Below the pieces are notes generated by a model. It was given only the letters and a program-made list of their open reading frames with translations, had not been told where the DNA came from and did not search any database. This document shows positions 1 to 64,000 of a stretch of DNA of 64,000 nucleotides, one piece after another. The translations under genes were made by a program, and so were the position numbers. Source of the stretch: Nocardioides eburneiflavus. GTDB taxonomy: Bacteria > Actinomycetota > Actinomycetes > Propionibacteriales > Nocardioidaceae. The stretch covers positions 1,054,001 through 1,118,000 of the forward strand of contig NZ_SRRO01000001.1 in assembly GCF_004785795.1 (NCBI RefSeq), read 5' to 3'. How positions within the stretch are numbered: the first letter of the stretch is position 1; each line of letters opens with the position of its first letter.

Positions 1-1
1 G

Positions 2-1039
2 ACATCGACGGTCAACTGGTGGTCGCACGTCACGCGCACCTCCCGTGCGGAGGCTCACCGCACGGCACGGCTGGCCCGGTCACTGGAGGACCACGCGGAG
101 GTCTCCCAGGCGTTGGTCGCCGGCGACGTGCGGACCGACCAGGCGAGAGTGGTCGTCGAGTCGGTCGACGACCTCCCCCAGACGGTCGCCGACTGGGTGC
201 CCGAGGCGGCGACCCGGTTCCTGCTGGGCAAGACCGGTGAGCACGACGCGAAGGCGCTCCGCGTCCTGGGCCGTCGCGTGCTCGAGGTGGTCGACCCGGT
301 TGCCGCGGACGTCGAAGAGGCACGTCGGCTGGAGGCCGAGGAAGCAGACGCCCTGGCGGCAGCGTCCTTCACCATGGTCGACGACGGCCACGGGTCGTGC
401 CACGGCCGGTTCACCATCCCCTCCCTGCACGGGGCGATGCTCGCCAAGGACCTCAAGGCGCGCGCCGCGCGGAGGGTCGACGCGTCCACCCACGCCGAGG
501 ACGGCTCCGACGCGGGCGCTGCTCGGCTCGGCCGGCACCGGATGGGGCTCGCACTCGTGGACTACATCGAGACTCGTCCCCGCCAGTCGGTGCCCACGGC
601 AGGTGGCCTCGCTGCCACCGTGGTCGTGACGATGGAGCTCGAGGCGCTGCTCGGCGGGCTCAAGGCCGCGTCGCTCGACACCGGCGGGCGGATCAGCGCC
701 GGCGAGGCGCGTCGGCTGGCCTGCCGCGCGGGGATCATTCCGGTGGTGCTGGGCGGGCCGAGCGTCCCCCTCGACGTCGGACGCAGGCGACGGTTCCACA
801 CCGAGGCCCAGCGCATCGCGATGGGGATCCGGGACGGGGGCTGCACCGCCGACGGCTGCGACGCCCCACCGGGCATGACCGAGGCCCACCACGACGAGGT
901 GCCGTGGTCGCGGGGAGGACGGACGAGCGTCACGAAGGGGCGGCTGCTCTGTCCTCCGCACCACCGACGCATCCACGATCCCGCCTTCCAGCACCACCTC
1001 GACAAGCACGGCAAGGTCCGCTTCACCAGGCGGACGTGA
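2..1039 (+). CDS. DUF222/HNH endonuclease-like protein, 5' partial
   Basis: The frame is open from base 2, so the true start lies before the window and 345 residues are visible. The visible N-terminal part (NWWSHVTRTSRAEAH, then ARLARSLEDHAEVSQALVAG) matches the DUF222 domain of the actinobacterial 13E12 repeat family. The C-terminal end carries an HNH pattern: CTADGCDAPPG, then TEAHHDEVPWSRGG, then LLCPPHHRRIHD, with His and Cys residues that could bind a metal. Such proteins are common in many copies in Nocardioidaceae and Mycobacteriaceae. Their role is unclear; nuclease activity is inferred from the HNH motif only. Confidence 0.85.
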   Translation, partial: TSTVNWWSHVTRTSRAEAHRTARLARSLEDHAEVSQALVAGDVRTDQARVVVESVDDLPQTVADWVPEAATRFLLGKTGEHDAKALRVLGRRVLEVVDPVAADVEEARRLEAEEADALAAASFTMVDDGHGSCHGRFTIPSLHGAMLAKDLKARAARRVDASTHAEDGSDAGAARLGRHRMGLALVDYIETRPRQSVPTAGGLAATVVVTMELEALLGGLKAASLDTGGRISAGEARRLACRAGIIPVVLGGPSVPLDVGRRRRFHTEAQRIAMGIRDGGCTADGCDAPPGMTEAHHDEVPWSRGGRTSVTKGRLLCPPHHRRIHDPAFQHHLDKHGKVRFTRRT

Positions 1040-1355
1040 GGGACGCCGCCGATCGTGGATGCCGGCTCCCCTCGCCCCGACTAACCTGAGAGGCCTCGCC
1101 TCACCCCTGGGGCGGCCGGGCTCCGCAGGCCGACCTGCGCGGCGACCGGGATCCGTGAACAGTGGTCCGACCACATCGGCAGGGGTTGCCCGGCGGCCGG
1201 GTCGCACGACCCGGCCCGCCGGTGCCGGAGGGCCTCAGCCGCGCAGTCGTACGGCACCGCCCGAGGCGGGGCCACGATCAGGGTCGCCTTGACATCCGCC
1301 GAGGCGGTCCGAATGGTGGCCCCGACCCGTGTCCCCAGGATGAGGAGCTCCCGCC
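1040..1355. other. Intergenic region with a weak promoter candidate
   Basis: This 316-bp gap holds no convincing gene on either strand. A TTGACA hexamer at 1289-1294 is followed after 17 nt by AATGGT (1312-1317), a poor -10. A small dyad, ccgcc-ga-ggcgg, lies at 1296-1307 inside that spacer. This could drive the transporter gene starting at 1356, which has a GAGGAG ribosome binding site about 10 nt before its ATG. Confidence 0.3.
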
Positions 1356-2735
1356 ATGCCCAGCACCAGCACCAGCCCGAGACAGCGATCATCGGGACTC
1401 TCCGGGGTGATGCGGCCGGTCAACTCCGTCGTCGAGCGCTTCATCCCCAGTGCGCTGGTCTTCGCCATCGTGCTGACCTTCGTCGTCGCGATCCTCGCGC
1501 TGCTCCTCACCGACACCGGCCCCGTCGAGGTCACCCGGGGCTGGGGCGAAGGGCTCTCGGGCCTGCTGGAGTTCATGACGCAGATGGCACTGATCCTGCT
1601 GCTCGGCCACACCCTGGCCAACACGGGTCCGGTGCGCAGGCTGCTGGCGTCGCTGGGCGGGTTGCCGAGGACGGCCCTCCAAGGCTACCTGTTCGTCTTC
1701 GCGGTCGCCGCCGTGGCGTCCCTCATCACCTGGGGCCTGGGCCTCGTGGTCGGTGTGCTGCTTGCCGTCGAGGTCGCCCGCCAAGGCCGCGAGAAGGGGC
1801 TCGAGCTCCACTTCCCGATGCTCGTCGCGGCCGGCTACAGCGGCTACGTCATCTGGCACATGGGCTACTCGGGATCCGGCACCCTGACAGCCGCCACCGA
1901 GGGGTCGTTCATCGCCGAGCAGCTCGGTGAGACCGTCCCGATCGCCGAGACCACCTTCGCCTGGTGGAACATCCTCGCGATCGTCGTCACGATCCTCGCG
2001 GTGGGCATCGGGCTCGCCCTGGTGGCACCGCGCGCCGGCGACCGGATCATCGAGATGAAGGCCGACGCGCGGTTCGACGACGACATCGCGATCGACGACG
2101 AGGTCGTCACCCCGGCCGACCGGGTGGACGCGAGCCGCGTCCTCACGCTGTTGGTCGGCCTGGCCCTGGTCGCCTACCTGGTGATCCACTACGCGGACGG
2201 CGGCACGGCGACCCTCGACGTCGTCAACTGGACGTTCCTGGCCCTGATCTTCCTGCTGGTGCGCAGCCCACTCGAGCTGATCGCCCTGGTCAAGAACGCG
2301 GCCTCCAACGTCGGCGAGATCCTGCTCCAGTTCCCGCAGTACGCCGGGATCATGGGGATCATGGCCACCTCCGGCCTGATCACCGTGTTCTCCGACTTCA
2401 TCGTCGACACGGCCGGGCCGTCGACCTTCGGCGTGCTGGCCTTCCTCTCGGCCGGGGTCGTGAACTTCTTCGTCCCCTCCGGCGGCGGCCAGTTCGCCGT
2501 GCAGGGGCCGGTGATGCTCGACGCCGGCGCACGCCTGGGGGTCGACCCGTCGGTGACGATCATGGCGATCGCCTACGGCGACCAGTGGACCAACATGATC
2601 CAGCCCTTCTGGGCGCTACCGGTGCTGGCCATCTCCGGGCTCAAGATCCGCGACATCCTCGGCTACACGCTGGTGACGCTCCTCGCGTCCGGCGTGGTCT
2701 TCGCTGCGACGATGCTGCTCGTGGGGGCCGGCTAG
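1356..2735 (+). CDS. Short-chain fatty acid transporter, AtoE family
   Basis: A 459-residue integral membrane protein with about ten hydrophobic segments, the usual length for the AtoE/short-chain fatty acid transporter family. Typical family stretches are SGYVIWHMGYSGSGTL near residue 165 and FFVPSGGGQFAVQGPV near residue 370, which line up with the conserved polar regions of this family. The expected role is proton-coupled uptake of acetoacetate, butyrate or similar acids across the cytoplasmic membrane. It stands alone, so the substrate cannot be read from context, although several acyl-CoA genes lie elsewhere in the window. Confidence 0.85.
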   Translation: MPSTSTSPRQRSSGLSGVMRPVNSVVERFIPSALVFAIVLTFVVAILALLLTDTGPVEVTRGWGEGLSGLLEFMTQMALILLLGHTLANTGPVRRLLASLGGLPRTALQGYLFVFAVAAVASLITWGLGLVVGVLLAVEVARQGREKGLELHFPMLVAAGYSGYVIWHMGYSGSGTLTAATEGSFIAEQLGETVPIAETTFAWWNILAIVVTILAVGIGLALVAPRAGDRIIEMKADARFDDDIAIDDEVVTPADRVDASRVLTLLVGLALVAYLVIHYADGGTATLDVVNWTFLALIFLLVRSPLELIALVKNAASNVGEILLQFPQYAGIMGIMATSGLITVFSDFIVDTAGPSTFGVLAFLSAGVVNFFVPSGGGQFAVQGPVMLDAGARLGVDPSVTIMAIAYGDQWTNMIQPFWALPVLAISGLKIRDILGYTLVTLLASGVVFAATMLLVGAG

Positions 2736-2831
2736 GCGAGGCACTCCGTACGGACCTGGGGACCAAGGTCCCGTCGAGGTCCGGACCTTCGCCGCTCGTA
2801 CGGGCACCATCGCCTCGCCCAGGGTGGAGCC

Positions 2832-3821
2832 ATGACCCTCGCACTGCCCGCGCTCGTCCCTGCCCTGCCCACCCACGAGCGCTGGTTCGTGGAGTCCCAG
2901 CCGGCGGGTGACTGGTCCTTCTTCCTCTCCCCGCTGCCGCTGGTGCTCACCGCGGCCGTCGTCGCGGTGGCGCTCGTGTGGCGTGCCGTCGCGATGCGCG
3001 TCGACGGACCGGAGCTGCGCCTCCTGGCGCCCGTGGGCCGGCTGGTGCCGTGGATCCCCCGGCTGCTGGGGATCCACCTCGGGGTCGCGCTGCTCGCGCT
3101 CGCCGCCACCGGGGCGTTCATCACGCCGTCGATCGACCACCTCGAGGGAGCGGGCGGCAACGCCCTGCTCCTGGTCGAGGGCGCGCTGGGGATCTGGCTC
3201 GTGACCGGGTGGCAGCTGCGTGCGGCCGCCGCGCTGGTGCTGGCCCTCGCCCCGGCGCTTACCGTGGTCGCGGGGTGGACGGCGCTCGGCGAGTGCGCCA
3301 ACCTCGCTGCGGTCGCCGCCTTCCTGGTCGTCGTGCCGCCCGGCCCGGACGCGTACGGCGCCGCGCGCCCGTCGCGGGCGCACCTGAGGTGGGCGTTGTT
3401 GTGGTTGCGCCTCGGCGTGGGCACGGCCCTGATCGTCCTGGCCTTCTCGGAGAAGCTCACCAACCCGGCGATGGCGATCGACACCCTCGAGCGCTACCCG
3501 GCGCTGGACGTCTTCGCGCTCGTCGGCCTCCAGGTCTCGCCGGAGACCTTCGTCGCGGTCGCCGGTGCGACGGAGCTGCTGTTCGGACTGCTCGTGATCT
3601 CGGGGGCGTTCCCGCAGGTGGCCGTCCTGGTCGCGATGGTCCCGTTCAACGCGACCCTGCTGTTGTTCGGCCAGACCGAGATGGTCGGGCACCTGCCGGT
3701 CTACGGGGTGTTCCTGGCGCTGCTCGTCTACGGATCGTCGGAGGAGACGTTCCGCTCGGTCCGCTGGCTGCTGGGGCGTACGGCGCGACGGGTCGAGATG
3801 CCGGTGACCGCCGCCGCGTGA
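2832..3821 (+). CDS. DoxX-like integral membrane protein
   Basis: A 329-residue protein with eight or nine predicted membrane segments. The C-terminal half (LRLGVGTALIVLAFSEKLTNP, then FVAVAGATELLFGLLVISGA) resembles DoxX/DoxD-type membrane proteins, with a polar SEK motif after the fourth or fifth helix. It has no enzyme motif I can identify. GGAGCC just before the ATG acts as the ribosome binding site. Function unknown. Confidence 0.6.
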   Translation: MTLALPALVPALPTHERWFVESQPAGDWSFFLSPLPLVLTAAVVAVALVWRAVAMRVDGPELRLLAPVGRLVPWIPRLLGIHLGVALLALAATGAFITPSIDHLEGAGGNALLLVEGALGIWLVTGWQLRAAAALVLALAPALTVVAGWTALGECANLAAVAAFLVVVPPGPDAYGAARPSRAHLRWALLWLRLGVGTALIVLAFSEKLTNPAMAIDTLERYPALDVFALVGLQVSPETFVAVAGATELLFGLLVISGAFPQVAVLVAMVPFNATLLLFGQTEMVGHLPVYGVFLALLVYGSSEETFRSVRWLLGRTARRVEMPVTAAA

Positions 3822-3916
3822 GTCGCAGGCTCGGCGACTGCGCGGAGCGCCTCGAGGTCCGCCCGGTCGTTCGCGCCGCCGAGCTCGTCGGGTCGCGGCA
3901 AGAGGGACGCGGTCGG

Positions 3917-4528
3917 TCAGGCGAGGGCGCGCACCTCGCCGGTGAGGTGCTGGTGGGCGACCGTGCGTCCGCCGGCCGCGAGCAGCAGCCACCGCACGGG
4001 ACCCTCGATCCGGCGGCCGGCGCCCCACTCCCAGGCCACGTCGGTGGCGACCAGGTGGACGTCACGCATGCGCGGCCCGAGCGGGATGCGCCGTGACCAC
4101 CAGATCACCCGCTCCAGCGAGACGACCGCCGCGTCCCGGGGCATCGGGTGGTCGATGCCGAGCGGGACGCAGATGTCCTGGGTGTGCACGAGGACGTCGA
4201 GCAGCGGCTCGCGCTCGGAGAGTCCCGGCACCGTGCGCCTGGACCCCACGAAGCCGCGCAGCGTGCTGACGATCTGCTCGTGGTCCAGCGGGCTGCGCAG
4301 CGCCGCGTCACGCACGGCCGCGTTGTAGCGGAACCCCGAGCGGACGGCGATCCCGAGCAGGTCGCGGACACCGACGTGCGAGTGGGTCAGGTGGGCGGCG
4401 ACGTCGCGGACCGTCCAGCCCGCGCACAGCGACGGGGTGCGCCAGGCGTCCTCGGGCAGCTGCTCGAGGAGGTCGGCCAGCGCGGAGCGCTCGGTGTCGA
4501 CATGACGCCAGATCGTGTCGCTGTCCAT
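3917..4528 (-). CDS. Maleylpyruvate isomerase-family (DinB-fold) protein
   Basis: A 203-residue protein with the N-terminal mycothiol maleylpyruvate isomerase/DinB-like helical bundle: WRTPSLCAGWTVRDVAAHLTH contains the conserved W-x-x-x-D-x-x-x-H pattern that binds a divalent metal in this family, and a second His lies in VLVHTQDICVPLG. Most relatives are mycothiol- or metal-dependent transferases of unknown substrate. It is divergent from a marR gene with only 45 bp between the starts, so the MarR protein probably controls both. Confidence 0.75.
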   Translation of the reverse strand: MDSDTIWRHVDTERSALADLLEQLPEDAWRTPSLCAGWTVRDVAAHLTHSHVGVRDLLGIAVRSGFRYNAAVRDAALRSPLDHEQIVSTLRGFVGSRRTVPGLSEREPLLDVLVHTQDICVPLGIDHPMPRDAAVVSLERVIWWSRRIPLGPRMRDVHLVATDVAWEWGAGRRIEGPVRWLLLAAGGRTVAHQHLTGEVRALA

Positions 4529-4573
4529 GGCACCGTCCCCGCGATGGTCAGAGTATCTGTCTAATATGGCGCC

Positions 4574-5029
4574 GTGGGCACCGAGACGTCAACGGATGAC
4601 GGCCGGCCGAACGTCGGACTGCTGATGTACGTCGCGGCGCGGTCGCTCGAAGCGCGGGCGTACGACGCCGTGGTGGCCGGCGGGGCCGACGACATCACGC
4701 CGGCCCAGGCGCGACTGATGGCGCAGATCGACCCGGGCGGGACCCGCGTGGTGACCCTCGCGGCCCGGGCTCGTACGACCAAGCAGTCGGCGGCCTTCCT
4801 CGTCGACCAGCTCGAGCGGGCCGGGTACGTCGAGCGCGTCGCCGACCCGAGCGACGGACGGGCCAAGCTGATCCGGCTCACGCCGCGTGCCCGCGCGATC
4901 GGCGACCTGGCCGATGCGGAGGTGGCCCGGGCGCTGAGCGAGTGGGAGGGGCACGTCGGATCCACCCGCATGCGACAGCTGGAGGAGACGATGGCGATGC
5001 TGCGCGAGATCACCGACCCGTGGGCCTGA
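4574..5029 (+). CDS. MarR family transcriptional regulator
   Basis: A 151-residue winged-helix protein. The recognition region reads LAARARTTKQSAAFLVDQLE, followed by the wing YVERVADPSDGRAKLIRLT, both typical of MarR. The GTG start is supported by a TAATAT -10 hexamer at 4562-4567, exactly 6 nt upstream, which fits a leaderless transcript. It probably regulates itself and the divergent DinB-fold gene. The ligand is unknown. Confidence 0.85.
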   Translation: MGTETSTDDGRPNVGLLMYVAARSLEARAYDAVVAGGADDITPAQARLMAQIDPGGTRVVTLAARARTTKQSAAFLVDQLERAGYVERVADPSDGRAKLIRLTPRARAIGDLADAEVARALSEWEGHVGSTRMRQLEETMAMLREITDPWA

Positions 5030-5030
5030 C

Positions 5031-5064
5031 CCGCCTCCTCGACCACCCGTCGAGGAGGAGGCGG
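5031..5064. terminator. Hairpin between convergent marR and DUF4242 genes
   Basis: CCTCCTCGAC-type arms at 5034-5043 and 5049-5058 form a perfect 10-bp stem with a 5-nt loop, extendable at the base. It lies between two convergent stop codons and probably serves both directions. There is no T-tract. Confidence 0.55.
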
Positions 5065-5077
5065 CACGTGGTGCGGC

Positions 5078-5326
5078 TCAGGCCTGGATCGGTACCTCGT
5101 AGATGTTGTCGGCAGGGTGACCCGCACGCTCGTGGATCCTCTGGACGGCCTCGGCGCTCGGCGCCTCGGACAGGCAGAAGACCATCCCCGACTCGGGGTC
5201 GGCCCAGGCGTGCTTGAAGTTCACCTGCTCGTCATCCTGGATCGCGAGGTCGGCCTGGTGGGCTTCGGCGAGGGCCTCGGACGTGACCCCCTTCATCGTG
5301 GTGTGGACGTCCATGAACTCGGGCAT
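5078..5326 (-). CDS. DUF4242 (SCO4226-like) small protein
   Basis: An 82-residue protein starting MPEFMDVHTTMKGVT, typical of DUF4242. The family includes a nickel-binding protein of Streptomyces (SCO4226). The fold is a small ferredoxin-like alpha/beta domain, often dimeric; the repeated pattern KHAWADPESGMVFCLSEAPS matches the central strands. Metal binding here is an inference from the family. Confidence 0.75.
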   Translation of the reverse strand: MPEFMDVHTTMKGVTSEALAEAHQADLAIQDDEQVNFKHAWADPESGMVFCLSEAPSAEAVQRIHERAGHPADNIYEVPIQA

Positions 5327-5534
5327 GGCAGACCCCTCTCTCTGGAACTCTCACTGTGCTCCCACATCCGCCGAGGCGCCATCGCCCGTATGGGGCAAGG
5401 TCCGTCCCTGCAGCACCCCTCGCGCCGCCTGCCACGGAACCGCGGTCGAGGACCGCGGCGGTCGCGACGCCAGAGCCCCTGTCGGCGCTCCCGCGGGGGT
5501 CGTACTCTGGAAGCACATCCCCGTTGGACGTGCT

Positions 5535-5993
5535 ATGTGGTGGCTTGCCTGGCTCATTGCCGCAGTGCTCCTCGGCGTGGCGGAGTTCCTCACGCTGACG
5601 CTGGCGTTCGGCCTCCTGGCTGGCGCCTCCCTGGCCGCGGCCGTCGCCGCGGGCCTCGGTGCGTCGGTGCCGGTGCAGCTGGTCGTCTTCGCGGTGACCG
5701 GCGGCATCGGGCTCGTCGCCGTACGCCCGGTCGCGAAGCGGCACCTCGCGCTGCCGCCGGTCTCCCGCGAGGGCAGCGACGCGCTCGTCGGCCGGTCCGC
5801 GGTGGTGACGAGCGAGGTCAGTGCCGCCGGCGGGATGGTCCACCTCTCGGGGGAGGACTGGTCGGCGAGGCCCTACGTGGACGGACTGGTCATCCCGGCC
5901 GGGGTACAGGTCGACGTGTTCGAGATCGCGGGAGCGACCGCGCTGGTGCACCCCCGTGACGCCCTGCTCGAAACCCAACCCAGAGAGACGTGA
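5535..5993 (+). CDS. NfeD-like membrane protein with OB-fold
   Basis: A 152-residue protein: two or three N-terminal membrane helices (WWLAWLIAAVLLGVAEFLTL onward), then a soluble OB-fold-like domain of about 80 residues (DALVGRSAVVTSEVSAAGG, then VDVFEIAGATALVHP). The frame is open further upstream but the hydrophobic start fits ATG 5535. NfeD proteins pair with SPFH proteins, and the GTGA overlap with the next gene supports translational coupling and a joint complex that organises membrane microdomains. Confidence 0.8.
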   Translation: MWWLAWLIAAVLLGVAEFLTLTLAFGLLAGASLAAAVAAGLGASVPVQLVVFAVTGGIGLVAVRPVAKRHLALPPVSREGSDALVGRSAVVTSEVSAAGGMVHLSGEDWSARPYVDGLVIPAGVQVDVFEIAGATALVHPRDALLETQPRET

Positions 5994-6967
5994 GTGCGAT
6001 GGAGCTGTTGTGGGTCCCCCTGGTCGTCCTGGCCGCCCTGGTCGCCTTCGTGGTGGCCTCCTCGATCCGGATCGTGCCGCAGGCCCGGCGCTACAACATC
6101 GAGAGGTTCGGTCGCTACCAGCGCACTCTGCAGCCGGGGCTGAACCTGATCATCCCGCTCGTGGACCGGGTCAACACCAAGCTCGACGTGCGCGAGCACG
6201 TCTACACCTCCGAGCCCAAGCCAGTGATCACCGAGGACAACCTGGTGGTGGCCATCGACACCGTCCTCTACTACCAGATCACCGACCCGCGGGCCGCGGC
6301 GTACGAGGTCACCGACTACCTGCGCGCGATCGACCAGCTGACCGTCACCACGCTGCGCAACCTGATCGGATCGATGGACCTCGAGAGCACCCTCACCTCG
6401 CGGGAGACCATCAACGTCCGTTTGCGCGAGGTCCTCGACGAGGCGACGGGACGATGGGGGATCCGGGTCAACCGGGTGGAGATCAAGGCGATCGACCCGC
6501 CGCGCAGCATCCAGGAGGCGATGGAGAAGCAGATGCGGGCCGAGCGCGACAAGCGCGCGGTCATCCTGCACGCCGAGGGTGAACGGCAGTCGCTGATCCT
6601 GACCGCCGAGGGCACCCGCAGCAAGATGATCCTCGAGGCCGAGGGCCGCCAGCAGGCCAAGATCCTGGAGGCGGAGGGCGAGGCCCAGGCCCTGGAGCGG
6701 GTCTTCCAGGCGGTCCACGACAACGACGCCGATCCGCAGGTGCTCGCCTACAAGTACCTCGAGATGCTGCCGCGCCTCGCCGCGAACGGCAACGGCTACT
6801 TCGTCATCCCCGGTGAGCTCAGCGAGGCGATGCGGACCGTGACGTCGGCCTTCACCGAGAGGTCGGCGGCGGGTGATCCTCCCGCCGCGGAGGCCCCGCC
6901 CGAGCTCGACGGCAGGGCGGTGCCACCCCCGCGAGCACGACTGGTGCCCGACGGCGGGAGTGGGTGA
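5990..6967 (+). CDS. SPFH/stomatin-like (paraslipin-type) protein
   Basis: A 325-residue protein with one N-terminal membrane helix (residues 5-22), an SPFH domain (RIVPQARRYNIERFGRYQRT through about residue 200) and a charged coiled coil with AEG repeats (ILEAEGRQQAKILEAEGEAQ). Length and order match stomatin/paraslipin proteins. It forms membrane-associated oligomers thought to scaffold proteases or membrane rafts. GTG 5990 overlaps the NfeD stop; an in-frame ATG at 5999 is an alternative start. Confidence 0.88.
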   Translation: MSAMELLWVPLVVLAALVAFVVASSIRIVPQARRYNIERFGRYQRTLQPGLNLIIPLVDRVNTKLDVREHVYTSEPKPVITEDNLVVAIDTVLYYQITDPRAAAYEVTDYLRAIDQLTVTTLRNLIGSMDLESTLTSRETINVRLREVLDEATGRWGIRVNRVEIKAIDPPRSIQEAMEKQMRAERDKRAVILHAEGERQSLILTAEGTRSKMILEAEGRQQAKILEAEGEAQALERVFQAVHDNDADPQVLAYKYLEMLPRLAANGNGYFVIPGELSEAMRTVTSAFTERSAAGDPPAAEAPPELDGRAVPPPRARLVPDGGSG

Positions 6968-7016
6968 GCCGCAGGAACCCAGTGTCACCGCGACCCCCCG
7001 CGTGGCGGGGCTGACC

Positions 7017-9053
7017 TCACAACCCCGCCACCACCTCGGTGCCCTGCTTGATCGCGCGCTTCGCGTCGAGCTCGGCGGCGACATCGGCTCCGCCGATCAG
7101 GTGCACCGTGGCTCCGCCGATCAGGTGGGCGTGGCGGCCGAGCCCGTCGTACAGGCCGCGCACGGAGTCCTGCCCGGCGCAGACCACGATCGTGTCGGCC
7201 TCGACCACGCGGGCGACGCCGTCGACGGTGATGTGCAGGCCCTCGTCGTCGATGCGGTCGTAGGTCGCGCCGCTGACCATTGAGACCTTCGACTGCTTGA
7301 GCACGGCGCGGTGCGCCCAGCCGGAGGTCTTGCCGAGCCCGATGCCGATCGGGGTGGTCTTGCGCTGCACGAGAGTGACCTCGCGCATCGGCGTACGCGG
7401 CTTGGCCTCGGTGAGGCCGCCGGCGGTGAGCGCGGGGTCGCCGACGCCCCAGTGCGACATCCAGTCGTCGAGGTCCTCCTCCTCGTGAGTGAGGAAGACG
7501 CTCACGTCGACGCCGATGCCGCCCGCGCCGATCACCGCGACGCGCTTGCCCGGCACGACCAAGCCGCTCAGCACCTCGGCGTACGACGCCACGCTCGGGT
7601 GGTCGATGCCGGGGATCTCCGGGATGCGGGGCTGGACGCCGGTGGCGACGACGACCTGGTCGAAGCCGGCGAGGTCGTCGGCCGTGGCCTCGGTCGAGAG
7701 GCGTACGTCGACACCGAGGACCTCGAGGCGACGGGTGAAGTAGCGCAGGGTGTCGGCGAAGTCCTCCTTGCCGGGCACGGCCATCGCGAGCCGGAACTGC
7801 CCGCCGAGCTCGGCGGACCTCTCGAACAACGTCACCGCGAAGCCGCGCTCCGCCGCGCTGGTCGCGGCGGCCAGGCCGGCCGGACCGGCGCCGACGACGG
7901 CCACGGTCTGCACGCGCTGGGTCGGCATCAGCACCAGCTCGGTCTCGTGGCAGGCGCGCGGGTTGACCAGGCAGGAGGCCCGGTCGTTGGAGAACACGTG
8001 GTCGAGGCAGGCCTGGTTGCAGGCGATGCAGGTGTTGATCTCGTCGGCGCGCTCGTCCATCGCCTTGGCGACGAAGGCCGGGTCGGCCAGCAGCGGCCGC
8101 GCCATCGAGACCAGGTCGGCCTCGCCCGCGGCGAGGATGTCCTCGGCCAGCTCGGGGGTGTTGATGCGGTTCGACGCGCACACCGGGACGTCGACGACCT
8201 GCTTGAGGCGAGCGGTGTACGACCGCCAGGCGCCGCGGGGGACCTGCGTGATGATCGTCGGCACCCGGGCCTCGTGCCAGCCGATGCCGGTGTTGAAGAC
8301 GGTGACGCCGGCGGCCTGGAGGTGCAGCGCCAGCTCGGCGGTCTCCTCCCAGGTCTGGCCGCCCTCGACCAGGTCGAGGAGCGAGATCCGGTAGACGATC
8401 GGGAAGTCCGGACCGACCAGCTCGCGCGAGCGGCGTACGACCTCGACGGCGAAGTGCATTCGGCGCGCGGGCGAGCCGCCCCACTGGTCGTCGCGGTCGT
8501 TGGTGCGTGCGGCGAGGAACTGGTTGATCAGGTAGCCCTCGGAGCCCATGATCTCGACCGCGTCGTAGCCGGCCTTGCGGGCCAGGGCGACGCTCTTGGC
8601 GAAGGCCGTCGCGGTGTGGTCGACCTCCTTGCTCGACATCGCGTGCGGCTTGAACGGCGTGATCGGCGACTTCTTGTCCGACGCGCTCTGGGAGAGCGGG
8701 TGGTAGCCGTAGCGCCCGGCGTGCAGCACCTGCAGCGCGATCGCGCCGCCGGCCTCGTGCACCGCGCCGGTGACGCGCTGGTGCCGCATCGCGTGGAGGC
8801 GGTTGGTCATCTCGGAGGCGAACGGCTTGAGCCAGCCCCGCTTGGTGGGGGCGTAGCCGCCGGTGATGATCAGCCCGACGCCACCGCGCGCCCGCTCCTC
8901 GAAGAACGCCGCGAGCTTGTCGATGTCCCACGGGTGGTCCTCGAGCCCGGTGTGCATCGAGCCCATGACGACGCGGTTGCGCAGCGTGAGCGCGTCCGGG
9001 CCGGCGCCGAGGGTGAGCGGCTCGAGGAGGTGGGGGTAGCGGGGGTGGGTCAT
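7017..9053 (-). CDS. fadH: NADPH-dependent 2,4-dienoyl-CoA reductase, FadH type
   Basis: A 678-residue iron-sulfur flavoprotein. It has an N-terminal old-yellow-enzyme TIM barrel, a 4Fe-4S binding region (CIACNQACLDH, then ASCLVNPRAC) and a C-terminal FAD/NAD(P) two-dinucleotide domain starting VAVVGAGPAGLAAA. That order and length match FadH, which removes double bonds at even positions so that unsaturated fatty acids can enter beta-oxidation. Trimethylamine dehydrogenase-like enzymes share the architecture, so the substrate is not certain. Its ATG overlaps the stop of the padR gene (ATGA), so the two are cotranscribed. Confidence 0.85.
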   Translation of the reverse strand: MTHPRYPHLLEPLTLGAGPDALTLRNRVVMGSMHTGLEDHPWDIDKLAAFFEERARGGVGLIITGGYAPTKRGWLKPFASEMTNRLHAMRHQRVTGAVHEAGGAIALQVLHAGRYGYHPLSQSASDKKSPITPFKPHAMSSKEVDHTATAFAKSVALARKAGYDAVEIMGSEGYLINQFLAARTNDRDDQWGGSPARRMHFAVEVVRRSRELVGPDFPIVYRISLLDLVEGGQTWEETAELALHLQAAGVTVFNTGIGWHEARVPTIITQVPRGAWRSYTARLKQVVDVPVCASNRINTPELAEDILAAGEADLVSMARPLLADPAFVAKAMDERADEINTCIACNQACLDHVFSNDRASCLVNPRACHETELVLMPTQRVQTVAVVGAGPAGLAAATSAAERGFAVTLFERSAELGGQFRLAMAVPGKEDFADTLRYFTRRLEVLGVDVRLSTEATADDLAGFDQVVVATGVQPRIPEIPGIDHPSVASYAEVLSGLVVPGKRVAVIGAGGIGVDVSVFLTHEEEDLDDWMSHWGVGDPALTAGGLTEAKPRTPMREVTLVQRKTTPIGIGLGKTSGWAHRAVLKQSKVSMVSGATYDRIDDEGLHITVDGVARVVEADTIVVCAGQDSVRGLYDGLGRHAHLIGGATVHLIGGADVAAELDAKRAIKQGTEVVAGL

Positions 9054-9592
9054 GACGTCTCCATCTCGTGGGCCTGCAGGTACTCGGTGATCCAGTCGAT
9101 CCAGAAGTGCTCGAGCCGGATGCCGCCGCGCAGCACCAGCCAGCGGTCGCGCAGCCCGGGCGCGAGGCCCGTCGGGTCGGGGAACTGCTCGCGCTCCATC
9201 TGCTCGTAGGTCGCGAGGCGGAGCGCGTGGTCGGCCCTCGCGTCGCGCAGGTGTCGCATCAGCGCGGTGCGGTCGCCGTACGACGCCCCGCGCAGCTTGA
9301 CGGCGAGCTCGCTGCGGAAGGTCTCCATCGGCATCGGGGTCTCCAGCCAGTCGGCGAGCACCCGGCGTCCCTCGGCCGACGGGGTGTGCACCCGTTTGTC
9401 GGGGCGGCCCTCCTGCTCGACGACCTCGACGGTGACCCAGCCGTCGGCCTCCATCCGGGCGAGCACGCGGTAGATCTGCTGGTGGGTGGCGTGCCAGAAG
9501 AAGCCGAGCGACCTCTCGAAGCGCCGGGTCAGCTCGAGGCCGCTCGCGGGTCGCTCGCTGAGCGCGACGAGGAGGGCGTGCTCGAGGGCCAT
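9050..9592 (-). CDS. PadR family transcriptional regulator
   Basis: A 180-residue protein with a PadR winged helix (MALEHALLVALSERPASG, then HATHQQIYRVLARMEADGWV) and the C-terminal helical Vir_act_alpha-like dimer domain (FRSELAVKLRGASYGDR). It is first in a two-gene operon with the dienoyl-CoA reductase, which it presumably controls. A clean inverted repeat lies 22 bp upstream of its start and is the likely operator. Confidence 0.85.
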   Translation of the reverse strand: MALEHALLVALSERPASGLELTRRFERSLGFFWHATHQQIYRVLARMEADGWVTVEVVEQEGRPDKRVHTPSAEGRRVLADWLETPMPMETFRSELAVKLRGASYGDRTALMRHLRDARADHALRLATYEQMEREQFPDPTGLAPGLRDRWLVLRGGIRLEHFWIDWITEYLQAHEMETS

Positions 9593-9613
9593 GGAGGCAT
9601 GGTGCCGTACCTA

Positions 9614-9627
9614 TGCAACGAGTTGCA
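9614..9627. promoter_or_regulatory. Probable PadR operator
   Basis: TGCAAC-GA-GTTGCA is a perfect 6-bp inverted repeat with a 2-bp spacer, just upstream of the padR start on the minus strand. Its AT-rich core in GC-rich DNA and its place fit autoregulation by PadR. Confidence 0.5.
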
Positions 9628-9636
9628 AGCGCGGCC

Positions 9637-10119
9637 TCAGAGCACCCCGGCGCCCGCGATCTCCTCGAACACCAGCTGGGTCTCGGTGTGCCGGACGACG
9701 GGGTGGACGTTGAGGTGCTCGAGCACCAGGTCGCGCAGCTGGGCGGTCGAGGAGACGGCGACGTGGAGGAGGTAGTCGTCCTCGCCCCCGACGTGCAGGA
9801 CGCGCAGCACCCCCGGCACGTGCGCGAGGACCTGGTGGAAGCTCGCGACGTGGTCGCGGTTGTGGCTGCCCAGGCGGACCTTGATCACCGCCTGGATCGG
9901 GTAGCCGAGGGCGGCCAGGTCGATGTCGGCGTGGATGCCGCGGACGACACCTCGCTCCCGCAGGGACCGTACCCGCTGCAGGCAGGTCGACTCGGCGATC
10001 CCGAGGCGCTTGGCGAGCGCGGCGTTGGTGACCCGGCCGTCCGCGGCGAGCTCGGTGAGCAGGCGCCGGTCGAGCGCGTCGAGGGGTGCAGGATCCACCG
10101 AGGGGGAGGCAGGGGGCAT
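9637..10119 (-). CDS. Lrp/AsnC family transcriptional regulator
   Basis: A 160-residue protein: helix-turn-helix LDRRLLTELAADGRVTNAAL and RLGIAESTCLQRVRSLRERG, then a RAM/AsnC ligand-binding domain (IQAVIKVRLGSHNRDH, then GEDDYLLHVAVSS). The start is ATG 10119; the open frame extends far upstream only as a shadow of other genes. It is divergent from a trans-sulfuration PLP enzyme, the same layout as the Lrp-type MdeR next to methionine gamma-lyase in Pseudomonas, so it likely controls that gene in response to an amino acid. Confidence 0.85.
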   Translation of the reverse strand: MPPASPSVDPAPLDALDRRLLTELAADGRVTNAALAKRLGIAESTCLQRVRSLRERGVVRGIHADIDLAALGYPIQAVIKVRLGSHNRDHVASFHQVLAHVPGVLRVLHVGGEDDYLLHVAVSSTAQLRDLVLEHLNVHPVVRHTETQLVFEEIAGAGVL

Positions 10120-10215
10120 GGGTCGTTCCTCGTGATCTTCGGCGTGATCGCCGCATCGAGAGCAGTTGTTCGGAGTGTGTTGCAATTGATCGAGGATTCC
10201 GCGACGGTGGCGCGC

Positions 10216-11388
10216 ATGTCCAGTCTCGACACCCTCGCCGTGCACGCCGGCCGCGCCGACCTGGGGGCGCTCGGCGTCCACGCGCTCCCGCTCGACCTGT
10301 CCACGACCAACCCGCTGCCGAGCATCGACGCGGGTGGCGAGTCGTACGAGTCGATGGCGACCGGCGGGCGCCCCGCCGAGGGCGGCATGGTCTACCAGCG
10401 GCTCTGGAACCCGACCGTCGGCCGCTTCGAGGACGCGCTCGCCGGTCTGGAGCACACCGACGCGGCGGTCGCGTTCTCGACCGGGATGGCCGCCGTCACG
10501 GGTGCGGTGCTGGCGGCCGTCGCCGAGGGTGCGGGGCGCCACGTCGTCGCCGTCCGGCCGCTCTACGGCGGCACCGACCACCTCCTCGCCTCCGGGATCC
10601 TCGGCGTCGAGACGACCTACTGCGCGCCGCACGAGGTGGCGGGTGCCGTACGTCCCGACACCTGCCTCGTCGTCCTGGAGACCCCGGCCAACCCGACGCT
10701 CGAGCTCGTCGACCTCGACGCCGTCGTCGCCGCGGCCGGTGACGTACCGGTGCTGGTCGACAACACGTTCGCCACCCCGGTCCTGCAGAACCCCGCCGAC
10801 CACGGCGCGGGACTGGTGCTGCACAGCGCCACGAAGTACCTCGGCGGCCACGGCGATGCCATGGGCGGCGTCATCGCCTGCTCCGCGGAGTGGGCCGCAG
10901 CGCTGCGCCGCGTCCGCGCCGTGACGGGCGCGCTGCTCCACCCGATGGGCGCCTACCTCCTCCACCGCGGCCTGGCCACGCTCCCGCTGCGGGTGCGCGC
11001 GCAGCAGGACGGAGCCGGCAAGGTCGCCGCCTGGCTGGCCTCGCACCCGGCCGTGCGTGACGTGCGCTGGCCCGGTCTCGCCGAGTGCGACCCGCTCGGC
11101 CTCGTCGGGCGGCAGATGCGCGGGCCCGGCGCGATGCTCGCCTTCCGCGTCGAGGGCGGGTACGCCGCCGCATCGTGTGTGACGGAGTCGGTCCGGCTGT
11201 TCACCCACGCCGTCTCCCTCGGCGGGGTGGACTCGCTCGTCCAGCACCCGGCGGCGCTGACCCACCGCCCGGTCGCCGCGGAGGCGAGGCCGGACGCCGA
11301 CGTCCTCCGTCTCTCGATCGGCCTCGAGGACCCCGAGGACCTGTGCGCCGACCTCGGGCGCGCGCTGGACGAGGCCTCGCGACCCTGA
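10216..11388 (+). CDS. Trans-sulfuration PLP enzyme (cystathionine/methionine lyase family)
   Basis: A 390-residue member of the Cys/Met metabolism PLP family. The PLP lysine lies in LHSATKYLGGHGDAMGG, and VLETPANPTLELVD plus VLVDNTFATP are standard family blocks. It could be methionine gamma-lyase, cystathionine gamma-lyase or gamma-synthase; motifs alone do not decide. The divergent Lrp regulator favours a degradative lyase. GTG 10207 is an in-frame alternative start. Confidence 0.82.
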   Translation: MSSLDTLAVHAGRADLGALGVHALPLDLSTTNPLPSIDAGGESYESMATGGRPAEGGMVYQRLWNPTVGRFEDALAGLEHTDAAVAFSTGMAAVTGAVLAAVAEGAGRHVVAVRPLYGGTDHLLASGILGVETTYCAPHEVAGAVRPDTCLVVLETPANPTLELVDLDAVVAAAGDVPVLVDNTFATPVLQNPADHGAGLVLHSATKYLGGHGDAMGGVIACSAEWAAALRRVRAVTGALLHPMGAYLLHRGLATLPLRVRAQQDGAGKVAAWLASHPAVRDVRWPGLAECDPLGLVGRQMRGPGAMLAFRVEGGYAAASCVTESVRLFTHAVSLGGVDSLVQHPAALTHRPVAAEARPDADVLRLSIGLEDPEDLCADLGRALDEASRP

Positions 11389-11412
11389 CAGCACCGGTGT
11401 CATGATCGGCCC

Positions 11413-12561
11413 ATGGCGTACGAGCTGGGACAGGGCAGCGGACCGCTGCGGGGCGTGAAGGTGGTCGAGGTCGCCGGCATCGGGCCCGGCCCGCACGCCT
11501 GCATGATCCTGGCCGACCTCGGCGCCGACGTGATCCGCATCGACCGCCCGGGTGGCGGGATGTTCTCCGGCGGCCGCACCGACCTGCTCAGCCGGGGCCG
11601 GCCCAGCGTCGCGCTCGACCTCAAGCGTCCCGAGGCCGTCGCGACGGTGCTCGACCTGGTGGAGCAGGCGGACGTGCTCGTCGAGGGGATGCGGCCCGGG
11701 GCGATCGAGCGCATGGGTCTCGGTCCGGCCGAGTGCCACGCGCGCAACCCGCGGCTGGTCTTCGCCCGGATGACCGGCTGGGGACAGGACGGTCCGTGGA
11801 GCCGCGCGGCCGGGCACGACATGAACTACATCGCGGTCACCGGCGCCCTCCACGGGCTCGGCCAGGACCGCGACCGGCCACACTTCCCCGGCAACCTCCT
11901 CGGCGACTTCGGCGGCGGCTCGACCTACCTCGTCATCGGCATCCTCGCCGCCCTCCTCGAGGCGCGCACGAGCGGTCGCGGGCAAGTCGTCGACGCCGCC
12001 ATCGTCGACGGCACCGCCCACCTCAACACCATCGCCTCGAGCTTCGCCGCGATGGGGCTGGACACCGGACGCAGGGCCGCAGGGCTCCTCGACGGCGGCA
12101 CCCCCTGGTACGACCTCTACGAGACGGCCGACGGGGAGCACGTCAGCGTCGGCGCCCTCGAGCCGCAGTTCTGGGCGGCGCTCGTCGAGCGCATCGGCGT
12201 CGAGCTGCCCGACCGCGACGACCCGGCCAACCATGCCGCGATCCGCGCCGCGTTGACGGCTCGGTTCAAGGAGCGTACGCAGGCCGAGTGGGCCGAGGTC
12301 TTCGACGGCACCGACGCCTGCGTCGCGCCCGTCGTACGCCTCACCGACGCCCCCGACCACCCGCACCTCGCGGCGCGCGGCACCTTCGTCGCGCCGGACG
12401 GCGTCACCCAGCCGGCGCCCGCTCCGCGCTTCTCGCGGACCTCGCCGACGGTCGGCAGCCCGCCCGCGCTGCCCGGCGAGCACACCCGCGAGGCGCTCGC
12501 GGCGTGGGGGATCGACGACGTGGACGCGCTCATCGACGCTGGGGCGGCGACGCAGGCGTGA
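11413..12561 (+). CDS. CaiB/BaiF CoA-transferase family, alpha-methylacyl-CoA racemase-like
   Basis: A 382-residue class III CoA-transferase fold protein. The N-terminal block LRGVKVVEVAGIGPGPHACM and the pair AGHDMNYIAVTG (His) and LLGDFGGGSTYL (Asp) match the catalytic His and Asp of alpha-methylacyl-CoA racemase. It would epimerise 2-methyl-branched acyl-CoA, as needed for beta-oxidation of branched chains or sterol side chains. It overlaps the next gene (GTGA), suggesting coupled translation. Confidence 0.8.
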   Translation: MAYELGQGSGPLRGVKVVEVAGIGPGPHACMILADLGADVIRIDRPGGGMFSGGRTDLLSRGRPSVALDLKRPEAVATVLDLVEQADVLVEGMRPGAIERMGLGPAECHARNPRLVFARMTGWGQDGPWSRAAGHDMNYIAVTGALHGLGQDRDRPHFPGNLLGDFGGGSTYLVIGILAALLEARTSGRGQVVDAAIVDGTAHLNTIASSFAAMGLDTGRRAAGLLDGGTPWYDLYETADGEHVSVGALEPQFWAALVERIGVELPDRDDPANHAAIRAALTARFKERTQAEWAEVFDGTDACVAPVVRLTDAPDHPHLAARGTFVAPDGVTQPAPAPRFSRTSPTVGSPPALPGEHTREALAAWGIDDVDALIDAGAATQA

Positions 12562-13292
12562 AGCCCTTCCTCTTCCTCGGCACCCGCGCGGAGGACGACG
12601 TCGCCCAGCAGGAGTACGACGCCGTGCTCGCCGGGTGCGGCCTGCGACCAGAGGAGCTCGTGCGCGTACGCCTGGAGGCAGGCCCGCTCGGCGAGGTGGA
12701 CCTCGACGACTGGTCCGGGGTCATCCTCGGTGGCGGCCCGTTCAACGTCTCCGACCCCGAGGACGTGAAGTCGCCTGCCCAGCGTCGCGCCGAGGCCGAG
12801 CTGCACGCCCTCGCCCTGCGGGTGGTCGCCACGGACGTCCCCTTCCTGGGCGCGTGCTACGGCGTCGGGGTGCTCGGCACCCTCGCCGGCGGCGTGGTCG
12901 ACCGGACCTTCGGCGAGCCCATCGGCGCGCGGCCCGTGCGGCTGACCGACGAGGGGCGCGCCGACCCGCTGTTCGGAGTCATGCCGGAGGCGTTCGACGC
13001 CTACCTCGGCCACAAGGAGGCGGTCGCCCGGCTGCCCGACGGGGCGGTGCTGCTCGCCTCGACCGACACCTGCCCGGTGCACGCCTTCCGCCTCGGCCGC
13101 AACGTCTACGCCACCCAGTTCCACCCCGAGCTCGACGCCGTCGCCATCTGCGACCGCATCGACGCCTACAGCGCCCACGGCTACTACGAGCCGCACGAGC
13201 AGGAGGTGCTCAAGGCCGCAGCGCGCGAGGCGATGGTCACCGAGCCGGTGCGGTTGCTGGCGAGGTTCGTCGAGCTCCACGCGCGGGCGTGA
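12558..13292 (+). CDS. Class I glutamine amidotransferase (GuaA-like domain)
   Basis: A 244-residue single GATase domain. The nucleophile elbow is FLGACYGVGVLG with the catalytic Cys, and the His/Glu pair lies in YATQFHPELDA. It has no synthetase domain, so it is a stand-alone GMP-synthase-like amidotransferase of unknown partner. GTG 12558 overlaps the stop of the preceding gene; a functional link to it is not obvious. Confidence 0.8.
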   Translation: MKPFLFLGTRAEDDVAQQEYDAVLAGCGLRPEELVRVRLEAGPLGEVDLDDWSGVILGGGPFNVSDPEDVKSPAQRRAEAELHALALRVVATDVPFLGACYGVGVLGTLAGGVVDRTFGEPIGARPVRLTDEGRADPLFGVMPEAFDAYLGHKEAVARLPDGAVLLASTDTCPVHAFRLGRNVYATQFHPELDAVAICDRIDAYSAHGYYEPHEQEVLKAAAREAMVTEPVRLLARFVELHARA

Positions 13293-13304
13293 GCCGGGGC
13301 CGCG

Positions 13305-13369
13305 GGGTAGTCCAGTGGCCAGCGGTCGTCCAGAGGGTCGTTCTGCAGCCTGAGCTCACTGGACTACCC
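13305..13369. terminator. 13-bp inverted repeat after the amidotransferase gene
   Basis: GGGTAGTCCAGTG at 13305-13317 is perfectly complementary to CACTGGACTACCC at 13357-13369, with a 39-nt loop. It starts 12 bp after the stop codon. It may end transcription, although the long loop and lack of a T-tract are atypical. Confidence 0.4.
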
Positions 13370-13381
13370 AGCGCGCTGCGG

Positions 13382-13422
13382 TGTAACTCATAGTTACAAC
13401 TTCGCGTCTGATCTCCTACCCT
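13382..13422 (+). promoter_or_regulatory. Operator-promoter of the flavin monooxygenase
   Basis: TGTAACT-CAT-AGTTACA (13382-13398) is a perfect 7-bp inverted repeat. It overlaps a -35-like TTACAA (13394-13399), which is 17 bp from TACCCT (13417-13422). The ATG follows 6 nt later, so the transcript is probably leaderless. The binding regulator is not encoded next door. Confidence 0.5.
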
Positions 13423-13428
13423 GAGCAG

Positions 13429-14883
13429 ATGGACGCGAGGACCGCCGAGCACGTCGACGTGCTGATCGTGGGGGCGGGGCTGTCGGGCATCGGCGCGGCG
13501 GCCCACCTGGTCAAGGACCTGCCCGGCACGTCGTACGCCGTGCTCGAGCGGCGCGGGTCCAGCGGCGGCACCTGGGACCTGTTCCGCTATCCGGGGATCC
13601 GGTCCGACTCCGACATGCACACCCTCGGCTACCGGTTCCGGCCGTGGCGCGGGGACGTCTCGCTAGCCGACGGCGCCTCGATCCTCGACTACGTGCGCGA
13701 CACCGCGCGCGAGTACGGCGTGGGCCGCCACATCCGCTACGGGCACAAGGTCGTCGCCGCGGCGTGGGACTCGACGACGGCGCTCTGGACGGTCACGGCC
13801 GAGGTCGACGGCGGGGCGCGGACGCTGACCGCCGACTTCCTGTGGTCGTGCAGCGGCTACTACGACTACGACCAGGGCTACACGCCCGACTTCGAGGGCC
13901 GGGACCGCTTCCGCGGCGAGGTCGTGCACCCCCAGCACTGGCCCGAGGACCTCGACTGCGCCGGCCGGAGGGTCGTGGTGATCGGCTCCGGCGCCACGGC
14001 CGTGACCCTCGTCCCGGCCCTGGCCCGCACGGGCGCCGCCCACGTCACGATGCTGCAGCGCTCGCCGACGTACGTCGTCTCCGTGCCGGGCCGGGACGTG
14101 GTGAAGGGCCGGCTGACGCGGCTCGTCGGCGAGAGCCGGTCGTACGCCGTGACACGGTGGAAGAACATCGCGCTCCAGTCGGCGCTCTACCGGGTGAGCC
14201 GCCGCAAGCCGGACCTGGTCCGCAAGGTCGTCCGCAAGACCAACGTCGCGCAGCTGCCGCCGGGCTACGCGGTCGACACGCACTTCAGGCCGGCGTACGA
14301 CCCGTGGGACCAGCGGATGTGCCTGGTGCCCGACGGCGACCTGTTCGCGGCGATCCGGGACGGCGCGGCCTCCGTGGTCACCGACCGGATCGTGTCGTTC
14401 ACCGAGACCGGCCTCGTGCTGGCGTCGGGGGAGCACCTCGAGGCCGACGTGGTGGTCACCGCCACCGGCCTCAACCTCCAGCTCTTCGGCGGCGCCGAGC
14501 TCAGCGTCGACGGCGAGACGGTCAAGCCGCACGAGACCATGGCCTACCGGGCGATGATGCTCTCCGGCGTGCCCAACTTCGCCTTCACCATCGGCTACAC
14601 CAACGCGTCGTGGACGCTGAAGGCCGACCTCGTGGGCGAGTACGTCGTGCGGGTGCTGGAGCGGATGCGGTCCACCGGGGCGCGACGGGTCGTGCCGGTG
14701 CGCGACGAGTCGGTGGGCGAGGCGCCGCTGATGGCCCTCGACGCCGGCTACGTCCAGCGGCTCGTGCACACGCTGCCCCGGCAGGGAACGGTGGCGCCGT
14801 GGTCGCTGAAGCAGAGCTATCTCCACGACGCGCTCATGATCCGCACGGCCCGGCTCGACGACGGGGTCCTGGACTGGGCCTGA
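13429..14883 (+). CDS. Flavin-containing/Baeyer-Villiger-type monooxygenase
   Basis: A 484-residue two-dinucleotide flavoprotein. The FAD Rossmann motif is VLIVGAGLSGIGAAAHL near the start; the NADPH Rossmann motif is VVVIGSGATAVTLVPAL near residue 185. Between them FRGEVVHPQHW matches the Baeyer-Villiger fingerprint FxGxxxHxxxW. It would insert oxygen into ketones or oxidise S/N atoms using NADPH and O2; MymA-like enzymes of mycobacteria are similar in length. It is a single-gene unit with its own palindromic operator. Confidence 0.85.
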   Translation: MDARTAEHVDVLIVGAGLSGIGAAAHLVKDLPGTSYAVLERRGSSGGTWDLFRYPGIRSDSDMHTLGYRFRPWRGDVSLADGASILDYVRDTAREYGVGRHIRYGHKVVAAAWDSTTALWTVTAEVDGGARTLTADFLWSCSGYYDYDQGYTPDFEGRDRFRGEVVHPQHWPEDLDCAGRRVVVIGSGATAVTLVPALARTGAAHVTMLQRSPTYVVSVPGRDVVKGRLTRLVGESRSYAVTRWKNIALQSALYRVSRRKPDLVRKVVRKTNVAQLPPGYAVDTHFRPAYDPWDQRMCLVPDGDLFAAIRDGAASVVTDRIVSFTETGLVLASGEHLEADVVVTATGLNLQLFGGAELSVDGETVKPHETMAYRAMMLSGVPNFAFTIGYTNASWTLKADLVGEYVVRVLERMRSTGARRVVPVRDESVGEAPLMALDAGYVQRLVHTLPRQGTVAPWSLKQSYLHDALMIRTARLDDGVLDWA

Positions 14884-14892
14884 GGGCCATTT

Positions 14893-14910
14893 CGTGGAAG
14901 CGCTCCCACG
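14893..14910. promoter_or_regulatory. CelR/CebR-like LacI-family operator 1
   Basis: CGTGGAAGCGCTCCCACG is an 18-bp palindrome with one mismatched pair. Its core is one base from TGGGAGCGCTCCCA, the known CelR/CebR site for cellobiose regulators. It lies 101 bp (centre to centre) upstream of a second copy. Confidence 0.75.
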
Positions 14911-14949
14911 GTCGTTACGCTCAGCGGTGAACCCGGTGCCTGCGCACCA

Positions 14950-14979
14950 TTGACAGCCATGTGTGACGGCGGTCATAGT
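14950..14979 (+). promoter_or_regulatory. Promoter of the cellobiose-type operon
   Basis: TTGACA (14950-14955), an 18-bp spacer and CATAGT (14974-14979). Operator 2 sits just downstream of the expected start site, so the repressor would block initiation or clearance. Confidence 0.55.
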
Positions 14980-14994
14980 GGCGCTCGGACGGAA

Positions 14995-15010
14995 GTGGAA
15001 GCGCTCTCAC
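14995..15010. promoter_or_regulatory. CelR/CebR-like LacI-family operator 2
   Basis: GTGGAAGCGCTCTCAC shares the AGCGCT centre and outer GTGG/CAC arms with operator 1 but has two mismatched pairs. The two sites could bind one LacI tetramer through a DNA loop. Confidence 0.7.
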
Positions 15011-15081
15011 GCAGACTCACCGTCCACCTCCCAGGCCTGGCAACCAGCCCGGCGCCCCAGCAGGACGGCAGGAGAGCAGTG

Positions 15082-16365
15082 GTGCAGACACCGAAGACCC
15101 GGCGGGTACGACTCGCCACGAGCGCGATGCTGGCGCTCACCCTCGCGACGACGGCGGCCGCGTGCGGCGGCGGTGACGACGAGGGCACGACCGCGGACGG
15201 CAAGATCAAGCTGACCGTCGCGACCTTCAACGAGTTCGGCTACGAGGAGCTCATCGAGGAGTACAACGCGATGCAGGACGACGTCGTCGTCGAGCAGAAG
15301 AAGGCCGGCACGGCCAACGAGCACCAGGACAACCTCTACACCAAGCTCGCCGCCGGCTCGGGCCTCTCCGACATCGAGGCGATCGAGGTCGACTGGTGGT
15401 CGGCGCTGATGGAGCAGTCCGACGCCTTCGTCGACCTCTCCGACCCCGAGGTCGAGGGCCGCTGGCTGGACTGGAAGACCGAGGCCGCGACGACGCCGGA
15501 CGGCGCGCTGATCGGCTACGGCACCGACATCGGCCCCGAGGGCATCTGCTACCGCGCCGACCTGTTCGAGAAGGCCGGCCTGCCCACCGACCGGGAGAAG
15601 GTCGCCGAGCTCTTCGGGGACTGGGACTCCTACTTCGAGACCGGCCGCGAGTTCGTCGAGAAGGTGCCCGGCACCGCCTGGTACGACTCCTCCGGCGGCA
15701 CCGCGCAGGCCATGATCAACCAGGTCGAGTACTCCTTCGAGGACGAGGACAACACCGTCATCGCCGCCGACAACGCGGAGGTGAAGGAGGTCTTCGACAC
15801 CATCACCGCCAACGCCGCGGACGGCCTGTCCACCGGCCTCACGCAGTGGAGCGAGGACTGGACCGCGTCCTTCCAGGACGACGGCTTCGCCACGATGGCC
15901 TGCCCGGGCTGGATGCTCGGCGTCATCGAGGGCAACGCCGCCGGCGTCGAGGGCTGGGACATCGCCAACGTCTTCCCGGGCGGCGGCGGCAACTGGGGCG
16001 GCTCCTACCTCACCGTGCCCGCCCAGGGCGACCACACCGAGGAGGCCAAGGAGCTGGCCAAGTGGCTCACCGCACCCGAGCAGCAGGTCAAGGCGTTCGA
16101 GGCCAAGGGCACCTTCCCGAGCCAGGTCGACGCCCTGGACGACCCCGCCCTGACGGGCTCGACCAACGCCTTCTTCAACGACGCACCCACCGGCGAGATC
16201 CTCGCCGACCGCGCCGAGGCAGTGCCCTTCATCGCCCACAAGGGGCCGAAGTTCGCCGACATCAACACGGCGTTCCAGCAGGCCATCCAGCGCGTCGACG
16301 AGGGTCAGGAGTCGGCCGACGAGGCCTGGGACTCCTTCCTCGCCGACATCGAGCGACTGGGCTGA
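15082..16365 (+). CDS. Sugar ABC transporter substrate-binding lipoprotein (CebE-like)
   Basis: About 427 residues. An N-terminal signal (RLATSAMLALTLATTAAAC) ends in a lipobox-like AAAC, followed by the family 1 extracellular solute-binding fold (KLTVATFNEFGYEELIEEYN). GTG 15082 is chosen because AGGAG lies 7 nt upstream; GTG 15079 is the alternative, and the frame is open further up. It binds the sugar outside the membrane and passes it to the two permeases encoded next. Cellobiose is inferred from the operators and the GH1 gene. Confidence 0.85.
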   Translation: MQTPKTRRVRLATSAMLALTLATTAAACGGGDDEGTTADGKIKLTVATFNEFGYEELIEEYNAMQDDVVVEQKKAGTANEHQDNLYTKLAAGSGLSDIEAIEVDWWSALMEQSDAFVDLSDPEVEGRWLDWKTEAATTPDGALIGYGTDIGPEGICYRADLFEKAGLPTDREKVAELFGDWDSYFETGREFVEKVPGTAWYDSSGGTAQAMINQVEYSFEDEDNTVIAADNAEVKEVFDTITANAADGLSTGLTQWSEDWTASFQDDGFATMACPGWMLGVIEGNAAGVEGWDIANVFPGGGGNWGGSYLTVPAQGDHTEEAKELAKWLTAPEQQVKAFEAKGTFPSQVDALDDPALTGSTNAFFNDAPTGEILADRAEAVPFIAHKGPKFADINTAFQQAIQRVDEGQESADEAWDSFLADIERLG

Positions 16366-16374
16366 CGCAGGACG

Positions 16375-17418
16375 ATGGAGGCAGGATCAACTGCCGTGCA
16401 GCCAGTCGGGGACACCGGTGCCTCCTCGGTGTCCCCGACCGGGTCGCGGCCCCCCAGCGCAGGGCCGCGGCGCGACGTCGGAAACCGTCCTGCGTGGCGG
16501 CAGCGCCTGACGCTGCTCGACGCGAAGGTCACGCCCTACGTCTTCGTGTCACCGTTCTTCCTGCTGTTCCTGGTCGTCGGGATGTTCCCCCTCGGCTACA
16601 CGGCCTGGGTCTCGGTCCACGACTGGGGGCTGCTGTCGGGTCAGGGCGAGTTCAACGGCCTCGACAACTACCGCCGGGTCCTCGAGGACCGCTACTTCTG
16701 GAACGCGCTGCGCAACACCTTCAGCATCTTCGTGCTGTCGTCGGTGCCGCAGGTGCTCATCGCGCTGGCGCTGGCGGGACTGCTCGACACCCAGCTGCGG
16801 GCCCGGACGCTGTGGCGGATGAGCGTCCTGCTGCCCTTCGTCGTCGCGCCGGCCGCGGTCGCGCTGATCTTCGGCAACGTCTTCGGTGACCGCTACGGAC
16901 TGGCCAACGAGGTCGTCCAGTGGATCGGGCTCGACCCGATCCGCTGGCACGTCGACACCCTCGCCAGCCACGTCGCGATCGCGTCGATGGTCAACTGGCG
17001 CTGGACGGGCTACAACGCACTGATCCTGCTCGCCGCGATGCAGGCCGTGCCCCGCGACGTCTACGAGTCGGCGGCGCTCGACGGCGCCGGGCGCGTACGC
17101 CAGTTCGTCTCGATCACGGTGCCGATGATCCGCCCGACGGTGATCTTCGTGATCATCACCTCCACCATCGGCGGGCTCCAGATCTTCGCCGAGCCGCGGC
17201 TCTTCGACACCCAGGGCCTCGGCGGCGCGGACCGGCAGTACCAGACGCTGACGATGTACCTCTGGGAGCTCGGCTGGCGGGTGCGCGACCTCGGCATGGC
17301 CTCGGCCGTGGCCTGGCTGCTGTTCCTGATCATCGTCGTCTTCGCCCTCGTCAACCTGTTCCTGTCGCGCCGCGCCGGCTCGCTCAAGGGGCTCAACCGC
17401 AAGGGAGTGCGTCGATGA
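16375..17418 (+). CDS. Sugar ABC transporter permease (CebF/MalF-like)
   Basis: A 347-residue protein with six membrane helices and the EAA loop YESAALDGAGRVRQFVSITV that contacts the ATPase. The first 45 residues are a Pro/Ser/Gly-rich cytoplasmic tail and contain a strong RNA hairpin (16405-16439), so a later start such as GTG 16429 cannot be excluded. Its stop overlaps the next start (ATGA). No ATPase gene is in the cluster; a shared MsiK-type ATPase elsewhere is likely, as in Streptomyces. Confidence 0.87.
   Translation: MEAGSTAVQPVGDTGASSVSPTGSRPPSAGPRRDVGNRPAWRQRLTLLDAKVTPYVFVSPFFLLFLVVGMFPLGYTAWVSVHDWGLLSGQGEFNGLDNYRRVLEDRYFWNALRNTFSIFVLSSVPQVLIALALAGLLDTQLRARTLWRMSVLLPFVVAPAAVALIFGNVFGDRYGLANEVVQWIGLDPIRWHVDTLASHVAIASMVNWRWTGYNALILLAAMQAVPRDVYESAALDGAGRVRQFVSITVPMIRPTVIFVIITSTIGGLQIFAEPRLFDTQGLGGADRQYQTLTMYLWELGWRVRDLGMASAVAWLLFLIIVVFALVNLFLSRRAGSLKGLNRKGVRR
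16405..16439 (+). promoter_or_regulatory. Intra-operon hairpin after the binding-protein gene
   Basis: GTCGGGGACACCG (16405-16417) pairs perfectly with CGGTGTCCCCGAC (16427-16439), a 13-bp stem with a 9-nt loop. Hairpins here often protect the 3' end of the binding-protein mRNA or reduce permease expression. Confidence 0.45.
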
Positions 17419-18233
17419 ACCGTCGTCCCGGCTTCCTCGTCTACGGCCTGCTGACCGCGTTCGTGCTCGGCTCGTGCGCCCCGCTCTACTGGTCCTTCCT
17501 GGTCGGCTCGCACAGCCGCGAGGTCCTGACCAAGCGGGTGCCGCCGCTCCTGCCGGGCGGCCACTTCTGGGACAACGCCCAGCGCGCGATCGACGCCGTG
17601 CCGTTCTGGAAGGCGCTCGGCAACAGCCTCATCGTCTCCGGCGCGGTCGCCACGTCGGTCGTGTTCTTCTCGACGCTGGCGGGCTTCGCCTTCGCCAAGC
17701 TCGCGTTCCGCGGGCGTACGCCGATGCTGGTCTTCGTCGTCGCGACGCTGGCGGTGCCCACCCAGCTCGGCGTGATCCCGCTCTTCATCGTGATGGCCAA
17801 GTTCGGCTGGGTCGGGTCGGTGTGGGCGTTGATCGTGCCCAGCCTGGTGACCGCGTTCGGCGTCTTCTTCATGCGGCAGTACCTCGTCGACGCGGTTCCC
17901 GACGAGCTCGTCGACGCGGCCAGGGTCGACGGGTGCTCGCTGTTCCGTACGTTCTGGACCGTCGCCCTCCCGGCGGCGCGTCCGGCGGCCGGGATCCTGT
18001 GGCTGTTCACCTTCATGGCCACGTGGACCGACTTCTTCTGGCCGCTGATCGTGCTGCCGGCCAGCAACCCCACGGTCCAGATCGCACTCCAGCAGCTGCA
18101 GAGCGGCTACTACGTCGACTACAGCCTGGTGCTCGCCGGCGCGACGCTGTCGACGATCCCGCTGCTGGTCCTCTTCGTCCTCACCGGTCGCCAGATGGTC
18201 GCCGGCATCATGCAAGGAGCAGTCAAGGGATGA
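17415..18233 (+). CDS. Sugar ABC transporter permease (CebG/MalG-like)
   Basis: A 272-residue partner permease with six helices and the EAA loop LVDAARVDGCSLFRTFWTVALP. The ATG overlaps the previous stop (ATGA) and its own stop overlaps the beta-glucosidase start (ATGA), so all three are tightly coupled. Together with the first permease it forms the membrane channel. Confidence 0.88.
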   Translation: MNRRPGFLVYGLLTAFVLGSCAPLYWSFLVGSHSREVLTKRVPPLLPGGHFWDNAQRAIDAVPFWKALGNSLIVSGAVATSVVFFSTLAGFAFAKLAFRGRTPMLVFVVATLAVPTQLGVIPLFIVMAKFGWVGSVWALIVPSLVTAFGVFFMRQYLVDAVPDELVDAARVDGCSLFRTFWTVALPAARPAAGILWLFTFMATWTDFFWPLIVLPASNPTVQIALQQLQSGYYVDYSLVLAGATLSTIPLLVLFVLTGRQMVAGIMQGAVKG

Positions 18234-19702
18234 GCGTGCAGAGCACGACCCACACCGGCACCACCCGCACGTCGGAGGTGCGGTTCCCGCCCGACTTCGG
18301 GTGGGGGATGGCGACCGCGTCCTACCAGATCGAGGGCGCCGTGGCCGAGGACGGGCGTACGCCGTCGATCTGGGACACCTTCTCCCGGATCCCCGGGGCG
18401 GTGATGAACGGTGACACCGGCGACGTGGCCTGCGAGCACTACCACCGGATGCCCGACGACGTGGCCCTGCTCGCCGACCTCGGCGCCACGACCTACCGGT
18501 TCTCGGTGGCGTGGCCGCGCGTACGCCCCGACGCCGGGCCGGTCAACGCGGCCGGGCTCGGCTTCTACGACCGGCTCGTCGACGAGCTGCTGGGGCGCGA
18601 CATCGCGCCGTGGCTGACGCTCTACCACTGGGACCTGCCGCAGGTCCTCGAGGACGCGGGCGGCTGGACCAACCGCGACACCGTCGACAGGTTCGTCGAG
18701 TACGCGATCTCGGTGCACGAGGCGCTCGGCGACCGCGTGCCGACCTGGACCACCCTCAACGAGCCGTGGTGCTCGGCCTTCCTCGGCTACTCCGCCGGCC
18801 ACCACGCCCCGGGTCGCCAGGAGGGTGCCGCCGGCCTGGTCGCGGGGCACCACCTGCTGCTCGCCCACGGCCTGGCCACCCAGGAGCTGCGCAGCCGCGG
18901 CGCCGACCGCCTCGGGCTCAGCCTCAACCTCACCGTGCCCGACCCCAGCGACCCGAGCGACCCGGTGGACGTCGACGCGGCCCGGCGCATCGACGGCCTG
19001 CACAACCGGTTCTTCCTCGACCCGATCTTCCGCGGGGCGTACCCCGCCGACGTGCTCGAGGACACCGCCGACCTCACGTGGCAGGGGAGCCCCTGGTACG
19101 ACGTGGTGGGCGACGGCGACCTCGCCACGATCGCCACCCCGATCGACGTCCTGGGCGTGAACTACTACCACGGCAACGAGGTCTCGGGTCACCCGCGCAC
19201 CGACGTCGTCGGCATGGGCGCCGACCACCCGGACCGGGTGTCGCTGTCGCCGTTCGTCGGGTCCGAGCACGTGACGTTCCCCAGCCGCGGGCTGCCCGTC
19301 ACCGCCATGGGCTGGGAGATCCAGCCCGACGGGCTCCACCGCCTGCTGCGGCGCCTGCACGACGACTACCCGCGCCTGCCGATCCACCTCACCGAGACAG
19401 GTGCGGCCTTCGACGACCGGGTCGGCGCGGACGGTCGCGTGCACGACCCGGACCGGATCGCGTTCCTCGACTCCTACCTGCGCGCCGTCCACCGCGCGAT
19501 CGAGGAGGGGGTCGACGTGCGCGGCTTCTTCCAGTGGTCGTTCTGCGACAACTTCGAGTGGGCGTTCGGCTACGCGAAGCGGTTCGGGCTGGTGCACGTC
19601 GACTACGCGACGCAGCGGCGTACGCCGAAGTCGAGCGCGCACTGGTACTCCGAGCTGGCCCGCACCGGCGTCCTGCCTGCGACCGAGCCGCCCGGCCGCT
19701 AG
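18230..19702 (+). CDS. GH1 beta-glucosidase
   Basis: A 490-residue glycoside hydrolase family 1 enzyme. The acid/base Glu is E178 in TLNEPW and the nucleophile is E389 in HLTETG. WGMATASYQIEGA near the start and FFQWSFCDNFEWAFGY near the end are family signatures. It has no signal peptide, so it would split imported cellobiose or other beta-glucosides in the cytoplasm, like BglC of Streptomyces. It is coupled to the permease by an ATGA overlap. Confidence 0.92.
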   Translation: MSVQSTTHTGTTRTSEVRFPPDFGWGMATASYQIEGAVAEDGRTPSIWDTFSRIPGAVMNGDTGDVACEHYHRMPDDVALLADLGATTYRFSVAWPRVRPDAGPVNAAGLGFYDRLVDELLGRDIAPWLTLYHWDLPQVLEDAGGWTNRDTVDRFVEYAISVHEALGDRVPTWTTLNEPWCSAFLGYSAGHHAPGRQEGAAGLVAGHHLLLAHGLATQELRSRGADRLGLSLNLTVPDPSDPSDPVDVDAARRIDGLHNRFFLDPIFRGAYPADVLEDTADLTWQGSPWYDVVGDGDLATIATPIDVLGVNYYHGNEVSGHPRTDVVGMGADHPDRVSLSPFVGSEHVTFPSRGLPVTAMGWEIQPDGLHRLLRRLHDDYPRLPIHLTETGAAFDDRVGADGRVHDPDRIAFLDSYLRAVHRAIEEGVDVRGFFQWSFCDNFEWAFGYAKRFGLVHVDYATQRRTPKSSAHWYSELARTGVLPATEPPGR

Positions 19703-19703
19703 C

Positions 19704-20756
19704 GTGGCGCGTGTGACCTCGTCGCGGACCCCTCCGAAGCCAGGTGGCTCGGGCTCGCCCACCCTCGACGAGGTGGCGCGCGTCGCGGGCGTCTCGCGCG
19801 CGACGGCCTCCCGGGCGATCAACGGCGGCGACCGGGTCAGCGCCCGCGCGCAGTCGGCCGTCGACACGGCCGTGCGAACCCTCGGCTACGTCCCCAACCC
19901 CGCCGCGCGCAGCCTGGTGACCCGGCGTACGGACTCGATCGCCGTCGTCGTGCCCGAGCCGGACGACCGCGTCTTCTCCGACCCGTTCTTCGCCGGCACG
20001 CTGCGCGGCGTCAACCGGGTGCTCGCCGAGCGCGACATCCAGCTGGTGCTGCTGCTGGCGAGGCCCGGCGCGTCCACCGCCCGCACGCTGCGCTACCTGA
20101 CCAACCGCCACGTCGACGGGGCGCTGGTCACCTCCCACCACCGCGACGACCGGCTCGCCGAGCACCTCGCCGACATCGGCCTGCCGTGCGTCTTCGGCGG
20201 CCGGCCCTGGACCGGCGGCGACCGAGTGGCCTATGTCGACGTCGACAACGTCGCCGGCGAGCGGGAGGCCACCGAGGTGCTCATCGCGCGCGGCTGCACC
20301 CGCATCGGCACGATCGCCGGCCCCGCGGACATGACCGCCGCCGAGGACCGGCTGGCCGGCTGGCGGCAGGCGATGTCGGCGGCCGGGCTGCCGTCCGACG
20401 CCGTCGAGCACGGCGACTTCACCGAGGCCAGCGGCGAGACCGCGGCCCGCGCCCTCATGGAGCGCCACCCCGACCTCGACGGACTGGTCGTGGGCTCGGA
20501 CCTGATGGCCGCGGGCGCGCTGCGGGTGCTGGCCGAGCTCGGCCGCCGGGTGCCGGACGACATCGCCGTGGTCGGCTTCGACGACCTGGGGGTGGCCGAG
20601 CGGACGTCGCCTCCGCTCACCACGGTCCGGCAGCCCGTCACCGAGATGGCGGAGCGCGCGACCCGACTGCTCCTCGAGCGCGTCGACGACCCGGCCTCGA
20701 GCCACGCGATGCGGCTGATCATCCCGCCGATCCTCGTGCGGCGCGACAGCGCCTGA
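19704..20756 (+). CDS. LacI family repressor (CelR/CebR-like)
   Basis: About 350 residues: LacI helix-turn-helix (LDEVARVAGVSRATASRAIN), hinge YVPNPAARSLVTRRT, then a periplasmic-binding-like effector domain ending RQPVTEMAERATRLLLERVD. GTG 19704 lies 1 nt after the beta-glucosidase stop; GTG 19713 is an alternative. It ends the sugar operon and is the obvious binder of the two AGCGCT operators, with cellobiose as probable inducer. Confidence 0.88.
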   Translation: MARVTSSRTPPKPGGSGSPTLDEVARVAGVSRATASRAINGGDRVSARAQSAVDTAVRTLGYVPNPAARSLVTRRTDSIAVVVPEPDDRVFSDPFFAGTLRGVNRVLAERDIQLVLLLARPGASTARTLRYLTNRHVDGALVTSHHRDDRLAEHLADIGLPCVFGGRPWTGGDRVAYVDVDNVAGEREATEVLIARGCTRIGTIAGPADMTAAEDRLAGWRQAMSAAGLPSDAVEHGDFTEASGETAARALMERHPDLDGLVVGSDLMAAGALRVLAELGRRVPDDIAVVGFDDLGVAERTSPPLTTVRQPVTEMAERATRLLLERVDDPASSHAMRLIIPPILVRRDSA

Positions 20757-20795
20757 GTCTCGATACGCCCTCGTCCCTCGGGCTACTCGATCACG
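20757..20795. repeat. TCTCGATACG...TACTCGATCA repeat-like element
   Basis: A short sequence between the convergent lacI and arsC stops, TCTCGATACG followed after a CTCG-rich centre by CTACTCGATCA. It resembles small intergenic repeats I associate with Nocardioidaceae, but it is the only copy of this type I noticed here. Confidence 0.3.
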
Positions 20796-20809
20796 AAGGA
20801 GGTGCGCCC

Positions 20810-21220
20810 TCAGGCAAGGGACTCGATGAGCTCCTCCACCCGGCGCTTGATCTCGTCGCGGATCGGGCGCACCGACTCGATGCCCTGCCCGGCGGGGTCG
20901 TCGAGCTTCCAGTCCTCGTAGCGCTTGCCCGGGTAGAACGGGCAGGCGTCGCCGCAGCCCATCGTGATCACCACGTCGGAGGCCTGGACCGCGGTGTCGC
21001 TGAGCAGCTTGGGCTGCTGGGAGGCGATGTCGATGCCGACCTCGGCCATCGCCTCGACGGCGACGGGGTTGATCGTGCCTGCGGGCGCCGAGCCGGCGGA
21101 GAGCACCTCGACGCGGTCGCCGGCGAGGTGCCGCAGCCACCCGGCGGCCATCTGCGACCGGCCGGCGTTGTGCACGCAGACGAACAGGACGGTCGGGGTC
21201 GGGCGGGGGGTGTCAGTCAC
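20810..21220 (-). CDS. arsC: Arsenate reductase, LMW-phosphatase type
   Basis: A 136-residue low-molecular-weight phosphatase-fold protein. The P-loop is VLFVCVHNAGRSQMA (CX5R), and ASDVVITMGCGDACP carries two more cysteines, as in thioredoxin- or mycothiol-linked arsenate reductases. It reduces arsenate to arsenite for export. It overlaps the channel gene by 8 bp and is last in the arsR operon. Confidence 0.88.
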   Translation of the reverse strand: MTDTPRPTPTVLFVCVHNAGRSQMAAGWLRHLAGDRVEVLSAGSAPAGTINPVAVEAMAEVGIDIASQQPKLLSDTAVQASDVVITMGCGDACPFYPGKRYEDWKLDDPAGQGIESVRPIRDEIKRRVEELIESLA

Positions 21221-21896
21221 GGACGGCCTCCAGGGGTGAGGGGATCGGGTGCAGCACGCGGAGCAGGCCGAGGGCGACGCCTCCGCCGACCAGCTGCATG
21301 AGGACGAACATCGGCGCGGACGCGGGGCTGATCCCCGCGAAGGTGTCGGACAGGGTGCGGGCGATGGTCACCGCCGGGTTGGCGAAGCTGGTCGAGGAGG
21401 TGAACCAGTAGGCCGCGACGATCCAGCCGGCGACGGCCCAGGCGATCGCGTCCGTACGCCCCGCGCGGGCGCAGCCGAAGACGACGAGCACCAGCCCGAG
21501 CGTGGCGACGACCTCGCCGGTCCACAGGCCGACGCCGGTGCGCTCCCGACCGGCCAGCGTGATCACGTCGAGGTCGAACATGACGTTGGCGAGCATCGCC
21601 CCGATCGCGCCGCCCGCGACCTGGGCGCCCACCAGGACCGCGGCGTCGAGCGGGCGTACGAGGCGCAGCACCGCCTCGGCCGCCGTCACGACCGGGTTGA
21701 AGGCCGCGGACACCGGCTGGAGCGAGACGATGAGCGCGACGAGGACGGCGCCGGTCGCGAGGCTGTTGGCCAGCAGCTGCAGCCCGACGTCGTCGGTCAG
21801 CCGGGTCGCCATCACCCCCGACCCGACCACGGCCGCGACCAGGAGCGCCGTGCCCACCAGCTCCGCCGTGGCGCGCGCCGTCAGGCCGGGGGTCAC
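21213..21896 (-). CDS. MIP/aquaporin family channel (AqpS-like)
   Basis: A 227-residue protein with six membrane helices and two half-helix motifs, FNPVVTAAEAV and FANPAVTIAR, the first a degenerate NPA box. In place of ArsB or Acr3 the arsenic cluster encodes this channel, as in rhizobial aqpS operons, where arsenite made by ArsC leaves by downhill flow. The GTG start overlaps the arsR stop (GTGA). Confidence 0.8.
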   Translation of the reverse strand: MTPGLTARATAELVGTALLVAAVVGSGVMATRLTDDVGLQLLANSLATGAVLVALIVSLQPVSAAFNPVVTAAEAVLRLVRPLDAAVLVGAQVAGGAIGAMLANVMFDLDVITLAGRERTGVGLWTGEVVATLGLVLVVFGCARAGRTDAIAWAVAGWIVAAYWFTSSTSFANPAVTIARTLSDTFAGISPASAPMFVLMQLVGGGVALGLLRVLHPIPSPLEAVRD

Positions 21897-22249
21897 GCGT
21901 TGCCGCCGATGAGCGCAGCGAGGTCGGCGAGGACCTCCCGGCGTACGGCGTAGTAGACCCACACGCCCCGCTTGCTGCGGTCGAGCAGGCCGGCGTCGTG
22001 CAGCACCTTGAGGTGGTGGCTGATCGTCGGCTGGGAGAGGTCGAAGGCGTCGTTGAGGTCGCACACGCACGCCTCCCCGCCCTCGCTCGCAGCCACGATC
22101 GAGACCAGCCGCAGGCGCACCGGGTCGGCGAGCGCCTTCAGCAGTGGCGCGAGCCGCTCGGCCTGGTCGGCCGCGAGGGGCTCGCGCATGAGGGGCGAGC
22201 AGCACGCGGCCGTCTCGACGGGGGTCAGGGTCAGCTGGGACTTCGACAC
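21893..22249 (-). CDS. arsR: ArsR family arsenite-responsive repressor
   Basis: A 118-residue winged-helix protein with DNA-binding helix LSQPTISHHLKVLHDAGLL. The Cys residues lie in TAACCSPLM near the N-terminus and in EACVCDLNDAF. The adjacent N-terminal pair plus a Cys near residue 55-60 resembles the arsenite site of Corynebacterium glutamicum ArsR. GTG start. It should control both its own operon and the divergent ArsI/CadI-like gene. Confidence 0.88.
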   Translation of the reverse strand: MSKSQLTLTPVETAACCSPLMREPLAADQAERLAPLLKALADPVRLRLVSIVAASEGGEACVCDLNDAFDLSQPTISHHLKVLHDAGLLDRSKRGVWVYYAVRREVLADLAALIGGNA

Positions 22250-22257
22250 GGATCAAT

Positions 22258-22273
22258 ATTGACATGTGTCGAT
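22258..22273. promoter_or_regulatory. ArsR operator 1
   Basis: ATTGACA-TG-TGTCGAT is an inverted repeat with one mismatch, 9 bp upstream of the arsR start. It has the AT-rich ATnGACA half-sites usual for ArsR. Confidence 0.55.
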
Positions 22274-22289
22274 GAATAGGGCAATCTCT

Positions 22290-22311
22290 GATATCGACAA
22301 CCATCGATATC
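22290..22311. promoter_or_regulatory. ArsR operator 2
   Basis: GATATCGA at 22290-22297 and TCGATATC at 22304-22311 form a perfect 8-bp inverted repeat with a 6-bp spacer, just before the ArsI/CadI-like gene. It shares ATCGACA with operator 1. Confidence 0.55.
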
Positions 22312-22327
22312 TACGGAAGGACCCACC

Positions 22328-22768
22328 ATGTCCCGCCTGCAGCTCGCCCTCAACGTCGACGACCTCGAGACCTCGATCGCCTTCTACTCCACGCTCTTCG
22401 GCACCGAGCCGCACAAGGTGCGTCCGGGCTACGCGAACTTCGCCGTCGCCCAGCCGCCGCTCAAGCTGGTGCTGATCGAGAACGCCGGGCACGGCGGCAG
22501 CATCAACCACCTCGGTGTCGAGGTGGAGGACGTCGACACCGTCGACGCCGAGCTCACCCGCCTGGCCGCTGCCGGCCTCGCCACGACCGAGGAGCGCGAG
22601 ACCACCTGCTGCTACGCCAAGCAGGACAAGTTCTGGGTGCAGGGCACGCCCGACGGCGAGCGCTGGGAGGTCTACACGATCACCGACGACCTGACCGACC
22701 CGTCCGACGTGGTCGTGGAGGAGTCGCGCGAGCAGCTGGCAGGCGACGCCGCGCCCTGCTGCGCCTGA
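22328..22768 (+). CDS. arsI: ArsI/CadI family glyoxalase-fold metalloenzyme
   Basis: A 146-residue vicinal-oxygen-chelate protein (SRLQLALNVDDLETSIAFYS, then GSINHLGVEVED). The adjacent cysteines in ETTCCYAKQDKFWV match the Cys pair that binds trivalent methylarsenic in ArsI, the C-As lyase that demethylates organoarsenicals. A second CC pair ends the protein. CadI-like cadmium-induced proteins share the fold, so ArsI activity is probable, not proven. It has a good GGAAGG ribosome binding site and is divergent from arsR. Confidence 0.75.
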   Translation: MSRLQLALNVDDLETSIAFYSTLFGTEPHKVRPGYANFAVAQPPLKLVLIENAGHGGSINHLGVEVEDVDTVDAELTRLAAAGLATTEERETTCCYAKQDKFWVQGTPDGERWEVYTITDDLTDPSDVVVEESREQLAGDAAPCCA

Positions 22769-22815
22769 CCGACCGCCGGGCGTCCGAGACGGGAGCCACA
22801 GCGCGGCGGATTCAC

Positions 22816-22843
22816 GGGAACACCCCTCGTACCGCTAGCGTTG
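22816..22843 (+). promoter_or_regulatory. ECF-type promoter candidate for the helicase
   Basis: GGGAAC (22816-22821), an 18-bp spacer and GTTG (22840-22843) resemble SigR/SigH-type stress promoters. It would give a 5' leader of about 150 nt before the helicase ATG, a common arrangement for cold- or stress-controlled helicases. Confidence 0.35.
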
Positions 22844-23003
22844 TCATCTCAGACGCCCGGCCGGTCTTGCCCCGGGCGCAGGTCGCCGCCCGACACGCTC
22901 GGCGCGGCACCCTTCCTCACTTCAGAGGCACGTACGCCGCACCACGCCGGGTTTCCCGGGCCAGCGGCTCACGGTGGCGAGACGCCAACCGAAAGCAACT
23001 CAC

Positions 23004-24518
23004 ATGAACTTCGCCGACCTCGGCGTGCCCTCGTCGCTCGTCCAGATCCTCGAGCAGCAGGGCATCAGCACCCCCACCCCGATCCAGGCCGCGACGCTGC
23101 CCGACAGCCTCGCCGGCCGCGACGTGCTCGGCCGCGGCCGCACCGGCTCCGGCAAGACGTACGGCTTCCTGCTCCCGCTGGTCGCTCGCCTCGACGCGTC
23201 GAAGCTGCCGGCCATGCCGCGCAAGCCGCGCGCGCTCGTCCTCGCCCCGACCCGTGAGCTCGTCGGCCAGATCCACGCCGCGCTCCAGCCGCTGGCCAAG
23301 GCCGCCGGTCTCTCGACCGTCGTGGTCTACGGCGGCGTCGGCCAGGGCCCGCAGACCACGGCCCTCAAGAAGGGCGTCGACATCGTCCTGGCCTGCCCCG
23401 GCCGCCTCGAGGACCTCATGGGCCAGGGCTACGCCGACCTGTCCGCCGTCGAGATCACCATCCTCGACGAGGCCGACCACATGGCCGACCTGGGCTTCCT
23501 GCCCGGCGTGCGGCGCATCATGGACAAGACCCCGCGGTCGGGTCAGCGCATGCTCTTCTCCGCCACGCTCGACAAGGCGATCGACGTCCTGGTCAAGCGG
23601 TTCCTGACCAACGCGGTCACCCACGAGGCCGACTCGGCGCAGTCGCCGGTCGCCACGATGCACCACCACGTGCTGCACCTCAGCCGTGAGCAGCGGGTGC
23701 CGGTCCTGGTCGACCTGACCAGCGCCCCCGGCCGCACGGTCGTCTTCACCCGCACCAAGTACGGCGCCAAGGCGCTCGCCCGCCAGCTCAACAAGTCGGG
23801 CGTGCCGAGCGTGGAGCTGCACGGCAACCTGTCGCAGAACGCGCGCACCCGCAACATGGAGGCGTTCCACGCGGGGAGGGCGACCACGCTGGTCGCGACC
23901 GACATCGCCGCGCGCGGCATCCACGTCGACGACGTCGCCCTCGTCGTGCACGCCGACCCGCCGGTCGAGCACAAGGCCTACCTGCACCGCTCCGGCCGTA
24001 CGGCCCGCGCGGGCAACGAGGGCACCGTCATCACCCTCATGACCGACGAGCAGGTCCGCGACGTGCGCGACCTGACCCGCCAGGCCGGCATCAAGCCGGT
24101 CACGACCAAGGTCGGCGGCCCCGACCACCCCGTGCTCGTCCAGCTCGCCCCCGGCGAGCGGACGCTCGTGGCGGGCGGCCTCGTCGTCGAGGCCCCCGCG
24201 ACGGGTGGCGGCGGCCGCTCCACCGGCGCCAACGCCCAGCGCAAGCGCGCCCGCGCCAACGGCCAGACCGGCGGTCGCTCGCGTCGCGGCAACCCGACGA
24301 GCTACACCAGCGAGACCCCGGGCAGCTCCACCGGCGGCTCCACCGGTGGCGGCCAGCGCCGTCGCTCCGGCGGCGGCCAGGGTGCCGGCGGTGGCCAGGG
24401 TGCCGGCCAGGGCGGTGGCGGCAACCGTCGTCGTCGGTCCGGTGGCGGCGGCCAGGGCGGATCGTCCGCGGGTGGCGGTCGCGGGCACAGCGCGTCGTCG
24501 TTCAGCCGCGGTCGCTGA
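23004..24518 (+). CDS. DEAD-box RNA helicase
   Basis: A 504-residue protein. Q motif TPTPIQAATLPDSLAGRD, Walker A GRTGSGKTYGFLLP, DEAD in TILDEADHMADLGF, SAT in LFSATLDKAID, and motif VI YLHRSGRTARAGNEG are all present. The last 110 residues are a basic Gly/Arg/Gln-rich tail with many GGGQG-type repeats, likely an RNA-binding disordered region as in RhlE or CsdA. It remodels RNA for ribosome assembly or mRNA decay. ATG 23004 is preferred over an upstream in-frame ATG at 22974. Confidence 0.92.
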   Translation: MNFADLGVPSSLVQILEQQGISTPTPIQAATLPDSLAGRDVLGRGRTGSGKTYGFLLPLVARLDASKLPAMPRKPRALVLAPTRELVGQIHAALQPLAKAAGLSTVVVYGGVGQGPQTTALKKGVDIVLACPGRLEDLMGQGYADLSAVEITILDEADHMADLGFLPGVRRIMDKTPRSGQRMLFSATLDKAIDVLVKRFLTNAVTHEADSAQSPVATMHHHVLHLSREQRVPVLVDLTSAPGRTVVFTRTKYGAKALARQLNKSGVPSVELHGNLSQNARTRNMEAFHAGRATTLVATDIAARGIHVDDVALVVHADPPVEHKAYLHRSGRTARAGNEGTVITLMTDEQVRDVRDLTRQAGIKPVTTKVGGPDHPVLVQLAPGERTLVAGGLVVEAPATGGGGRSTGANAQRKRARANGQTGGRSRRGNPTSYTSETPGSSTGGSTGGGQRRRSGGGQGAGGGQGAGQGGGGNRRRRSGGGGQGGSSAGGGRGHSASSFSRGR

Positions 24519-24545
24519 CCCCCCGCGCACGCGGTCCTCGCCCCT

Positions 24546-24586
24546 GACCTTGCCCCTGAGTCTCCTGGAGACTCAGGGGCAAGGTC
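24546..24586 (+). terminator. Perfect 20-bp stem terminator of the helicase gene
   Basis: Arms at 24546-24565 and 24567-24586 are fully complementary over 20 bp with a 1-nt centre, 27 bp after the stop codon, followed by GTCTTCC. It is one of the strongest hairpins in the window. Confidence 0.75.
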
Positions 24587-24604
24587 GTCTTCCGGGCCCC
24601 CGGC

Positions 24605-24632
24605 GGGAACCACCGGTCGACCGGTGGTTCCC
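24605..24632. repeat. 28-bp perfect palindrome
   Basis: GGGAACCACCGGTC and its exact complement meet at 24618/24619 with no spacer, only 18 bp after the terminator. It may be a second hairpin, or an operator for the luciferase-like gene about 105 bp downstream. Confidence 0.5.
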
Positions 24633-24737
24633 GAGGTTCTCACCCGTTGCAGCGGGCGAGAAGCGCACGGAAAGGACTACCGGAATGCCCGGGCGGGGCT
24701 CGTGGTTGACCCTTCAACCAGTCAACGAAGGAGCGAC

Positions 24738-25802
24738 ATGCCCGACTTCGACTTCTCGGTGCTCGGCACCCGCGAGCACCCGACCCTGGGGCTCGACACT
24801 TTCGGCGACGCGCCGCTCGACGGCGCCCCGGGCAACCACCCGCAGACCCTGCGCGAGGTCGTCGCCGAGGCGGTCCTCGCCGACCGGGTCGGGGTCGACT
24901 ACATCGGCCTCGGCGAGCACCACCGCCCCGACTACGCGATCTCGGCGCCCGACGTCGTGCTCGCCGCGATCGCCGGCCAGACCGAGCGGATCCGGCTCGG
25001 CACCGGGGTCACCGTGCTGTCCTCCGACGACCCGATCCGGGTCTACCAGCGCTTCGCCACCCTCGACGCCGTGTCGAGCGGCCGCGCGGAGGTGCAGCTC
25101 GGGCGCGGCTCCTTCGTCGAGTCGTTCGGCCTGTTCGGCCTCGAGCTGTCCGACTACGACCGGCTCTTCGCCGAGAAGGTCGACCTCTTCGCCGCCCTCC
25201 AGCGCGAGGAGCCGGTGACGTGGGAGGGGACCGTACGCCCGCCGCTGGTCGACCAGCGGGTCTACCCGACGACCGCCGCCGGCCGGGTGCCGGCGTGGAT
25301 CGGCGTCGGCGGCACCCCGCAGTCCGTGGTCCGCGCCGCGCAGTACGGCATGCCGCTCATGCTCGCGGTCATCGGCGGATCGCCCGCGGCGTTCGTCCAG
25401 CTCGCCGACCTCTACCGCGAGGCGCTCGCCCGGATGGAGCTGCCCGAGCTGCCGATCGGCATGCACTCGCCCGGGCACGTCGCCGCGACGGACGACGAGG
25501 CGCGCGAGCAGCTCTACCCCCACCAGGCCGAGCTCTACACCCGCCTCGGCCGCGAGCGTGGCTGGCCTCCCTACTCCCGCCTCCAGTTCGAACAGGCCGC
25601 CAGCGCGCAGGGCGCGCTGTTCGTCGGGGCGCCGGAGACCGTCGCGCAGAAGATCGCCTGGGCCGCCCGCACCCTCGGGCTCTCCCGCTTCCAGCTGAAG
25701 TACTCCGTCGGCTCCCTCCCGCACGAGCAGCGGCTCGAGTCGGTGCGCCTCTACGGGGAGGAAGTCGTCCCGCGGGTCCGCGAGCTGTTGTCCGGCTCCT
25801 AG
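24738..25802 (+). CDS. LLM class flavin-dependent oxidoreductase
   Basis: A 354-residue bacterial-luciferase-like TIM barrel. The stretches DYIGLGEHHRPDYAISAP and RIRLGTGVTVLSSDDPIR are typical of the group, and RAEVQLGRGSFVESF is the flavin region. It uses reduced FMN or F420; the substrate cannot be told. ATG 24738 follows an AAGGAG ribosome binding site 6 nt upstream; the frame is open further up. Confidence 0.82.
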   Translation: MPDFDFSVLGTREHPTLGLDTFGDAPLDGAPGNHPQTLREVVAEAVLADRVGVDYIGLGEHHRPDYAISAPDVVLAAIAGQTERIRLGTGVTVLSSDDPIRVYQRFATLDAVSSGRAEVQLGRGSFVESFGLFGLELSDYDRLFAEKVDLFAALQREEPVTWEGTVRPPLVDQRVYPTTAAGRVPAWIGVGGTPQSVVRAAQYGMPLMLAVIGGSPAAFVQLADLYREALARMELPELPIGMHSPGHVAATDDEAREQLYPHQAELYTRLGRERGWPPYSRLQFEQAASAQGALFVGAPETVAQKIAWAARTLGLSRFQLKYSVGSLPHEQRLESVRLYGEEVVPRVRELLSGS

Positions 25803-25812
25803 GCTGGAGGTC

Positions 25813-26499
25813 ATGCGCACGTTCATCCGCCGCTCGCTGTGGGACGTGGTCCCACGCGACCAGCGCGACACCCCGGAGGCCTTCCGCCGCCGGCAGGTCG
25901 TCGCCGCTGTCGTCGTGCTGGTCGGTGCGATCGTGCTGGGGTGGTCCCTGCGCCTCGAGCCGGGCAGCAACGTCTTCTACGTCGCCGCGGTGCTGCTCGC
26001 GGGCATCTGGGCCGCCGGCGCCTTCCTCTCCGGGCGGCTGCACCTGGGTCGCATCGCCGGTGGCACCGAGATGTTCGTCCGCCCGGTCCTGGCGCCCATC
26101 CTGCTCGGCCTGCTGCTGGTCGGCGTATTCGTCCTCGGCTCTCTGGTGGTGCGCGAGATCGACCCGCTCGCCGACTACGTCGGCTCGGTCCTGGCCTACG
26201 CCGACGAGGGCTCATTGACCGTCCTGGCGATCATCACCTTCGTCAACGGCATCGCCGAGGAGCTGTTCTTCCGCGGCGCGATGTACGCCGCGATCCCGCA
26301 GCACCCGGTGCTGTGGACCACGCTCGCGTACGTCGTGGCGACCCTGGCCACGGGCAACGTGATGCTCGGCTTCGCGGCCATCGTGCTCGGCGCGGTGTGC
26401 GGCCTCGAGCGGCGCGCCAGCGGCGGGGTGCTGGCACCGATCCTGACCCACATCACCTGGTCGCTGTCGATGCTGTTCGTGCTGCCGCTACTTTTCTGA
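25813..26499 (+). CDS. CPBP family intramembrane metalloprotease
   Basis: A 228-residue membrane protein with about six helices. The Abi/CAAX-protease motif 1 is present as GIAEELFFRGAMYA (EExxxR) and the final His motif as APILTHITWSLSM. The family includes Rce1-like proteases and bacteriocin-immunity proteins. It starts 10 bp after the oxidoreductase stop and overlaps the convergent next gene by 12 bp. Confidence 0.8.
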   Translation: MRTFIRRSLWDVVPRDQRDTPEAFRRRQVVAAVVVLVGAIVLGWSLRLEPGSNVFYVAAVLLAGIWAAGAFLSGRLHLGRIAGGTEMFVRPVLAPILLGLLLVGVFVLGSLVVREIDPLADYVGSVLAYADEGSLTVLAIITFVNGIAEELFFRGAMYAAIPQHPVLWTTLAYVVATLATGNVMLGFAAIVLGAVCGLERRASGGVLAPILTHITWSLSMLFVLPLLF

Positions 26500-27408
26500 G
26501 GCCTGCTCCGACGCGGCCTCCGCCTCGGCGCGCTCGGCCAGTGCCCGGCGTACGGACTCGCGGTAGGACAGCGGCTCGCCCGGCACCACGTCGCGGATCG
26601 AGGTGTCCGTGACGACGACCTCGTGCGACATCGAGTCGATGAGGTTGCGACCGGTCGTGGCGTCGACGTCGGTGACCAGCGCGAGCCAGTAGGACGACAG
26701 CCGCGGGGTCAGGACCGGGACGGTGACGATCGGGATCGTGCGGTTGTTCATCGAGTCCGCGGCGACCTTCATCATCTCGAGGTAGGTCAGCTGCTCGGTG
26801 CCGCCGATCTCGAAGACCCGCCCGAACGCTTTCTCGTTGTCCGTCACGCCGACGATGTAGCGGATCACGTCGTGGAGCGCGATCGGCTGCGTGCGCGTCC
26901 CGACCCACTTGGGCACGACCATCGCAGGCAGGTTCTTGACCAGCTGCCGGGTGATCTCCCACGAGATGCCGCCGTGCCCGACGACGATGGCCGCACGCAG
27001 GACGGTGACCGGTACCCCGTCCTCGCCGAGGAGGCCCTCGACCTCGCGTCGCGAACGCAGGTGGGCCGAGAGGTCGTCGGCGTCGTCGCCGAGTCCGCCC
27101 ATGTAGACGATCTGCCGCACGCCGGCCGCAGCCGCGGCGGCGCTGAAGTTGCGCGCCGCCTGCGCGTCCTTGCGCTCGAAGTCGGGGTCGTCGAGCGAGT
27201 GCACGAGGTAGACCGCCACGTCGACGCCCTCCAGCGCGGGGCGCAGCGACTCCGGGTCGGAGACGTCGGCGCCGACCGGCGCGCCCTCACCCTCGTACGC
27301 CTCCGGCCGACGGGTCATGGCGCGGACGTCGTGGCCGGCCTCGACCAGGGCGGGGACCAGGCGGCGGCCGATGAAGCCGGTGGCGCCGGTGACGAGAACA
27401 GTGGTCAC
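26488..27408 (-). CDS. NAD(P)-binding SDR/NmrA-like protein
   Basis: A 306-residue atypical short-chain dehydrogenase. The N-terminal TTVLVTGATGFIGRRLVPAL is a GxxGxxG Rossmann motif; the middle part (VYMGGLGDDADDLSAHLRSR) matches NAD-dependent epimerase-like proteins that lack a clear YxxxK pair. The C-terminal tail is Ala/Glu-rich. Function unknown; possibly redox sensing or a reductase. Confidence 0.78.
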   Translation of the reverse strand: MTTVLVTGATGFIGRRLVPALVEAGHDVRAMTRRPEAYEGEGAPVGADVSDPESLRPALEGVDVAVYLVHSLDDPDFERKDAQAARNFSAAAAAAGVRQIVYMGGLGDDADDLSAHLRSRREVEGLLGEDGVPVTVLRAAIVVGHGGISWEITRQLVKNLPAMVVPKWVGTRTQPIALHDVIRYIVGVTDNEKAFGRVFEIGGTEQLTYLEMMKVAADSMNNRTIPIVTVPVLTPRLSSYWLALVTDVDATTGRNLIDSMSHEVVVTDTSIRDVVPGEPLSYRESVRRALAERAEAEAASEQASEK

Positions 27409-27508
27409 GCGGGGTCCCCGCGGCGTTGTTCGGGGGAGCGCAGCGGAGGAGAAGAACGTCGTGGGGTGCTCATGTCTCCACTCTCTCAGCCGGGTCCCGA
27501 CGCCCGCC

Positions 27509-28834
27509 TCATCCGGCGGTGGCGGATCCCCTCCTGCGCGCGTCGAGGCGGGCCATCGCAGGAGTCGCCGACACCCCGTGCAGCACCACCGAGACGATCA
27601 CGGTGAACGCGACGGTCGACCACAGCCACGGCTCGTCGGGCACGTGCTCGTGGGTGACGGCGTACCCGAGGTAGAAGAGCGAGCCCACGCCGCGCACGCC
27701 GAAGAACGCCACAGCGGCGATCTCCCCGCGGTCCAGGCCGCCCTCCGCGTGCTCGTCGCGGGCGAGCACGGCCAGGGCGACGTAGCCGGCGAGCGGGCGC
27801 ACCACCAGCACGAGCGCGAGCGCCACGAGGACGCCACGCCAGTCCAGGTGCTCCAGCAGGCCGCGGGTCATCGCCATGCCGAGCACCAGCAGGATCAGGA
27901 GGGTCATGAGGCGCTCGAGGCGCTCGACCACGCCGTGCATCGCCCGGTGGTAGGAGTGATCGCGGTCGGCGGAGCGCAGCCGGATGGCGCAGGCGAAGAC
28001 CGCGAGGAAGCCGTAGCCGCCGACGAGCTCCGCGGCGCCGTACGACGCGAGCAGGGCCGCGACCGCCAGCAGCGGTTCGCCCGCGTCCGCCAGCCGCAGG
28101 TTCTCGTTGCGGGCGTGGAAGGCCTGTCGTCCCAGCAGCCACCCGGCCGCGAGTCCCACGGCGAGCCCGACGGCGATCTTGCCCACGACGTACCAGCCGA
28201 GCCAGGTCCCGGTCTCGGCGAGCCCGAAGCCGCCGGCCAGCAGCAGGAGGGCGAGGTGCACGAAGGGGAACGCGAGGCCGTCGTTGAGTCCCGCCTCCGC
28301 GGTGAGGGCGAAGCGGATGTCGTCGTCCTCCTGCTCCTCGCCGTCCTCCGCCTCCGCGGCGGCCACGTCCTCGGTGAGCGGCTCGCCCACCTGCACGTCG
28401 GAGGCGAGCACCGGGTCGGTCGGGGCGAGCACGGCGCCCAGCAGCAGGGCGACCGCCGGTGCCAGCCCGGCCACCCACCAGCCGAGCAGCATCGTGCCGA
28501 GGATCGTCAGCGGCATGGCGACCAGCAGCATCCGCCAGACCGGCGACCAGGTGCGCCACGACGCCCACGACCTCAGCTCGAGGATCCGGTCGATCGCCAG
28601 CCCGACGCCCATCAGGGAGACCAGGACGGTGAACTCGGTGACGTGGGTGATCAGCTCGCGGTTGTCCTCCGGCTGCAGGCTCACCTCGTCCGAGAGGGGC
28701 AGCAGGCCGATGGCCAGACCGACCCCGACCAGGACGATGGGGGGCGACAGCGCCACCCGTCGGGTGACGTGCGGCAGGAGCGTCGCCAGCAGCAGCGACA
28801 GCCCGAGGATGAGGTAGACCGCGCCTCCGGTCAT
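27509..28834 (-). CDS. Na+/H+ antiporter, CPA1 (NhaP) family
   Basis: A 441-residue protein with 12-13 membrane helices. The core ion motifs are APTDPVLASDVQVG and AEAGLNDGLAFPFVH (the ND motif of electroneutral CPA1 exchangers). An acidic loop (AEAEDGEEQEDDD) lies between them. It exports Na+ or K+ for protons and helps control pH and salt. Confidence 0.88.
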   Translation of the reverse strand: MTGGAVYLILGLSLLLATLLPHVTRRVALSPPIVLVGVGLAIGLLPLSDEVSLQPEDNRELITHVTEFTVLVSLMGVGLAIDRILELRSWASWRTWSPVWRMLLVAMPLTILGTMLLGWWVAGLAPAVALLLGAVLAPTDPVLASDVQVGEPLTEDVAAAEAEDGEEQEDDDIRFALTAEAGLNDGLAFPFVHLALLLLAGGFGLAETGTWLGWYVVGKIAVGLAVGLAAGWLLGRQAFHARNENLRLADAGEPLLAVAALLASYGAAELVGGYGFLAVFACAIRLRSADRDHSYHRAMHGVVERLERLMTLLILLVLGMAMTRGLLEHLDWRGVLVALALVLVVRPLAGYVALAVLARDEHAEGGLDRGEIAAVAFFGVRGVGSLFYLGYAVTHEHVPDEPWLWSTVAFTVIVSVVLHGVSATPAMARLDARRRGSATAG

Positions 28835-28958
28835 CGAAGGCGCGGGAGATCGTGGGGTGCCGGCACCTCACCAGCCTTCCACCGGCCCGGTGGCGCGGGC
28901 GACACCCGGGTGGGCGGGACGCGGGGAGACGTACGCCACCCGCGGGCACCGCATGTCG

Positions 28959-29552
28959 TCAGGGCGAGGACTGCCTGCTCCGCGGACGCCGCGCGGCGAA
29001 CTCCGCCTGGCTCTCGTCGATCGCCTGCTCGTAGGCCGTGACGAGCCCCGCGATCGTCAGCGGCTTGAGCCGGTGGACGAACTCGCGCAGCTGCTCGGCG
29101 GTGTAGCCGGCCTCGCGGAACTGCGGCCACACCTTGGTGCGGACGATCTCGGAGAGCTCCTCGGCGACCTGCCGGCCGTGCGCGGCGTAGACCTCGGCGA
29201 CCGCCTGCGCGGCCTCGGGCGAGATGCCCATCCCGGACAGGTTGCCCGACACGTCGACGTCGCGGTCGCCGGTCACGGGCGCGAGCAGCGAGAGGTGGCG
29301 GGCGATGTCGGACGGGGTGGCGGTGGCGGGGATCTGCTCGACGTACTTCTCGATGGCCGACAGCGTGAACCCGTGGCCCTGCAGCTCGCGGACCAGCTCG
29401 AGGCGGGCGACGTGGTCGGGGCCGTAGTAGCCCGAGCGGCCGCGACGCACCGGTGCCGGGACCAGGCCGCGGGAGGCGTAGAAGCGCACGTTGCGCGCGC
29501 TCACGCCCGTACGCTCCGTCAGCTCGTCCAGCGTGAGCAGCTCGGTCTCCAC
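28959..29552 (-). CDS. MerR family transcriptional regulator
   Basis: A 197-residue protein: MerR helix-turn-helix LTLDELTERTGVSARNVRFY and wing PAPVRRGRSGYYGPDHVARL, coiled coil, then a C-terminal domain without Cys metal sites. GTG 29552 is supported by GAGGAGG 5 nt upstream. It is divergent from the thiolase gene, whose promoter spacer contains a perfect dyad, so it probably controls the fadA/fadB-like pair in response to an acyl compound. Confidence 0.85.
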   Translation of the reverse strand: METELLTLDELTERTGVSARNVRFYASRGLVPAPVRRGRSGYYGPDHVARLELVRELQGHGFTLSAIEKYVEQIPATATPSDIARHLSLLAPVTGDRDVDVSGNLSGMGISPEAAQAVAEVYAAHGRQVAEELSEIVRTKVWPQFREAGYTAEQLREFVHRLKPLTIAGLVTAYEQAIDESQAEFAARRPRSRQSSP

Positions 29553-29582
29553 ATCTCCTCCTCGTGACGCGCGCCACACCTG

Positions 29583-29611
29583 TTGGACTGTGACAGTAAT
29601 GGTGTCACAAT
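29583..29611 (+). promoter_or_regulatory. Thiolase promoter with a MerR-type dyad in the spacer
   Basis: TTGGAC (29583-29588) and CACAAT (29606-29611) are 17 bp apart. TGTGACA (29589-29595) and TGTCACA (29603-29609) form a perfect inverted repeat that fills the spacer. The ATG lies 7 nt after the -10, so the mRNA may be leaderless. Confidence 0.6.
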
Positions 29612-29618
29612 CGGGGGC

Positions 29619-30830
<1,212 letters not shown>

Positions 30831-30867
30831 GGCGCGAAGCGCCGTGACCAGCTCCGACCCCGTCATC

Positions 30868-30927
30868 GGTGGTTGAGCAGCGAGCCGGGCTGAGCCTGCG
30901 AAGCCCGGACCGAGCGTGTCGAAACCC
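30868..30927. repeat. Interspersed element, copy 1
   Basis: Starts GGTGGTTGAGCAGCGAGC and ends GAGCGTGTCGAAACCC with a different, GGGC-rich centre. It has the same ends as the other copies in the 44-52 kb region and lies between the thiolase and fadB-like genes. Confidence 0.75.
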
Positions 30928-30972
30928 GATCAGACGACAAGCAGCCCCAGCACACGAACTTCAGATCCCCTT

Positions 30973-31007
30973 GGTCTCGACACGGTCGCTGCGCGACCTG
31001 CTCAACC
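30973..31007. repeat. Interspersed element, copy 2 (inverted)
   Basis: GGTCTCGACACGGTCGCTGC through CTGCTCAACC, in the opposite orientation to copy 1, so the two could pair across the intergenic region. It ends 28 bp before the fadB-like ATG. Confidence 0.75.
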
Positions 31008-31035
31008 GGCGGGCGAGAGAACTCAAAGGAACCAC

Positions 31036-33258
31036 ATGACTTCCACTGACACCCTGACCGCGGTCCGCTACGACCGCGACGCCGACGGCATCGTCACGCT
31101 GACCCTCGACGACCCGACGGCCAGCGCCAACACCATGAACGAGCTCTACCAGTCGTCGATGGAGGCCGCCGTCCAGCGGCTCCACGACGAGGTCGACGAC
31201 GTCACCGGCGTCGTCCTGGCCAGCGCGAAGAAGACCTTCTTCGCCGGCGGCAACCTCAAGAGCATGATGAAGGCGACCCCCGACGACGCCGACGAGATCT
31301 TCGCGATGGGCGAGGCGGTCAAGTCCAGCCTGCGCCGGCTCGAGACCTTCCCGCGCCCGGTCGTCGCGGCGATCAACGGCGCGGCGCTCGGCGGCGGCCT
31401 CGAGATCGCGCTGGCGGCCAACCGGCGCATCGCCGTCGACGACCGCTCGGTCAAGATCGGCCTGCCCGAGGCCACCCTCGGCCTGCTTCCAGGCGGCGGC
31501 GGCGTCACCCGGGTCGTACGCATGCTCGGTCTCCAGTCCGCGCTGATGGACGTCCTCATGCCCGGCACCCAGTTCGACCCGCAGGGGGCGCTGGCCAAGG
31601 GGCTCATCGACGAGGTCGTGCCCACCCGCGAGGAGCTCGTGCCTGCGGCGAAGGCGTGGATCCTCGAGCACAAGGACGACGAGGACGCAGCGTCGAACCC
31701 GTGGGACCGCGCCGGCTACAAGATGCCCGGCGGCACCCCGAGGACGCCGGCGCTCGCGCAGTTCCTGCCGGCCTTCCCGGCGCTGCTGCGCAAGCAGACC
31801 AAGGGCGCGGTCTACCCCGCGCCGCGGGCGATCATGAGCGCGGCCGTGGAGGGCGCGCAGGTCGACTTCGACACCGCGTCGCGCATCGAGAGCCGCTACT
31901 TCACCAACCTGGTGGTCAACCAGCAGGCCAAGAACATGATCCAGGCGTTCTTCTTCGACCTGCAGGCGATCAACTCCGGGTCCCTGAGGCCCCAGGGCAT
32001 CGAGCGGTGGCAGGCGACGAAGGTGGCGGTGCTCGGCGCCGGGATGATGGGCGCCGGGATCGCCTACTCCTGTGCCCGTGCGGGCATGCAGGTCGTGCTC
32101 AAGGACGTCTCGTTCGAGGCGGCGGAGCGCGGCAAGGCGTACACCGCGAAGCTCAACGCGAAGGGCGTCGAGCGCGGCAAGATGACCCAGGACAAGGCCG
32201 ACGAGCTGCTCGCGCGGATCACGCCGACCGCCGACGCCGCCGACCTCGCCGGCTGCGACCTGGTCATCGAGGCCGTCTTCGAGGACCCCTCGCTCAAGGC
32301 CAAGGTCTTCGCCGAGGTGGCGCCCCACGTCGACGCCGACGCGCTGCTGTGCTCCAACACCTCGACCCTGCCGATCACCGAGCTCGCCACCGGCGTGGAC
32401 CGCCCGGCCGACTTCATCGGCCTGCACTTCTTCAGCCCCGTCTACAAGATGCCGCTCGTCGAGATCATCCGCGGCGCGGAGACCTCCGACGCCGCGCTCG
32501 CCAAGGCGTACGACGTCGTGCAGCAGATCCGCAAGACGCCGATCGTCGTCAACGACTCGCGCGGCTTCTACACCTCGCGCGTCATCGGCACCCAGATCAA
32601 CGAGGGCCTCGCGATGCTCGCCGAGGGCGTGCACCCGGTCTCGCTGGAGCGCGCGGCCACCTCGGCCGGCTTCCCGGTGGGGCCGCTGCAGATCAGCGAC
32701 GAGCTCAACATGGAGCTGATGGCCAAGATCCGCAAGGCCACCGAGGACGCCGCCGAGCGCGAGGGCATCGACCTCGGCGACTACCCGGCCGGCGAGGTCA
32801 TCGCGACCATGATCGGCCTCGGGCGGCCGTCCCGGCTCATGGGCGCCGGCTTCTACGACTACGACGAGGACGGCCGGCGTACGACGCTGTGGCCCGGGCT
32901 CGCCGAGACGTTCCCCGTGGCGAAGCAGCAGATCCCGATCCGCGACGTCCGCGACCGGATGCTGTTCATCGAGGCGCTCGAGACCGCGAAGTGCCTCGAG
33001 GAGGGCGTCATCACCTCTGCCGCGGCGGCCAACATCGGCTCGATCATGGGCATCGGCTTCCCCGCGCTCACCGGCGGTGCCGCCCAGTTCATGACCGGCT
33101 GGCAGGCGCTCGACGAGACCGGCCACGGAACCGGACCGGTCGGGCTGGACGCCTTCCTGGCCCGGGCCGACGAGCTCGCGGACACGTACGGCGAGCGGTT
33201 CCGCCCCACGGCGTACCTGCGCGAGCTGGCCGCGAAGGGCGAGTCCTTCCCTGCCTGA
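31036..33258 (+). CDS. FadB/FadJ-like 3-hydroxyacyl-CoA dehydrogenase/enoyl-CoA hydratase
   Basis: A 740-residue multifunctional protein. Residues 10-200 are an enoyl-CoA hydratase with Glu residues in GGLEIALAANRR and GLPEATLGLLPGGGG. The NAD domain begins near residue 330 (VAVLGAGMMGAGIAYSC), followed by 3-hydroxyacyl-CoA dehydrogenase blocks (GLHFFSPVYKMPLVE). It carries out steps two and three of beta-oxidation. The frame is open upstream through the repeat, but ATG 31036 has an AAAGGA ribosome binding site and the usual N-terminus. Confidence 0.92.
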   Translation: MTSTDTLTAVRYDRDADGIVTLTLDDPTASANTMNELYQSSMEAAVQRLHDEVDDVTGVVLASAKKTFFAGGNLKSMMKATPDDADEIFAMGEAVKSSLRRLETFPRPVVAAINGAALGGGLEIALAANRRIAVDDRSVKIGLPEATLGLLPGGGGVTRVVRMLGLQSALMDVLMPGTQFDPQGALAKGLIDEVVPTREELVPAAKAWILEHKDDEDAASNPWDRAGYKMPGGTPRTPALAQFLPAFPALLRKQTKGAVYPAPRAIMSAAVEGAQVDFDTASRIESRYFTNLVVNQQAKNMIQAFFFDLQAINSGSLRPQGIERWQATKVAVLGAGMMGAGIAYSCARAGMQVVLKDVSFEAAERGKAYTAKLNAKGVERGKMTQDKADELLARITPTADAADLAGCDLVIEAVFEDPSLKAKVFAEVAPHVDADALLCSNTSTLPITELATGVDRPADFIGLHFFSPVYKMPLVEIIRGAETSDAALAKAYDVVQQIRKTPIVVNDSRGFYTSRVIGTQINEGLAMLAEGVHPVSLERAATSAGFPVGPLQISDELNMELMAKIRKATEDAAEREGIDLGDYPAGEVIATMIGLGRPSRLMGAGFYDYDEDGRRTTLWPGLAETFPVAKQQIPIRDVRDRMLFIEALETAKCLEEGVITSAAAANIGSIMGIGFPALTGGAAQFMTGWQALDETGHGTGPVGLDAFLARADELADTYGERFRPTAYLRELAAKGESFPA

Positions 33259-33260
33259 CC

Positions 33261-33430
33261 GTCGAGTCGGCGCGTCCTGACGGCTCAGCTCCATCGAGTC
33301 GGCGCATCCTGACGGCATAGCCCCATCGAGTCGGCGCATCCTGACGCAGGATGCGCCGACTCGACGCGTGTCCGGGGCGAGGATGCGCCGACTCGACGCG
33401 TTTCCGGGGCGAGGATGCGCCGCCTCGGCG
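33261..33430. repeat. Symmetric array: three 32-bp units and three inverted units
   Basis: CGGCGC(A/G)TCC occurs at 33268, 33300 and 33332. Its complement GGATGCGCCG occurs at 33349, 33381 and 33413. Both series have an exact 32-bp period and mirror each other about 33345. Each unit sits in a GTCGAGTCGGCGCATCCTGA-like context; the last unit is diverged. The array fills the gap before the ABC ATPase gene and could fold into one long stem or several hairpins. Confidence 0.85.
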
Positions 33431-33441
33431 AGAATCGTGAG

Positions 33442-34140
33442 GTGACCCAGACCCCCGCTGTCGTCGTGCGCGGCCTCCACGTCCGCTTCGGCGACGTCGA
33501 GGCCGTCGCCGGCGTCGACCTCACCGCCGAGGCCGGGCAGGCGACCGCGCTGCTCGGGCGCAACGGTGCCGGCAAGTCGACCACGATGAAGGTCCTCGCC
33601 GGCGTGGTCCCGCCGACCGCCGGGGAGGTGACCGTCGCGGGCCACGACGCCGCCACCGACGCGCTCGGCGTCAAGCGGTCCGTGGGCTACTGCCCCGACG
33701 TCGGCGGCCTCGTGCCGCGGGCCACGCCGTGGGAGCACCTCCAGCTCAGCGCACGCCTGCGCCGGATGCCCGACTGGGAGGAGCGCGGCCGCGACCTCCT
33801 CGAGCGCTTCGAGCTCGGCGACGTCGCCCACCGCGTGGTCGGCGGCTTCAGCCACGGCATGAGCCGCCGCCTCAGCGTCGTCCTGGCGTCCCTCCACGAG
33901 CCCGCGGTCCTGCTGCTCGACGAACCGTTCGACGGCGTCGACCCGATCGGCGTCGACGCGACGCTCGAGGTGGTCGCCGACGCCCGCGCCCGCGGCGCGT
34001 GCGTGCTGCTGTCCACCCACCTGCGCGACCTCGCGCTCGAGGCCTGCGGAGAAGCCGTCGTCCTGCGCGGCGGCAACCGCGTCGCCGCGATGCAGGCGGG
34101 CGAGCTCACCGGCGAGGCCTACCGTGCGCTCCTCGACTGA
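33442..34140 (+). CDS. ABC transporter ATP-binding protein
   Basis: A 232-residue ABC ATPase. Walker A LLGRNGAGKST (about residues 38-47), signature-like FSHGMSRRLSVV and Walker B VLLLDEPFDGVD are present; the signature deviates from LSGGQ. GTG 33442 is chosen because an upstream in-frame ATG (33415) lies inside the repeat array. It overlaps the membrane gene by 17 bp and powers that exporter. The substrate is unknown. Confidence 0.85.
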   Translation: MTQTPAVVVRGLHVRFGDVEAVAGVDLTAEAGQATALLGRNGAGKSTTMKVLAGVVPPTAGEVTVAGHDAATDALGVKRSVGYCPDVGGLVPRATPWEHLQLSARLRRMPDWEERGRDLLERFELGDVAHRVVGGFSHGMSRRLSVVLASLHEPAVLLLDEPFDGVDPIGVDATLEVVADARARGACVLLSTHLRDLALEACGEAVVLRGGNRVAAMQAGELTGEAYRALLD

Positions 34141-35662
34141 CCACTGGGTCGACGCCGCGCGCGACACCGGGCACCTCCTCGGCTTCCGCGCGCGGACCGT
34201 ACGCCGCCGTCGGGCCAGCGCCTTCGGCCTCGCCGTGGTGCTCGCGCTGACGGCCGCCTTCGCCCTCGCCCCGAGCGGCTTCGACGTCGGGTCCGTCGGC
34301 TCGCCCGCCGTGGAGCGCGCGCTGGCCACGGTCCAGGGCAACCTCGGCGCGGCGTTCGCCGGCTTCCTGCTGCTCGCCATCAGCTCCGCCATGGGCAGCG
34401 GCGGCGGCCGCGAGCTCCTGTCGCGCAATGAGGCGGCCGTGCACCCGATCAGCGCCGTGACCGAGCACCTCGGCGCGCTCCTCCTCGCCCCGGTCAACCT
34501 CGCCTGGCTGGTCCAGGTGTGGGGCCTGCTCGCGGTGACGGCACTGGTCGCCCCGTCCGGCGGCCTGCTGGGCGCGCAGGTCGTCGTGCTCGCGTGGGTC
34601 CTCGCGGCGACCGCGCTCGGGCAGGCGGCCGGCTGGGCGGTCGAGGGCGTACGCCGCACGCCGCACGGCGTGCTCGTCGTACGGTCGGTCGGTGGAGCGG
34701 TCGTGGCGGTGCTGGCCTGCCTCCACCTCGCCGGGCTGCTCGGTGCGCTCGTACGGTCCCTGCCGACGACGTGGGTCGCGGCGACGGCGCAGACCTCGGA
34801 CTGGCCGCTCGTCGTGGTCCTCCTGCTCGCTCTCGCCGTCGTGGGGGTCGTGGTCGGCGCCACGCCCGCCAGGTGGGCGCTGGGCCTGCCGCCGCGCGAG
34901 GAGCTGCGCGTGCAGTCCGGCGTGCACGAGGCCCGCCACGCCCCCGAGCCGCGCTGGGGGTCGCCCGACCGGGCGCTGCTGCGGCGTCTCGACCGCGACT
35001 CGGTGTGGCGCTCGGTCGGCATGCGTCGCGGGTTGATGGTGCTGGGCCTCGGACCGGGCCTGGTCGCGCTGGTCGCCGGGCTCGAGTGGAGCTCGGTGAT
35101 GGTGCTGCCGGGACTCACCGCGAGCGGTGCCGCGCTGCTCTTCGCCGTCAACGCCTGGTGCCTCGACGGCAAGGGGATGGTCTGGCGCGAGACGCTGCCG
35201 GTCTCGTCGGCCGACGTGTTCGACGTACGCACCCTCGTCGTCGCCGAGTGCATGGCGGTCGTCTCCGGGATCACGGTCGTGCTCGCGCTGCTGCGCAACG
35301 GGCTGCCTCCGGTGGTCGTCGGGGTCGCGGTGCTGTCGTGCTGGCTCGTGGTGGTCGTGCAGGTCCTGGCGATCGTGATGACCTGGTCGGTGCGCTCGCC
35401 GTACGGCGTCGACCTGTCCTCGCCGCGCGCGACGCCCGCGCCGCACGCCGCGATGGCCGGCTACGCCGGACGGCTCTCGGTCGTCACCACCCTGACCGCG
35501 CTGCTCTTCACCGGCCTCTCCGCGGTCCCGTGGGCGTGGGTCCCGGCCGCCGCCGCGCTGCCGTTTCTGGCGTGGTCGACGCGACGGCTCGTACGCGCCC
35601 GTCGCCGCTGGCTCGTCGGGGACGAGCGGGCGCGGGTCGTGCTGACGGTCGCAGCCGTCTGA
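34124..35662 (+). CDS. ABC exporter membrane subunit (ABC-2-like)
   Basis: A 512-residue protein with about 12 hydrophobic segments and no soluble domain with motifs. The GTG start lies inside the ATPase gene, so the two are translationally coupled and probably form one exporter. The protein shows only general similarity to ABC-2-type or actinobacterial exporter permeases, and I cannot name its substrate. Confidence 0.65.
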   Translation: MRSSTDHWVDAARDTGHLLGFRARTVRRRRASAFGLAVVLALTAAFALAPSGFDVGSVGSPAVERALATVQGNLGAAFAGFLLLAISSAMGSGGGRELLSRNEAAVHPISAVTEHLGALLLAPVNLAWLVQVWGLLAVTALVAPSGGLLGAQVVVLAWVLAATALGQAAGWAVEGVRRTPHGVLVVRSVGGAVVAVLACLHLAGLLGALVRSLPTTWVAATAQTSDWPLVVVLLLALAVVGVVVGATPARWALGLPPREELRVQSGVHEARHAPEPRWGSPDRALLRRLDRDSVWRSVGMRRGLMVLGLGPGLVALVAGLEWSSVMVLPGLTASGAALLFAVNAWCLDGKGMVWRETLPVSSADVFDVRTLVVAECMAVVSGITVVLALLRNGLPPVVVGVAVLSCWLVVVVQVLAIVMTWSVRSPYGVDLSSPRATPAPHAAMAGYAGRLSVVTTLTALLFTGLSAVPWAWVPAAAALPFLAWSTRRLVRARRRWLVGDERARVVLTVAAV

Positions 35663-35775
35663 GATCTGTCCGCGGGGCCCGTCGAGCGTCATACGGACCG
35701 GCACCCATGCGGCACCCATGCGTACGGCTTCGTATGACGCCGGCGCTGCGGGGCTGGGCGGGGCCGGGTCGCGGC

Positions 35776-36480
35776 TCAGCGGGTGACCGCCACCCTGGCG
35801 GACCGGGCCCGCCCGCCGAGCGAGCGGACCGCGAGACGGCGCAGGTCGTCGAGAGAGCGTACGGCGACCCGCTCCGCGCGGCGACGCGCAGCGGGTGCCT
35901 GGACGGCGGTGCGCAGCAGCGCGGCCTCGGCCTCGAACCACGCAGCGACCTCGGCGAGGGCCGGGTCCGGGAGGCGACCGACCGCGTCCACCTGGACCAC
36001 GACCTGGAAGGCGGCCGTCGCGGTCCGGCAGGTCGCGCAGGCGTCGCCGACCGCCAGCGCCCGGTTGGTGGGGCGGGCGCGGGTGCCGGGGCCGATGACG
36101 ACGACCTGCACCGCGAGCGCCGTCGCGGTGCAGTCCCAGCAGTCCTGCGTCCAGGCCGACGCCACGTTGTCGAAACGCGCGGACGCGGGACCGGGCACGT
36201 AGAGCACCTGCAGCACCGCGCTCTCGCCGCGGCAGGTGTGGCAGGCCGTCGTGGTCGTGGCCACGGCGTCGGCCTTCAGGGCGGCGTTGCGGACCGTGAC
36301 CTCCCTGACGACTAGTTCGCGGTCCTCGCGCCGCTGGTCGCTGGGCTGGGCGCTGGCGACCACGTCGAGGTCACGTCGCTCGGCCCCCGACCCACCCGAC
36401 CCGCCCGGTCGCGCGTCCGCCGCGCCGGCCAGCAGCAGCACCGCCACGACGGCGTGGACGGCCGCTGCGCGCGGGGTCAC
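35776..36480 (-). CDS. Secreted protein with three CxxC motifs
   Basis: A 234-residue protein. Residues 8-25 (VHAVVAVLLLAGAADA) look like a signal peptide, though the charged n-region is short. Three CxxC motifs follow: ACHTCRG, DCWDCTA and ACATCRT, each followed by a hydrophobic strand (AVLQVLYV, AVQVVVIG, AFQVVVQV), so the middle looks like a repeated module. The C-terminus is an Arg-rich helix. I do not recognise a named family. GTG 36480 overlaps the stop of the M50/ATPase gene (GTGA), tying it to that system; a redox, metal-binding or peptide-capturing role outside the membrane is a guess. Confidence 0.7.
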   Translation of the reverse strand: MTPRAAAVHAVVAVLLLAGAADARPGGSGGSGAERRDLDVVASAQPSDQRREDRELVVREVTVRNAALKADAVATTTTACHTCRGESAVLQVLYVPGPASARFDNVASAWTQDCWDCTATALAVQVVVIGPGTRARPTNRALAVGDACATCRTATAAFQVVVQVDAVGRLPDPALAEVAAWFEAEAALLRTAVQAPAARRRAERVAVRSLDDLRRLAVRSLGGRARSARVAVTR

Positions 36481-38771
36481 GGCGAGCCACCGACGGAGAA
36501 GTTGTCGGCCACCGCGGCCGCGATGTCGACCAGCGCGTCCCGGGTGCGCCGGTGCAGGGACGACATGTCGGTGAGCGCGCCCGGCTCGAGCGCGTCGTCC
36601 CACGGGACCGTGACGACCCGGGCGCACCGCTTCTCGAAGTGCCGCCGCATCGGCTCCGGTGGCTCGCTGCCGCGCCGCTCGGCGTTGACCACGACCACGG
36701 TCCGCGCCACGAGGTCCTCGAACCCGTGCTGGTCCATCCAGTCCAGCGTCAGCGCACCCGCCCGCCCGCCGTCGAGCCCGGCCCGCACGACCAGCACGAC
36801 CTGGTCGGCCTCGGTCAGCAGGCCCTGGTTGGCGCTGTCGAGGATGCCGGTGCCGGTGTCGAGCAGGATCACGTTGTAGAACCGGTCGAGCAGCCCGATC
36901 AGCCGGTGGTAGTCGTCTCGGGCCAGCGCCATCCCGATGCCGGGGTCGTCGTCGGACGCGAGGACCTCGAGCCGCGACTCGACCGCCTGGGAGGTGTAGC
37001 GGCGCAGCGCGGCGTAGGTCTCGATGCCGTGGAGGTCACGCAGCACGTCCGTCACGGTGCGGTCGTGCGGCGGGGCCACCCGGTGGGCGAGGTTGCCCGC
37101 GTCGGGGTTGGCGTCGACGGCGATCACGCGGTCGCCGCGCAGCAGGGCGAAGGTGCTGCCGAGCGCGAGGGTGATGGTCGTCTTGCCGACCCCGCCCTTG
37201 CGGCTCATCACCACCACCCGGCGCGAGCCCTCGACGGGCGTGCGCAACCGCCGCTCGAGCTCGCGCAGCCGCTGCTCCGGCAGGCTCGGCCCCGGATTGA
37301 GCAGGTGCCCGCTGCCGCGGTAGACGGCGCTGCGCCAGCCCTGCGTCGGCACCGGCGCCGGCGCGGCGTACATCACCGCGTCGGTGAAGTCGGCCGCCGA
37401 GACCACCGGGGGAGGGTCGGGCGAGAGGGTGGCGAGGCCCGTCAGGTCCTCGTACGGCTCCCGGGCATGGGCCGCGATCCGGTCCCGCGCGAGCAGGACG
37501 AGGGTGGTCCCGAGCCGCCAGAAGGCCAGCGCCGCACCGAGGATCGGCAGCAGCAGCAGGGCGATCGACACCACGGCCAGGGCCATCGCGGGCCAGTCCC
37601 GGCGCTGCCATGCGACGTCGAAGACGAGCTGCTGCAGGCGTACGCCCTCGCGCCCGCGCTCGAGGAACTCCGGCAGGTACCAGATCGCCCAGCCCATCGC
37701 GGCGACCAGCAGCGGCACCACGACGAGGACCCAGCCCGTCACGAAGCGACGCGTGCGCGGGCGCAGCTCGCTCACCCGCGGGTCGGCCGGGTGCCCGGGT
37801 CGCAGGCTGCGCAGCACCGGGCCGACGCGGGCGAAGAGGTCGGGTACGCCGGCGAGGTCGGACAGCACGTAGTAGCCGTCGAAGCGCACCACGGGGATCA
37901 GCTGCTGCAGCATCTGCAGCTGGAGCACGAGGGCGGTCAGGAGCAGGATGCCGCTGCCGGTGGCGAGGTACGCCCCCGCCAGCACGAGCACGGTGAGCAC
38001 GTTGAAGTGGAGCCCGCCGAGGTCGGTGCGGACCCGGCCCACCCGGCCGATCCGGTAGGAGTCGGTCACGTCGGTGTAGAACGCCGGGAACACCAGGTAG
38101 AGCCCGAACCCGATCTCGCCCGGCCGCGCCCCGCCGTAGCGGCAGGCCGCCGCGTGGCCCAGCTCGTGCACGAGGGCCGAGGCCGTGAGCAGGGCATAGA
38201 TGAGGAGGGCGATCGTCGGCGTCGCGAAGAGCTCGCCCACCGCACCCCAGAAGTCGCCGCGGGTCAGCAGCGCCACGTCGGCGACGACCAGCGTGACGAG
38301 CGCGAGCACCACGACGGGCGGCCAGAACAGCGGTGCCAGCCAGGCCGCGACCCGGTCGACCAGCGGCGCCGGCACCAGCGTGCCCTTGGCCGTCAGGGCA
38401 AGCAGCGGTCGCGCCCGTACGGCACGCGTCGGTTCCGGCGCCTCGTCGGGGACGACCAGCCCGAGCGGCTCCAGGCGGGTGGTCACGAGGTGGGCGAGGC
38501 CGTCGGCCGTCAGGTTCCGTCCGTACGCCCGGCTCACGTCGTCGGCCACCAGCTCCGCGGGACGGGGCGGCTCGACCGCACGGACGACGAGGTGCAGCAG
38601 CTCGGACAGCTGCACCACCTGGTCGTCCACGCGCCGCACCAGGAACGCCGGGTCCTTGAGGCCCGAGCCCTGGACCGGACCCAGGAACTGCAGGCCGCGC
38701 GCCTGACGCCACCGCTGCCCGGTGGCGGGCGGTGGCGCGGTCCTCCGGTGGTCGGCAGTCGTCAGGTCCAT
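36477..38771 (-). CDS. PqqD-like / M50 metalloprotease / MinD-EspI-like ATPase fusion
   Basis: A 764-residue protein with three parts. Residues 40-105 (FLVRRVDDQVVQLSELLHLV, then VTTRLEPLGLV) resemble the PqqD/RRE domain in front of putative peptide zinc metalloproteases. Residues 140-425 hold membrane helices with the zinc motif HELGH (202-206) and FDGYY (297-301), as in site-2 proteases. Residues 515-764 form a SIMIBI ATPase with KGGVGKTT (525-532) and VDANPD (552-557), most like MinD/EspI proteins of type VII secretion loci. I know of no standard protein joining M50 and this ATPase. It lies just downstream of two small peptide genes, its likely substrates. ATG 38771 lacks a clear ribosome binding site. 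Confidence 0.85.
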   Translation of the reverse strand: MDLTTADHRRTAPPPATGQRWRQARGLQFLGPVQGSGLKDPAFLVRRVDDQVVQLSELLHLVVRAVEPPRPAELVADDVSRAYGRNLTADGLAHLVTTRLEPLGLVVPDEAPEPTRAVRARPLLALTAKGTLVPAPLVDRVAAWLAPLFWPPVVVLALVTLVVADVALLTRGDFWGAVGELFATPTIALLIYALLTASALVHELGHAAACRYGGARPGEIGFGLYLVFPAFYTDVTDSYRIGRVGRVRTDLGGLHFNVLTVLVLAGAYLATGSGILLLTALVLQLQMLQQLIPVVRFDGYYVLSDLAGVPDLFARVGPVLRSLRPGHPADPRVSELRPRTRRFVTGWVLVVVPLLVAAMGWAIWYLPEFLERGREGVRLQQLVFDVAWQRRDWPAMALAVVSIALLLLPILGAALAFWRLGTTLVLLARDRIAAHAREPYEDLTGLATLSPDPPPVVSAADFTDAVMYAAPAPVPTQGWRSAVYRGSGHLLNPGPSLPEQRLRELERRLRTPVEGSRRVVVMSRKGGVGKTTITLALGSTFALLRGDRVIAVDANPDAGNLAHRVAPPHDRTVTDVLRDLHGIETYAALRRYTSQAVESRLEVLASDDDPGIGMALARDDYHRLIGLLDRFYNVILLDTGTGILDSANQGLLTEADQVVLVVRAGLDGGRAGALTLDWMDQHGFEDLVARTVVVVNAERRGSEPPEPMRRHFEKRCARVVTVPWDDALEPGALTDMSSLHRRTRDALVDIAAAVADNFSVGGSP

Positions 38772-38833
38772 CGCTCTGGTGTGCTCGCTCTGGTGTGCTC
38801 TGTGTGCTCTGGGTGTGCTCGCTCTGGTCGGGT
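38772..38833. repeat. Short degenerate tandem repeats before the fusion gene
   Basis: CGCTCTGGTGTGCT occurs twice in tandem, followed by shorter variants (CTGTGTGCT, CTGGGTGTGCT, CGCTCTGGT). It occupies the leader of the M50/ATPase gene, where a ribosome binding site would be expected. Confidence 0.7.
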
Positions 38834-38845
38834 CGGTGACGGCGA

Positions 38846-38870
38846 CGGATGCGCCAGAGCAACGCATCCG
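38846..38870 (-). terminator. Hairpin downstream of peptide gene 1
   Basis: CGGATGCG (38846-38853) pairs with CGCATCCG (38863-38870) across a 9-nt loop, 28 bp after the peptide stop on the minus strand. It may limit read-through into the M50/ATPase gene. Confidence 0.45.
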
Positions 38871-38897
38871 CCGCCGGGTCCCTCGGGCGGTCGACGC

Positions 38898-39116
38898 CTA
38901 CGGCATCTGCGTCTGGACAGAGGCCAGGTACTGCAGGGCGAGTGCTTCGGCCTGCGAGTTGATCGTGGCCGCGTTGACGGCGAGGGCGAGGTTGACGCCC
39001 ACGATGTTGGTGACGTTGACGCACGCGAACTGGCAGCTCAACGTCTCCCGGCGGGGCAACGGCGTGGCCGTCTCGGCGTCGAGGTCGGCCATGACGAAAT
39101 CGGGTCGTCGGACCAT
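38898..39116 (-). CDS. Small peptide 1, LPxRETL paralogue (candidate precursor)
   Basis: A 72-residue peptide. The acidic N-terminal part DFVMADLDAETATPLPRRETL is followed by a tail rich in Asn, Ala, Val and Gln (NIVGVNLALAVNAATINSQA) ending QTQMP. It aligns with small peptide 2 over LD-E-T-LP-RETL and N-NIV--N---A-NAA. Two Cys (SCQFACVN) follow the motif. It has no signal peptide. A strong GGAGGTG ribosome binding site precedes the ATG. The layout of a conserved leader-like part and a variable tail suggests a substrate of the neighbouring PqqD/M50 protein. It is too short for a known enzyme. Confidence 0.75.
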   Translation of the reverse strand: MVRRPDFVMADLDAETATPLPRRETLSCQFACVNVTNIVGVNLALAVNAATINSQAEALALQYLASVQTQMP

Positions 39117-39165
39117 GCCGGTTCACCTCCTCTCCTGCGGGTCGGGCCGGAGGGCTGGGTCGCCT

Positions 39166-39197
39166 GCGTGGCCTCCCCCTCCGCAGGGAGGCCACGC
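39166..39197 (-). promoter_or_regulatory. 12-bp hairpin between the two peptide genes
   Basis: GCGTGGCCTCCC (39166-39177) pairs perfectly with GGGAGGCCACGC (39186-39197), 8-nt loop. It lies 7 bp after the stop of peptide 2. It could stabilise the first cistron or end part of the transcripts. Confidence 0.55.
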
Positions 39198-39204
39198 GAG
39201 GACG

Positions 39205-39399
39205 TCAGCCCTGGTTGACGACGATCGTCTGGCCGGCGGCGCTGTTCGCGACGGCGTACAGGGACGCGGCGTTGAGGGCCATCGACGAGTTGTTCGCCAC
39301 GATGTTGGCCCAGTTGTAGTTGCCGAAGGTCAGCGTCTCCCGGGTCGGAAGAAGCTCGGTGCGCTCGGTGTCGAGCTCGGCGAATGAGAGTTCCCGCAT
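39205..39399 (-). CDS. Small peptide 2, LPxRETL paralogue (candidate precursor)
   Basis: A 64-residue peptide: FAELDTERTELLPTRETL, then an Asn/Ala/Ser-rich tail (NYNWANIVANNSSMALNAAS) ending TIVVNQG. It has no Cys and no signal peptide. It is a paralogue of peptide 1 with the same motif spacing, and both genes have GGAGGTGAAC upstream of the ATG, so the ribosome binding region is conserved too. It is the first gene after the SARP-box promoter. Candidate precursor of a processed or assembled peptide; the product is unknown. Confidence 0.75.
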   Translation of the reverse strand: MRELSFAELDTERTELLPTRETLTFGNYNWANIVANNSSMALNAASLYAVANSAAGQTIVVNQG

Positions 39400-39439
39400 G
39401 GTGTTCACCTCCCCCCGTGGTGCGGTGGTCTGGCGGCAC

Positions 39440-39482
39440 ATCGGAGCGGACCGTGCGTGACTCGCGCGTGATCGATGCGTGA
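39440..39482 (-). promoter_or_regulatory. SARP-type promoter: three heptamers with an 11-bp period
   Basis: Read on the minus strand, TCACGCA, TCACGCG and TCACGCA begin at 39482, 39471 and 39460, exactly 11 bp apart. Exactly 8 bp after the last heptamer lies TCCGAT (39445-39440) as -10. This spacing is the known rule for SARP-activated promoters. It would drive the peptide genes and is next to a SARP/BTAD gene. Confidence 0.75.
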
Positions 39483-39653
39483 TCGGCCGAGGACTAACCG
39501 GGACCGGTCCAGACGTCGACCCCAATCGTGGGGATAACCGGGCTCCGCACCGCCCGGAGGGGTGTCCTTCGGCCAAGGTCTGTCGGCAGGGGAGTGCCCG
39601 CAGCCCGAATCGGTGGCAGCGGGACAGGGAGAGGGAGATCTCGGTGATCGACC

Positions 39654-41216
39654 ATGCCGGACACCAGGCACGCCACTGATCGTGGCCTGAGCCTCCTCGG
39701 CGGGTGGGAGCTCGTCGAGGACGGCGAGAGCATCGCGCTCGGGGGGCGCGAGCAGCGGCTCTGCGCCCTGCTCGCCCTGACCGGCGCCCGGGCGCGGGCC
39801 CAGGTCGCCGGCACGTTGTGGCCCGAGAGCACCGACGCCCGCGCCCTCGCGAGCCTCAGGCGGGCGCTCGCGCAGACCCGCGACCGCTGCCCGGGGCTCG
39901 TCGTCGCGGACCGGACGAGCGTCGGCCTCGCCCCGGACGTCGTCGTCGACGTCCACGTGTTCCGGGCATCCGCGGCGCAGGCCGGTGAGCCCGGCGCGGG
40001 CGCCGCCCTGCTCGCCATGCTGGCGGGGGAACCGCTGCTGCCCGGCTGGTACGACGAGTGGGTCGGGGGCGAGCGCGACGAGCTCGAGCGGCTGCGCGTC
40101 GATGCCCTCGAGCACCTCGCCCGCGGTGCGCTCGAGCGCGGCGACACCGGGCTCGCCGAGGACGCCGCGCGCGCGGTCGCCCGGATCGAGCCGTGGCGCG
40201 AGTCCGCCAGCGAGCTGGTCATCCGCGGGCTCCTCGGCCGGGGCGACCGGGCCGGGGCCGTGCGTGAGCTCGAGCGCTATCGCGAGGTCCTGCGGGTCGA
40301 GCTCGGGGTCGTCCCGTCACCCGCCCTGGTCGCGCTGGTCGACGCGCCGGAGCCGGTCCCCGTCCCGGCTCCCGTCCCGCTGGGCCGCGCGGTCCCGGTG
40401 GTCGTCCCGGCCCAGCGTCGGGCGCCGGTGCAGGAGACCGTCGAGCCCCCTTCGCGCAGTGCCGCGCTGTCGTCCCCCCAGCCACCGCCCCCGCCGGACC
40501 CCACGCCCCCCACCGGGCCGGCCGGCCTGACCGCCCGAGCGGCCGCTGCCCGGCTCGCGGCGGGGGCGGTCCTCGTCATGGCCGCGTCGCTCGCGATCGC
40601 CAACCTCGGACCCGGCGCGGAGCAGGAGCCGCCGTCGTCGGTCCCCGACATGGCGGCGCAGGAGCAGGCCGCGGGTGGGGTGGTCGCCAAGGCGGTCCGA
40701 CAGGTGCTCGTGCGTCCGGTCGCGGCAGCGGACGGGGCCGCCGCCTTCGTCGTACGGGCCACCCGGCGCCCGGCCCGTGTCCGGGTCGAGGTCGCTGACG
40801 ACAGCGGGAGCAGTGTCGTGCGCAGCGTCCTGGTCCGCAGCAGGGACGGCCGGCGGCTGGTGGTCACCGGGCTCGACGGCGGCACCTACGAGTGGTCGGC
40901 CACCTCGCCGACCGCGTCCCCGGTGACCGGCGAGGTCGAGGTCTCCGAGGTGCCGTCCGGGCTCGTCGCGGCACCGGAGCCGAGCGTACGGACCACGCCG
41001 ACTCCCAGCCCCACTGCAAGTCCCATGTCGGTGCCCACCGTGACCGCGACCCCGCAACCGACCCCGCAGCCGACCCAGCAGCCGACCCAGCAGCCGACCC
41101 AGCAGCCCAGTCCGCAACCCAACCCGCAACCCAACCCGCAACCCAGTCCGACGCGTCCCGGCCCGTCGAGCGGACCCACCGATCCCGGCACGCAGGACCC
41201 GGGCCTGGTGGGGTGA
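39654..41216 (+). CDS. Membrane-anchored SARP/BTAD transcriptional regulator
   Basis: A 520-residue protein. Residues 12-95 are an OmpR-like winged helix and 98-228 a bacterial transcriptional activation domain (LLPGWYDEWVGGERDELERL), together a SARP. A Pro-rich linker leads to one membrane helix (about 297-318, LAAGAVLVMAASLAIANL). An outside domain of roughly 100 residues follows, then a Pro/Thr/Gln tail of short repeats (QPTQQPTQQP). Normal SARPs are soluble, so this one looks like a one-protein transmembrane sensor. It is divergent from the peptide genes, whose promoter has SARP boxes. Confidence 0.85.
   Translation: MPDTRHATDRGLSLLGGWELVEDGESIALGGREQRLCALLALTGARARAQVAGTLWPESTDARALASLRRALAQTRDRCPGLVVADRTSVGLAPDVVVDVHVFRASAAQAGEPGAGAALLAMLAGEPLLPGWYDEWVGGERDELERLRVDALEHLARGALERGDTGLAEDAARAVARIEPWRESASELVIRGLLGRGDRAGAVRELERYREVLRVELGVVPSPALVALVDAPEPVPVPAPVPLGRAVPVVVPAQRRAPVQETVEPPSRSAALSSPQPPPPPDPTPPTGPAGLTARAAAARLAAGAVLVMAASLAIANLGPGAEQEPPSSVPDMAAQEQAAGGVVAKAVRQVLVRPVAAADGAAAFVVRATRRPARVRVEVADDSGSSVVRSVLVRSRDGRRLVVTGLDGGTYEWSATSPTASPVTGEVEVSEVPSGLVAAPEPSVRTTPTPSPTASPMSVPTVTATPQPTPQPTQQPTQQPTQQPSPQPNPQPNPQPSPTRPGPSSGPTDPGTQDPGLVG
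41059..41150 (+). repeat. Coding tandem repeats (QPT, then QPN/QPS)
   Basis: Nine-base units like CAGCCGACC and later CAACCC-type units encode the Pro/Gln-rich end of the BTAD regulator. Such repeats can change length by slippage and probably form a flexible tail through the cell wall. Confidence 0.7.
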
Positions 41217-41228
41217 GGAGGTACCGCG

Positions 41229-42755
41229 ATGACCAGCCCGAGCACGACCCCGCCAGCCCCGCGCGCACTCGCCGGCCCACTCGCCTGCCTCGTCGCGGGG
41301 CTGCTCGCGGTCGCGACCCTGGTCGTCGTTCCGGTCGTCCCCGCCGCCGGTGCGAACGACCGGGCCGATCGGTGGGCGGGCTACCGGATCCCCTCGACCG
41401 GCCGCGCTGCCGGCGGCTGGATCGGTGGCTACCGGCTCGGCCGGACGCCCGTCTTCGTGATCACCCCGGAGCGTCGGCCCAACCGCGCCGGCTTCCGGCG
41501 AGCCGATCCCACGAACGACCTGGCGGGCCGCCGCGGCCCCTCCCGGCGGGAGACCCAGCGTGCCGCGTGGATCCTCTCCAAGTACGGCGGCTACCGGGAG
41601 GCGCGGCAGGCAGCCGCGGTCGACGCCGCGGTGCTCCACCTGCTCGGTGACCGTGAGTGGCGCCTCGGTGGTGCCCGCGGCGCAGCACGTGTCGGCGCGA
41701 GCGGCGATCCGGCGACGGTGCGCCGCTACGTACGCCTGATGCTGCGCGACTCGCGGGCGAGCGCAGGTCGCCACCGGGTGGCCGTCGTGCCGGCCACGGC
41801 GGACGTCGGCGGGGTGACGGCCGTGACGGTGCGCGTGACCGACGGTCACGGAGGCCCGGTCGCTGGCCTGCCCGTGACCGTGACCTCGCCCGACGGAGGC
41901 ACGTCCGAGCCGGCCGCCGGGCCGGTCGCCGCCGTGACCGGTGACGACGGACGCGCCGTGGTGCGCCTCGCCGCTCCGGTCGCCGGCTGGCGCACGGTCG
42001 TCGCCCGGGTGGGCCAGGTCCCCGAGCACCGCCTGCGCGTACGCGGGGCGGACCGCCGCGGTCAGGCGGCCGTGGCGGAGGGCGGCGTACGCCGGGTCGT
42101 CGTCGCGAGCGCACGGGTCGCGGTGCGGGGCACGCAGACCCTCTCGATCGCGGCGGATCCCGGCCAGCTGGTGGTCGGTTCCCCAGCCCGTGTGGTGGCG
42201 ACGGTCGGCGGGGACGGGTCGAACCGGATGGCCATCGCGTCCCTGCACGGGCCGTTCTCCTCGGATGGAGGGGCGCACTGCAGTCCGGCACCAACGGCGG
42301 AGGTCTCGGCGATGGTGACGGCCGACGGCGCCTATGCGATGCCGGCAGTCGCGCCCGCCGGCGGCGGGTACTTCGCCTGGCGCGTGGTCGTCAGCGGGAC
42401 CGACGCCAGCACGCCGGTGGCCTCCTGCGGAGCGGTCGTCAAGGTGCGTGCCAAGTCGGCCGCCACGCTCGACTGGGCGCCTGCGGTCCCCGCCGCCAAA
42501 GGCAACGTCACGGCGACGGCGACTGTCTCCGGCATCCCCTTCCCGGCGCCGGTCGACGTGCGGATCACGCTCTACCAGGACGGTGGCTGCGGGTCGTCGA
42601 TCGACGTCGACGAGGTGAGGAGGTTCGGCAACGGCGCGATCTCGAGCACCTTCTACGTCCCCGCAGCAGGCACCTACTCGTGGCGCGCCGAGGTCGTTCC
42701 CGGTGAGCTGTGGGTGGGCACGCCCCCGCCCTGCCTGCCGATGACCGTCTCCTGA
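41229..42755 (+). CDS. Secreted multi-domain protein, probably Ig-like
   Basis: A 508-residue protein with a signal peptide (LACLVAGLLAVATLVVVPVV, then AAGA). The mature N-terminal part has a helical region (RAAWILSKYGGYREARQAAA) of the sort seen near thioester or surface-adhesion domains of actinobacteria; then three or so beta-rich modules, one with the pattern VTVRVTDGHGGPVAGLPVTV. It has no LPxTG signal, so anchoring is unclear. It starts 12 bp after the BTAD gene with GAGGAGG, so the two are cotranscribed, linking it to the peptide system. Function unknown. Confidence 0.6.
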   Translation: MTSPSTTPPAPRALAGPLACLVAGLLAVATLVVVPVVPAAGANDRADRWAGYRIPSTGRAAGGWIGGYRLGRTPVFVITPERRPNRAGFRRADPTNDLAGRRGPSRRETQRAAWILSKYGGYREARQAAAVDAAVLHLLGDREWRLGGARGAARVGASGDPATVRRYVRLMLRDSRASAGRHRVAVVPATADVGGVTAVTVRVTDGHGGPVAGLPVTVTSPDGGTSEPAAGPVAAVTGDDGRAVVRLAAPVAGWRTVVARVGQVPEHRLRVRGADRRGQAAVAEGGVRRVVVASARVAVRGTQTLSIAADPGQLVVGSPARVVATVGGDGSNRMAIASLHGPFSSDGGAHCSPAPTAEVSAMVTADGAYAMPAVAPAGGGYFAWRVVVSGTDASTPVASCGAVVKVRAKSAATLDWAPAVPAAKGNVTATATVSGIPFPAPVDVRITLYQDGGCGSSIDVDEVRRFGNGAISSTFYVPAAGTYSWRAEVVPGELWVGTPPPCLPMTVS

Positions 42756-42764
42756 GCCGCCCGT

Positions 42765-42790
42765 ACAAAAAGTCAGGCTTGACTGTTTGT
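42765..42790. promoter_or_regulatory. TetR operator-promoter
   Basis: ACAAAAAGTCA (42765-42775) and TGACTGTTTGT (42780-42790) form an 11-bp inverted repeat with one mismatch and a GGCT spacer. The -35 TTGACT (42779-42784) lies inside it; a weak -10 CAGGCT (42802-42807) lies 17 bp on, 6 nt before the GTG start. Confidence 0.7.
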
Positions 42791-42813
42791 TTCTGGCGCG
42801 GCAGGCTGGCGCC

Positions 42814-43437
42814 GTGACCCCTGTCGAGAGCTCACCCGCGTCGACCGCGCGCGTGCCCCAGGCAGATCGGTCCCGTGCCATGCGGGCCCGACTGCTCGAG
42901 GCCACGGTCGAGCTGCTGGTCGAGCGCGGGTTCGCCGGGACCTCGACGACCCTCGTCTCCGAGCGGGCGGGGGTGAGCCGCGGGGCGCAGCTCCACCACT
43001 TCCCGACGAAGAACGACCTGGTGGTCGCGGCGGTCGAGCACCTCACCGAGCGTCGCGGCGCCGAGCTGGCCGAGGCCGTGGAGCAGCTTCCCGGTGGCAG
43101 CAAGCGCACCAGCGCCGTCCTGCGGATGCTGGGCGACCACTTCTCCTCCCCGGTGTTCGCGGCGGCGCTGGAGCTCTGGGTCGCCGCCCGCACCGACGAT
43201 GCGCTCCTGGCCGCGGTGTCGCCGCTGGAGCAGCGCGTCGGCCGGGAGACGCACCGGCTCACCGTCGCCGCCCTCGGGGCCGACGAGTCCGAGCCGGGCG
43301 TGCGCGAGCTCGTGCAGGCGACCCTCGACCTGGTGCGCGGGCTCGGCCTGGCGCAGACGATCACCGACGACACCGTCCGCCGGCGCCGGATCCTCGACGC
43401 GTGGGCCGACGTGTTGGACAAGGAGCTCGCCCGATGA
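42814..43437 (+). CDS. TetR family transcriptional regulator
   Basis: A 207-residue protein. The helix-turn-helix is VERGFAGTSTTLVSERAGVS with the recognition helix GAQLHHFPTKNDLVVAAVEH. GTG 42814 is preferred over TTG 42787 because it lies 6 nt after the -10, outside the operator. It heads an operon of seven more acyl-CoA genes, overlaps the next by ATGA and presumably represses all of them until an acyl-CoA or terpenoid ligand binds. Confidence 0.87.
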   Translation: MTPVESSPASTARVPQADRSRAMRARLLEATVELLVERGFAGTSTTLVSERAGVSRGAQLHHFPTKNDLVVAAVEHLTERRGAELAEAVEQLPGGSKRTSAVLRMLGDHFSSPVFAAALELWVAARTDDALLAAVSPLEQRVGRETHRLTVAALGADESEPGVRELVQATLDLVRGLGLAQTITDDTVRRRRILDAWADVLDKELAR

Positions 43438-44213
43438 CCGACGTGCTGACCCAGGTGCTCGCCGACCTCGAGGCCGAGGGGGACCGGCTCGAGCAGCTCG
43501 TCGCCGGCCTCGACGACGACGGCTGGCGCACGCCCACCCCGGCCCCCGGCTGGGACGTCGCGACCCAGGTCGCCCACCTCGCCTGGACCGACGAGGTGGC
43601 ACTGGAGGCGGCGACCGACAAGGAGGCCTGGGACGCGGTCGTGCTCGGTGCGATCGCCGACCCGGAGGGCTACGTCGACGCTCAGGCCCACGACGTGGCG
43701 CGCGACCCCGACCTGCTCGGCCGCTGGCGTCGCGCCCGCGCCGAGCTCCGCGCCGCGCTCGTCGCGATGCCGCAGGGCCAGAAGATGCCGTGGTTCGGCC
43801 CGCCCATGTCGCCCACGTCGATGGCGACCGCCCGGCTGATGGAGACGTGGGCCCACAGCCTCGACGTCCACGAAGCCCTCGGTGCCGCCGTCGAGGACAC
43901 CGACCGGATCCGCCACGTCGCGCACCTCGGCGTACGCACCCGCAACTTCGCCTTCTCCGTGCACGGCCTCGAGCCGCCGACCGAGGAGTTCCGCGTCGAC
44001 CTGGTCGCGCCGTCGGGCGACGTGTGGTCGTGGGGTCCCGAGGACGCCGCCCAGACGCTGACCGGCAGCGCCGGCGACTTCTGCCGGCTCGTCACCCAGC
44101 GCGTCCACCGCGCCGACACCGACCTGGTCGCCAACGGCGCCGACGTCGACCGCTGGCTCGGCATCGCGCAGGCGTTCGCCGGCCAGCCCGGTGAGGGGAG
44201 GGCGCCGCGATGA
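43434..44213 (+). CDS. TIGR03084 family DinB-fold metal-binding protein
   Basis: A 259-residue protein. GWRTPTPAPGWDVATQVAHL then AWTDEVALEAAT is the signature N-terminus of TIGR03084, and METWAHSLDVHEALG holds the second and third His ligands. The family is often encoded next to AtuA-like genes in actinobacteria. It may be a mycothiol- or metal-dependent isomerase; the reaction is unknown. Its last 19 bases are repeated exactly before the next gene. Confidence 0.82.
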   Translation: MTDVLTQVLADLEAEGDRLEQLVAGLDDDGWRTPTPAPGWDVATQVAHLAWTDEVALEAATDKEAWDAVVLGAIADPEGYVDAQAHDVARDPDLLGRWRRARAELRAALVAMPQGQKMPWFGPPMSPTSMATARLMETWAHSLDVHEALGAAVEDTDRIRHVAHLGVRTRNFAFSVHGLEPPTEEFRVDLVAPSGDVWSWGPEDAAQTLTGSAGDFCRLVTQRVHRADTDLVANGADVDRWLGIAQAFAGQPGEGRAPR

Positions 44214-44281
44214 GTGCCTCGGTTTCGACACGCTCGCTGCGCTCGCTGCTCAACCAGCGGAGGGGGAGGGCGCCGCGATGA
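44195..44281. repeat. 19-bp direct repeats flanking an interspersed element (copy 3)
   Basis: GGGGAGGGCGCCGCGATGA occurs at 44195-44213 and again at 44263-44281. Between them lies the element GGTTTCGACACGCTCGCTGC through GCTCAACCAGCGG (44220-44259). The duplicated segment contains both a stop codon and a start codon (ATGA), so each gene kept its own signal. This looks like a target-site duplication. Confidence 0.85.
44210..44281 (+). other. 23-codon bridging mini-ORF across the element
   Basis: ATG 44210 (in the first ATGA) opens a frame that runs through the element and ends at TGA 44279-44281, which overlaps the ATG of the next gene (ATGA). It could keep translation of the two real genes coupled. 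The product starts MSASVSTRSLRSLLNQ and has no recognisable domain. Confidence 0.35.
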
Positions 44282-45999
44282 CCAGGAGCATCAGGATCGG
44301 CAACTGCTCGGGCTTCTACGGCGACCGGCTGAGCGCGATGCGCGAGATGCTCGAGGAAGGCGAGCTCGACGTCCTGACCGGTGACTACCTCGCCGAGCTG
44401 ACCATGCTCATCCTCGGCAAGGACCAGCTCAAGGACGCCTCACTCGGCTACGCCCGCACCTTCGTCCGCCAGCTCGAGGACTGCCTCGGCCTCGCGCTCG
44501 AGCGCGGGGTGCGGATCGTCGCCAACGCCGGCGGCCTCAACCCCGCGGGCCTCGCCGACCGCGTCCGCGAGGTCGCGAAGGGGCTCGGGCTCGACGCGCA
44601 GGTCGCCCACGTCGAGGGTGACGACGTGCGTCACCTCTCCAGCCGGAACGGATTGGAGGGCGCGCTCACCGCCAACGCCTACCTCGGCGGGTTCGGCATC
44701 GCCGCCGCCCTCACCGCCGGCGCCGACGTGGTCGTCACCGGCCGCGTCACCGACGCCTCGCTCGTCGTCGGCCCGGCCGTCGCGCACCACGGGTGGGACG
44801 CGAGCGCGTACGACGCGCTGGCCGGCGCGGTCGTCGCCGGCCACGTCATCGAGTGCGGCACCCAGGCGACGGGCGGCAACTTCAGCGGCTTCCTCGACCT
44901 GCCCCACCGCGACCGGCCGCTCGGCTTCCCGGTCGCGGAGGTCGCCGCCGACGGGTCCAGCGTGATCACCAAGCACGCCGGCACCGGCGGCGCGGTCACC
45001 GTCGACACCGTCACCGCGCAGCTGGTCTACGAGATCCAGTCCACGCGCTACCTCGGCCCCGACGTCACCGTGCACCTCGACTCGGTCCGCCTCGAGCAGG
45101 AGGCCGAGGACCGCGTCGCCATCAGCGGCGTCGTCGGCGAGGCGCCGCCCGAGCGGCTCAAGGTGTGCGTCAACGAGCTCGGCGGCTGGCGCAACAGCGT
45201 CGAGCTCGTGCTCACGGGCCTGGACGTCGAGGCCAAGGCCGCCTGGGTGCGCGAGCAGCTCGGGTCGCGGCTCACGGCGGCCGAGGTGACGTGGTCGGAC
45301 GTACGGCTCCCGCCCGCCGACGCCGACACCGAGGAGGCCGCCTCCTCTCTTCTGCGCTGCACGGTCAAGGACCCCTCGCCCGACCCCGTGGGCCGCGCGT
45401 TCACCGCGGCCGCCGTCGAGCTCGCGCTCGGCTCCTACCCCGGGTTCACGATGACGGCGCCGCCCGCGCCCGCGACCCCCTACGGCGTCTACCGCGCGGC
45501 GTACGTCGACCGCGCCGACGTCTCGCACACCGTCGTCCACGCCGACGGTCGGCGTGAGGTCGTCGCCGACCCCGGCGCGTACGGCTCCGACGGCGAGGCA
45601 CTCGGCGCGCGCCCCTCGCCCTACCCCGGGCGCCCCGACACCCTCACCCGCCGCCTGCCGCTGGGCACGTTCGTCCACGCCCGCTCCGGCGACAAGGGCG
45701 GTGACGCCAACATCGGCCTCTGGGTCGCCCACGACGGCAGCGACCGGGAGACGTACGACGCCCGGGTCCAGTGGCTGTTCAAGCTGATGTCGCCGCGCGG
45801 GATCCCCGCGCTGCTGCCCGAGGCCGCCGACCTCGACGTCGAGGTGTGGCTGCTGCCGCACCTCGGTGCGGTCAACCTCGTCGTCCACGGCCTGCTCGGC
45901 GAGGGCGTCGCAGCGTCGACCCGGTTCGACCCGCAGGCCAAGGGACTCGCCGAGTTCGTGCGATCGCGGCTGGTGTCGATCGAGGTGAGCCTGACATGA
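44278..45999 (+). CDS. AtuA-like acyclic terpene utilisation protein (DUF1446)
   Basis: A 573-residue protein with the AtuA/DUF1446 domain (IRIGNCSGFYGDRLSAMREM, then IVANAGGLNPAGLADRVREV and VVTGRVTDASLVVGP) and a C-terminal small domain after residue 460 (GTFVHARSGDKGGDANIGLW). AtuA is needed for growth on citronellol and geraniol in Pseudomonas, but its reaction is unclear. Its neighbours (acyl-CoA dehydrogenases, carboxylase) fit terpene or leucine-type breakdown. It overlaps the next gene by ATGA. Confidence 0.87.
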   Translation: MTRSIRIGNCSGFYGDRLSAMREMLEEGELDVLTGDYLAELTMLILGKDQLKDASLGYARTFVRQLEDCLGLALERGVRIVANAGGLNPAGLADRVREVAKGLGLDAQVAHVEGDDVRHLSSRNGLEGALTANAYLGGFGIAAALTAGADVVVTGRVTDASLVVGPAVAHHGWDASAYDALAGAVVAGHVIECGTQATGGNFSGFLDLPHRDRPLGFPVAEVAADGSSVITKHAGTGGAVTVDTVTAQLVYEIQSTRYLGPDVTVHLDSVRLEQEAEDRVAISGVVGEAPPERLKVCVNELGGWRNSVELVLTGLDVEAKAAWVREQLGSRLTAAEVTWSDVRLPPADADTEEAASSLLRCTVKDPSPDPVGRAFTAAAVELALGSYPGFTMTAPPAPATPYGVYRAAYVDRADVSHTVVHADGRREVVADPGAYGSDGEALGARPSPYPGRPDTLTRRLPLGTFVHARSGDKGGDANIGLWVAHDGSDRETYDARVQWLFKLMSPRGIPALLPEAADLDVEVWLLPHLGAVNLVVHGLLGEGVAASTRFDPQAKGLAEFVRSRLVSIEVSLT

Positions 46000-47168
46000 G
46001 CCCGGGTTTCGACACGCTCGCTGCTCAACCAGCGGGCTCCTCCGAGCGTGACGCACTGCGGGCCACCGGGGCGGAGTTCGTCCGCCGCGAGGTCGCGCCG
46101 CACCTGCAGGCGTGGGAGGACGCCGGCGAGATCCCGCGCGAGCTGCACCGCACGGCGGGCGATCTCGGGCTCATCGGCGTCGCCTTCCCCGAGGAGGTCG
46201 GCGGCGGTGGCGGGGACCTGCTCGACTCGCTCGCGCTCCAGGAGGCGATGTTCGAGGCGGGTGCGTCGAGCGGGCTGATGGCGGGCCTGCTCACCGCCGG
46301 CATCGCGCTGCCGCACATCGCCGCGAGCGGTGACCGCGACCTGGTCGCGCGGTTCGTGCGCCCCACGTTGGCCGGTGACCTCATCGGCTCGCTCGCGATC
46401 ACCGAGCCGGGCGGCGGATCCGACGTCGCGCGGCTGCGGACGACCGCGGTCCGCGACGGCGACCACTACGTCGTCAACGGCGCCAAGACCTTCATCACCT
46501 CAGGCGTCCGCGCCGACTTCGTCACGACCGCGGTCCGCACCGGAGGCCCCGGCCACAGCGGCATCTCGCTGCTCGTCGTGGAGAAGGGCACGCCCGGCCT
46601 CACCGTCGACCGGTCCCTGCGCAAGATGGGCTGGCACTGCTCCGACACCGCCGAGCTGTCCTACGTCGACTGCCGCGTGCCGGTCGCCAACCTCGTCGGC
46701 GAGGAGGGGTCGGGGTTCGGGCAGATCGCCGACCAGTTCGTCGTCGAGCGGATCGCGCTCGCGGTCCACGGCTACGGCATCGCCGCGCGGTCGCTCGACC
46801 TCGCTGCGGCGTACGCCCGCGACCGGGAGACGTTCGGCCGGCCGCTCGTCGCCAACCAGACGGTCCAGCACACGCTCGTGGAGATGCGCCGCCAGGTCGA
46901 GGTGGCGCGGACCTACACGCGCGCCGTCGCCGCGCGGCACGTCGCGGGCGAGCTCGTCGTGGCCGAGGCGTGCCTCGCCAAGCAGACCGCGGTCGACTGC
47001 GCGGCGTACGTCTGCGACCGGGCCGTCCAGATCTTCGGCGGCTCCGGATACATGCACGGGTCCGAGGTGGAGCGGCACTACCGCGACGCCCGGATCCTGC
47101 CGATCGGGGGCGGCGCCGACGAGGTGCTGCGCGACCTGACGGCGAAGCTGATGGGCTACGCCCCATGA
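45996..47168 (+). CDS. Acyl-CoA dehydrogenase with element-encoded N-terminus
   Basis: A 390-residue FAD enzyme. ITEPGGGSDVARLRTTAVRD and the C-terminal IFGGSGYMHGSEVERHYRDA are standard acyl-CoA dehydrogenase blocks. The first residues MSPGFDTLAAQPAG are unusual: GFDTLAAQPAG is encoded by a copy of the interspersed element at 46004-46036, placed directly after the ATGA overlap and kept in frame. The normal protein starts at about DALRATGAEFVRREVAPH. It would desaturate a CoA ester in the catabolic pathway. Confidence 0.88.
   Translation: MSPGFDTLAAQPAGSSERDALRATGAEFVRREVAPHLQAWEDAGEIPRELHRTAGDLGLIGVAFPEEVGGGGGDLLDSLALQEAMFEAGASSGLMAGLLTAGIALPHIAASGDRDLVARFVRPTLAGDLIGSLAITEPGGGSDVARLRTTAVRDGDHYVVNGAKTFITSGVRADFVTTAVRTGGPGHSGISLLVVEKGTPGLTVDRSLRKMGWHCSDTAELSYVDCRVPVANLVGEEGSGFGQIADQFVVERIALAVHGYGIAARSLDLAAAYARDRETFGRPLVANQTVQHTLVEMRRQVEVARTYTRAVAARHVAGELVVAEACLAKQTAVDCAAYVCDRAVQIFGGSGYMHGSEVERHYRDARILPIGGGADEVLRDLTAKLMGYAP
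46004..46036 (+). repeat. Interspersed element, copy 4, in coding sequence
   Basis: GGGTTTCGACACGCTCGCTG then CTCAACCAGCGGG, a shortened copy lacking one GCTCGCTGC repeat. It supplies residues 4-14 of the acyl-CoA dehydrogenase. Confidence 0.8.
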
Positions 47169-47190
47169 CCACGACAGAGAAGGAATCTCG

Positions 47191-47661
47191 ATGATCAACC
47201 TGCCGTCCCTGGGTGACGAGGTGTCGGTCTGGATGGACGCCCCGCCCGCCGAGGTCTGGGACCTCGTCAGCGACGTCACCCGGATCGGGGAGTTCAGCCC
47301 CGAGACGTTCGAGGCGAAGTGGACCCGGGGCTCGACCGGGCCGGAGGTCGGTGCCTTCTTCGCCGGCCACGTGAAGCGCAACGGCGTCGGCCCGACGTAC
47401 TGGTCGCCGTGCCGCGTCACGGCCTGCGAGCCCGAGAAGGTCTTCGAGTTCTCCGTCGGCACCGACGCGGTGACGGTCAACAACTGGGGCTACCGGCTCG
47501 AGCCGAAGGACGGCGGCACCTTGGTCACCGAGTACTTCCGCCTCGACCCCAACCTCCCGACCCGTCTCTACTGGCTGGTGCTCGGCCCGCTCCGGCGGCG
47601 TACGAACCGGCACGGCATGCGGACCACGCTGGAGCGGATGAAGGCGGTGGTGGAGAAGTGA
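47191..47661 (+). CDS. SRPBCC (START-like) family protein
   Basis: A 156-residue protein with the helix-grip fold pattern of polyketide cyclase/dehydrase proteins (VSVWMDAPPAEVWDLVSDVT, then GYRLEPKDGGTLVTEYFRL). It likely binds a hydrophobic ligand, perhaps a pathway intermediate. AAGGAA lies 7 nt before the ATG. Its stop overlaps the carboxylase start (GTGA). Confidence 0.82.
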   Translation: MINLPSLGDEVSVWMDAPPAEVWDLVSDVTRIGEFSPETFEAKWTRGSTGPEVGAFFAGHVKRNGVGPTYWSPCRVTACEPEKVFEFSVGTDAVTVNNWGYRLEPKDGGTLVTEYFRLDPNLPTRLYWLVLGPLRRRTNRHGMRTTLERMKAVVEK

Positions 47662-49331
47662 CCTCGGCGGCTGCTCGATCACCGAATGCCCAGGCGATGC
47701 TCGACAAGCTCGCCGACCTCGATGCGCAGCACGCGGTCGCCGTGGCCGGCGGTGGCGACAAGTACGTGGACCGCCACCACGCGCGCGGCAAGCTGACCGC
47801 GCGCGAGCGGATCGAGCTGCTCGTCGACCCCGGGTCGGCCTTCCTCGAGCTCTCGCCGCTGGCCGGCTGGGGGTCCGACTTCACCGTCGGCGCCTCCGTC
47901 GTCACCGGCATCGGCGTGGTCGAGGGCATCGAGTGCATGATCAGCGCCAACGACCCCACGGTGAAGGGCGGTGCCTCGAACCCGTGGACGGTCAAGAAGA
48001 TCTTCCGCGCCTCCCAGATCGCCGAGGAGAACGACCTCCCGACGATCTCGTTGGTGGAGTCGGGCGGTGCGGACCTGCCGACGCAGAAGGAGATCTTCAT
48101 CCCCGGCGGCAAGCTGTTCCGCGACCTCACGCGGGCGTCGGCGCGACGCCAGCCGACGATCGCGCTCGTCTTCGGCAACTCGACGGCCGGCGGGGCGTAC
48201 GTCCCCGGCATGAGCGACTACACCGTCTTCGTGCGCGGCGGGGCGAAGGTCTTCCTCGGCGGCCCGCCGCTGGTGAAGATGGCGACGGGCGAGGAGTCCG
48301 ACGACGAGTCGCTGGGCGGTGCGGAGATGCACGCCCGCGTGTCGGGCCTCGCCGACTACCTCGCTGAGGACGAGCACGACGCCATCCGGATCGGGCGGCG
48401 GATCGTGGCCCGGCTGAACCGGCGGCGTACGAGCCACCTCGGTTTCGACACGGGCCCGGGGGGCCCTGCTCAACCAGCGGCGCCGCTGGTTGAGCAGCGA
48501 GCGCAGCGAGCGTGTCGAAACCAAGGCCACCCCTTCGCCGAGCCCGACGCCGACCCCGAGGGTCTCCTCGACCTCATCCCCACCGACCTCAAGGAGCCGT
48601 TCGACCCGCGCGAGGTGATCGTGCGGATCGTCGACGGCACCAGCGAGCGCAACGGCCGGTCCTTCGACGAGTTCAAGCCGCTCTACGGCACGTCGCTCGT
48701 CACCGGCTGGGCCGAGCTCCACGGCCGCCCGATCGGCATCCTCGCGAACGCGCAGGGCGTGCTGTTCTCCGAGGAGGCGCAGAAGGCGACGCAGTTCATC
48801 CAGCTCGCCAACCAGAGCCACACGCCGCTGCTGTTCCTGCACAACACGACCGGCTACATGGTCGGCAAGGACTACGAGCAGGGCGGCATCATCAAGCACG
48901 GCGCGATGATGATCAACGCCGTCTCCAACTCCACCGTGCCGCACCTCAGCGTGATCATGGGCGCGTCCTACGGCGCCGGCAACTACGGCATGAACGGCCG
49001 CGCCTTCGACCCGCGCTTCCTCTTCACCTGGCCGAGTGCGAAGTCCGCGGTGATGGGCCCGGCCCAGCTCGCCGGCGTCCTCGAGATCGTGGCGCAGCAG
49101 TCCGCCGAGTCCAAGGGCGAGGTCTTCGACGCCGAGGGCTTCCAGGGTGTCAAGGACTACGTCGAGGCCTCGGTCGAGGAGCAGTCGCTGCCCTACTTCC
49201 TGTCCGGGATGCTCTACGACGACGGCGTCATCGACCCGCGCGACACCCGCACCGTGCTCGCCATCTGCCTCAGCGTCATCGCCAACGCGCCGATCAGGGG
49301 CGCCGACCGATTCGGGGTGTTCAGGCCATGA
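47658..49331 (+). CDS. Acyl-CoA carboxylase carboxyltransferase (beta) subunit with in-frame element
   Basis: A 557-residue carboxyltransferase, like methylcrotonyl- or geranyl-CoA carboxylase beta. ARGKLTARERIELLVDPGS near the start, VFGNSTAGGAYVPGMSDY and IMGASYGAGNYGMNGRAFDP are the CoA and biotin site blocks. Residues about 261-290 (from LGFDTGPGGPAQPAAPLVEQ) do not belong to the family; a pair of inverted interspersed elements encodes them. The insert lies in the linker between the two crotonase halves and keeps the frame. It works with the biotin-carrying alpha subunit encoded next. Confidence 0.9.
   Translation: MTSAAARSPNAQAMLDKLADLDAQHAVAVAGGGDKYVDRHHARGKLTARERIELLVDPGSAFLELSPLAGWGSDFTVGASVVTGIGVVEGIECMISANDPTVKGGASNPWTVKKIFRASQIAEENDLPTISLVESGGADLPTQKEIFIPGGKLFRDLTRASARRQPTIALVFGNSTAGGAYVPGMSDYTVFVRGGAKVFLGGPPLVKMATGEESDDESLGGAEMHARVSGLADYLAEDEHDAIRIGRRIVARLNRRRTSHLGFDTGPGGPAQPAAPLVEQRAQRACRNQGHPFAEPDADPEGLLDLIPTDLKEPFDPREVIVRIVDGTSERNGRSFDEFKPLYGTSLVTGWAELHGRPIGILANAQGVLFSEEAQKATQFIQLANQSHTPLLFLHNTTGYMVGKDYEQGGIIKHGAMMINAVSNSTVPHLSVIMGASYGAGNYGMNGRAFDPRFLFTWPSAKSAVMGPAQLAGVLEIVAQQSAESKGEVFDAEGFQGVKDYVEASVEEQSLPYFLSGMLYDDGVIDPRDTRTVLAICLSVIANAPIRGADRFGVFRP
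48441..48522. repeat. Interspersed element, copies 5 and 6, head-to-head in a gene
   Basis: GGTTTCGACACG...CTGCTCAACCAGCGG (48441-48480) is followed directly by its inverse CCGCTGGTTGAGCAG...CGTGTCGAAACC (to 48522). The centre is a perfect 22-bp palindrome. The whole unit is in frame within the beta-subunit gene. Confidence 0.88.
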
Positions 49332-49453
49332 TCAAGCGAGCAGCGGCGTGCGAGGAACGAGCCCGTCGCGTCAGCGAGACGAGGTTGAGCAAGCCCCGCG
49401 ACCGAGGCACGAGGTCGCGACGGGCGCGTCGAAACCAGGGAGGTCAGCAATGA
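49328..49453 (+). other. 41-codon bridging ORF across an element at the beta/alpha junction
   Basis: ATG 49328 overlaps the beta-subunit stop (ATGA). Its frame runs through the element and ends at TGA 49451-49453, overlapping the alpha-subunit ATG (ATGA). Both ATGs are followed by ATC, so the original start may have been duplicated. The product is Arg-rich with no known domain. Confidence 0.4.
49361..49436. repeat. Interspersed element, copy 7, composite
   Basis: GGTTGAGC (49383) to GTCGAAACC (49436) are the family ends. A nested 10-bp inverted repeat, GCCCGTCGCG (49361-49370) and CGCGACGGGC (49416-49425), replaces the usual centre. Confidence 0.75.
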
Positions 49454-51405
49454 TCCGAAGACTCCTGGTCGCCAACCGCGGCGAGATCGCGCGACGCGTC
49501 TTCGCCACCTGCCGCCGCCTCGGCATCGAGACCGTGGCCGTCCACTCCGACGCCGACGCCCGCCTGCCGTTCGTGGCCGAGGCCGACCACGCCGTACGCC
49601 TGCCCGGCAACGCGCCGGCCGACACCTACCTGCGCGCCGACCTCGTCATCGAGGCCGCGCGGCGATCGGGTGCCGACGCGATCCACCCCGGCTACGGCTT
49701 CCTCTCGGAGAACGCCGACTTCGCCCGAGCCGTCGAGGCCGCCGGGATCACCTGGGTGGGTCCGACGCCCGAGTCGATCGAGGCGATGGGGTCCAAGGTC
49801 GAGGCCAAGCGGCTGATGCGCGAGGCGGGCGTCCCGACGCTGGAGGCCCCCGAGGAGCCGACCGAGGCCGACCTGCCGCTGCTGGTGAAGGCATCGGCCG
49901 GCGGCGGCGGGCGCGGCATGCGCGTCGTACGCCGCCTCGAGGAGCTCGCCACCGAGGTCGCGGCCGCGCAGGCCGAGGCCGCGTCGGCCTTCGGCGACGG
50001 CACCGTCTTCGTCGAGCCCTACATCGAGCGGGGCCGGCACGTCGAGGTCCAGGTCGTCGGCAACGGCAGGGGCCGGGTGCTCGTGCTCGGCGAGCGCGAC
50101 TGCTCGGTGCAGCGTCGTCATCAGAAGGTCGTCGAGGAGGCGCCGGCCCCGAAGCTGGGCGGCGAGGTCGCCGATGCCCTGCACGACGCTGCGCGCCGCG
50201 CCGCGGAAGCCATCTCCTACCGGGGTGCCGGCACGGTCGAGTTCCTCCTCGACCCGGACACGCAGCGGTTCTTCTTCCTCGAGATGAACACTCGCCTCCA
50301 GGTGGAGCACCCGGTCACCGAGCTGGTCTGGGACACCGACCTGGTCGAGCTGCAGCTCCACGTGGCCGAGGCCCCGCAGTCGACGGGGACGCTCGGCTTC
50401 TCGACCAGTGGCGGCGAGCCCCAGCGGCACGCGATGGAGGTGCGCCTCTACGCCGAGGACGGCGCCTACGTCCCGCAGAGCGGCCGTCTGGTCACCTTCG
50501 AGGTCGACCACGACGTCGAGTTCGGCCTCGGCGGCGAGCGCGGCATCCGCGTCGACTCGGGCCTTGCCTCCGGTGACGACGTGTCCACGTTCTACGACGC
50601 GATGCTCGCCAAGGTCGTGTCGTGGGCGCCCAACCGCGAGCAGGCGATCCGCCAGCTCGTGCGGGCGCTGCGTACCGCGCGCATCCACGGCGTCACCACC
50701 AACCGCGACCAGCTCGTCGAGATCCTCACCGACCCGGTGTTCGTGGCCGGCGAGATGACGACGACGTGGCTCGAGTCACGTCCGATTTCCGCTGAGTCTC
50801 CCAGCGACTCACGGGCCAGTGTGGTCGCGGCCGCGCTCATGCTCGCCGCCGACGACGCGGCCCGGCGTACGGTCCAGCAGGGCGTCCCGGCCGCATGGCG
50901 CAACGTCGTCAGCCAGCCGCAGCGCACGACGTTCGAGGGCCACGAGCCGGTCGAGTGGTGGGGCACCCGCGATGGCTTCGTCGTCGACGGCGTGACCGTG
51001 CTCGAGGTGTCCCCGACCCACGCGCGGCTCGAGGTCGACGGGGTCACCACGGAGACGCGCGGACACATCTCGTCCGAGCGGCCCGGCGCCCCGCGTGAGG
51101 TGTGGGTCGACGGACCACTTCTGTCCGCGCGCCTGCGCGAGGTGCCCCGCTTCACCGACCCCGCCGACGCGGTCGCGAGCGGCTCCCTGCTCGCGCCGAT
51201 GCCGGGCACCGTCGTGGCCGTCAAGGTCGAGCCCGGCGGCGAGGTCGCGGCGGGTGACCCCGTCCTGGTCCTGGAGGCCATGAAGATGCAGCACACGGTG
51301 ACCGCGCCGCACGACGGCACGGTCATCGAGATCAACGTCGAGCCCGGTGCGCAGGTCGCGTCCGGGGAGGTCCTGGCAGTAGTCGAGGAATCAGTCGGTG
51401 GTTGA
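49450..51405 (+). CDS. Acyl-CoA carboxylase alpha subunit (biotin carboxylase/BCCP)
   Basis: A 651-residue protein. The biotin carboxylase domain starts MIRRLLVANRGEIARRVFAT, with the ATP-grasp loop KASAGGGGRGMRVVR and MNTRLQVEHPVTE. The C-terminal biotinyl domain carries EAMKMQH, whose Lys takes biotin. It carboxylates biotin for the beta subunit. Its final residues and stop (GG, TGA) are encoded by an interspersed element. Confidence 0.93.
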   Translation: MIRRLLVANRGEIARRVFATCRRLGIETVAVHSDADARLPFVAEADHAVRLPGNAPADTYLRADLVIEAARRSGADAIHPGYGFLSENADFARAVEAAGITWVGPTPESIEAMGSKVEAKRLMREAGVPTLEAPEEPTEADLPLLVKASAGGGGRGMRVVRRLEELATEVAAAQAEAASAFGDGTVFVEPYIERGRHVEVQVVGNGRGRVLVLGERDCSVQRRHQKVVEEAPAPKLGGEVADALHDAARRAAEAISYRGAGTVEFLLDPDTQRFFFLEMNTRLQVEHPVTELVWDTDLVELQLHVAEAPQSTGTLGFSTSGGEPQRHAMEVRLYAEDGAYVPQSGRLVTFEVDHDVEFGLGGERGIRVDSGLASGDDVSTFYDAMLAKVVSWAPNREQAIRQLVRALRTARIHGVTTNRDQLVEILTDPVFVAGEMTTTWLESRPISAESPSDSRASVVAAALMLAADDAARRTVQQGVPAAWRNVVSQPQRTTFEGHEPVEWWGTRDGFVVDGVTVLEVSPTHARLEVDGVTTETRGHISSERPGAPREVWVDGPLLSARLREVPRFTDPADAVASGSLLAPMPGTVVAVKVEPGGEVAAGDPVLVLEAMKMQHTVTAPHDGTVIEINVEPGAQVASGEVLAVVEESVGG

Positions 51406-51434
51406 GGCGCGAGCGCAGCGAGCCTCGAAACCAC
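51397..51434. repeat. Interspersed element, copy 8, supplying a stop codon
   Basis: GGTGGTTGAGGCGCGAGCGC then AGCGAGCCTCGAAACCAC. The arms GTGGTTGAGGC and GCCTCGAAACCAC pair with a 2-nt bulge. The TGA within GGTTGAGG ends the alpha-subunit gene. Confidence 0.8.
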
Positions 51435-51450
51435 GCCCGAAAGGAACGAG

Positions 51451-52650
51451 ATGACCCATTTCACCGAGACCGACGAGCGCCTGGAGCTCAGGCGACAGGT
51501 GGCCAGGCTGGCAAAGGGCTATGGCCGCGACTGGTTCGTCGAGCGCGCCCGCTCCGGCGAGAAGACCACCGAGCTGTGGATGGAGATCGCCAAGGCGGGC
51601 TACCTCGGCATCAACATCCCCGAGGAGTACGGCGGTGGTGGCGGCGGCATCGGTGACGTGGCCGCGGTCTGCGAGGAGCTCGCGGCGCAGGGCTGCCCGT
51701 TGCTGATGATGGTCGTCAGCCCGGCGATCTGCGGGACGGTCATCGCGCGCTACGGCACCGACGAGCAGAAGCAGCGCTGGCTGCCCGGCATCTGCGACGG
51801 CACCGCCACGATGGCCTTCGCGATCACCGAGCCCGACGCCGGCACCAACTCCCACAACATCACCACCACCGCCCGCCGCGACCCTTCGACAGGCTCAGGA
51901 CAAGCGGCCGGGTGGGTGCTCAAGGGCCAGAAGGTCTACATCTCGGGCGTCGACGAGGCCGAGAACGTCCTGGTCGTCGCGCGGACCGAGGACCCTTCGA
52001 CAGGCTCAGGACAAGCGCGGTCGAAGGTCAAGCCGTGCCTGTTCGTGGTGCCGACCGACTCCGCGGGCTTCGAGTTCACAGAGATCCCGATGGAGATCGT
52101 CAGCCCGGAGAAGCAGTTCCAGGTCTTCATCGACGACGTCCGGCTCCCGTCCGACGCGCTCGTCGGCGACGAGGGCGGCGGCCTCGTGCAGCTCTTCGCC
52201 GGGCTCAACCCGGAGCGGATCATGGCGGCCTCCTTCTCGACCGGGCTGGCGCGCCACGCCCTCGAGAAGGCGTCGGCGTACGCGAAGGAGCGCACCGTCT
52301 TCCAGGCGCCGATCGGCTCCCACCAGGCGATCGCCCACCCCCTCGCGATGGCGCACATCGAGACCGAGCTGGCCCGCCTGATGACCCAGAAGGCCTCCGC
52401 GCTGGTCGACGCCGGCGACGACATGGCGGCCGGCGAGGCGGCCAACATGGCCAAGTACGCCGCGGCGGAGGCCGCCGTGCACGCGGTCGACGCAGCGGTG
52501 CAGACCCACGGCGGCAACGGCATCACGCAGGAGTACGGCATGGCCGGCCTGCTCGTGGCGGCGCGGGCAGGCCGGATCGCGCCGGTGAGCCGGGAGATGA
52601 TCCTCAACTTCGTCGCGATGCACAGCCTGGGGCTGCCGAAGTCCTACTGA
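51451..52650 (+). CDS. Acyl-CoA dehydrogenase with two 9-residue inserts
   Basis: A 399-residue enzyme with FAITEPDAGTNSHNITTTAR and the C-terminal THGGNGITQEYGM block. DPSTGSGQA occurs twice, at residues 144-152 and 181-189, encoded by two identical 27-bp repeats. Both inserts lie in turns of the middle beta domain, where relatives have shorter loops. AAAGGAACGAG precedes the ATG. It is the last gene of the TetR operon and probably acts on a branched or terpenoid acyl-CoA. Confidence 0.9.
   Translation: MTHFTETDERLELRRQVARLAKGYGRDWFVERARSGEKTTELWMEIAKAGYLGINIPEEYGGGGGGIGDVAAVCEELAAQGCPLLMMVVSPAICGTVIARYGTDEQKQRWLPGICDGTATMAFAITEPDAGTNSHNITTTARRDPSTGSGQAAGWVLKGQKVYISGVDEAENVLVVARTEDPSTGSGQARSKVKPCLFVVPTDSAGFEFTEIPMEIVSPEKQFQVFIDDVRLPSDALVGDEGGGLVQLFAGLNPERIMAASFSTGLARHALEKASAYAKERTVFQAPIGSHQAIAHPLAMAHIETELARLMTQKASALVDAGDDMAAGEAANMAKYAAAEAAVHAVDAAVQTHGGNGITQEYGMAGLLVAARAGRIAPVSREMILNFVAMHSLGLPKSY
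51880..51906. repeat. 27-bp coding repeat, copy A
   Basis: Contains CCTTCGACAGGCTCAGGACA; identical over 27 bp to copy B at 51991. It differs from the GGTTGAGCA family. It encodes DPSTGSGQA. Confidence 0.9.
51991..52017. repeat. 27-bp coding repeat, copy B
   Basis: Identical to copy A, 111 bp downstream, same orientation and same reading frame. Confidence 0.9.
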
Positions 52651-52685
52651 GTCCTGCCCCGCCGTCGAACAACCCGAGCAGCCCG

Positions 52686-52706
52686 ACCTGCCCAACGTAG
52701 GCAGGT
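52686..52706. terminator. Hairpin at the end of the catabolic operon
   Basis: ACCTGCC (52686-52692) and GGCAGGT (52700-52706) pair over 7 bp with a 7-nt loop; further CC/GG pairs lie outside a mismatch. It lies between convergent genes. Confidence 0.5.
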
Positions 52707-52819
52707 GGGGAGACCGGGCTCAGGGCTGAGCGTGCCCCCTGCGCGTTCACGAGGTGAACTGCCTTCTGGAGTCGCCGGGCTCGATGCCCGCCGGTTGTCG
52801 GTCCGCGGGCCGATCGCAC

Positions 52820-54214
52820 TCACTTGAGCGGCGGGATGTTCGCGTTCCCCCGGAAGACGTTGGCCGGGTCCCACGCGATCTTCAGCGTCCGCAGCCGCGT
52901 CCACTGCTCGGGGCTGTACGCCTCCTTCACCCGGGCCTGTGCGTCGTCGCTGGTGAAGTTCACGTAGACGCCGCGGCTGTGCGGGGCGAGGGCGTCGAAG
53001 AAGCCGCGCACCCACGCCCGGTGCCGGTCGGCGTCGCCGGCGTGCTCCGGCAGCCACGAGGCGACGATGTTGATGTCGTGGCTGGCGTCGCGGTGGGGGA
53101 AGGCGGTGGCGTCGTCGGGGACCCGGCTCATCGCGCCGCCGAAGCTGAAGATCGGCACCGTGGAGAGTGGGCTGCTGATGGTCGCGAGGTGCTCGCAGAT
53201 CGTGTCGATCACCGCGTCGGTGAGCGGGCCGAGGCGGTGCGACTTCCAGTAGTAGTGCCGCCCGTGCGGCACCGCCGGGTCGAGGAACTTCTGGTGGGCG
53301 ACGTAGGGCTTCGGCGCGATCGTGTCGAGCACCGGGGTGCCCAGTGCCCGCACCGGGGCGAGCACCCGCTCGCCCTCCTCGACCGGTCCCGCGTACGTCG
53401 CGACCAGGCCGATGATCGGCCTGCCGTGCAGGTGCTCGGGGAAGAGCGGCAGCGCCGGCGCCAGCCGCAGGTTGGCCATCAGGCCGACCTCGTCGGGTGC
53501 GTCGGCGATGAAGTCGCGCAGGAAGGCCAGCACCGTCGGCGCCTGGTCGGCCGGCCACGCGACCAGACCGGCCAGGACCGTCGGCCCGAGCGGCTGGAGC
53601 TCGAAGGTGAAGTCGGTGACGACGCCGAAGTTGCCGCCGCCACCCCGCAGGCCCCAGAAGAGGTCGGGGTTCTCGTCGGCCGAGGCCCGCACGATGTCCC
53701 CGTCCGCGGTGACGACCTGGCAGGACCGCAGCGCGTCGATCGCCAGCCCCGTCTTGCGCATCAGGTGGCCGATGCCGCCGCCGAGCGTCAGGCCGCCGAT
53801 GCCGGTGTGGCTGATGTAGCCGCTCGTCATCGCCAGCCCGAAGGCCTGGCTCTCCCGGTCGACGTGGGCGTTGAGGGCCCCGCCCTGGGCCGACACCGTG
53901 CGGGCCACCGGGTCGACCACGGCGCCGCGCATCCCGGAGAGGTCGACGACGACGCCGTCGTCGACCAGGGAGTGGCCGGCGATCCCGTGGCCGCCCCCGC
54001 GTACGGCCACGGGCAGGTCGTGCGCCCGCGCCCAGCGCAGGGCAGCGGCCACGTCGCTCGCCCCCTCGCAGCGGGCCAGCAGGGCCGGGCGGCGGTCGAT
54101 CTCGCCGTTCCAGATGCGGCGGTGGTCGTCGTACGCCGGGTGGTCGGGGCCGATGAGCTCGCCGGCGAAGTCGCCGGCGAGGGCCTCGGTGGTGGGCATC
54201 TCGAGCGTGGTCAT
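52820..54214 (-). CDS. FAD-binding oxidase, berberine bridge enzyme-like
   Basis: A 464-residue PCMH-type FAD protein. The FAD motif is LPVAVRGGGHGIAGHS, whose His is in the place used for covalent FAD; the second Cys of 6-S-cysteinyl enzymes seems absent (YISHTGIGGLTLGGGIGHL). GLRGGGGNFGVVTDF and the C-terminal YVNFTSDD and WDPANVFRGNANI end the BBE domain. It oxidises an alcohol, sugar or similar substrate with O2. It is divergent from an HxlR regulator. Confidence 0.88.
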   Translation of the reverse strand: MTTLEMPTTEALAGDFAGELIGPDHPAYDDHRRIWNGEIDRRPALLARCEGASDVAAALRWARAHDLPVAVRGGGHGIAGHSLVDDGVVVDLSGMRGAVVDPVARTVSAQGGALNAHVDRESQAFGLAMTSGYISHTGIGGLTLGGGIGHLMRKTGLAIDALRSCQVVTADGDIVRASADENPDLFWGLRGGGGNFGVVTDFTFELQPLGPTVLAGLVAWPADQAPTVLAFLRDFIADAPDEVGLMANLRLAPALPLFPEHLHGRPIIGLVATYAGPVEEGERVLAPVRALGTPVLDTIAPKPYVAHQKFLDPAVPHGRHYYWKSHRLGPLTDAVIDTICEHLATISSPLSTVPIFSFGGAMSRVPDDATAFPHRDASHDINIVASWLPEHAGDADRHRAWVRGFFDALAPHSRGVYVNFTSDDAQARVKEAYSPEQWTRLRTLKIAWDPANVFRGNANIPPLK

Positions 54215-54287
54215 GGGTCTCTCCTCCGTCAGTGGGTGGTGCCCGACCAGCGTCGGTCGGCCGAGGAGGAGCGCGCGAGTATCGATC

Positions 54288-54301
54288 CTGTACTGGTACA
54301 G
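54288..54301. promoter_or_regulatory. HxlR operator
   Basis: CTGTAC-TG-GTACAG is a perfect inverted repeat between the divergent oxidase and hxlR genes. A TACCGT -10 (54317-54322) lies 6 nt before the hxlR ATG, so that transcript is likely leaderless. Confidence 0.55.
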
Positions 54302-54328
54302 AACCCATAGCGGTCCTACCGTCAGGGG

Positions 54329-55003
54329 ATGGCAACCACCTACGGTCAGTTCTGCCCAGTGGCGATGGCCTCGGAGGTGCTCACCGAGAGGTGGACACCG
54401 CTCGTGGTCCGCGAGCTCCTGTGCGGCAGCACGCGCTTCAACGACCTCCGTCGCGGGGTCCCGCTCATGTCACCGGCGCTGCTGTCCAAGCGGCTCAAGA
54501 CCCTCGAGCGCGTCGGCGTCGTCGACCACGTCGGCGGCGAGTACCTCCTCACGGCTGCCGGCGAGGAGCTCCGGCCGGTCATCGAGTCGTTGGGCATGTG
54601 GGGCCAGCGCTGGGCGCGGGGCGACGTGATCGCCAAGCACTACGACGCCTCGCTGCTGATGTGGGACATCCACCGCAACGTCGACACCGACGCCCTGCCC
54701 GAGCGCCGGGTCGTCGTGCACTTCCACCTGAGGGGCTCGAGCGACAGGAAGAGCCACTTCTGGCTGGTGCTGGAGCCGCCGGCCGTCGACCTGTGCCTGA
54801 CCGACCCGGGCCACGACGTCGACGTGGAGGTCGCCGGGCACATCGAGACGATGGTCGACTACTGGATGGGTCGCCGGGACCTCCTGGGCGCGGTGAAGGC
54901 CGGAGACCTGGCCATCGCCGGTCCGCGCCCGCTCGTACGAGCGCTGCCCACGTGGTTCACCCGCAGCACCTTCGCGGACGTGCCGCTGCCCGCAGGTGCG
55001 TGA
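54329..55003 (+). CDS. HxlR family transcriptional regulator
   Basis: A 224-residue protein. The N-terminal HxlR winged helix has the usual Cys (YGQFCPVAMASEVLTERWTP), then FNDLRRGVPLMSPALLSKRL. The C-terminal 110 residues are an added SCP2/sterol-binding-like domain (HFHLRGSSDRKSHFWLVLEP) that may bind a ligand. It probably controls the divergent oxidase. Confidence 0.85.
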   Translation: MATTYGQFCPVAMASEVLTERWTPLVVRELLCGSTRFNDLRRGVPLMSPALLSKRLKTLERVGVVDHVGGEYLLTAAGEELRPVIESLGMWGQRWARGDVIAKHYDASLLMWDIHRNVDTDALPERRVVVHFHLRGSSDRKSHFWLVLEPPAVDLCLTDPGHDVDVEVAGHIETMVDYWMGRRDLLGAVKAGDLAIAGPRPLVRALPTWFTRSTFADVPLPAGA

Positions 55004-55032
55004 CTGTCGGACGCCTTTGGCAGGATCACGCC

Positions 55033-55425
55033 GTGGCCCTCGCCGACCGACCGCTCGTGCCCGAGGAGTGGGTGCGGCGTATCGACGCCGTGCTCGGCCG
55101 GCTGCCGCGCTGCACGCAGGAAGCGGCCTGGACCGGTACGCGGTGGCGCGTCGGCGGCGCGACGGTGGCGCACGTCTTCGGCGGGGAGGACCAGGTCTTC
55201 CGCATCACCTTCCGCGGCGAGCCCGACGAGGTGGCTGCATTCGAGCACATGGGCGACCCCTACTTCCGGTCGAGCTGGGGCGGCAACGTCATCGGCATGC
55301 TGCTCGACGACGACGCCGGGATCGACTGGGACGAGCTGGCCGAGCTGCTCACCGACTCCTACTGCCTCCAGGCGCCCGCCCACCTCGCCCAGCAGGTCCA
55401 GCGTCCGGGCGCTGCGCGCGACTGA
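55033..55425 (+). CDS. MmcQ/YjbR family protein
   Basis: A 130-residue protein of the YjbR (DUF419) cyclophilin-like/DNA-binding fold (VFRITFRGEPDEVAAFEHMG, then DPYFRSSWGGNVIGMLLDDD). Start is GTG 55033. Function unknown in general. Confidence 0.75.
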   Translation: MALADRPLVPEEWVRRIDAVLGRLPRCTQEAAWTGTRWRVGGATVAHVFGGEDQVFRITFRGEPDEVAAFEHMGDPYFRSSWGGNVIGMLLDDDAGIDWDELAELLTDSYCLQAPAHLAQQVQRPGAARD

Positions 55426-55461
55426 CGACCACCGTCAGGCCGCGCTCGGCAGGATGGACGC

Positions 55462-56604
55462 ATGATCGCGACGCGCCCGGGCCGCCTCGTCGGGCTCGAC
55501 GTCGCCCGGTGCCTGGCGCTGCTCGGCATGGTCGCCACCCACGTGCTCGACGCCCGCACCCCTGACGGCGAGCTCGCGACCGCGCAGTGGCTTGCCGGCG
55601 GCCGGGCCTCGGCGCTCTTCGCCGTGCTGGCCGGGGTGAGCCTGGCGCTGATGACCCGCGAGCCGTTGCGCGGACGTCCGCTCGCCCTGCGCTCGCTGGG
55701 CATCGCCGGACGGGCCGTGCTCATCGCGGCACTGGGGCTGCTGCTCGGCGGCCTCGACACCGGCGTCGCGGTGATCCTCACCTACTACGGCGTGCTGTTC
55801 GTCCTCGGCCTGCCGTTCACGCTCCTGCGCGTGCGGACCCTGGTGCCCCTCACCGTCGCCTGGGTGGTCGTCGCCCCCGTGGTGTCCCACCTGGTCCGTC
55901 CCTACCTGCCGGAGCGGGGCTTCGAGAGCCCGTCCTTCGCGCAGCTGGCCGACCCGGGGCAGCTCGCCTCCGAGCTCCTCCTCACCGGCTACTACCCGGT
56001 CGTGCCGTGGCTGGCCTACCTCCTCGCCGGGATCGCGCTCGGCCGGCTCGACCTGCGCGACGCCTCCCTGCTCGGCGCGCTCGCCCTGGGCGGCCTCGGC
56101 ACCGCGGTGCTCGCCACGCGCGTCTCGGCAACCCTCGTGGACCCGGCGGTCGCCTCGGAGAACGCCACCGGGATGTTCGGCACGACCCCGGCGGACGGCG
56201 ACTGGGACTGGCTGCTGGTCGTCGCCCCGCACTCGGCGACACCGTTCGACCTCGCGCGGACCATCGGCAGCGCGGTGCTGGTGATCGCGGTCTGCCTGCT
56301 CCTCGAACGCCTCCTGCCCGGCGCGGCCACGGCCGTGCTCGGCGTCGTCCTGGGTGCCGGCGCCGCGACGCTCACCCTCTACTCCCTGCACGTCGTGATG
56401 CTCACGCCGCGGGTGTGGCCGGAGGAGGAGCCGTCGGCGTACGTCTCCCACGTCGTCGTGCTGCTCGTCCTCGGCGCGGTGCTCGGCCTGCTGCGTCGCC
56501 GCGGACCGCTGGAGGCGGCGGCGGGGCTTCCGGTCCGCCTGGCCCGGTCCGCAGCCGGCGGCGACGCGTCCCGTACGCCTCAGCGCAGCGGCACGAACCG
56601 GTAG
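55462..56604 (+). CDS. Acyltransferase-like membrane protein (DUF418/DUF1624 type)
   Basis: A 380-residue protein with about ten membrane helices. RLVGLDVARCLALLGMVATH is the typical N-terminus of the heparan-alpha-glucosaminide acetyltransferase-like and DUF418 families, with conserved Asp and His. It may move acyl groups to cell-envelope sugars. It overlaps the convergent methyltransferase gene by 25 bp. Confidence 0.7.
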   Translation: MIATRPGRLVGLDVARCLALLGMVATHVLDARTPDGELATAQWLAGGRASALFAVLAGVSLALMTREPLRGRPLALRSLGIAGRAVLIAALGLLLGGLDTGVAVILTYYGVLFVLGLPFTLLRVRTLVPLTVAWVVVAPVVSHLVRPYLPERGFESPSFAQLADPGQLASELLLTGYYPVVPWLAYLLAGIALGRLDLRDASLLGALALGGLGTAVLATRVSATLVDPAVASENATGMFGTTPADGDWDWLLVVAPHSATPFDLARTIGSAVLVIAVCLLLERLLPGAATAVLGVVLGAGAATLTLYSLHVVMLTPRVWPEEEPSAYVSHVVVLLVLGAVLGLLRRRGPLEAAAGLPVRLARSAAGGDASRTPQRSGTNR

Positions 56605-57131
56605 CGCCCGTGCTCGGTCACCACCGGGCCGGGGTTCTGCACGCGCAGCATCGTGCCGTCCGCCGGGACCACCAGCACACCGTCGTCGGCGAGCTGCTCG
56701 ACGAGAGCGGTGGGCAGCGCCTGCGCCATCGCCGACACCAGGATCCGGTCCCAGGGGGCGCCGTCGGGGTCGCCGAGGACACCCGGGGTCGCGGCCCGGA
56801 TCGTCGCCCAGTCCCGACCCGTGCGCGCGAGGTTGGCGCCGCCGAAGGACACGAGCTCCGGCTCGAGCTCGAGCCCCAGCACGACACCGGTGGGACCGAC
56901 GAGGTGGGCGAGCAGGGCGGTCGTCCACCCGGACCCGGCACCCACGTCGAGCACGCGCTGCCCGGGACGTACGTCGAGCAGGCGCAGCATGTCGTCGACG
57001 GTGCGCGGCTGGGAGTTGGTCTGTCCGGCCGCGATCGTCAGCGGTCCGTCGTAGGACGCGCGCCGACGCACGCCGCGGGGGAGGAAGTCCCGCCGCGGGG
57101 TCGCGTCGAAGGCTGCGCGCACGACGTCCAC
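56580..57131 (-). CDS. PCMT-like protein O-methyltransferase
   Basis: A 183-residue SAM methyltransferase. The isoaspartyl methyltransferase pattern is visible: RRDFLPRGVRRRASYDGPLT, then GQTNSQPRTVDDMLRLLDV and VLDVGAGSGWTTALLA. It is slightly shorter than standard PCMT (about 210). It may repair damaged Asp/Asn or modify a RiPP-like target. GTG 57131 starts 5 nt after the cupin stop, GTG 57122 being an alternative, so the two are cotranscribed. Confidence 0.78.
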   Translation of the reverse strand: MDVVRAAFDATPRRDFLPRGVRRRASYDGPLTIAAGQTNSQPRTVDDMLRLLDVRPGQRVLDVGAGSGWTTALLAHLVGPTGVVLGLELEPELVSFGGANLARTGRDWATIRAATPGVLGDPDGAPWDRILVSAMAQALPTALVEQLADDGVLVVPADGTMLRVQNPGPVVTEHGRYRFVPLR

Positions 57132-57136
57132 GATGG

Positions 57137-57616
57137 TCAGACCCAGGTGTTGTCGTGCTCGCGCATGAACCGGTCGTAGTCGTCGCCGTCGAGGTTGCCC
57201 ATCCCGGCCGCCAGGCCTTCGAAGTAGGCCTCGCGCGGGGCGCCCGGCGCGAAGTGGAGGAGCATCTTGGCTGCACCGTCCTCGTTGCGGAAGCCGTGGA
57301 TGCCGCCGGCCGGCACATGGGCGAAGTCGCCAGCGTGGCACCTCACCCAGTCCTTGCCGTCGAAGATCGTCACGGTGCCCTCGAGGACGTAGAACGACTC
57401 GGTGATGGTGCGGTGGAAGTGCGCCCCCGGCCCGCTCGGCGGACCGGCGAACTCCCACCGGTAGAGGCCGAACGTGCCGGCCGTCCCGGTGCCCTGGGCG
57501 AGGTAGAAGACCTTGTTGCCGTTGGGGTAGACGACCGCGGGCTCCAGGCCGGCCCGTCTGACGTGGGCGGACACCTCGCCGGAGTCCCCGTGGTAGATCG
57601 GCGGCGGATAGCTCAT
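57137..57616 (-). CDS. Cupin domain protein
   Basis: A 159-residue single cupin. The metal motif is GAHFHRTITESFYVLEG (HxH and Glu) with a second motif around FAHVPAGGIHGF. It probably binds Mn, Fe or Zn; the substrate is unknown. It heads an operon with the PCMT-like gene. The ATG at 57616 is chosen over a longer open frame because the upstream part is low-complexity. Confidence 0.8.
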   Translation of the reverse strand: MSYPPPIYHGDSGEVSAHVRRAGLEPAVVYPNGNKVFYLAQGTGTAGTFGLYRWEFAGPPSGPGAHFHRTITESFYVLEGTVTIFDGKDWVRCHAGDFAHVPAGGIHGFRNEDGAAKMLLHFAPGAPREAYFEGLAAGMGNLDGDDYDRFMREHDNTWV

Positions 57617-57650
57617 GGCTCCGAACCTAGTGGCCCGCACCGACACGCGA

Positions 57651-57685
57651 CAGCGGCACGACCCCGGGGGTGGGCCGTGCCGCTG
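57651..57685 (-). terminator. Hairpin after the sigma-partner gene
   Basis: CAGCGGCACG (57651-57660) and CGTGCCGCTG (57676-57685) pair over 10 bp with a 15-nt loop, between the end of the membrane protein gene and the cupin start, both on the minus strand. Confidence 0.5.
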
Positions 57686-57814
57686 CCTGTGCGTTTGTGG
57701 GACGTGGGTCTCGCGAGTTCTGGGGGGACCCCGTACGCCGGCGGGAGGTCGGTGCACGGGGGCGCGAGAGCCGGTCCTGCGGAACGCGGCCGCCGCCGGT
57801 GTCGAACCGGACGT

Positions 57815-58756
57815 CTAGGTGGAGTCCCCCTTGCCCCCGTTGCCCCCGTTGCCCGAGCCGCCGTTGCCCGAGCCGCCGTTGCCCGTGTTGCCGCCGCTGC
57901 CCGGAGCATCGGTCGGGGTCGGCTTGTCGGTCGGGGTCGGCTTCACGGTCGGGGTCGGCTTGGTGGTGGGCGTGGCCTGGGTGGTGGGGGTGGGCTTGTC
58001 GGTCGGCTTGCCCGGAGTCGGCTTGGTCGGGGTCGGCTTGGTCGTGGGCGTCGGCTTGTCCGTGGGACGCCCGGTCTCCTTCGGGGGACCGATGAGGTCG
58101 ATGCAGTAGGTCGCGATCCGGTCGGTGCCGCCGGCCTGGGTCGCGAGGGCCTGGAAGGCAGCGCTGTCGAGCGAGGAACCTGCCTTGCCGCGGTCGGTGG
58201 CCTGGAAGGCCTTGCAGAGGCCCTTGAAGTCGGGCGTCGGGGTGGGCGTCCCGCTCGGGGTCTCGCTCGGCGAGCCGGTGGAATCGGTGGAGCCGGTGGC
58301 CGAGGAGCTCGCACCGGTCGACCCGGTGCCACCGGAGGGCGACGCCGCGCCGGGGCTGGTGGAGACGCCGCGGCCCGGGGCCGTCGAGACCGACTCGGTG
58401 GCCCGGTCGGAGGCCCGGTCGGGGAGCAGCGGTAGGTCCGGGAGGTGTGCGGAGTTGGCGAGCGCGAAGCCGCCGGAGGTGAGCGCGACGACCGCGCCGG
58501 TGGCGACGACCGCACGAGCGGCGGCGCGGCTGCCGAGCCGGGTGGGCGAGACGAACCCGCTGCGGGTGGCAGGGGGCGGGGCGAGGCGAGCCGCGTGGAA
58601 CGCCGCGACGGCTGCGTCCTCGCGCCGGAGCTCCTCGGGGAAGGCGGGAGCGCCGGCCGCGGTGAGCGCCCACCCGAGGGCGCTGTCGTGCTCCGCCGGC
58701 GCGTCGAGCAGGCGCTCGGCGTCACGTCGGGACAGGTGGGGGTCGGGGGCGGTCAT
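57815..58756 (-). CDS. Membrane protein next to sigma factor, possible anti-sigma factor
   Basis: A 313-residue protein: about 85 cytoplasmic residues (LSRRDAERLLDAPAEHDSAL), one membrane helix (AVVATGAVVALTSGGFALA), then an outside Ser/Thr/Gly region and a small domain with two Cys (KGLCKAFQATDRG, TYCIDLIG), ending in a long PT-rich and GNGG-rich tail. It lies 34 bp after the ECF sigma gene, the usual place for an anti-sigma factor, but has no zinc-finger (HxxxCxxC) motif. The tail may pass through the cell wall. Confidence 0.7.
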   Translation of the reverse strand: MTAPDPHLSRRDAERLLDAPAEHDSALGWALTAAGAPAFPEELRREDAAVAAFHAARLAPPPATRSGFVSPTRLGSRAAARAVVATGAVVALTSGGFALANSAHLPDLPLLPDRASDRATESVSTAPGRGVSTSPGAASPSGGTGSTGASSSATGSTDSTGSPSETPSGTPTPTPDFKGLCKAFQATDRGKAGSSLDSAAFQALATQAGGTDRIATYCIDLIGPPKETGRPTDKPTPTTKPTPTKPTPGKPTDKPTPTTQATPTTKPTPTVKPTPTDKPTPTDAPGSGGNTGNGGSGNGGSGNGGNGGKGDST

Positions 58757-58790
58757 CTCACTCCTTTCAGCGTCTCGGCAGGTGCAGGTG

Positions 58791-59342
58791 TTACGGCTCG
58801 TCGACGATTTTCTTCGCCAGCTGCTTGAGACCGCGATGGGCGGCAGCCCGTACGGCCCCGGGTCTCTTGCCCAGGATCCGGGCCGCGGTGGGGGCGTCGA
58901 AGCCGAGCACCGTCCGCAGCATGATCGCCTCGGCCTGGTCACGGGGGAGCGCGGAGATCAGCCGGACGACGGCCTCGGAGTTGACCCGGCCGAGGGTGTC
59001 GGCCTCGACGTCCACCTCGTCGGGGAGGTCGACCAGCTCGTCGACGGGCTCCTCCGACACCGGACGCCGACGGCTGTGTCGCAGGTGGTCGAGCGCCCGG
59101 TTGCGCCCGATCGTGGTGATCCAGCCGCGGAACCCGTCGGCGTCGCCGCTGAAGCGGTCGAGGTCGCGGAAGGCCTGCGTCCACGCCTCGCTGGCGACGT
59201 CCTCGGCGTCGGCCGGGCCGACGAGGACGGTGAGGTAGCGCAGCAGGGGTGGCTGGACGTGGTGGTAGACGAGACGGAACGCCGCCTCGTCGCCCGCCTG
59301 CATGGCTTCGACCGCATGGTCGAGCCCCTCCTCCGCCGCCAC
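58791..59342 (-). CDS. ECF-type RNA polymerase sigma factor
   Basis: A 183-residue sigma-70 family protein. Region 2: DAEDVASEAWTQAFRDLDRF and FRGWITTIGRNRALDHLRHS. Region 4: LPRDQAEAIMLRTVLGFDAP then AARILGKRPGAVRAAAHRGL. GTG start with a GACAAT -10-like box 6 nt upstream. It probably responds to envelope or oxidative stress and may control the fatty acid methylation genes upstream of it on the same strand. Confidence 0.9.
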   Translation of the reverse strand: MAAEEGLDHAVEAMQAGDEAAFRLVYHHVQPPLLRYLTVLVGPADAEDVASEAWTQAFRDLDRFSGDADGFRGWITTIGRNRALDHLRHSRRRPVSEEPVDELVDLPDEVDVEADTLGRVNSEAVVRLISALPRDQAEAIMLRTVLGFDAPTAARILGKRPGAVRAAAHRGLKQLAKKIVDEP

Positions 59343-59403
59343 CGGCGCATTGTCACCCGAAGGGACCCGGCGCCGACACAGAACCCCCCGTCCGAGGCCG
59401 AAT

Positions 59404-60192
59404 TCACCGGCGGGGTCGGGAACGGGGCGGGCGGGGGAGGAACAGCGGGACCCGGGCGGCGTACTCGGCCCATCCCTCGCGCTGCGACATGGTCTTCTCC
59501 AGCAGCTTGGCGCCGGTGACGTTGCGGATGAAGAAGGTCATCGCGACCGGCGCGAACACGGTGGCCAGGCCTGGCACCCAGCCGAGCGAGAGTGCGCCGG
59601 CGACCCACAGCCCCCACCACACGCAGGCGTCGCCGAAGTAGTTGGGGTGGCGGGTCCAGCCCCACAGGCCGGTGTCGAGGATCGTCGGCCGCGACTCGCG
59701 AGGCCGGGCCTTGTACGCCTCGAGCTGGGCGTCGCCGACGACCTCGAAGCAGACGCCGATCGCCCAGATCGCCACGCCGACCCAGACGACGGGCCACCAC
59801 CGGACGTCGTACGCCGCGGCGACCTGCAATGGGAAGGAGATGATCCAGGCGACGACGGCCTGCGTCGCGAAGACCCGCACCAGCACCGTGGCGGCGCCGG
59901 CGTGCCAGCCGGGACCGCCGAGCATCTTCTCGTAGCGCGGGTCCTCGCCGTGCCCGCGGGACCGGCGGGCGATGTGCACCGCGAGGCGTCCACCCCACAG
60001 CGCGACCAGCAGCGCGAGCAGCCAGGAGTGGGTGTCGGGCCAGACGACGGCCAGCGCCAGGGCGACGGCGACGAACGACAGCCCCCACGCGACGTCGACG
60101 TCGGCCACCCGGTCCCGCCGCCTGCTCACCGCCGCCGTCGCCCCCATGACGACGGCAGCGGCGAGGATCGCGACGGCGGCCTGCGTCAGCAC
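59404..60192 (-). CDS. DUF1295 membrane protein (steroid reductase/ICMT fold)
   Basis: A 262-residue protein with seven or so membrane helices. GLWGWTRHPNYFGDACVWWG is the signature of DUF1295 and related C-terminal steroid 5-alpha-reductase/isoprenylcysteine methyltransferase folds, where it binds cofactor. It starts 1 nt after the stop of the cyclopropane-synthase-like gene. It may act as a reductase on modified lipid chains. Confidence 0.83.
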   Translation of the reverse strand: MLTQAAVAILAAAVVMGATAAVSRRRDRVADVDVAWGLSFVAVALALAVVWPDTHSWLLALLVALWGGRLAVHIARRSRGHGEDPRYEKMLGGPGWHAGAATVLVRVFATQAVVAWIISFPLQVAAAYDVRWWPVVWVGVAIWAIGVCFEVVGDAQLEAYKARPRESRPTILDTGLWGWTRHPNYFGDACVWWGLWVAGALSLGWVPGLATVFAPVAMTFFIRNVTGAKLLEKTMSQREGWAEYAARVPLFLPRPPRSRPRR

Positions 60193-60193
60193 G

Positions 60194-61522
60194 TCACCAT
60201 GCCCTGACTGCCGGGAGGGTGTGGGCCGCGCCGGGGCGCACCGCCAGGATCTGGTCGACGCCCATCCGGCCGTCGCGGAAGGCGAGCGCGCCGCCGACGA
60301 GGTAGAGCCGCCACACGCGTACGACCTCCTCGCCGACGAGCTCGCGCAGCCGCGGGAGGTGGGTCTCGAAGTTCTCGAGCCAGCCGTTGACGGTGAGGAC
60401 GTAGTGCTCGCGCATCGCGTGGACGTCGCGGACCTCGAGGCCGCCGGACTCGATCAGGTCCACGGTCTCGCCGACGGGCCGCATCGTCATGTCGGGGGCG
60501 ATGAACGACTCGATGAACGGACCGCCGCCGGGGTGCTTGCCGCCGCCCGCGCCCTGACGCGACATCTGCTGGACGAGCACGCGTCCGCCCGGGCGCACCG
60601 CTCGACGGAGCACCTCGACGTAGGTCGGGTAGTTGGTGGCGCCGACGTGCTCGCCCATCTCGAGCGAGCCGACGGCGTCGAAGAGGTCGCGCTCGGGGAC
60701 CTCGCGGTAGTCCTGGAGCCGGATCTCGACGCGATCCTCCAGCCCGCGCTCGGCGATGCGGGCGTCGATGAACTTCTTCTGCTCGGCCGCGATCGTGACG
60801 CCGGTGACCTGCGCGCCGAAGTGCTCGGCGGCGTGCAGCGACAGCGAGCCCCAGCCGCAGCCCACGTCAAGCATCTTCATGCCCGGCTCCAGGCCGAGCT
60901 TGGTGCAGACGAGGTCGAGCTTGGCGCGCTGCGCCTCCTCGAGCGGGACGTCCGGGGTGGCGTGGTAGCCGCAGCTGTAGGCCATCTGCGGCTCGAGGAT
61001 CAGGGAGTAGAACTCGTTGGAGAGGTCGTAGTGGTGGCTGATCGAGGACCGGTCGCGGGCCAGGCTGTGCAGCCGGCCCTTGATCCGCGCCAGCGACGCC
61101 GGCGGTGCCGGCGGACGGCCGAGCGCGCCGAGACGCGCGGCCGTACGGATCGCGTCGACCATCGCGCGCGGCGAGAGGCGTACGCCGGACAGGCCGCGCT
61201 CGGCACCCACCGCGAAGGCGTGGGTGAGCGCGGAGCCGAGGTCCCAGCCTTCCTGCTCGGGGACGTCGAGCTCGCCGGTGACGTACGCCTGGGCGGCGCC
61301 CAGCTCACCCGGGTGCCACAGCAGCCGGCGCAGCGCGTCCGGGGAGCGGAGCACGACCAGCGGGGCCCCCTCGGGGCCGGCGACCGAGCCGTCCCAGGCC
61401 TCCAGGCGCACCGGCAGGTCGCCGCCGATGAAGGGTCGCACCGCCTCGGCGAGGCGCGCGGCGACACCACCCGCCGGTGCGTCCGCCCGGTGGTCGCTCG
61501 TGGACGGAGCGGTCTGGGTCAC
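60194..61522 (-). CDS. Cyclopropane-fatty-acyl-phospholipid synthase-like methyltransferase 1
   Basis: A 442-residue SAM-dependent methyltransferase. SISHHYDLSNEFYSLILEPQ and MAYSCGYH are CFA-synthase blocks; SAM motif MLDVGCGWGSLSLHAAEHFG; EMGEHVGATNYPTYVEVL supplies catalytic residues. It adds a methyl or methylene group to unsaturated acyl chains of membrane lipids. The gap to the second paralogue is 7 bp. Confidence 0.9.
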   Translation of the reverse strand: MTQTAPSTSDHRADAPAGGVAARLAEAVRPFIGGDLPVRLEAWDGSVAGPEGAPLVVLRSPDALRRLLWHPGELGAAQAYVTGELDVPEQEGWDLGSALTHAFAVGAERGLSGVRLSPRAMVDAIRTAARLGALGRPPAPPASLARIKGRLHSLARDRSSISHHYDLSNEFYSLILEPQMAYSCGYHATPDVPLEEAQRAKLDLVCTKLGLEPGMKMLDVGCGWGSLSLHAAEHFGAQVTGVTIAAEQKKFIDARIAERGLEDRVEIRLQDYREVPERDLFDAVGSLEMGEHVGATNYPTYVEVLRRAVRPGGRVLVQQMSRQGAGGGKHPGGGPFIESFIAPDMTMRPVGETVDLIESGGLEVRDVHAMREHYVLTVNGWLENFETHLPRLRELVGEEVVRVWRLYLVGGALAFRDGRMGVDQILAVRPGAAHTLPAVRAW

Positions 61523-61529
61523 GGGTCCG

Positions 61530-62879
61530 TCACCGGTCCTCTCGGGTGAAGGTGAGCTGGGAGACGTTGATGTAGCCGCTGGCGAACCCGGCCTGGGAGT
61601 AGGCCAGGTAGAAGTGCCACACCCGCATGAACAGGTCGTCGAACCCGAGCGCCAGGACGGCGTCGCGCTGGCCGAGGAACCGCCGGTCCCAGCGGCGCAG
61701 GGTCTCGGCGTAGTGGCTGCCCATCTCGAGCTGGTCGACGAGGCGGAGCGTGGTCTCGTGCCGCGTGATCTCGTCCATGACCTCGACGCTCGGGAGGAAC
61801 CCGCCCGGGAAGATGTACTTGTTGATCCACGTGTGGCTGTCGCGGGTGGCGAGCATCCGGTCGTGGGGCATCGTGATGGCCTGGATCGAGACCTTGCCGC
61901 CGGGGGCGAGGACCCGGTCGATCGTCCGGAAGTAGGTGCCCCAGAACTCGTGGCCGACGGCCTCGATCATCTCGACCGACAGCACCGCGTCGTAGGCCCG
62001 GCCCGTGGAGCCGAGCGCGCGGTAGTCCATCAGCTCGACCTCGACCCGGTTGGCGAACCCCGCGGCCGCGATGCGCTCCTCGGCCAGCTCGAGCTGCTCG
62101 ACCGAGAGGGTGATGGTGTGGACGTGGGCCCCGCGGCGGGCGGCTCGGACGGCCAGCTCCCCCCAGCCGGTGCCGATCTCGAGCACACGGGTGCCCTCGG
62201 TGACGCCGGCCTGGTCGAGCATCCGCTCGATCTTGCGGCCCTGCGCCTCGGCGAGGTCGGGGCCGTGGCGACGCGGGTCGTCGTGGTCGACCGGCTCCGG
62301 CGTGGTCGCGACCAGGTGCTCGGCCACCGACCCCGGGCCTGCGGGCGCCGCGTGCTGCGTGGTGTCGAAGAGGGCCGAGGAGTAGCTCAGCGTCTCGTCG
62401 AGGAAGAGCCGGAAGAGGTCGTTGGAGAGGTCGTAGTGGTGGGAGATGTTGGCCTGGCTGTTGTCCTCGGTGCTGCGGTGGTGGCTGGGCAGCCGGGGCG
62501 TCACCAGGGCGCGCAGGTGCTGGAGGGGCTCCGGGATCAGCGTGGCCATCCGGGCAGCGGGCACGGTCAGGAAGCCCGCGAGGTCCTCGGCGTCCCAGGC
62601 GCCGGTCAGGTAGGCCTCGCCGAAGCCGATCAGGCCCGCGCGACCGACGCGGGCGTAGAACTCGTCGGGGCGGTGCAGGCGCATCACCGGGCCGCCCTGG
62701 CCCAAGCGCCGACCGGTGGGCTCCTCCACCACGGTGATGGCCAGCCGTGACACCGCGGCGTGGAACAGGCGCTTGGCCACGGCCGCCGAGACCGCGGTGC
62801 GCGGTCCGACGGTGACGGGCTCGAGCGGGGGCATGCCCTGGGTGCGGGCGGTGGCAGGTCGGTCCTTCTCGATGGTCAT
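61530..62879 (-). CDS. Cyclopropane-fatty-acyl-phospholipid synthase-like methyltransferase 2
   Basis: A 449-residue paralogue: ANISHHYDLSNDLFRLFLDE, SAM motif VLEIGTGWGELAVRAARRG, and EMIEAVGHEFWGTYFRTIDR. A 40-residue Pro/Asp-rich insert (VATTPEPVDHDDPRRHGPDL) lies before the SAM motif. Two non-identical copies side by side suggest two steps or two chain positions. Its ATG overlaps the fusion gene stop (ATGA). Confidence 0.9.
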   Translation of the reverse strand: MTIEKDRPATARTQGMPPLEPVTVGPRTAVSAAVAKRLFHAAVSRLAITVVEEPTGRRLGQGGPVMRLHRPDEFYARVGRAGLIGFGEAYLTGAWDAEDLAGFLTVPAARMATLIPEPLQHLRALVTPRLPSHHRSTEDNSQANISHHYDLSNDLFRLFLDETLSYSSALFDTTQHAAPAGPGSVAEHLVATTPEPVDHDDPRRHGPDLAEAQGRKIERMLDQAGVTEGTRVLEIGTGWGELAVRAARRGAHVHTITLSVEQLELAEERIAAAGFANRVEVELMDYRALGSTGRAYDAVLSVEMIEAVGHEFWGTYFRTIDRVLAPGGKVSIQAITMPHDRMLATRDSHTWINKYIFPGGFLPSVEVMDEITRHETTLRLVDQLEMGSHYAETLRRWDRRFLGQRDAVLALGFDDLFMRVWHFYLAYSQAGFASGYINVSQLTFTREDR

Positions 62880-64000
62880 CTCACGCCCTCCTGGCGGTGG
62901 CGGGGTCGCGGTCGGATCGGCAGGCGCCGGGCCCACAGCCAGATGCCGTGCGCCCGGATCAGCGCGCTGCCGCGCAGCGCGGCGCCGAGGGTCCTGCGGA
63001 CGGGGATGTCGGTGCGGGTGCCGGTGAGGCTCGCGCTGAACGGGGCCTTCCCGTGGGCGTCGCCGTCGTGCCCGCGCAGCGTGACCGCCACGTGGAGGCG
63101 GTCGGTCGGCAGCGGCACCGCAACGTCGTACGAGCCGTCGACGCCGTGGAACGGGGACACGTACATCGCCTTGTCGGCCTGCGCGCGGCCCTGCTCGTCG
63201 GGGTGGACGAGGTAGGCGTGGCGGTCGCCGTAGGTGTTGTGCACCTCGACGACGACACCGGCCTGTCGCCCCGCGTCGTCGAAGCACCAGAACACGCTGA
63301 TCGGGTTGAAGCAGTGGCCGAGCGAGCGCGGGTGCGCGGCCATCAGGATCGTGCCGGGGCGGTCGCCGTCGCCCAGCGAGACGCCGTTGTCGGCGAGGAA
63401 CGCCTCGACGTTGCCGCGCAGGCTGCGCTCGGGCGAGCCGAGGTGGTCGCGGGCCTCGAAGCGTGCGAGGAAGCCGTGGTCGGGCAGGTGGTCGAGGTCG
63501 ACCAACCAGAACGTCGAGCGGTGCTCGAAGCTGCGGCGGAAGGGCGCGCGACGGGTGTGGCGGATCGTGGTCTCGAAGCGGCCGGGCCGCGGCAGCACCG
63601 CCGTGGTGCGCGCCCACGGGAGGCCGAGGCGGGTGGCCGCGGCGAGGCCGGAGCGCGCGCCGTCCTCGTGGAAGCCCCAACCGTGGTAGGCCCCGGCGAA
63701 GGCGATCCGGTCGGTGTCGATCTCGGGCAGGCGACGCTGCGCGGCGACCGACTCCGGGGTGTAGAGCGGGTGCTCGTACTCCATCCGGTCGATGACCGTC
63801 GCCGGGTCGACGAGGTCCTCCCCACCGAGGGTGACCAGGTAGTGGGTGTCGGTGGGCAGGCGCTGGAGGCGGGTCAGGTCGTAGGTGACCGTGACCCCGC
63901 CGCTGCCGGACGCACCTGGCGCACCGGTCGCGCCGGGTTTCGGGACGCGTCGATCGTCCCCTCGCGAGCTCGGGTGCGATCCGACGCTCCTCAACCTCCC
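62876..64000 (-). CDS. FAD-dependent oxidoreductase / DUF1365 fusion, 5' cut by window edge
   Basis: The frame is open to the right edge, so the N-terminal part is missing. The visible start (about residues 35-120) matches the C-terminal end of an amine-oxidase-like FAD protein: TVTYDLTRLQRL, then RIAFAGAYHGWGFHEDG. With no stop between them it runs into a DUF1365 domain (IRHTRRAPFRRSFEHRS, then LGHCFNPISVFWCFDDAGRQ). These are usually separate neighbouring genes. Their association with CFA-type enzymes is known from singlet-oxygen and furan fatty acid gene clusters. Confidence 0.82.
   Translation of the reverse strand, partial: GRLRSVGSHPSSRGDDRRVPKPGATGAPGASGSGGVTVTYDLTRLQRLPTDTHYLVTLGGEDLVDPATVIDRMEYEHPLYTPESVAAQRRLPEIDTDRIAFAGAYHGWGFHEDGARSGLAAATRLGLPWARTTAVLPRPGRFETTIRHTRRAPFRRSFEHRSTFWLVDLDHLPDHGFLARFEARDHLGSPERSLRGNVEAFLADNGVSLGDGDRPGTILMAAHPRSLGHCFNPISVFWCFDDAGRQAGVVVEVHNTYGDRHAYLVHPDEQGRAQADKAMYVSPFHGVDGSYDVAVPLPTDRLHVAVTLRGHDGDAHGKAPFSASLTGTRTDIPVRRTLGAALRGSALIRAHGIWLWARRLPIRPRPRHRQEGVR

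Follow-up and report, generated by a model that had tools for sequence, protein, structure and literature searches.

A compact gene cluster in Nocardioides eburneiflavus encodes an intramembrane protease, two short precursor peptides and a protein with three CxxC motifs, and these almost certainly work together. Genes for the three kinds of protein co-occur across genomes, the precursors carry a common acidic leader, and sequence comparison further reveals a repeat common to the peptide cores and the CxxC protein, together with a beta-type periodicity in the conservation of the cores. The cluster lies in what is called here the window, the whole stretch of 64,000 nucleotides that was analysed, and the preferred reading, to which a probability of about 0.52 is assigned, is that of a dedicated system for peptide maturation and surface assembly. 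A literature search of open-licence papers returned no description of this gene set or family.

Layout of the locus and sequence features of its proteins

The host is a soil actinobacterium with a genome of 5.0 Mb, and the named relatives of the locus proteins are mostly labelled Nocardioides, with one labelled Nocardia. The genes pep1, pep2, fusion and CxxC follow one another in this order on the minus strand, while the SARP and Ig-like genes diverge on the plus strand (Table 1). The ATG codons of pep1 and pep2 are preceded by GGGGGGAGGTGAACACC and GGAGAGGAGGTGAACCGGC, respectively; the two peptides, reading LPTRETL and LPRRETL, are 38% identical in alignment, and the core of pep2 starts with CxxxC, whereas pep1 contains no cysteine. 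The fusion is counted from the ATG at 38771-38769, the longest ORF (796 aa) beginning at 38867. The start of the CxxC gene overlaps the fusion stop as GTGA, and a gap of 12 bp separates the SARP gene, whose product has a hydrophobic stretch from residue 301 and a P/T-rich tail, from the Ig-like gene, which is probably co-transcribed with it. All the parts named in an earlier note made from the letters alone (two peptides, fusion, triple-CxxC protein, SARP and Ig-like protein) are present in the sequence, and the overlap, the gap and the other details listed there were confirmed.

Table 1. Features of the cluster, with positions counted from the first nucleotide of the window
Feature	Position	Strand	Remarks
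pep1 precursor peptide	39205-39399	-	64 aa, ATG; leader MRELSFAELDTERTELLPTRETL followed by N/A-rich core
pep2 precursor peptide, paralogue of pep1	38898-39116	-	72 aa, ATG; leader end LPRRETL
PqqD-like / M50 intramembrane metalloprotease / MinD-type ATPase fusion	36477-38771	-	764 aa
PqqD-like (RRE-type) presumed leader-binding domain	38418-38696	-	about residues 58-150 of the 796-aa ORF
HELGH zinc-protease motif	38154-38168	-	H, E, G, H invariant in 16 aligned orthologues
MinD/ParA-type ATPase domain of the fusion	36480-37370	-	CbiA 4.7e-10, AAA_31 9.2e-9 (Pfam)
KGGVGKTT of the ATPase domain	37176-37199	-	invariant in 16 aligned orthologues
CxxC protein	35776-36480	-	234 aa, GTG start; signal-like N-terminus by eye
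Divergent SARP-type regulator	39654-41216	+	BTAD domain 2.3e-13 (Pfam)
Ig-like protein	41229-42755	+	508 aa, signal-like N-terminus

Among the seven proteins scanned, Pfam cut-offs are reached only by the fusion, through its ATPase part, and by the SARP, whose BTAD domain is the one by which such regulators are recognised. The Ig-like protein falls just below the cut-off for Big_1 (34.2 bits against 34.9), and pep1, pep2 and the CxxC protein, like the relatives scanned, match no Pfam or NCBIfam family at cut-off.

Homologues of the fusion number 826 among the 8000 candidates scored. Its best NCBIfam match is the daptide peptidase model daptide_HExxH (E 1.3e-30), which aligns from model position 21 and gives 106.8 bits against an equivalog cut-off of 300, with four relatives of the fusion scoring 95-110 bits; the second is the YydH/LiaK epipeptide protease (4e-15; 56.1 bits against a cut-off of 225). 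The Pfam PqqD model is found in 4 of 12 aligned members (best 4.9e-4) and has no match in the window fusion itself. The PqqD-like label, weak by Pfam, is supported by the NCBIfam daptide peptidase alignment. The motifs HExGH and RFDGY are invariant in the 16 aligned orthologues. The general layout of an RRE-dependent site-2 protease is present, with a PqqD-like domain and an HExxH membrane protease in one chain beside leader peptides, the PqqD component being backed by Pfam in the four members mentioned, to which the window protein does not belong. A sequence search of the PDB with the protease or its N-terminal domain gave nothing significant (PqqD 3g2b at E 1.0). Matches to BasB, at E 0.02, and to MamC, whose 19.2 bits (E 0.0011) compare with a cut-off of 100, lie far under the cut-offs and were set aside as chance.

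Co-occurrence, precursor leaders and architectures

Searches with the protease, the peptide profile and the CxxC profile each pick out 27 of the 293 genomes examined from the order, and the three sets are identical. The three genome searches were independent of one another's positions, although the profile rows were taken from five (peptide) and four (CxxC) of these 27 genomes. The genomes cover 6 of 37 genera in three families and are related, so that they do not represent 27 independent events. The listed peptide matches all adjoin the protease gene, as do the CxxC matches except for one extra match in genome G101; in the host genome, the peptide profile matches only pep1 and pep2, and the CxxC profile likewise matches only at the locus. 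The earlier note had proposed searching for the fusion together with LPxRETL peptides, counting against itself fusion homologues that never have such peptides nearby. The outcome was the opposite: LPxRE peptides accompany the fusion at all 17 fusion loci examined, and the same 27 of 293 genomes are involved. Its suggestion that the peptides would be the substrates and would be moved outward is well supported by this outcome.

The protease part was further detected in 79 of 394 genomes at the level of the class and in 30 of 296 at that of the phylum; 21 and 7 of these, respectively, are weak hits whose best E exceeds 1e-30. In all, 111 neighbourhoods (11 + 100) were taken, covering part of the class and phylum matches. 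Two of them were dropped as ATPase-only hits (L107, L108) and seven for want of a complete protease ORF (L229, L230, L244, L267, L270, L274, L275), and L285-L293 served as weak-hit controls, leaving 93 neighbourhoods that form, with the window, a set of 94 loci.

At 89 of these 94 protease loci across the phylum, a precursor is encoded whose acidic leader is of the LPx[RK]E type. By a scoring rule requiring the leader motif with three or more acidic residues ahead of it, the same strand, a distance of at most 3 kb and an ORF of at most 460 aa, precursors were found at 77 of 94 loci against 0 of 9 controls. The remaining 12 came from looser looks aimed at the misses (4 + 5 + 2 + 1), one of which also gave unrelated matches in controls L288, L291 and L292. 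The five loci at which no precursor was found are L236, where the contig edge lies 70 bp upstream, and L268, L273, L283 and L284. The leader takes several forms, including ELDTERTELLPTRETL in the window, LTDEELxxxxGEELPDREAM, ELDAESAELLPGREAL and LSxEELxxxxxTALPDKEVV. Matches to the leader motif number 135 near the protease gene and on its strand, some of them chance ORFs, against 15 nearby on the opposite strand and 34 in the remaining sequence, which accounts for 0.84 of the 1.37 Mb.

Three architectures can be distinguished. In type A (17 loci), the ATPase is fused to the protease and the CxxC gene is separate; this gene was detected at 10 loci by the scoring rule, at 4 more by a looser look and at all 17 by the profile. 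In type B (34 loci), the CxxC module is fused at the C-terminus of the protease and the precursor is usually 220-450 aa long, and the precursors examined in full (L104-L106) contain two core-like stretches each. In type C (43 loci), neither part is fused, and 14 loci have a separate CxxC gene by profile. The profile of separate CxxC proteins matches the fused modules with E values down to 5e-27, which indicates homology. In an IQ-TREE phylogeny of 97 rows (the 94 loci and three weak-hit rows), the fused-CxxC type forms one clade (100/100), while the ATPase type needs two changes, the ATPase-less L200 being sister beside the larger clade; the tree is subject to long-branch warnings. Scored by hydropathy, a further hydrophobic segment lies C-terminal to the M50 domain in 0 of 17 type-A and 33 of 34 type-B proteins (some type-B segments being the CxxC strands themselves), in 9 of 10 where the CxxC gene is separate and in 24 of the remaining 33, a pattern that would place the ATPase inside the cell and the CxxC module outside.

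The earlier note had treated the whole locus as one system. The peptides, the protease and the CxxC protein stand as its core, but the ATPase, the SARP and the Ig-like protein do not belong to it, as 77 of the 94 loci have no fused ATPase. Judged by their distribution, the ATPase and the SARP are markers of one branch: a divergent SARP homologue is present at all 17 type-A loci and at the sister L200, against 1 of 76 others. The SARP is long (520-584 aa) and has an Ig-like partner at 10 of the 17 type-A loci, these ten Ig-like homologues coming from the window and nine other loci of the genus, and its ORF measures 250-297 aa at the other 7. The ten best unfused relatives of the ATPase part are 39-49% identical and come from other actinobacteria. 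The closest ATPase relatives (65 loci) were considered as members of the system and rejected; the DNA examined around them gives no M50 match, and they are therefore taken as unfused ATPases, one of which (L037) has WXG100-like genes nearby, as seen by eye. The ABC transporter at 33415-35662 was also left out of the system. Of the 17 ATPase-type loci, 10 have homologues of it nearby, the ATP-binding hit at L195-L197 being a different protein with 30-32% identity, and other genes separate the ABC genes from the cluster in several relatives.

A repeat shared by the peptide cores and the CxxC protein

The three motifs of the CxxC protein (CHTC, CWDC and CATC at residues 80-83, 114-117 and 148-151) are exactly 34 residues apart. 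An AlphaFold2 model of the protein (pLDDT 90.7, pTM 0.82) predicts paired strands at 67-78/84-95, 100-112/118-129 and 134-146/152-163, recurring every 34 residues, plus two helices, with a CxxC motif between the two strands of each pair. On the basis of this model, the protein is read as a three-rung beta-solenoid. Among 150 re-aligned Foldseek candidates for the model, the highest VIA Z (7.2) belongs to the CsgA fibril; that a fold is missing from the Foldseek and VIA lists does not show it to be new, and no new fold is claimed.

The repeat common to the peptide core and the CxxC protein is NxAxAxN..[S/C]..[S/C]xAxAxAxQ. It can be followed in NAAVALNVLSDNSTAYANAEQ, from the peptide of L237, and NLAIAINENCVLCDTLASAYQ, from the CxxC protein of L235, which agree in N0, A2, A4, N6, A16, A18 and Q20, the peptide having SxxS where the CxxC protein has CxxC. 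This likeness was assessed with a profile of 24 non-redundant peptide cores (57 loci), in which positions 9 and 12 were zeroed, against non-redundant CxxC sequences, 11 of them separate and 12 fused. In 22 of these 23 sequences, the best window of the S/C-blind profile coincides with the CxxC register, although only 2 or 3 windows per 207-423 lie in that register. The summed score is 197, whereas 1000 column permutations average -70 (sd 28) and never reach it; the pattern used to collect the cores demanded N/D at 0, N/D/H at 6, small residues at 14-18 and Q at 20, and these columns are thus favoured. An initial peptide profile built from 6 non-redundant cores of one class was weak (16 of 19 best windows in the CxxC register, best p 0.02) and was replaced by the broader one. 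An hhalign comparison of peptide and CxxC protein gives the same register with a probability of 3.4%.

The conservation of the core was analysed without that collecting pattern and has a period of two, with a power of 18.7 at 180 degrees (0 of 5000 permutations) against 0.46 at helix angles (p 0.98), which, at the level of sequence, is a beta signature.

Presence of the core and of the CxxC module also goes together. Among the 90 neighbourhoods that extend 1.5 kb or more downstream, a repeat core, defined by a profile score above 8, is accompanied by a CxxC module in 59, and 23 have neither, a few of the latter scoring 6-8; agreement thus amounts to 82 of 90 (Fisher p 1.5e-13, ignoring kinship). 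Four loci have the core without the CxxC module (L232, L241, L246, L249) and four the reverse (L207, L225, L236, L268), among which precursors were seen at L207 and L225 in other looks and a contig end truncates L236. The loci with neither are spread over several clades of the tree, and at three of these 23 (L273, L283, L284) no precursor was found. Since core type and CxxC module go together, the module is considered to belong to the repeat-core cargo, and the leader and protease can carry other cargo.

Proposed mechanism, rival readings and known systems

In the preferred reading of a dedicated maturation and surface-assembly system, the N-terminal PqqD-like domain would bind the acidic LxxxELDxExxELLPxRE leader of both precursors, and the M50 domain, of the site-2-protease type, would cut near LPxRE[TA]L, binding and removal of the leader by these two domains being very probable. 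The remaining core of roughly 40 residues is likely to leave the cell, and it probably forms a strand-arc-strand unit, which would fold outside as a rung with inward Asn/Ala/Ala/Asn and Ala/Ala/Ala/Gln. The cores may then, with about even odds, stack on the presumed solenoid of the CxxC protein, built of three rungs of the same repeat with the arc serines changed to cysteines, and this protein would act as an anchor or nucleator. The Ser-to-Cys change in its arcs may lock the solenoid by disulfides or metal. A true fibre as the end product is somewhat less likely than not. In the branch of the window, the cytosolic MinD-type ATPase fused to the protease may drive or regulate the process, and the membrane-anchored SARP may report on the surface.

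A less likely alternative holds that the peptides are soluble, exported bioactive molecules such as bacteriocins or signals that do not assemble, the CxxC protein being a core-mimicking receptor, immunity or capture protein. By name, the protease is closest to the daptide and epipeptide proteases, whose products are hemolysins (PMC10036551) and an antimicrobial (PMC10885120), several branches have quite different cores, and the AlphaFold2 model of the lone peptide is a helix, though of low confidence. The conservation periodicity of the core, in contrast, is that of beta structure and not of a helix, and the repeat is common to core and CxxC protein and in register. Furthermore, inspection by eye of the individual genes in the neighbourhoods read revealed no modification enzyme that is conserved, and the separation of the ABC genes in several relatives also argues against this view.

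The CxxC protein could instead be a thiol or metal factor that oxidises or metallates the peptides or the protease, in the manner of the DsbA-like TmcD, as its motifs, the CxxxC of pep2 in this branch and the analogous TMcin clusters, in which an S2P protease accompanies a CXXC protein (PMC13252029), might suggest. This is improbable: pep1 has no cysteine, neither a thioredoxin domain nor any other is found in the CxxC protein at cut-off, and its model is a paired-strand repeat with two helices rather than a thioredoxin, so that a thioredoxin-like oxidoreductase was rejected. The secreted triple-CxxC protein of the earlier note retains its three motifs and, by eye, its signal-like N-terminus, but by its sequence it is built from the peptide-core repeat and does not look like an accessory enzyme. 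Slightly less probable again is a true RiPP pathway with split genes, in which the peptides are scaffolds or carriers modified by enzymes encoded elsewhere; PqqD-like domains mark RiPP pathways (PMC10036551), and a methyltransferase-like gene, identified by eye, adjoins the SARP gene in L103, but it was not seen in the other neighbourhoods read, and the lack of a conserved modifying enzyme noted above weighs against this reading as well.

The peptide profile matches at least 8000 sequences, clustered at 90%, and among the 120 matches listed, the names, where given, are "hypothetical protein", so that a function has still to be assigned to a large actinobacterial family and to the protease dedicated to it. 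If the preferred reading of maturation followed by surface assembly is true, it joins leader-guided processing of the RiPP type with functional surface assemblies. The LPxRE leader and the protease would then be a simple means of exporting peptides from Gram-positive cells, and the core would be a short beta-arch unit that is open to design and comes with its own nucleator.

Among known systems, the daptide pathway includes MpaP, which removes the leader and is termed RRE-dependent (PMC10036551). The fusion resembles daptide MpaP/DapP in being a single-chain RRE and M50 peptidase of Actinomycetota beside short leader peptides, and differs in the LPxRE leader, a core that is not of the C-terminal Thr type, the CxxC partner and the fused ATPase. 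No daptide decarboxylase, aminotransferase or methyltransferase was found in the window cluster by Pfam and NCBIfam, nor did reading neighbourhoods by eye reveal a conserved one. For EpeP, cleavage and export of its peptide have been proposed (PMC10885120). The likeness to EpeP/YydH/LiaK lies in an M50 protease that handles a peptide, the score being far below the cut-off as given above. Epipeptides require a radical-SAM epimerase, and none was found in the window cluster by translation, Pfam or NCBIfam. Chaplins and rodlins are small actinobacterial surface amyloid proteins made with signal peptides; the peptides described here are likewise small actinobacterial proteins but have LPxRE leaders, and no Pfam chaplin domain is matched by the window peptides or the relatives scanned. 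The unfused MinD-type relatives of the ATPase part are presumably EspI-like, and the ATPase shares the MinD type with EspI-like proteins, from which it differs in its fusion to a peptide protease.

TMcin systems (TmcA/TmcP/TmcD) likewise combine an S2P-clan leader peptidase with a CXXC protein but, as described in PMC13252029, have a DUF3267 protease, a DsbA-family TmcD, a transmembrane-helix peptide and an ABC exporter of their own. In the main text of a structure-based RRE discovery study (PMC12710340), the terms M50, metallopeptidase and daptide are absent. The present system is classed with RRE-guided S2P peptide maturation, its protease half being like MpaP and EpeP but under both cut-offs, and the window cluster shows no modifying enzyme. 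To our knowledge, the proposed stacking partner has no counterpart in daptide, epipeptide or TMcin systems.

For such a partner, the comparison is with curli, in which CsgA and CsgB share a beta-arch repeat with the kernel N-$-Psi-$-Psi-$-Q and CsgB nucleates (PMC10192328). The major subunit and the nucleator of curli share one strand-arc-strand repeat with an inward N-x-Psi-x-Psi-x-Q pattern (PMC10192328). The peptides and the CxxC protein share their repeat by sequence, and its predicted beta-arch form is suggested by the conservation period of the cores and by the model of the CxxC protein. The present system differs in having one repeat per short peptide, S2P maturation, a Gram-positive host, CxxC arcs and Ala where conserved positions face inward. 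A CsgG-type pore was not seen, and Pfam curlin has no match in the window peptides, the CxxC protein or the relatives scanned. The assembly half would, by analogy, work like CsgA/CsgB without curlin homology by Pfam. Tentatively, the system may embody, for Gram-positive bacteria, an independently evolved curli-like principle, in which single-rung beta-arch peptides undergo RRE-guided cutting and export and polymerise on a CxxC solenoid into an unnamed, widespread actinobacterial surface fibre or sheath, the leader and protease constituting a new general export route that serves unrelated cargo elsewhere.

Leader peptides and their cores

One family of the class (neighbourhoods L253-L263) carries a protease like that of the window together with an acidic leader ending in LLP[DE]RxTL, while the cores that follow differ in kind (NSPGSNN...); no CxxC module was found at these loci. 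At three others (L279-L281), cysteine-containing cores are borne on leader peptides, for example VPIGVAANVCGVDANVLAQ, and no CxxC partner was found there. By eye, these cysteine cores bear a slight likeness to chaplins.

When pep2, the second precursor peptide of the window, was compared with its nearest orthologues, the core was found to begin with CxxxC in the window's genus (CQFAC, CYVGC, CQIGC) and also in L200 and L234, the motif being absent from L103 and L201-L203.

Genes near the cluster and elsewhere

The two ABC transporter genes of the window are convergent with the CxxC gene, and homologues occur near the cluster in 10 of the 17 loci whose MinD-type ATPase is fused to the protease, with other genes intervening in several. 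Approximately 1.7 kb from the protease at L245 (family f22, genus g55) lies a gene which, judged by eye, we take to be rodlin-like. No Pfam match was obtained for the 713-aa frame of L276. In genome G101, whose cluster is located elsewhere, the CxxC search returned an extra match within a 423-aa open frame.

Positions of the features
Feature	Locus	Position	Strand	Remark
ABC transporter ATP-binding protein and permease genes	window	33415-35662	+	overlapping each other
Rodlin-like gene (presumed)	L245	4287-4745
713-aa ORF, low-complexity TGGNGGKAVG-type	L276	4038-6179	-	adjoins M50 gene
Methyltransferase-like gene (by eye)	L103	13724-14938	+	adjoins SARP regulator gene of ATPase-type locus
Extra CxxC match	G101, C4	27291-27821
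Unfused MinD-type ATPase gene	L037	7853-11146		Streptomyces
WXG100-like genes (by eye)	L037	2136-2845		Streptomyces

Relatives of the ATPase domain

Because genes that by eye are WXG100-like lie near the unfused ATPase of L037, an origin of the ATPase domain in a type VII secretion setting is suggested.
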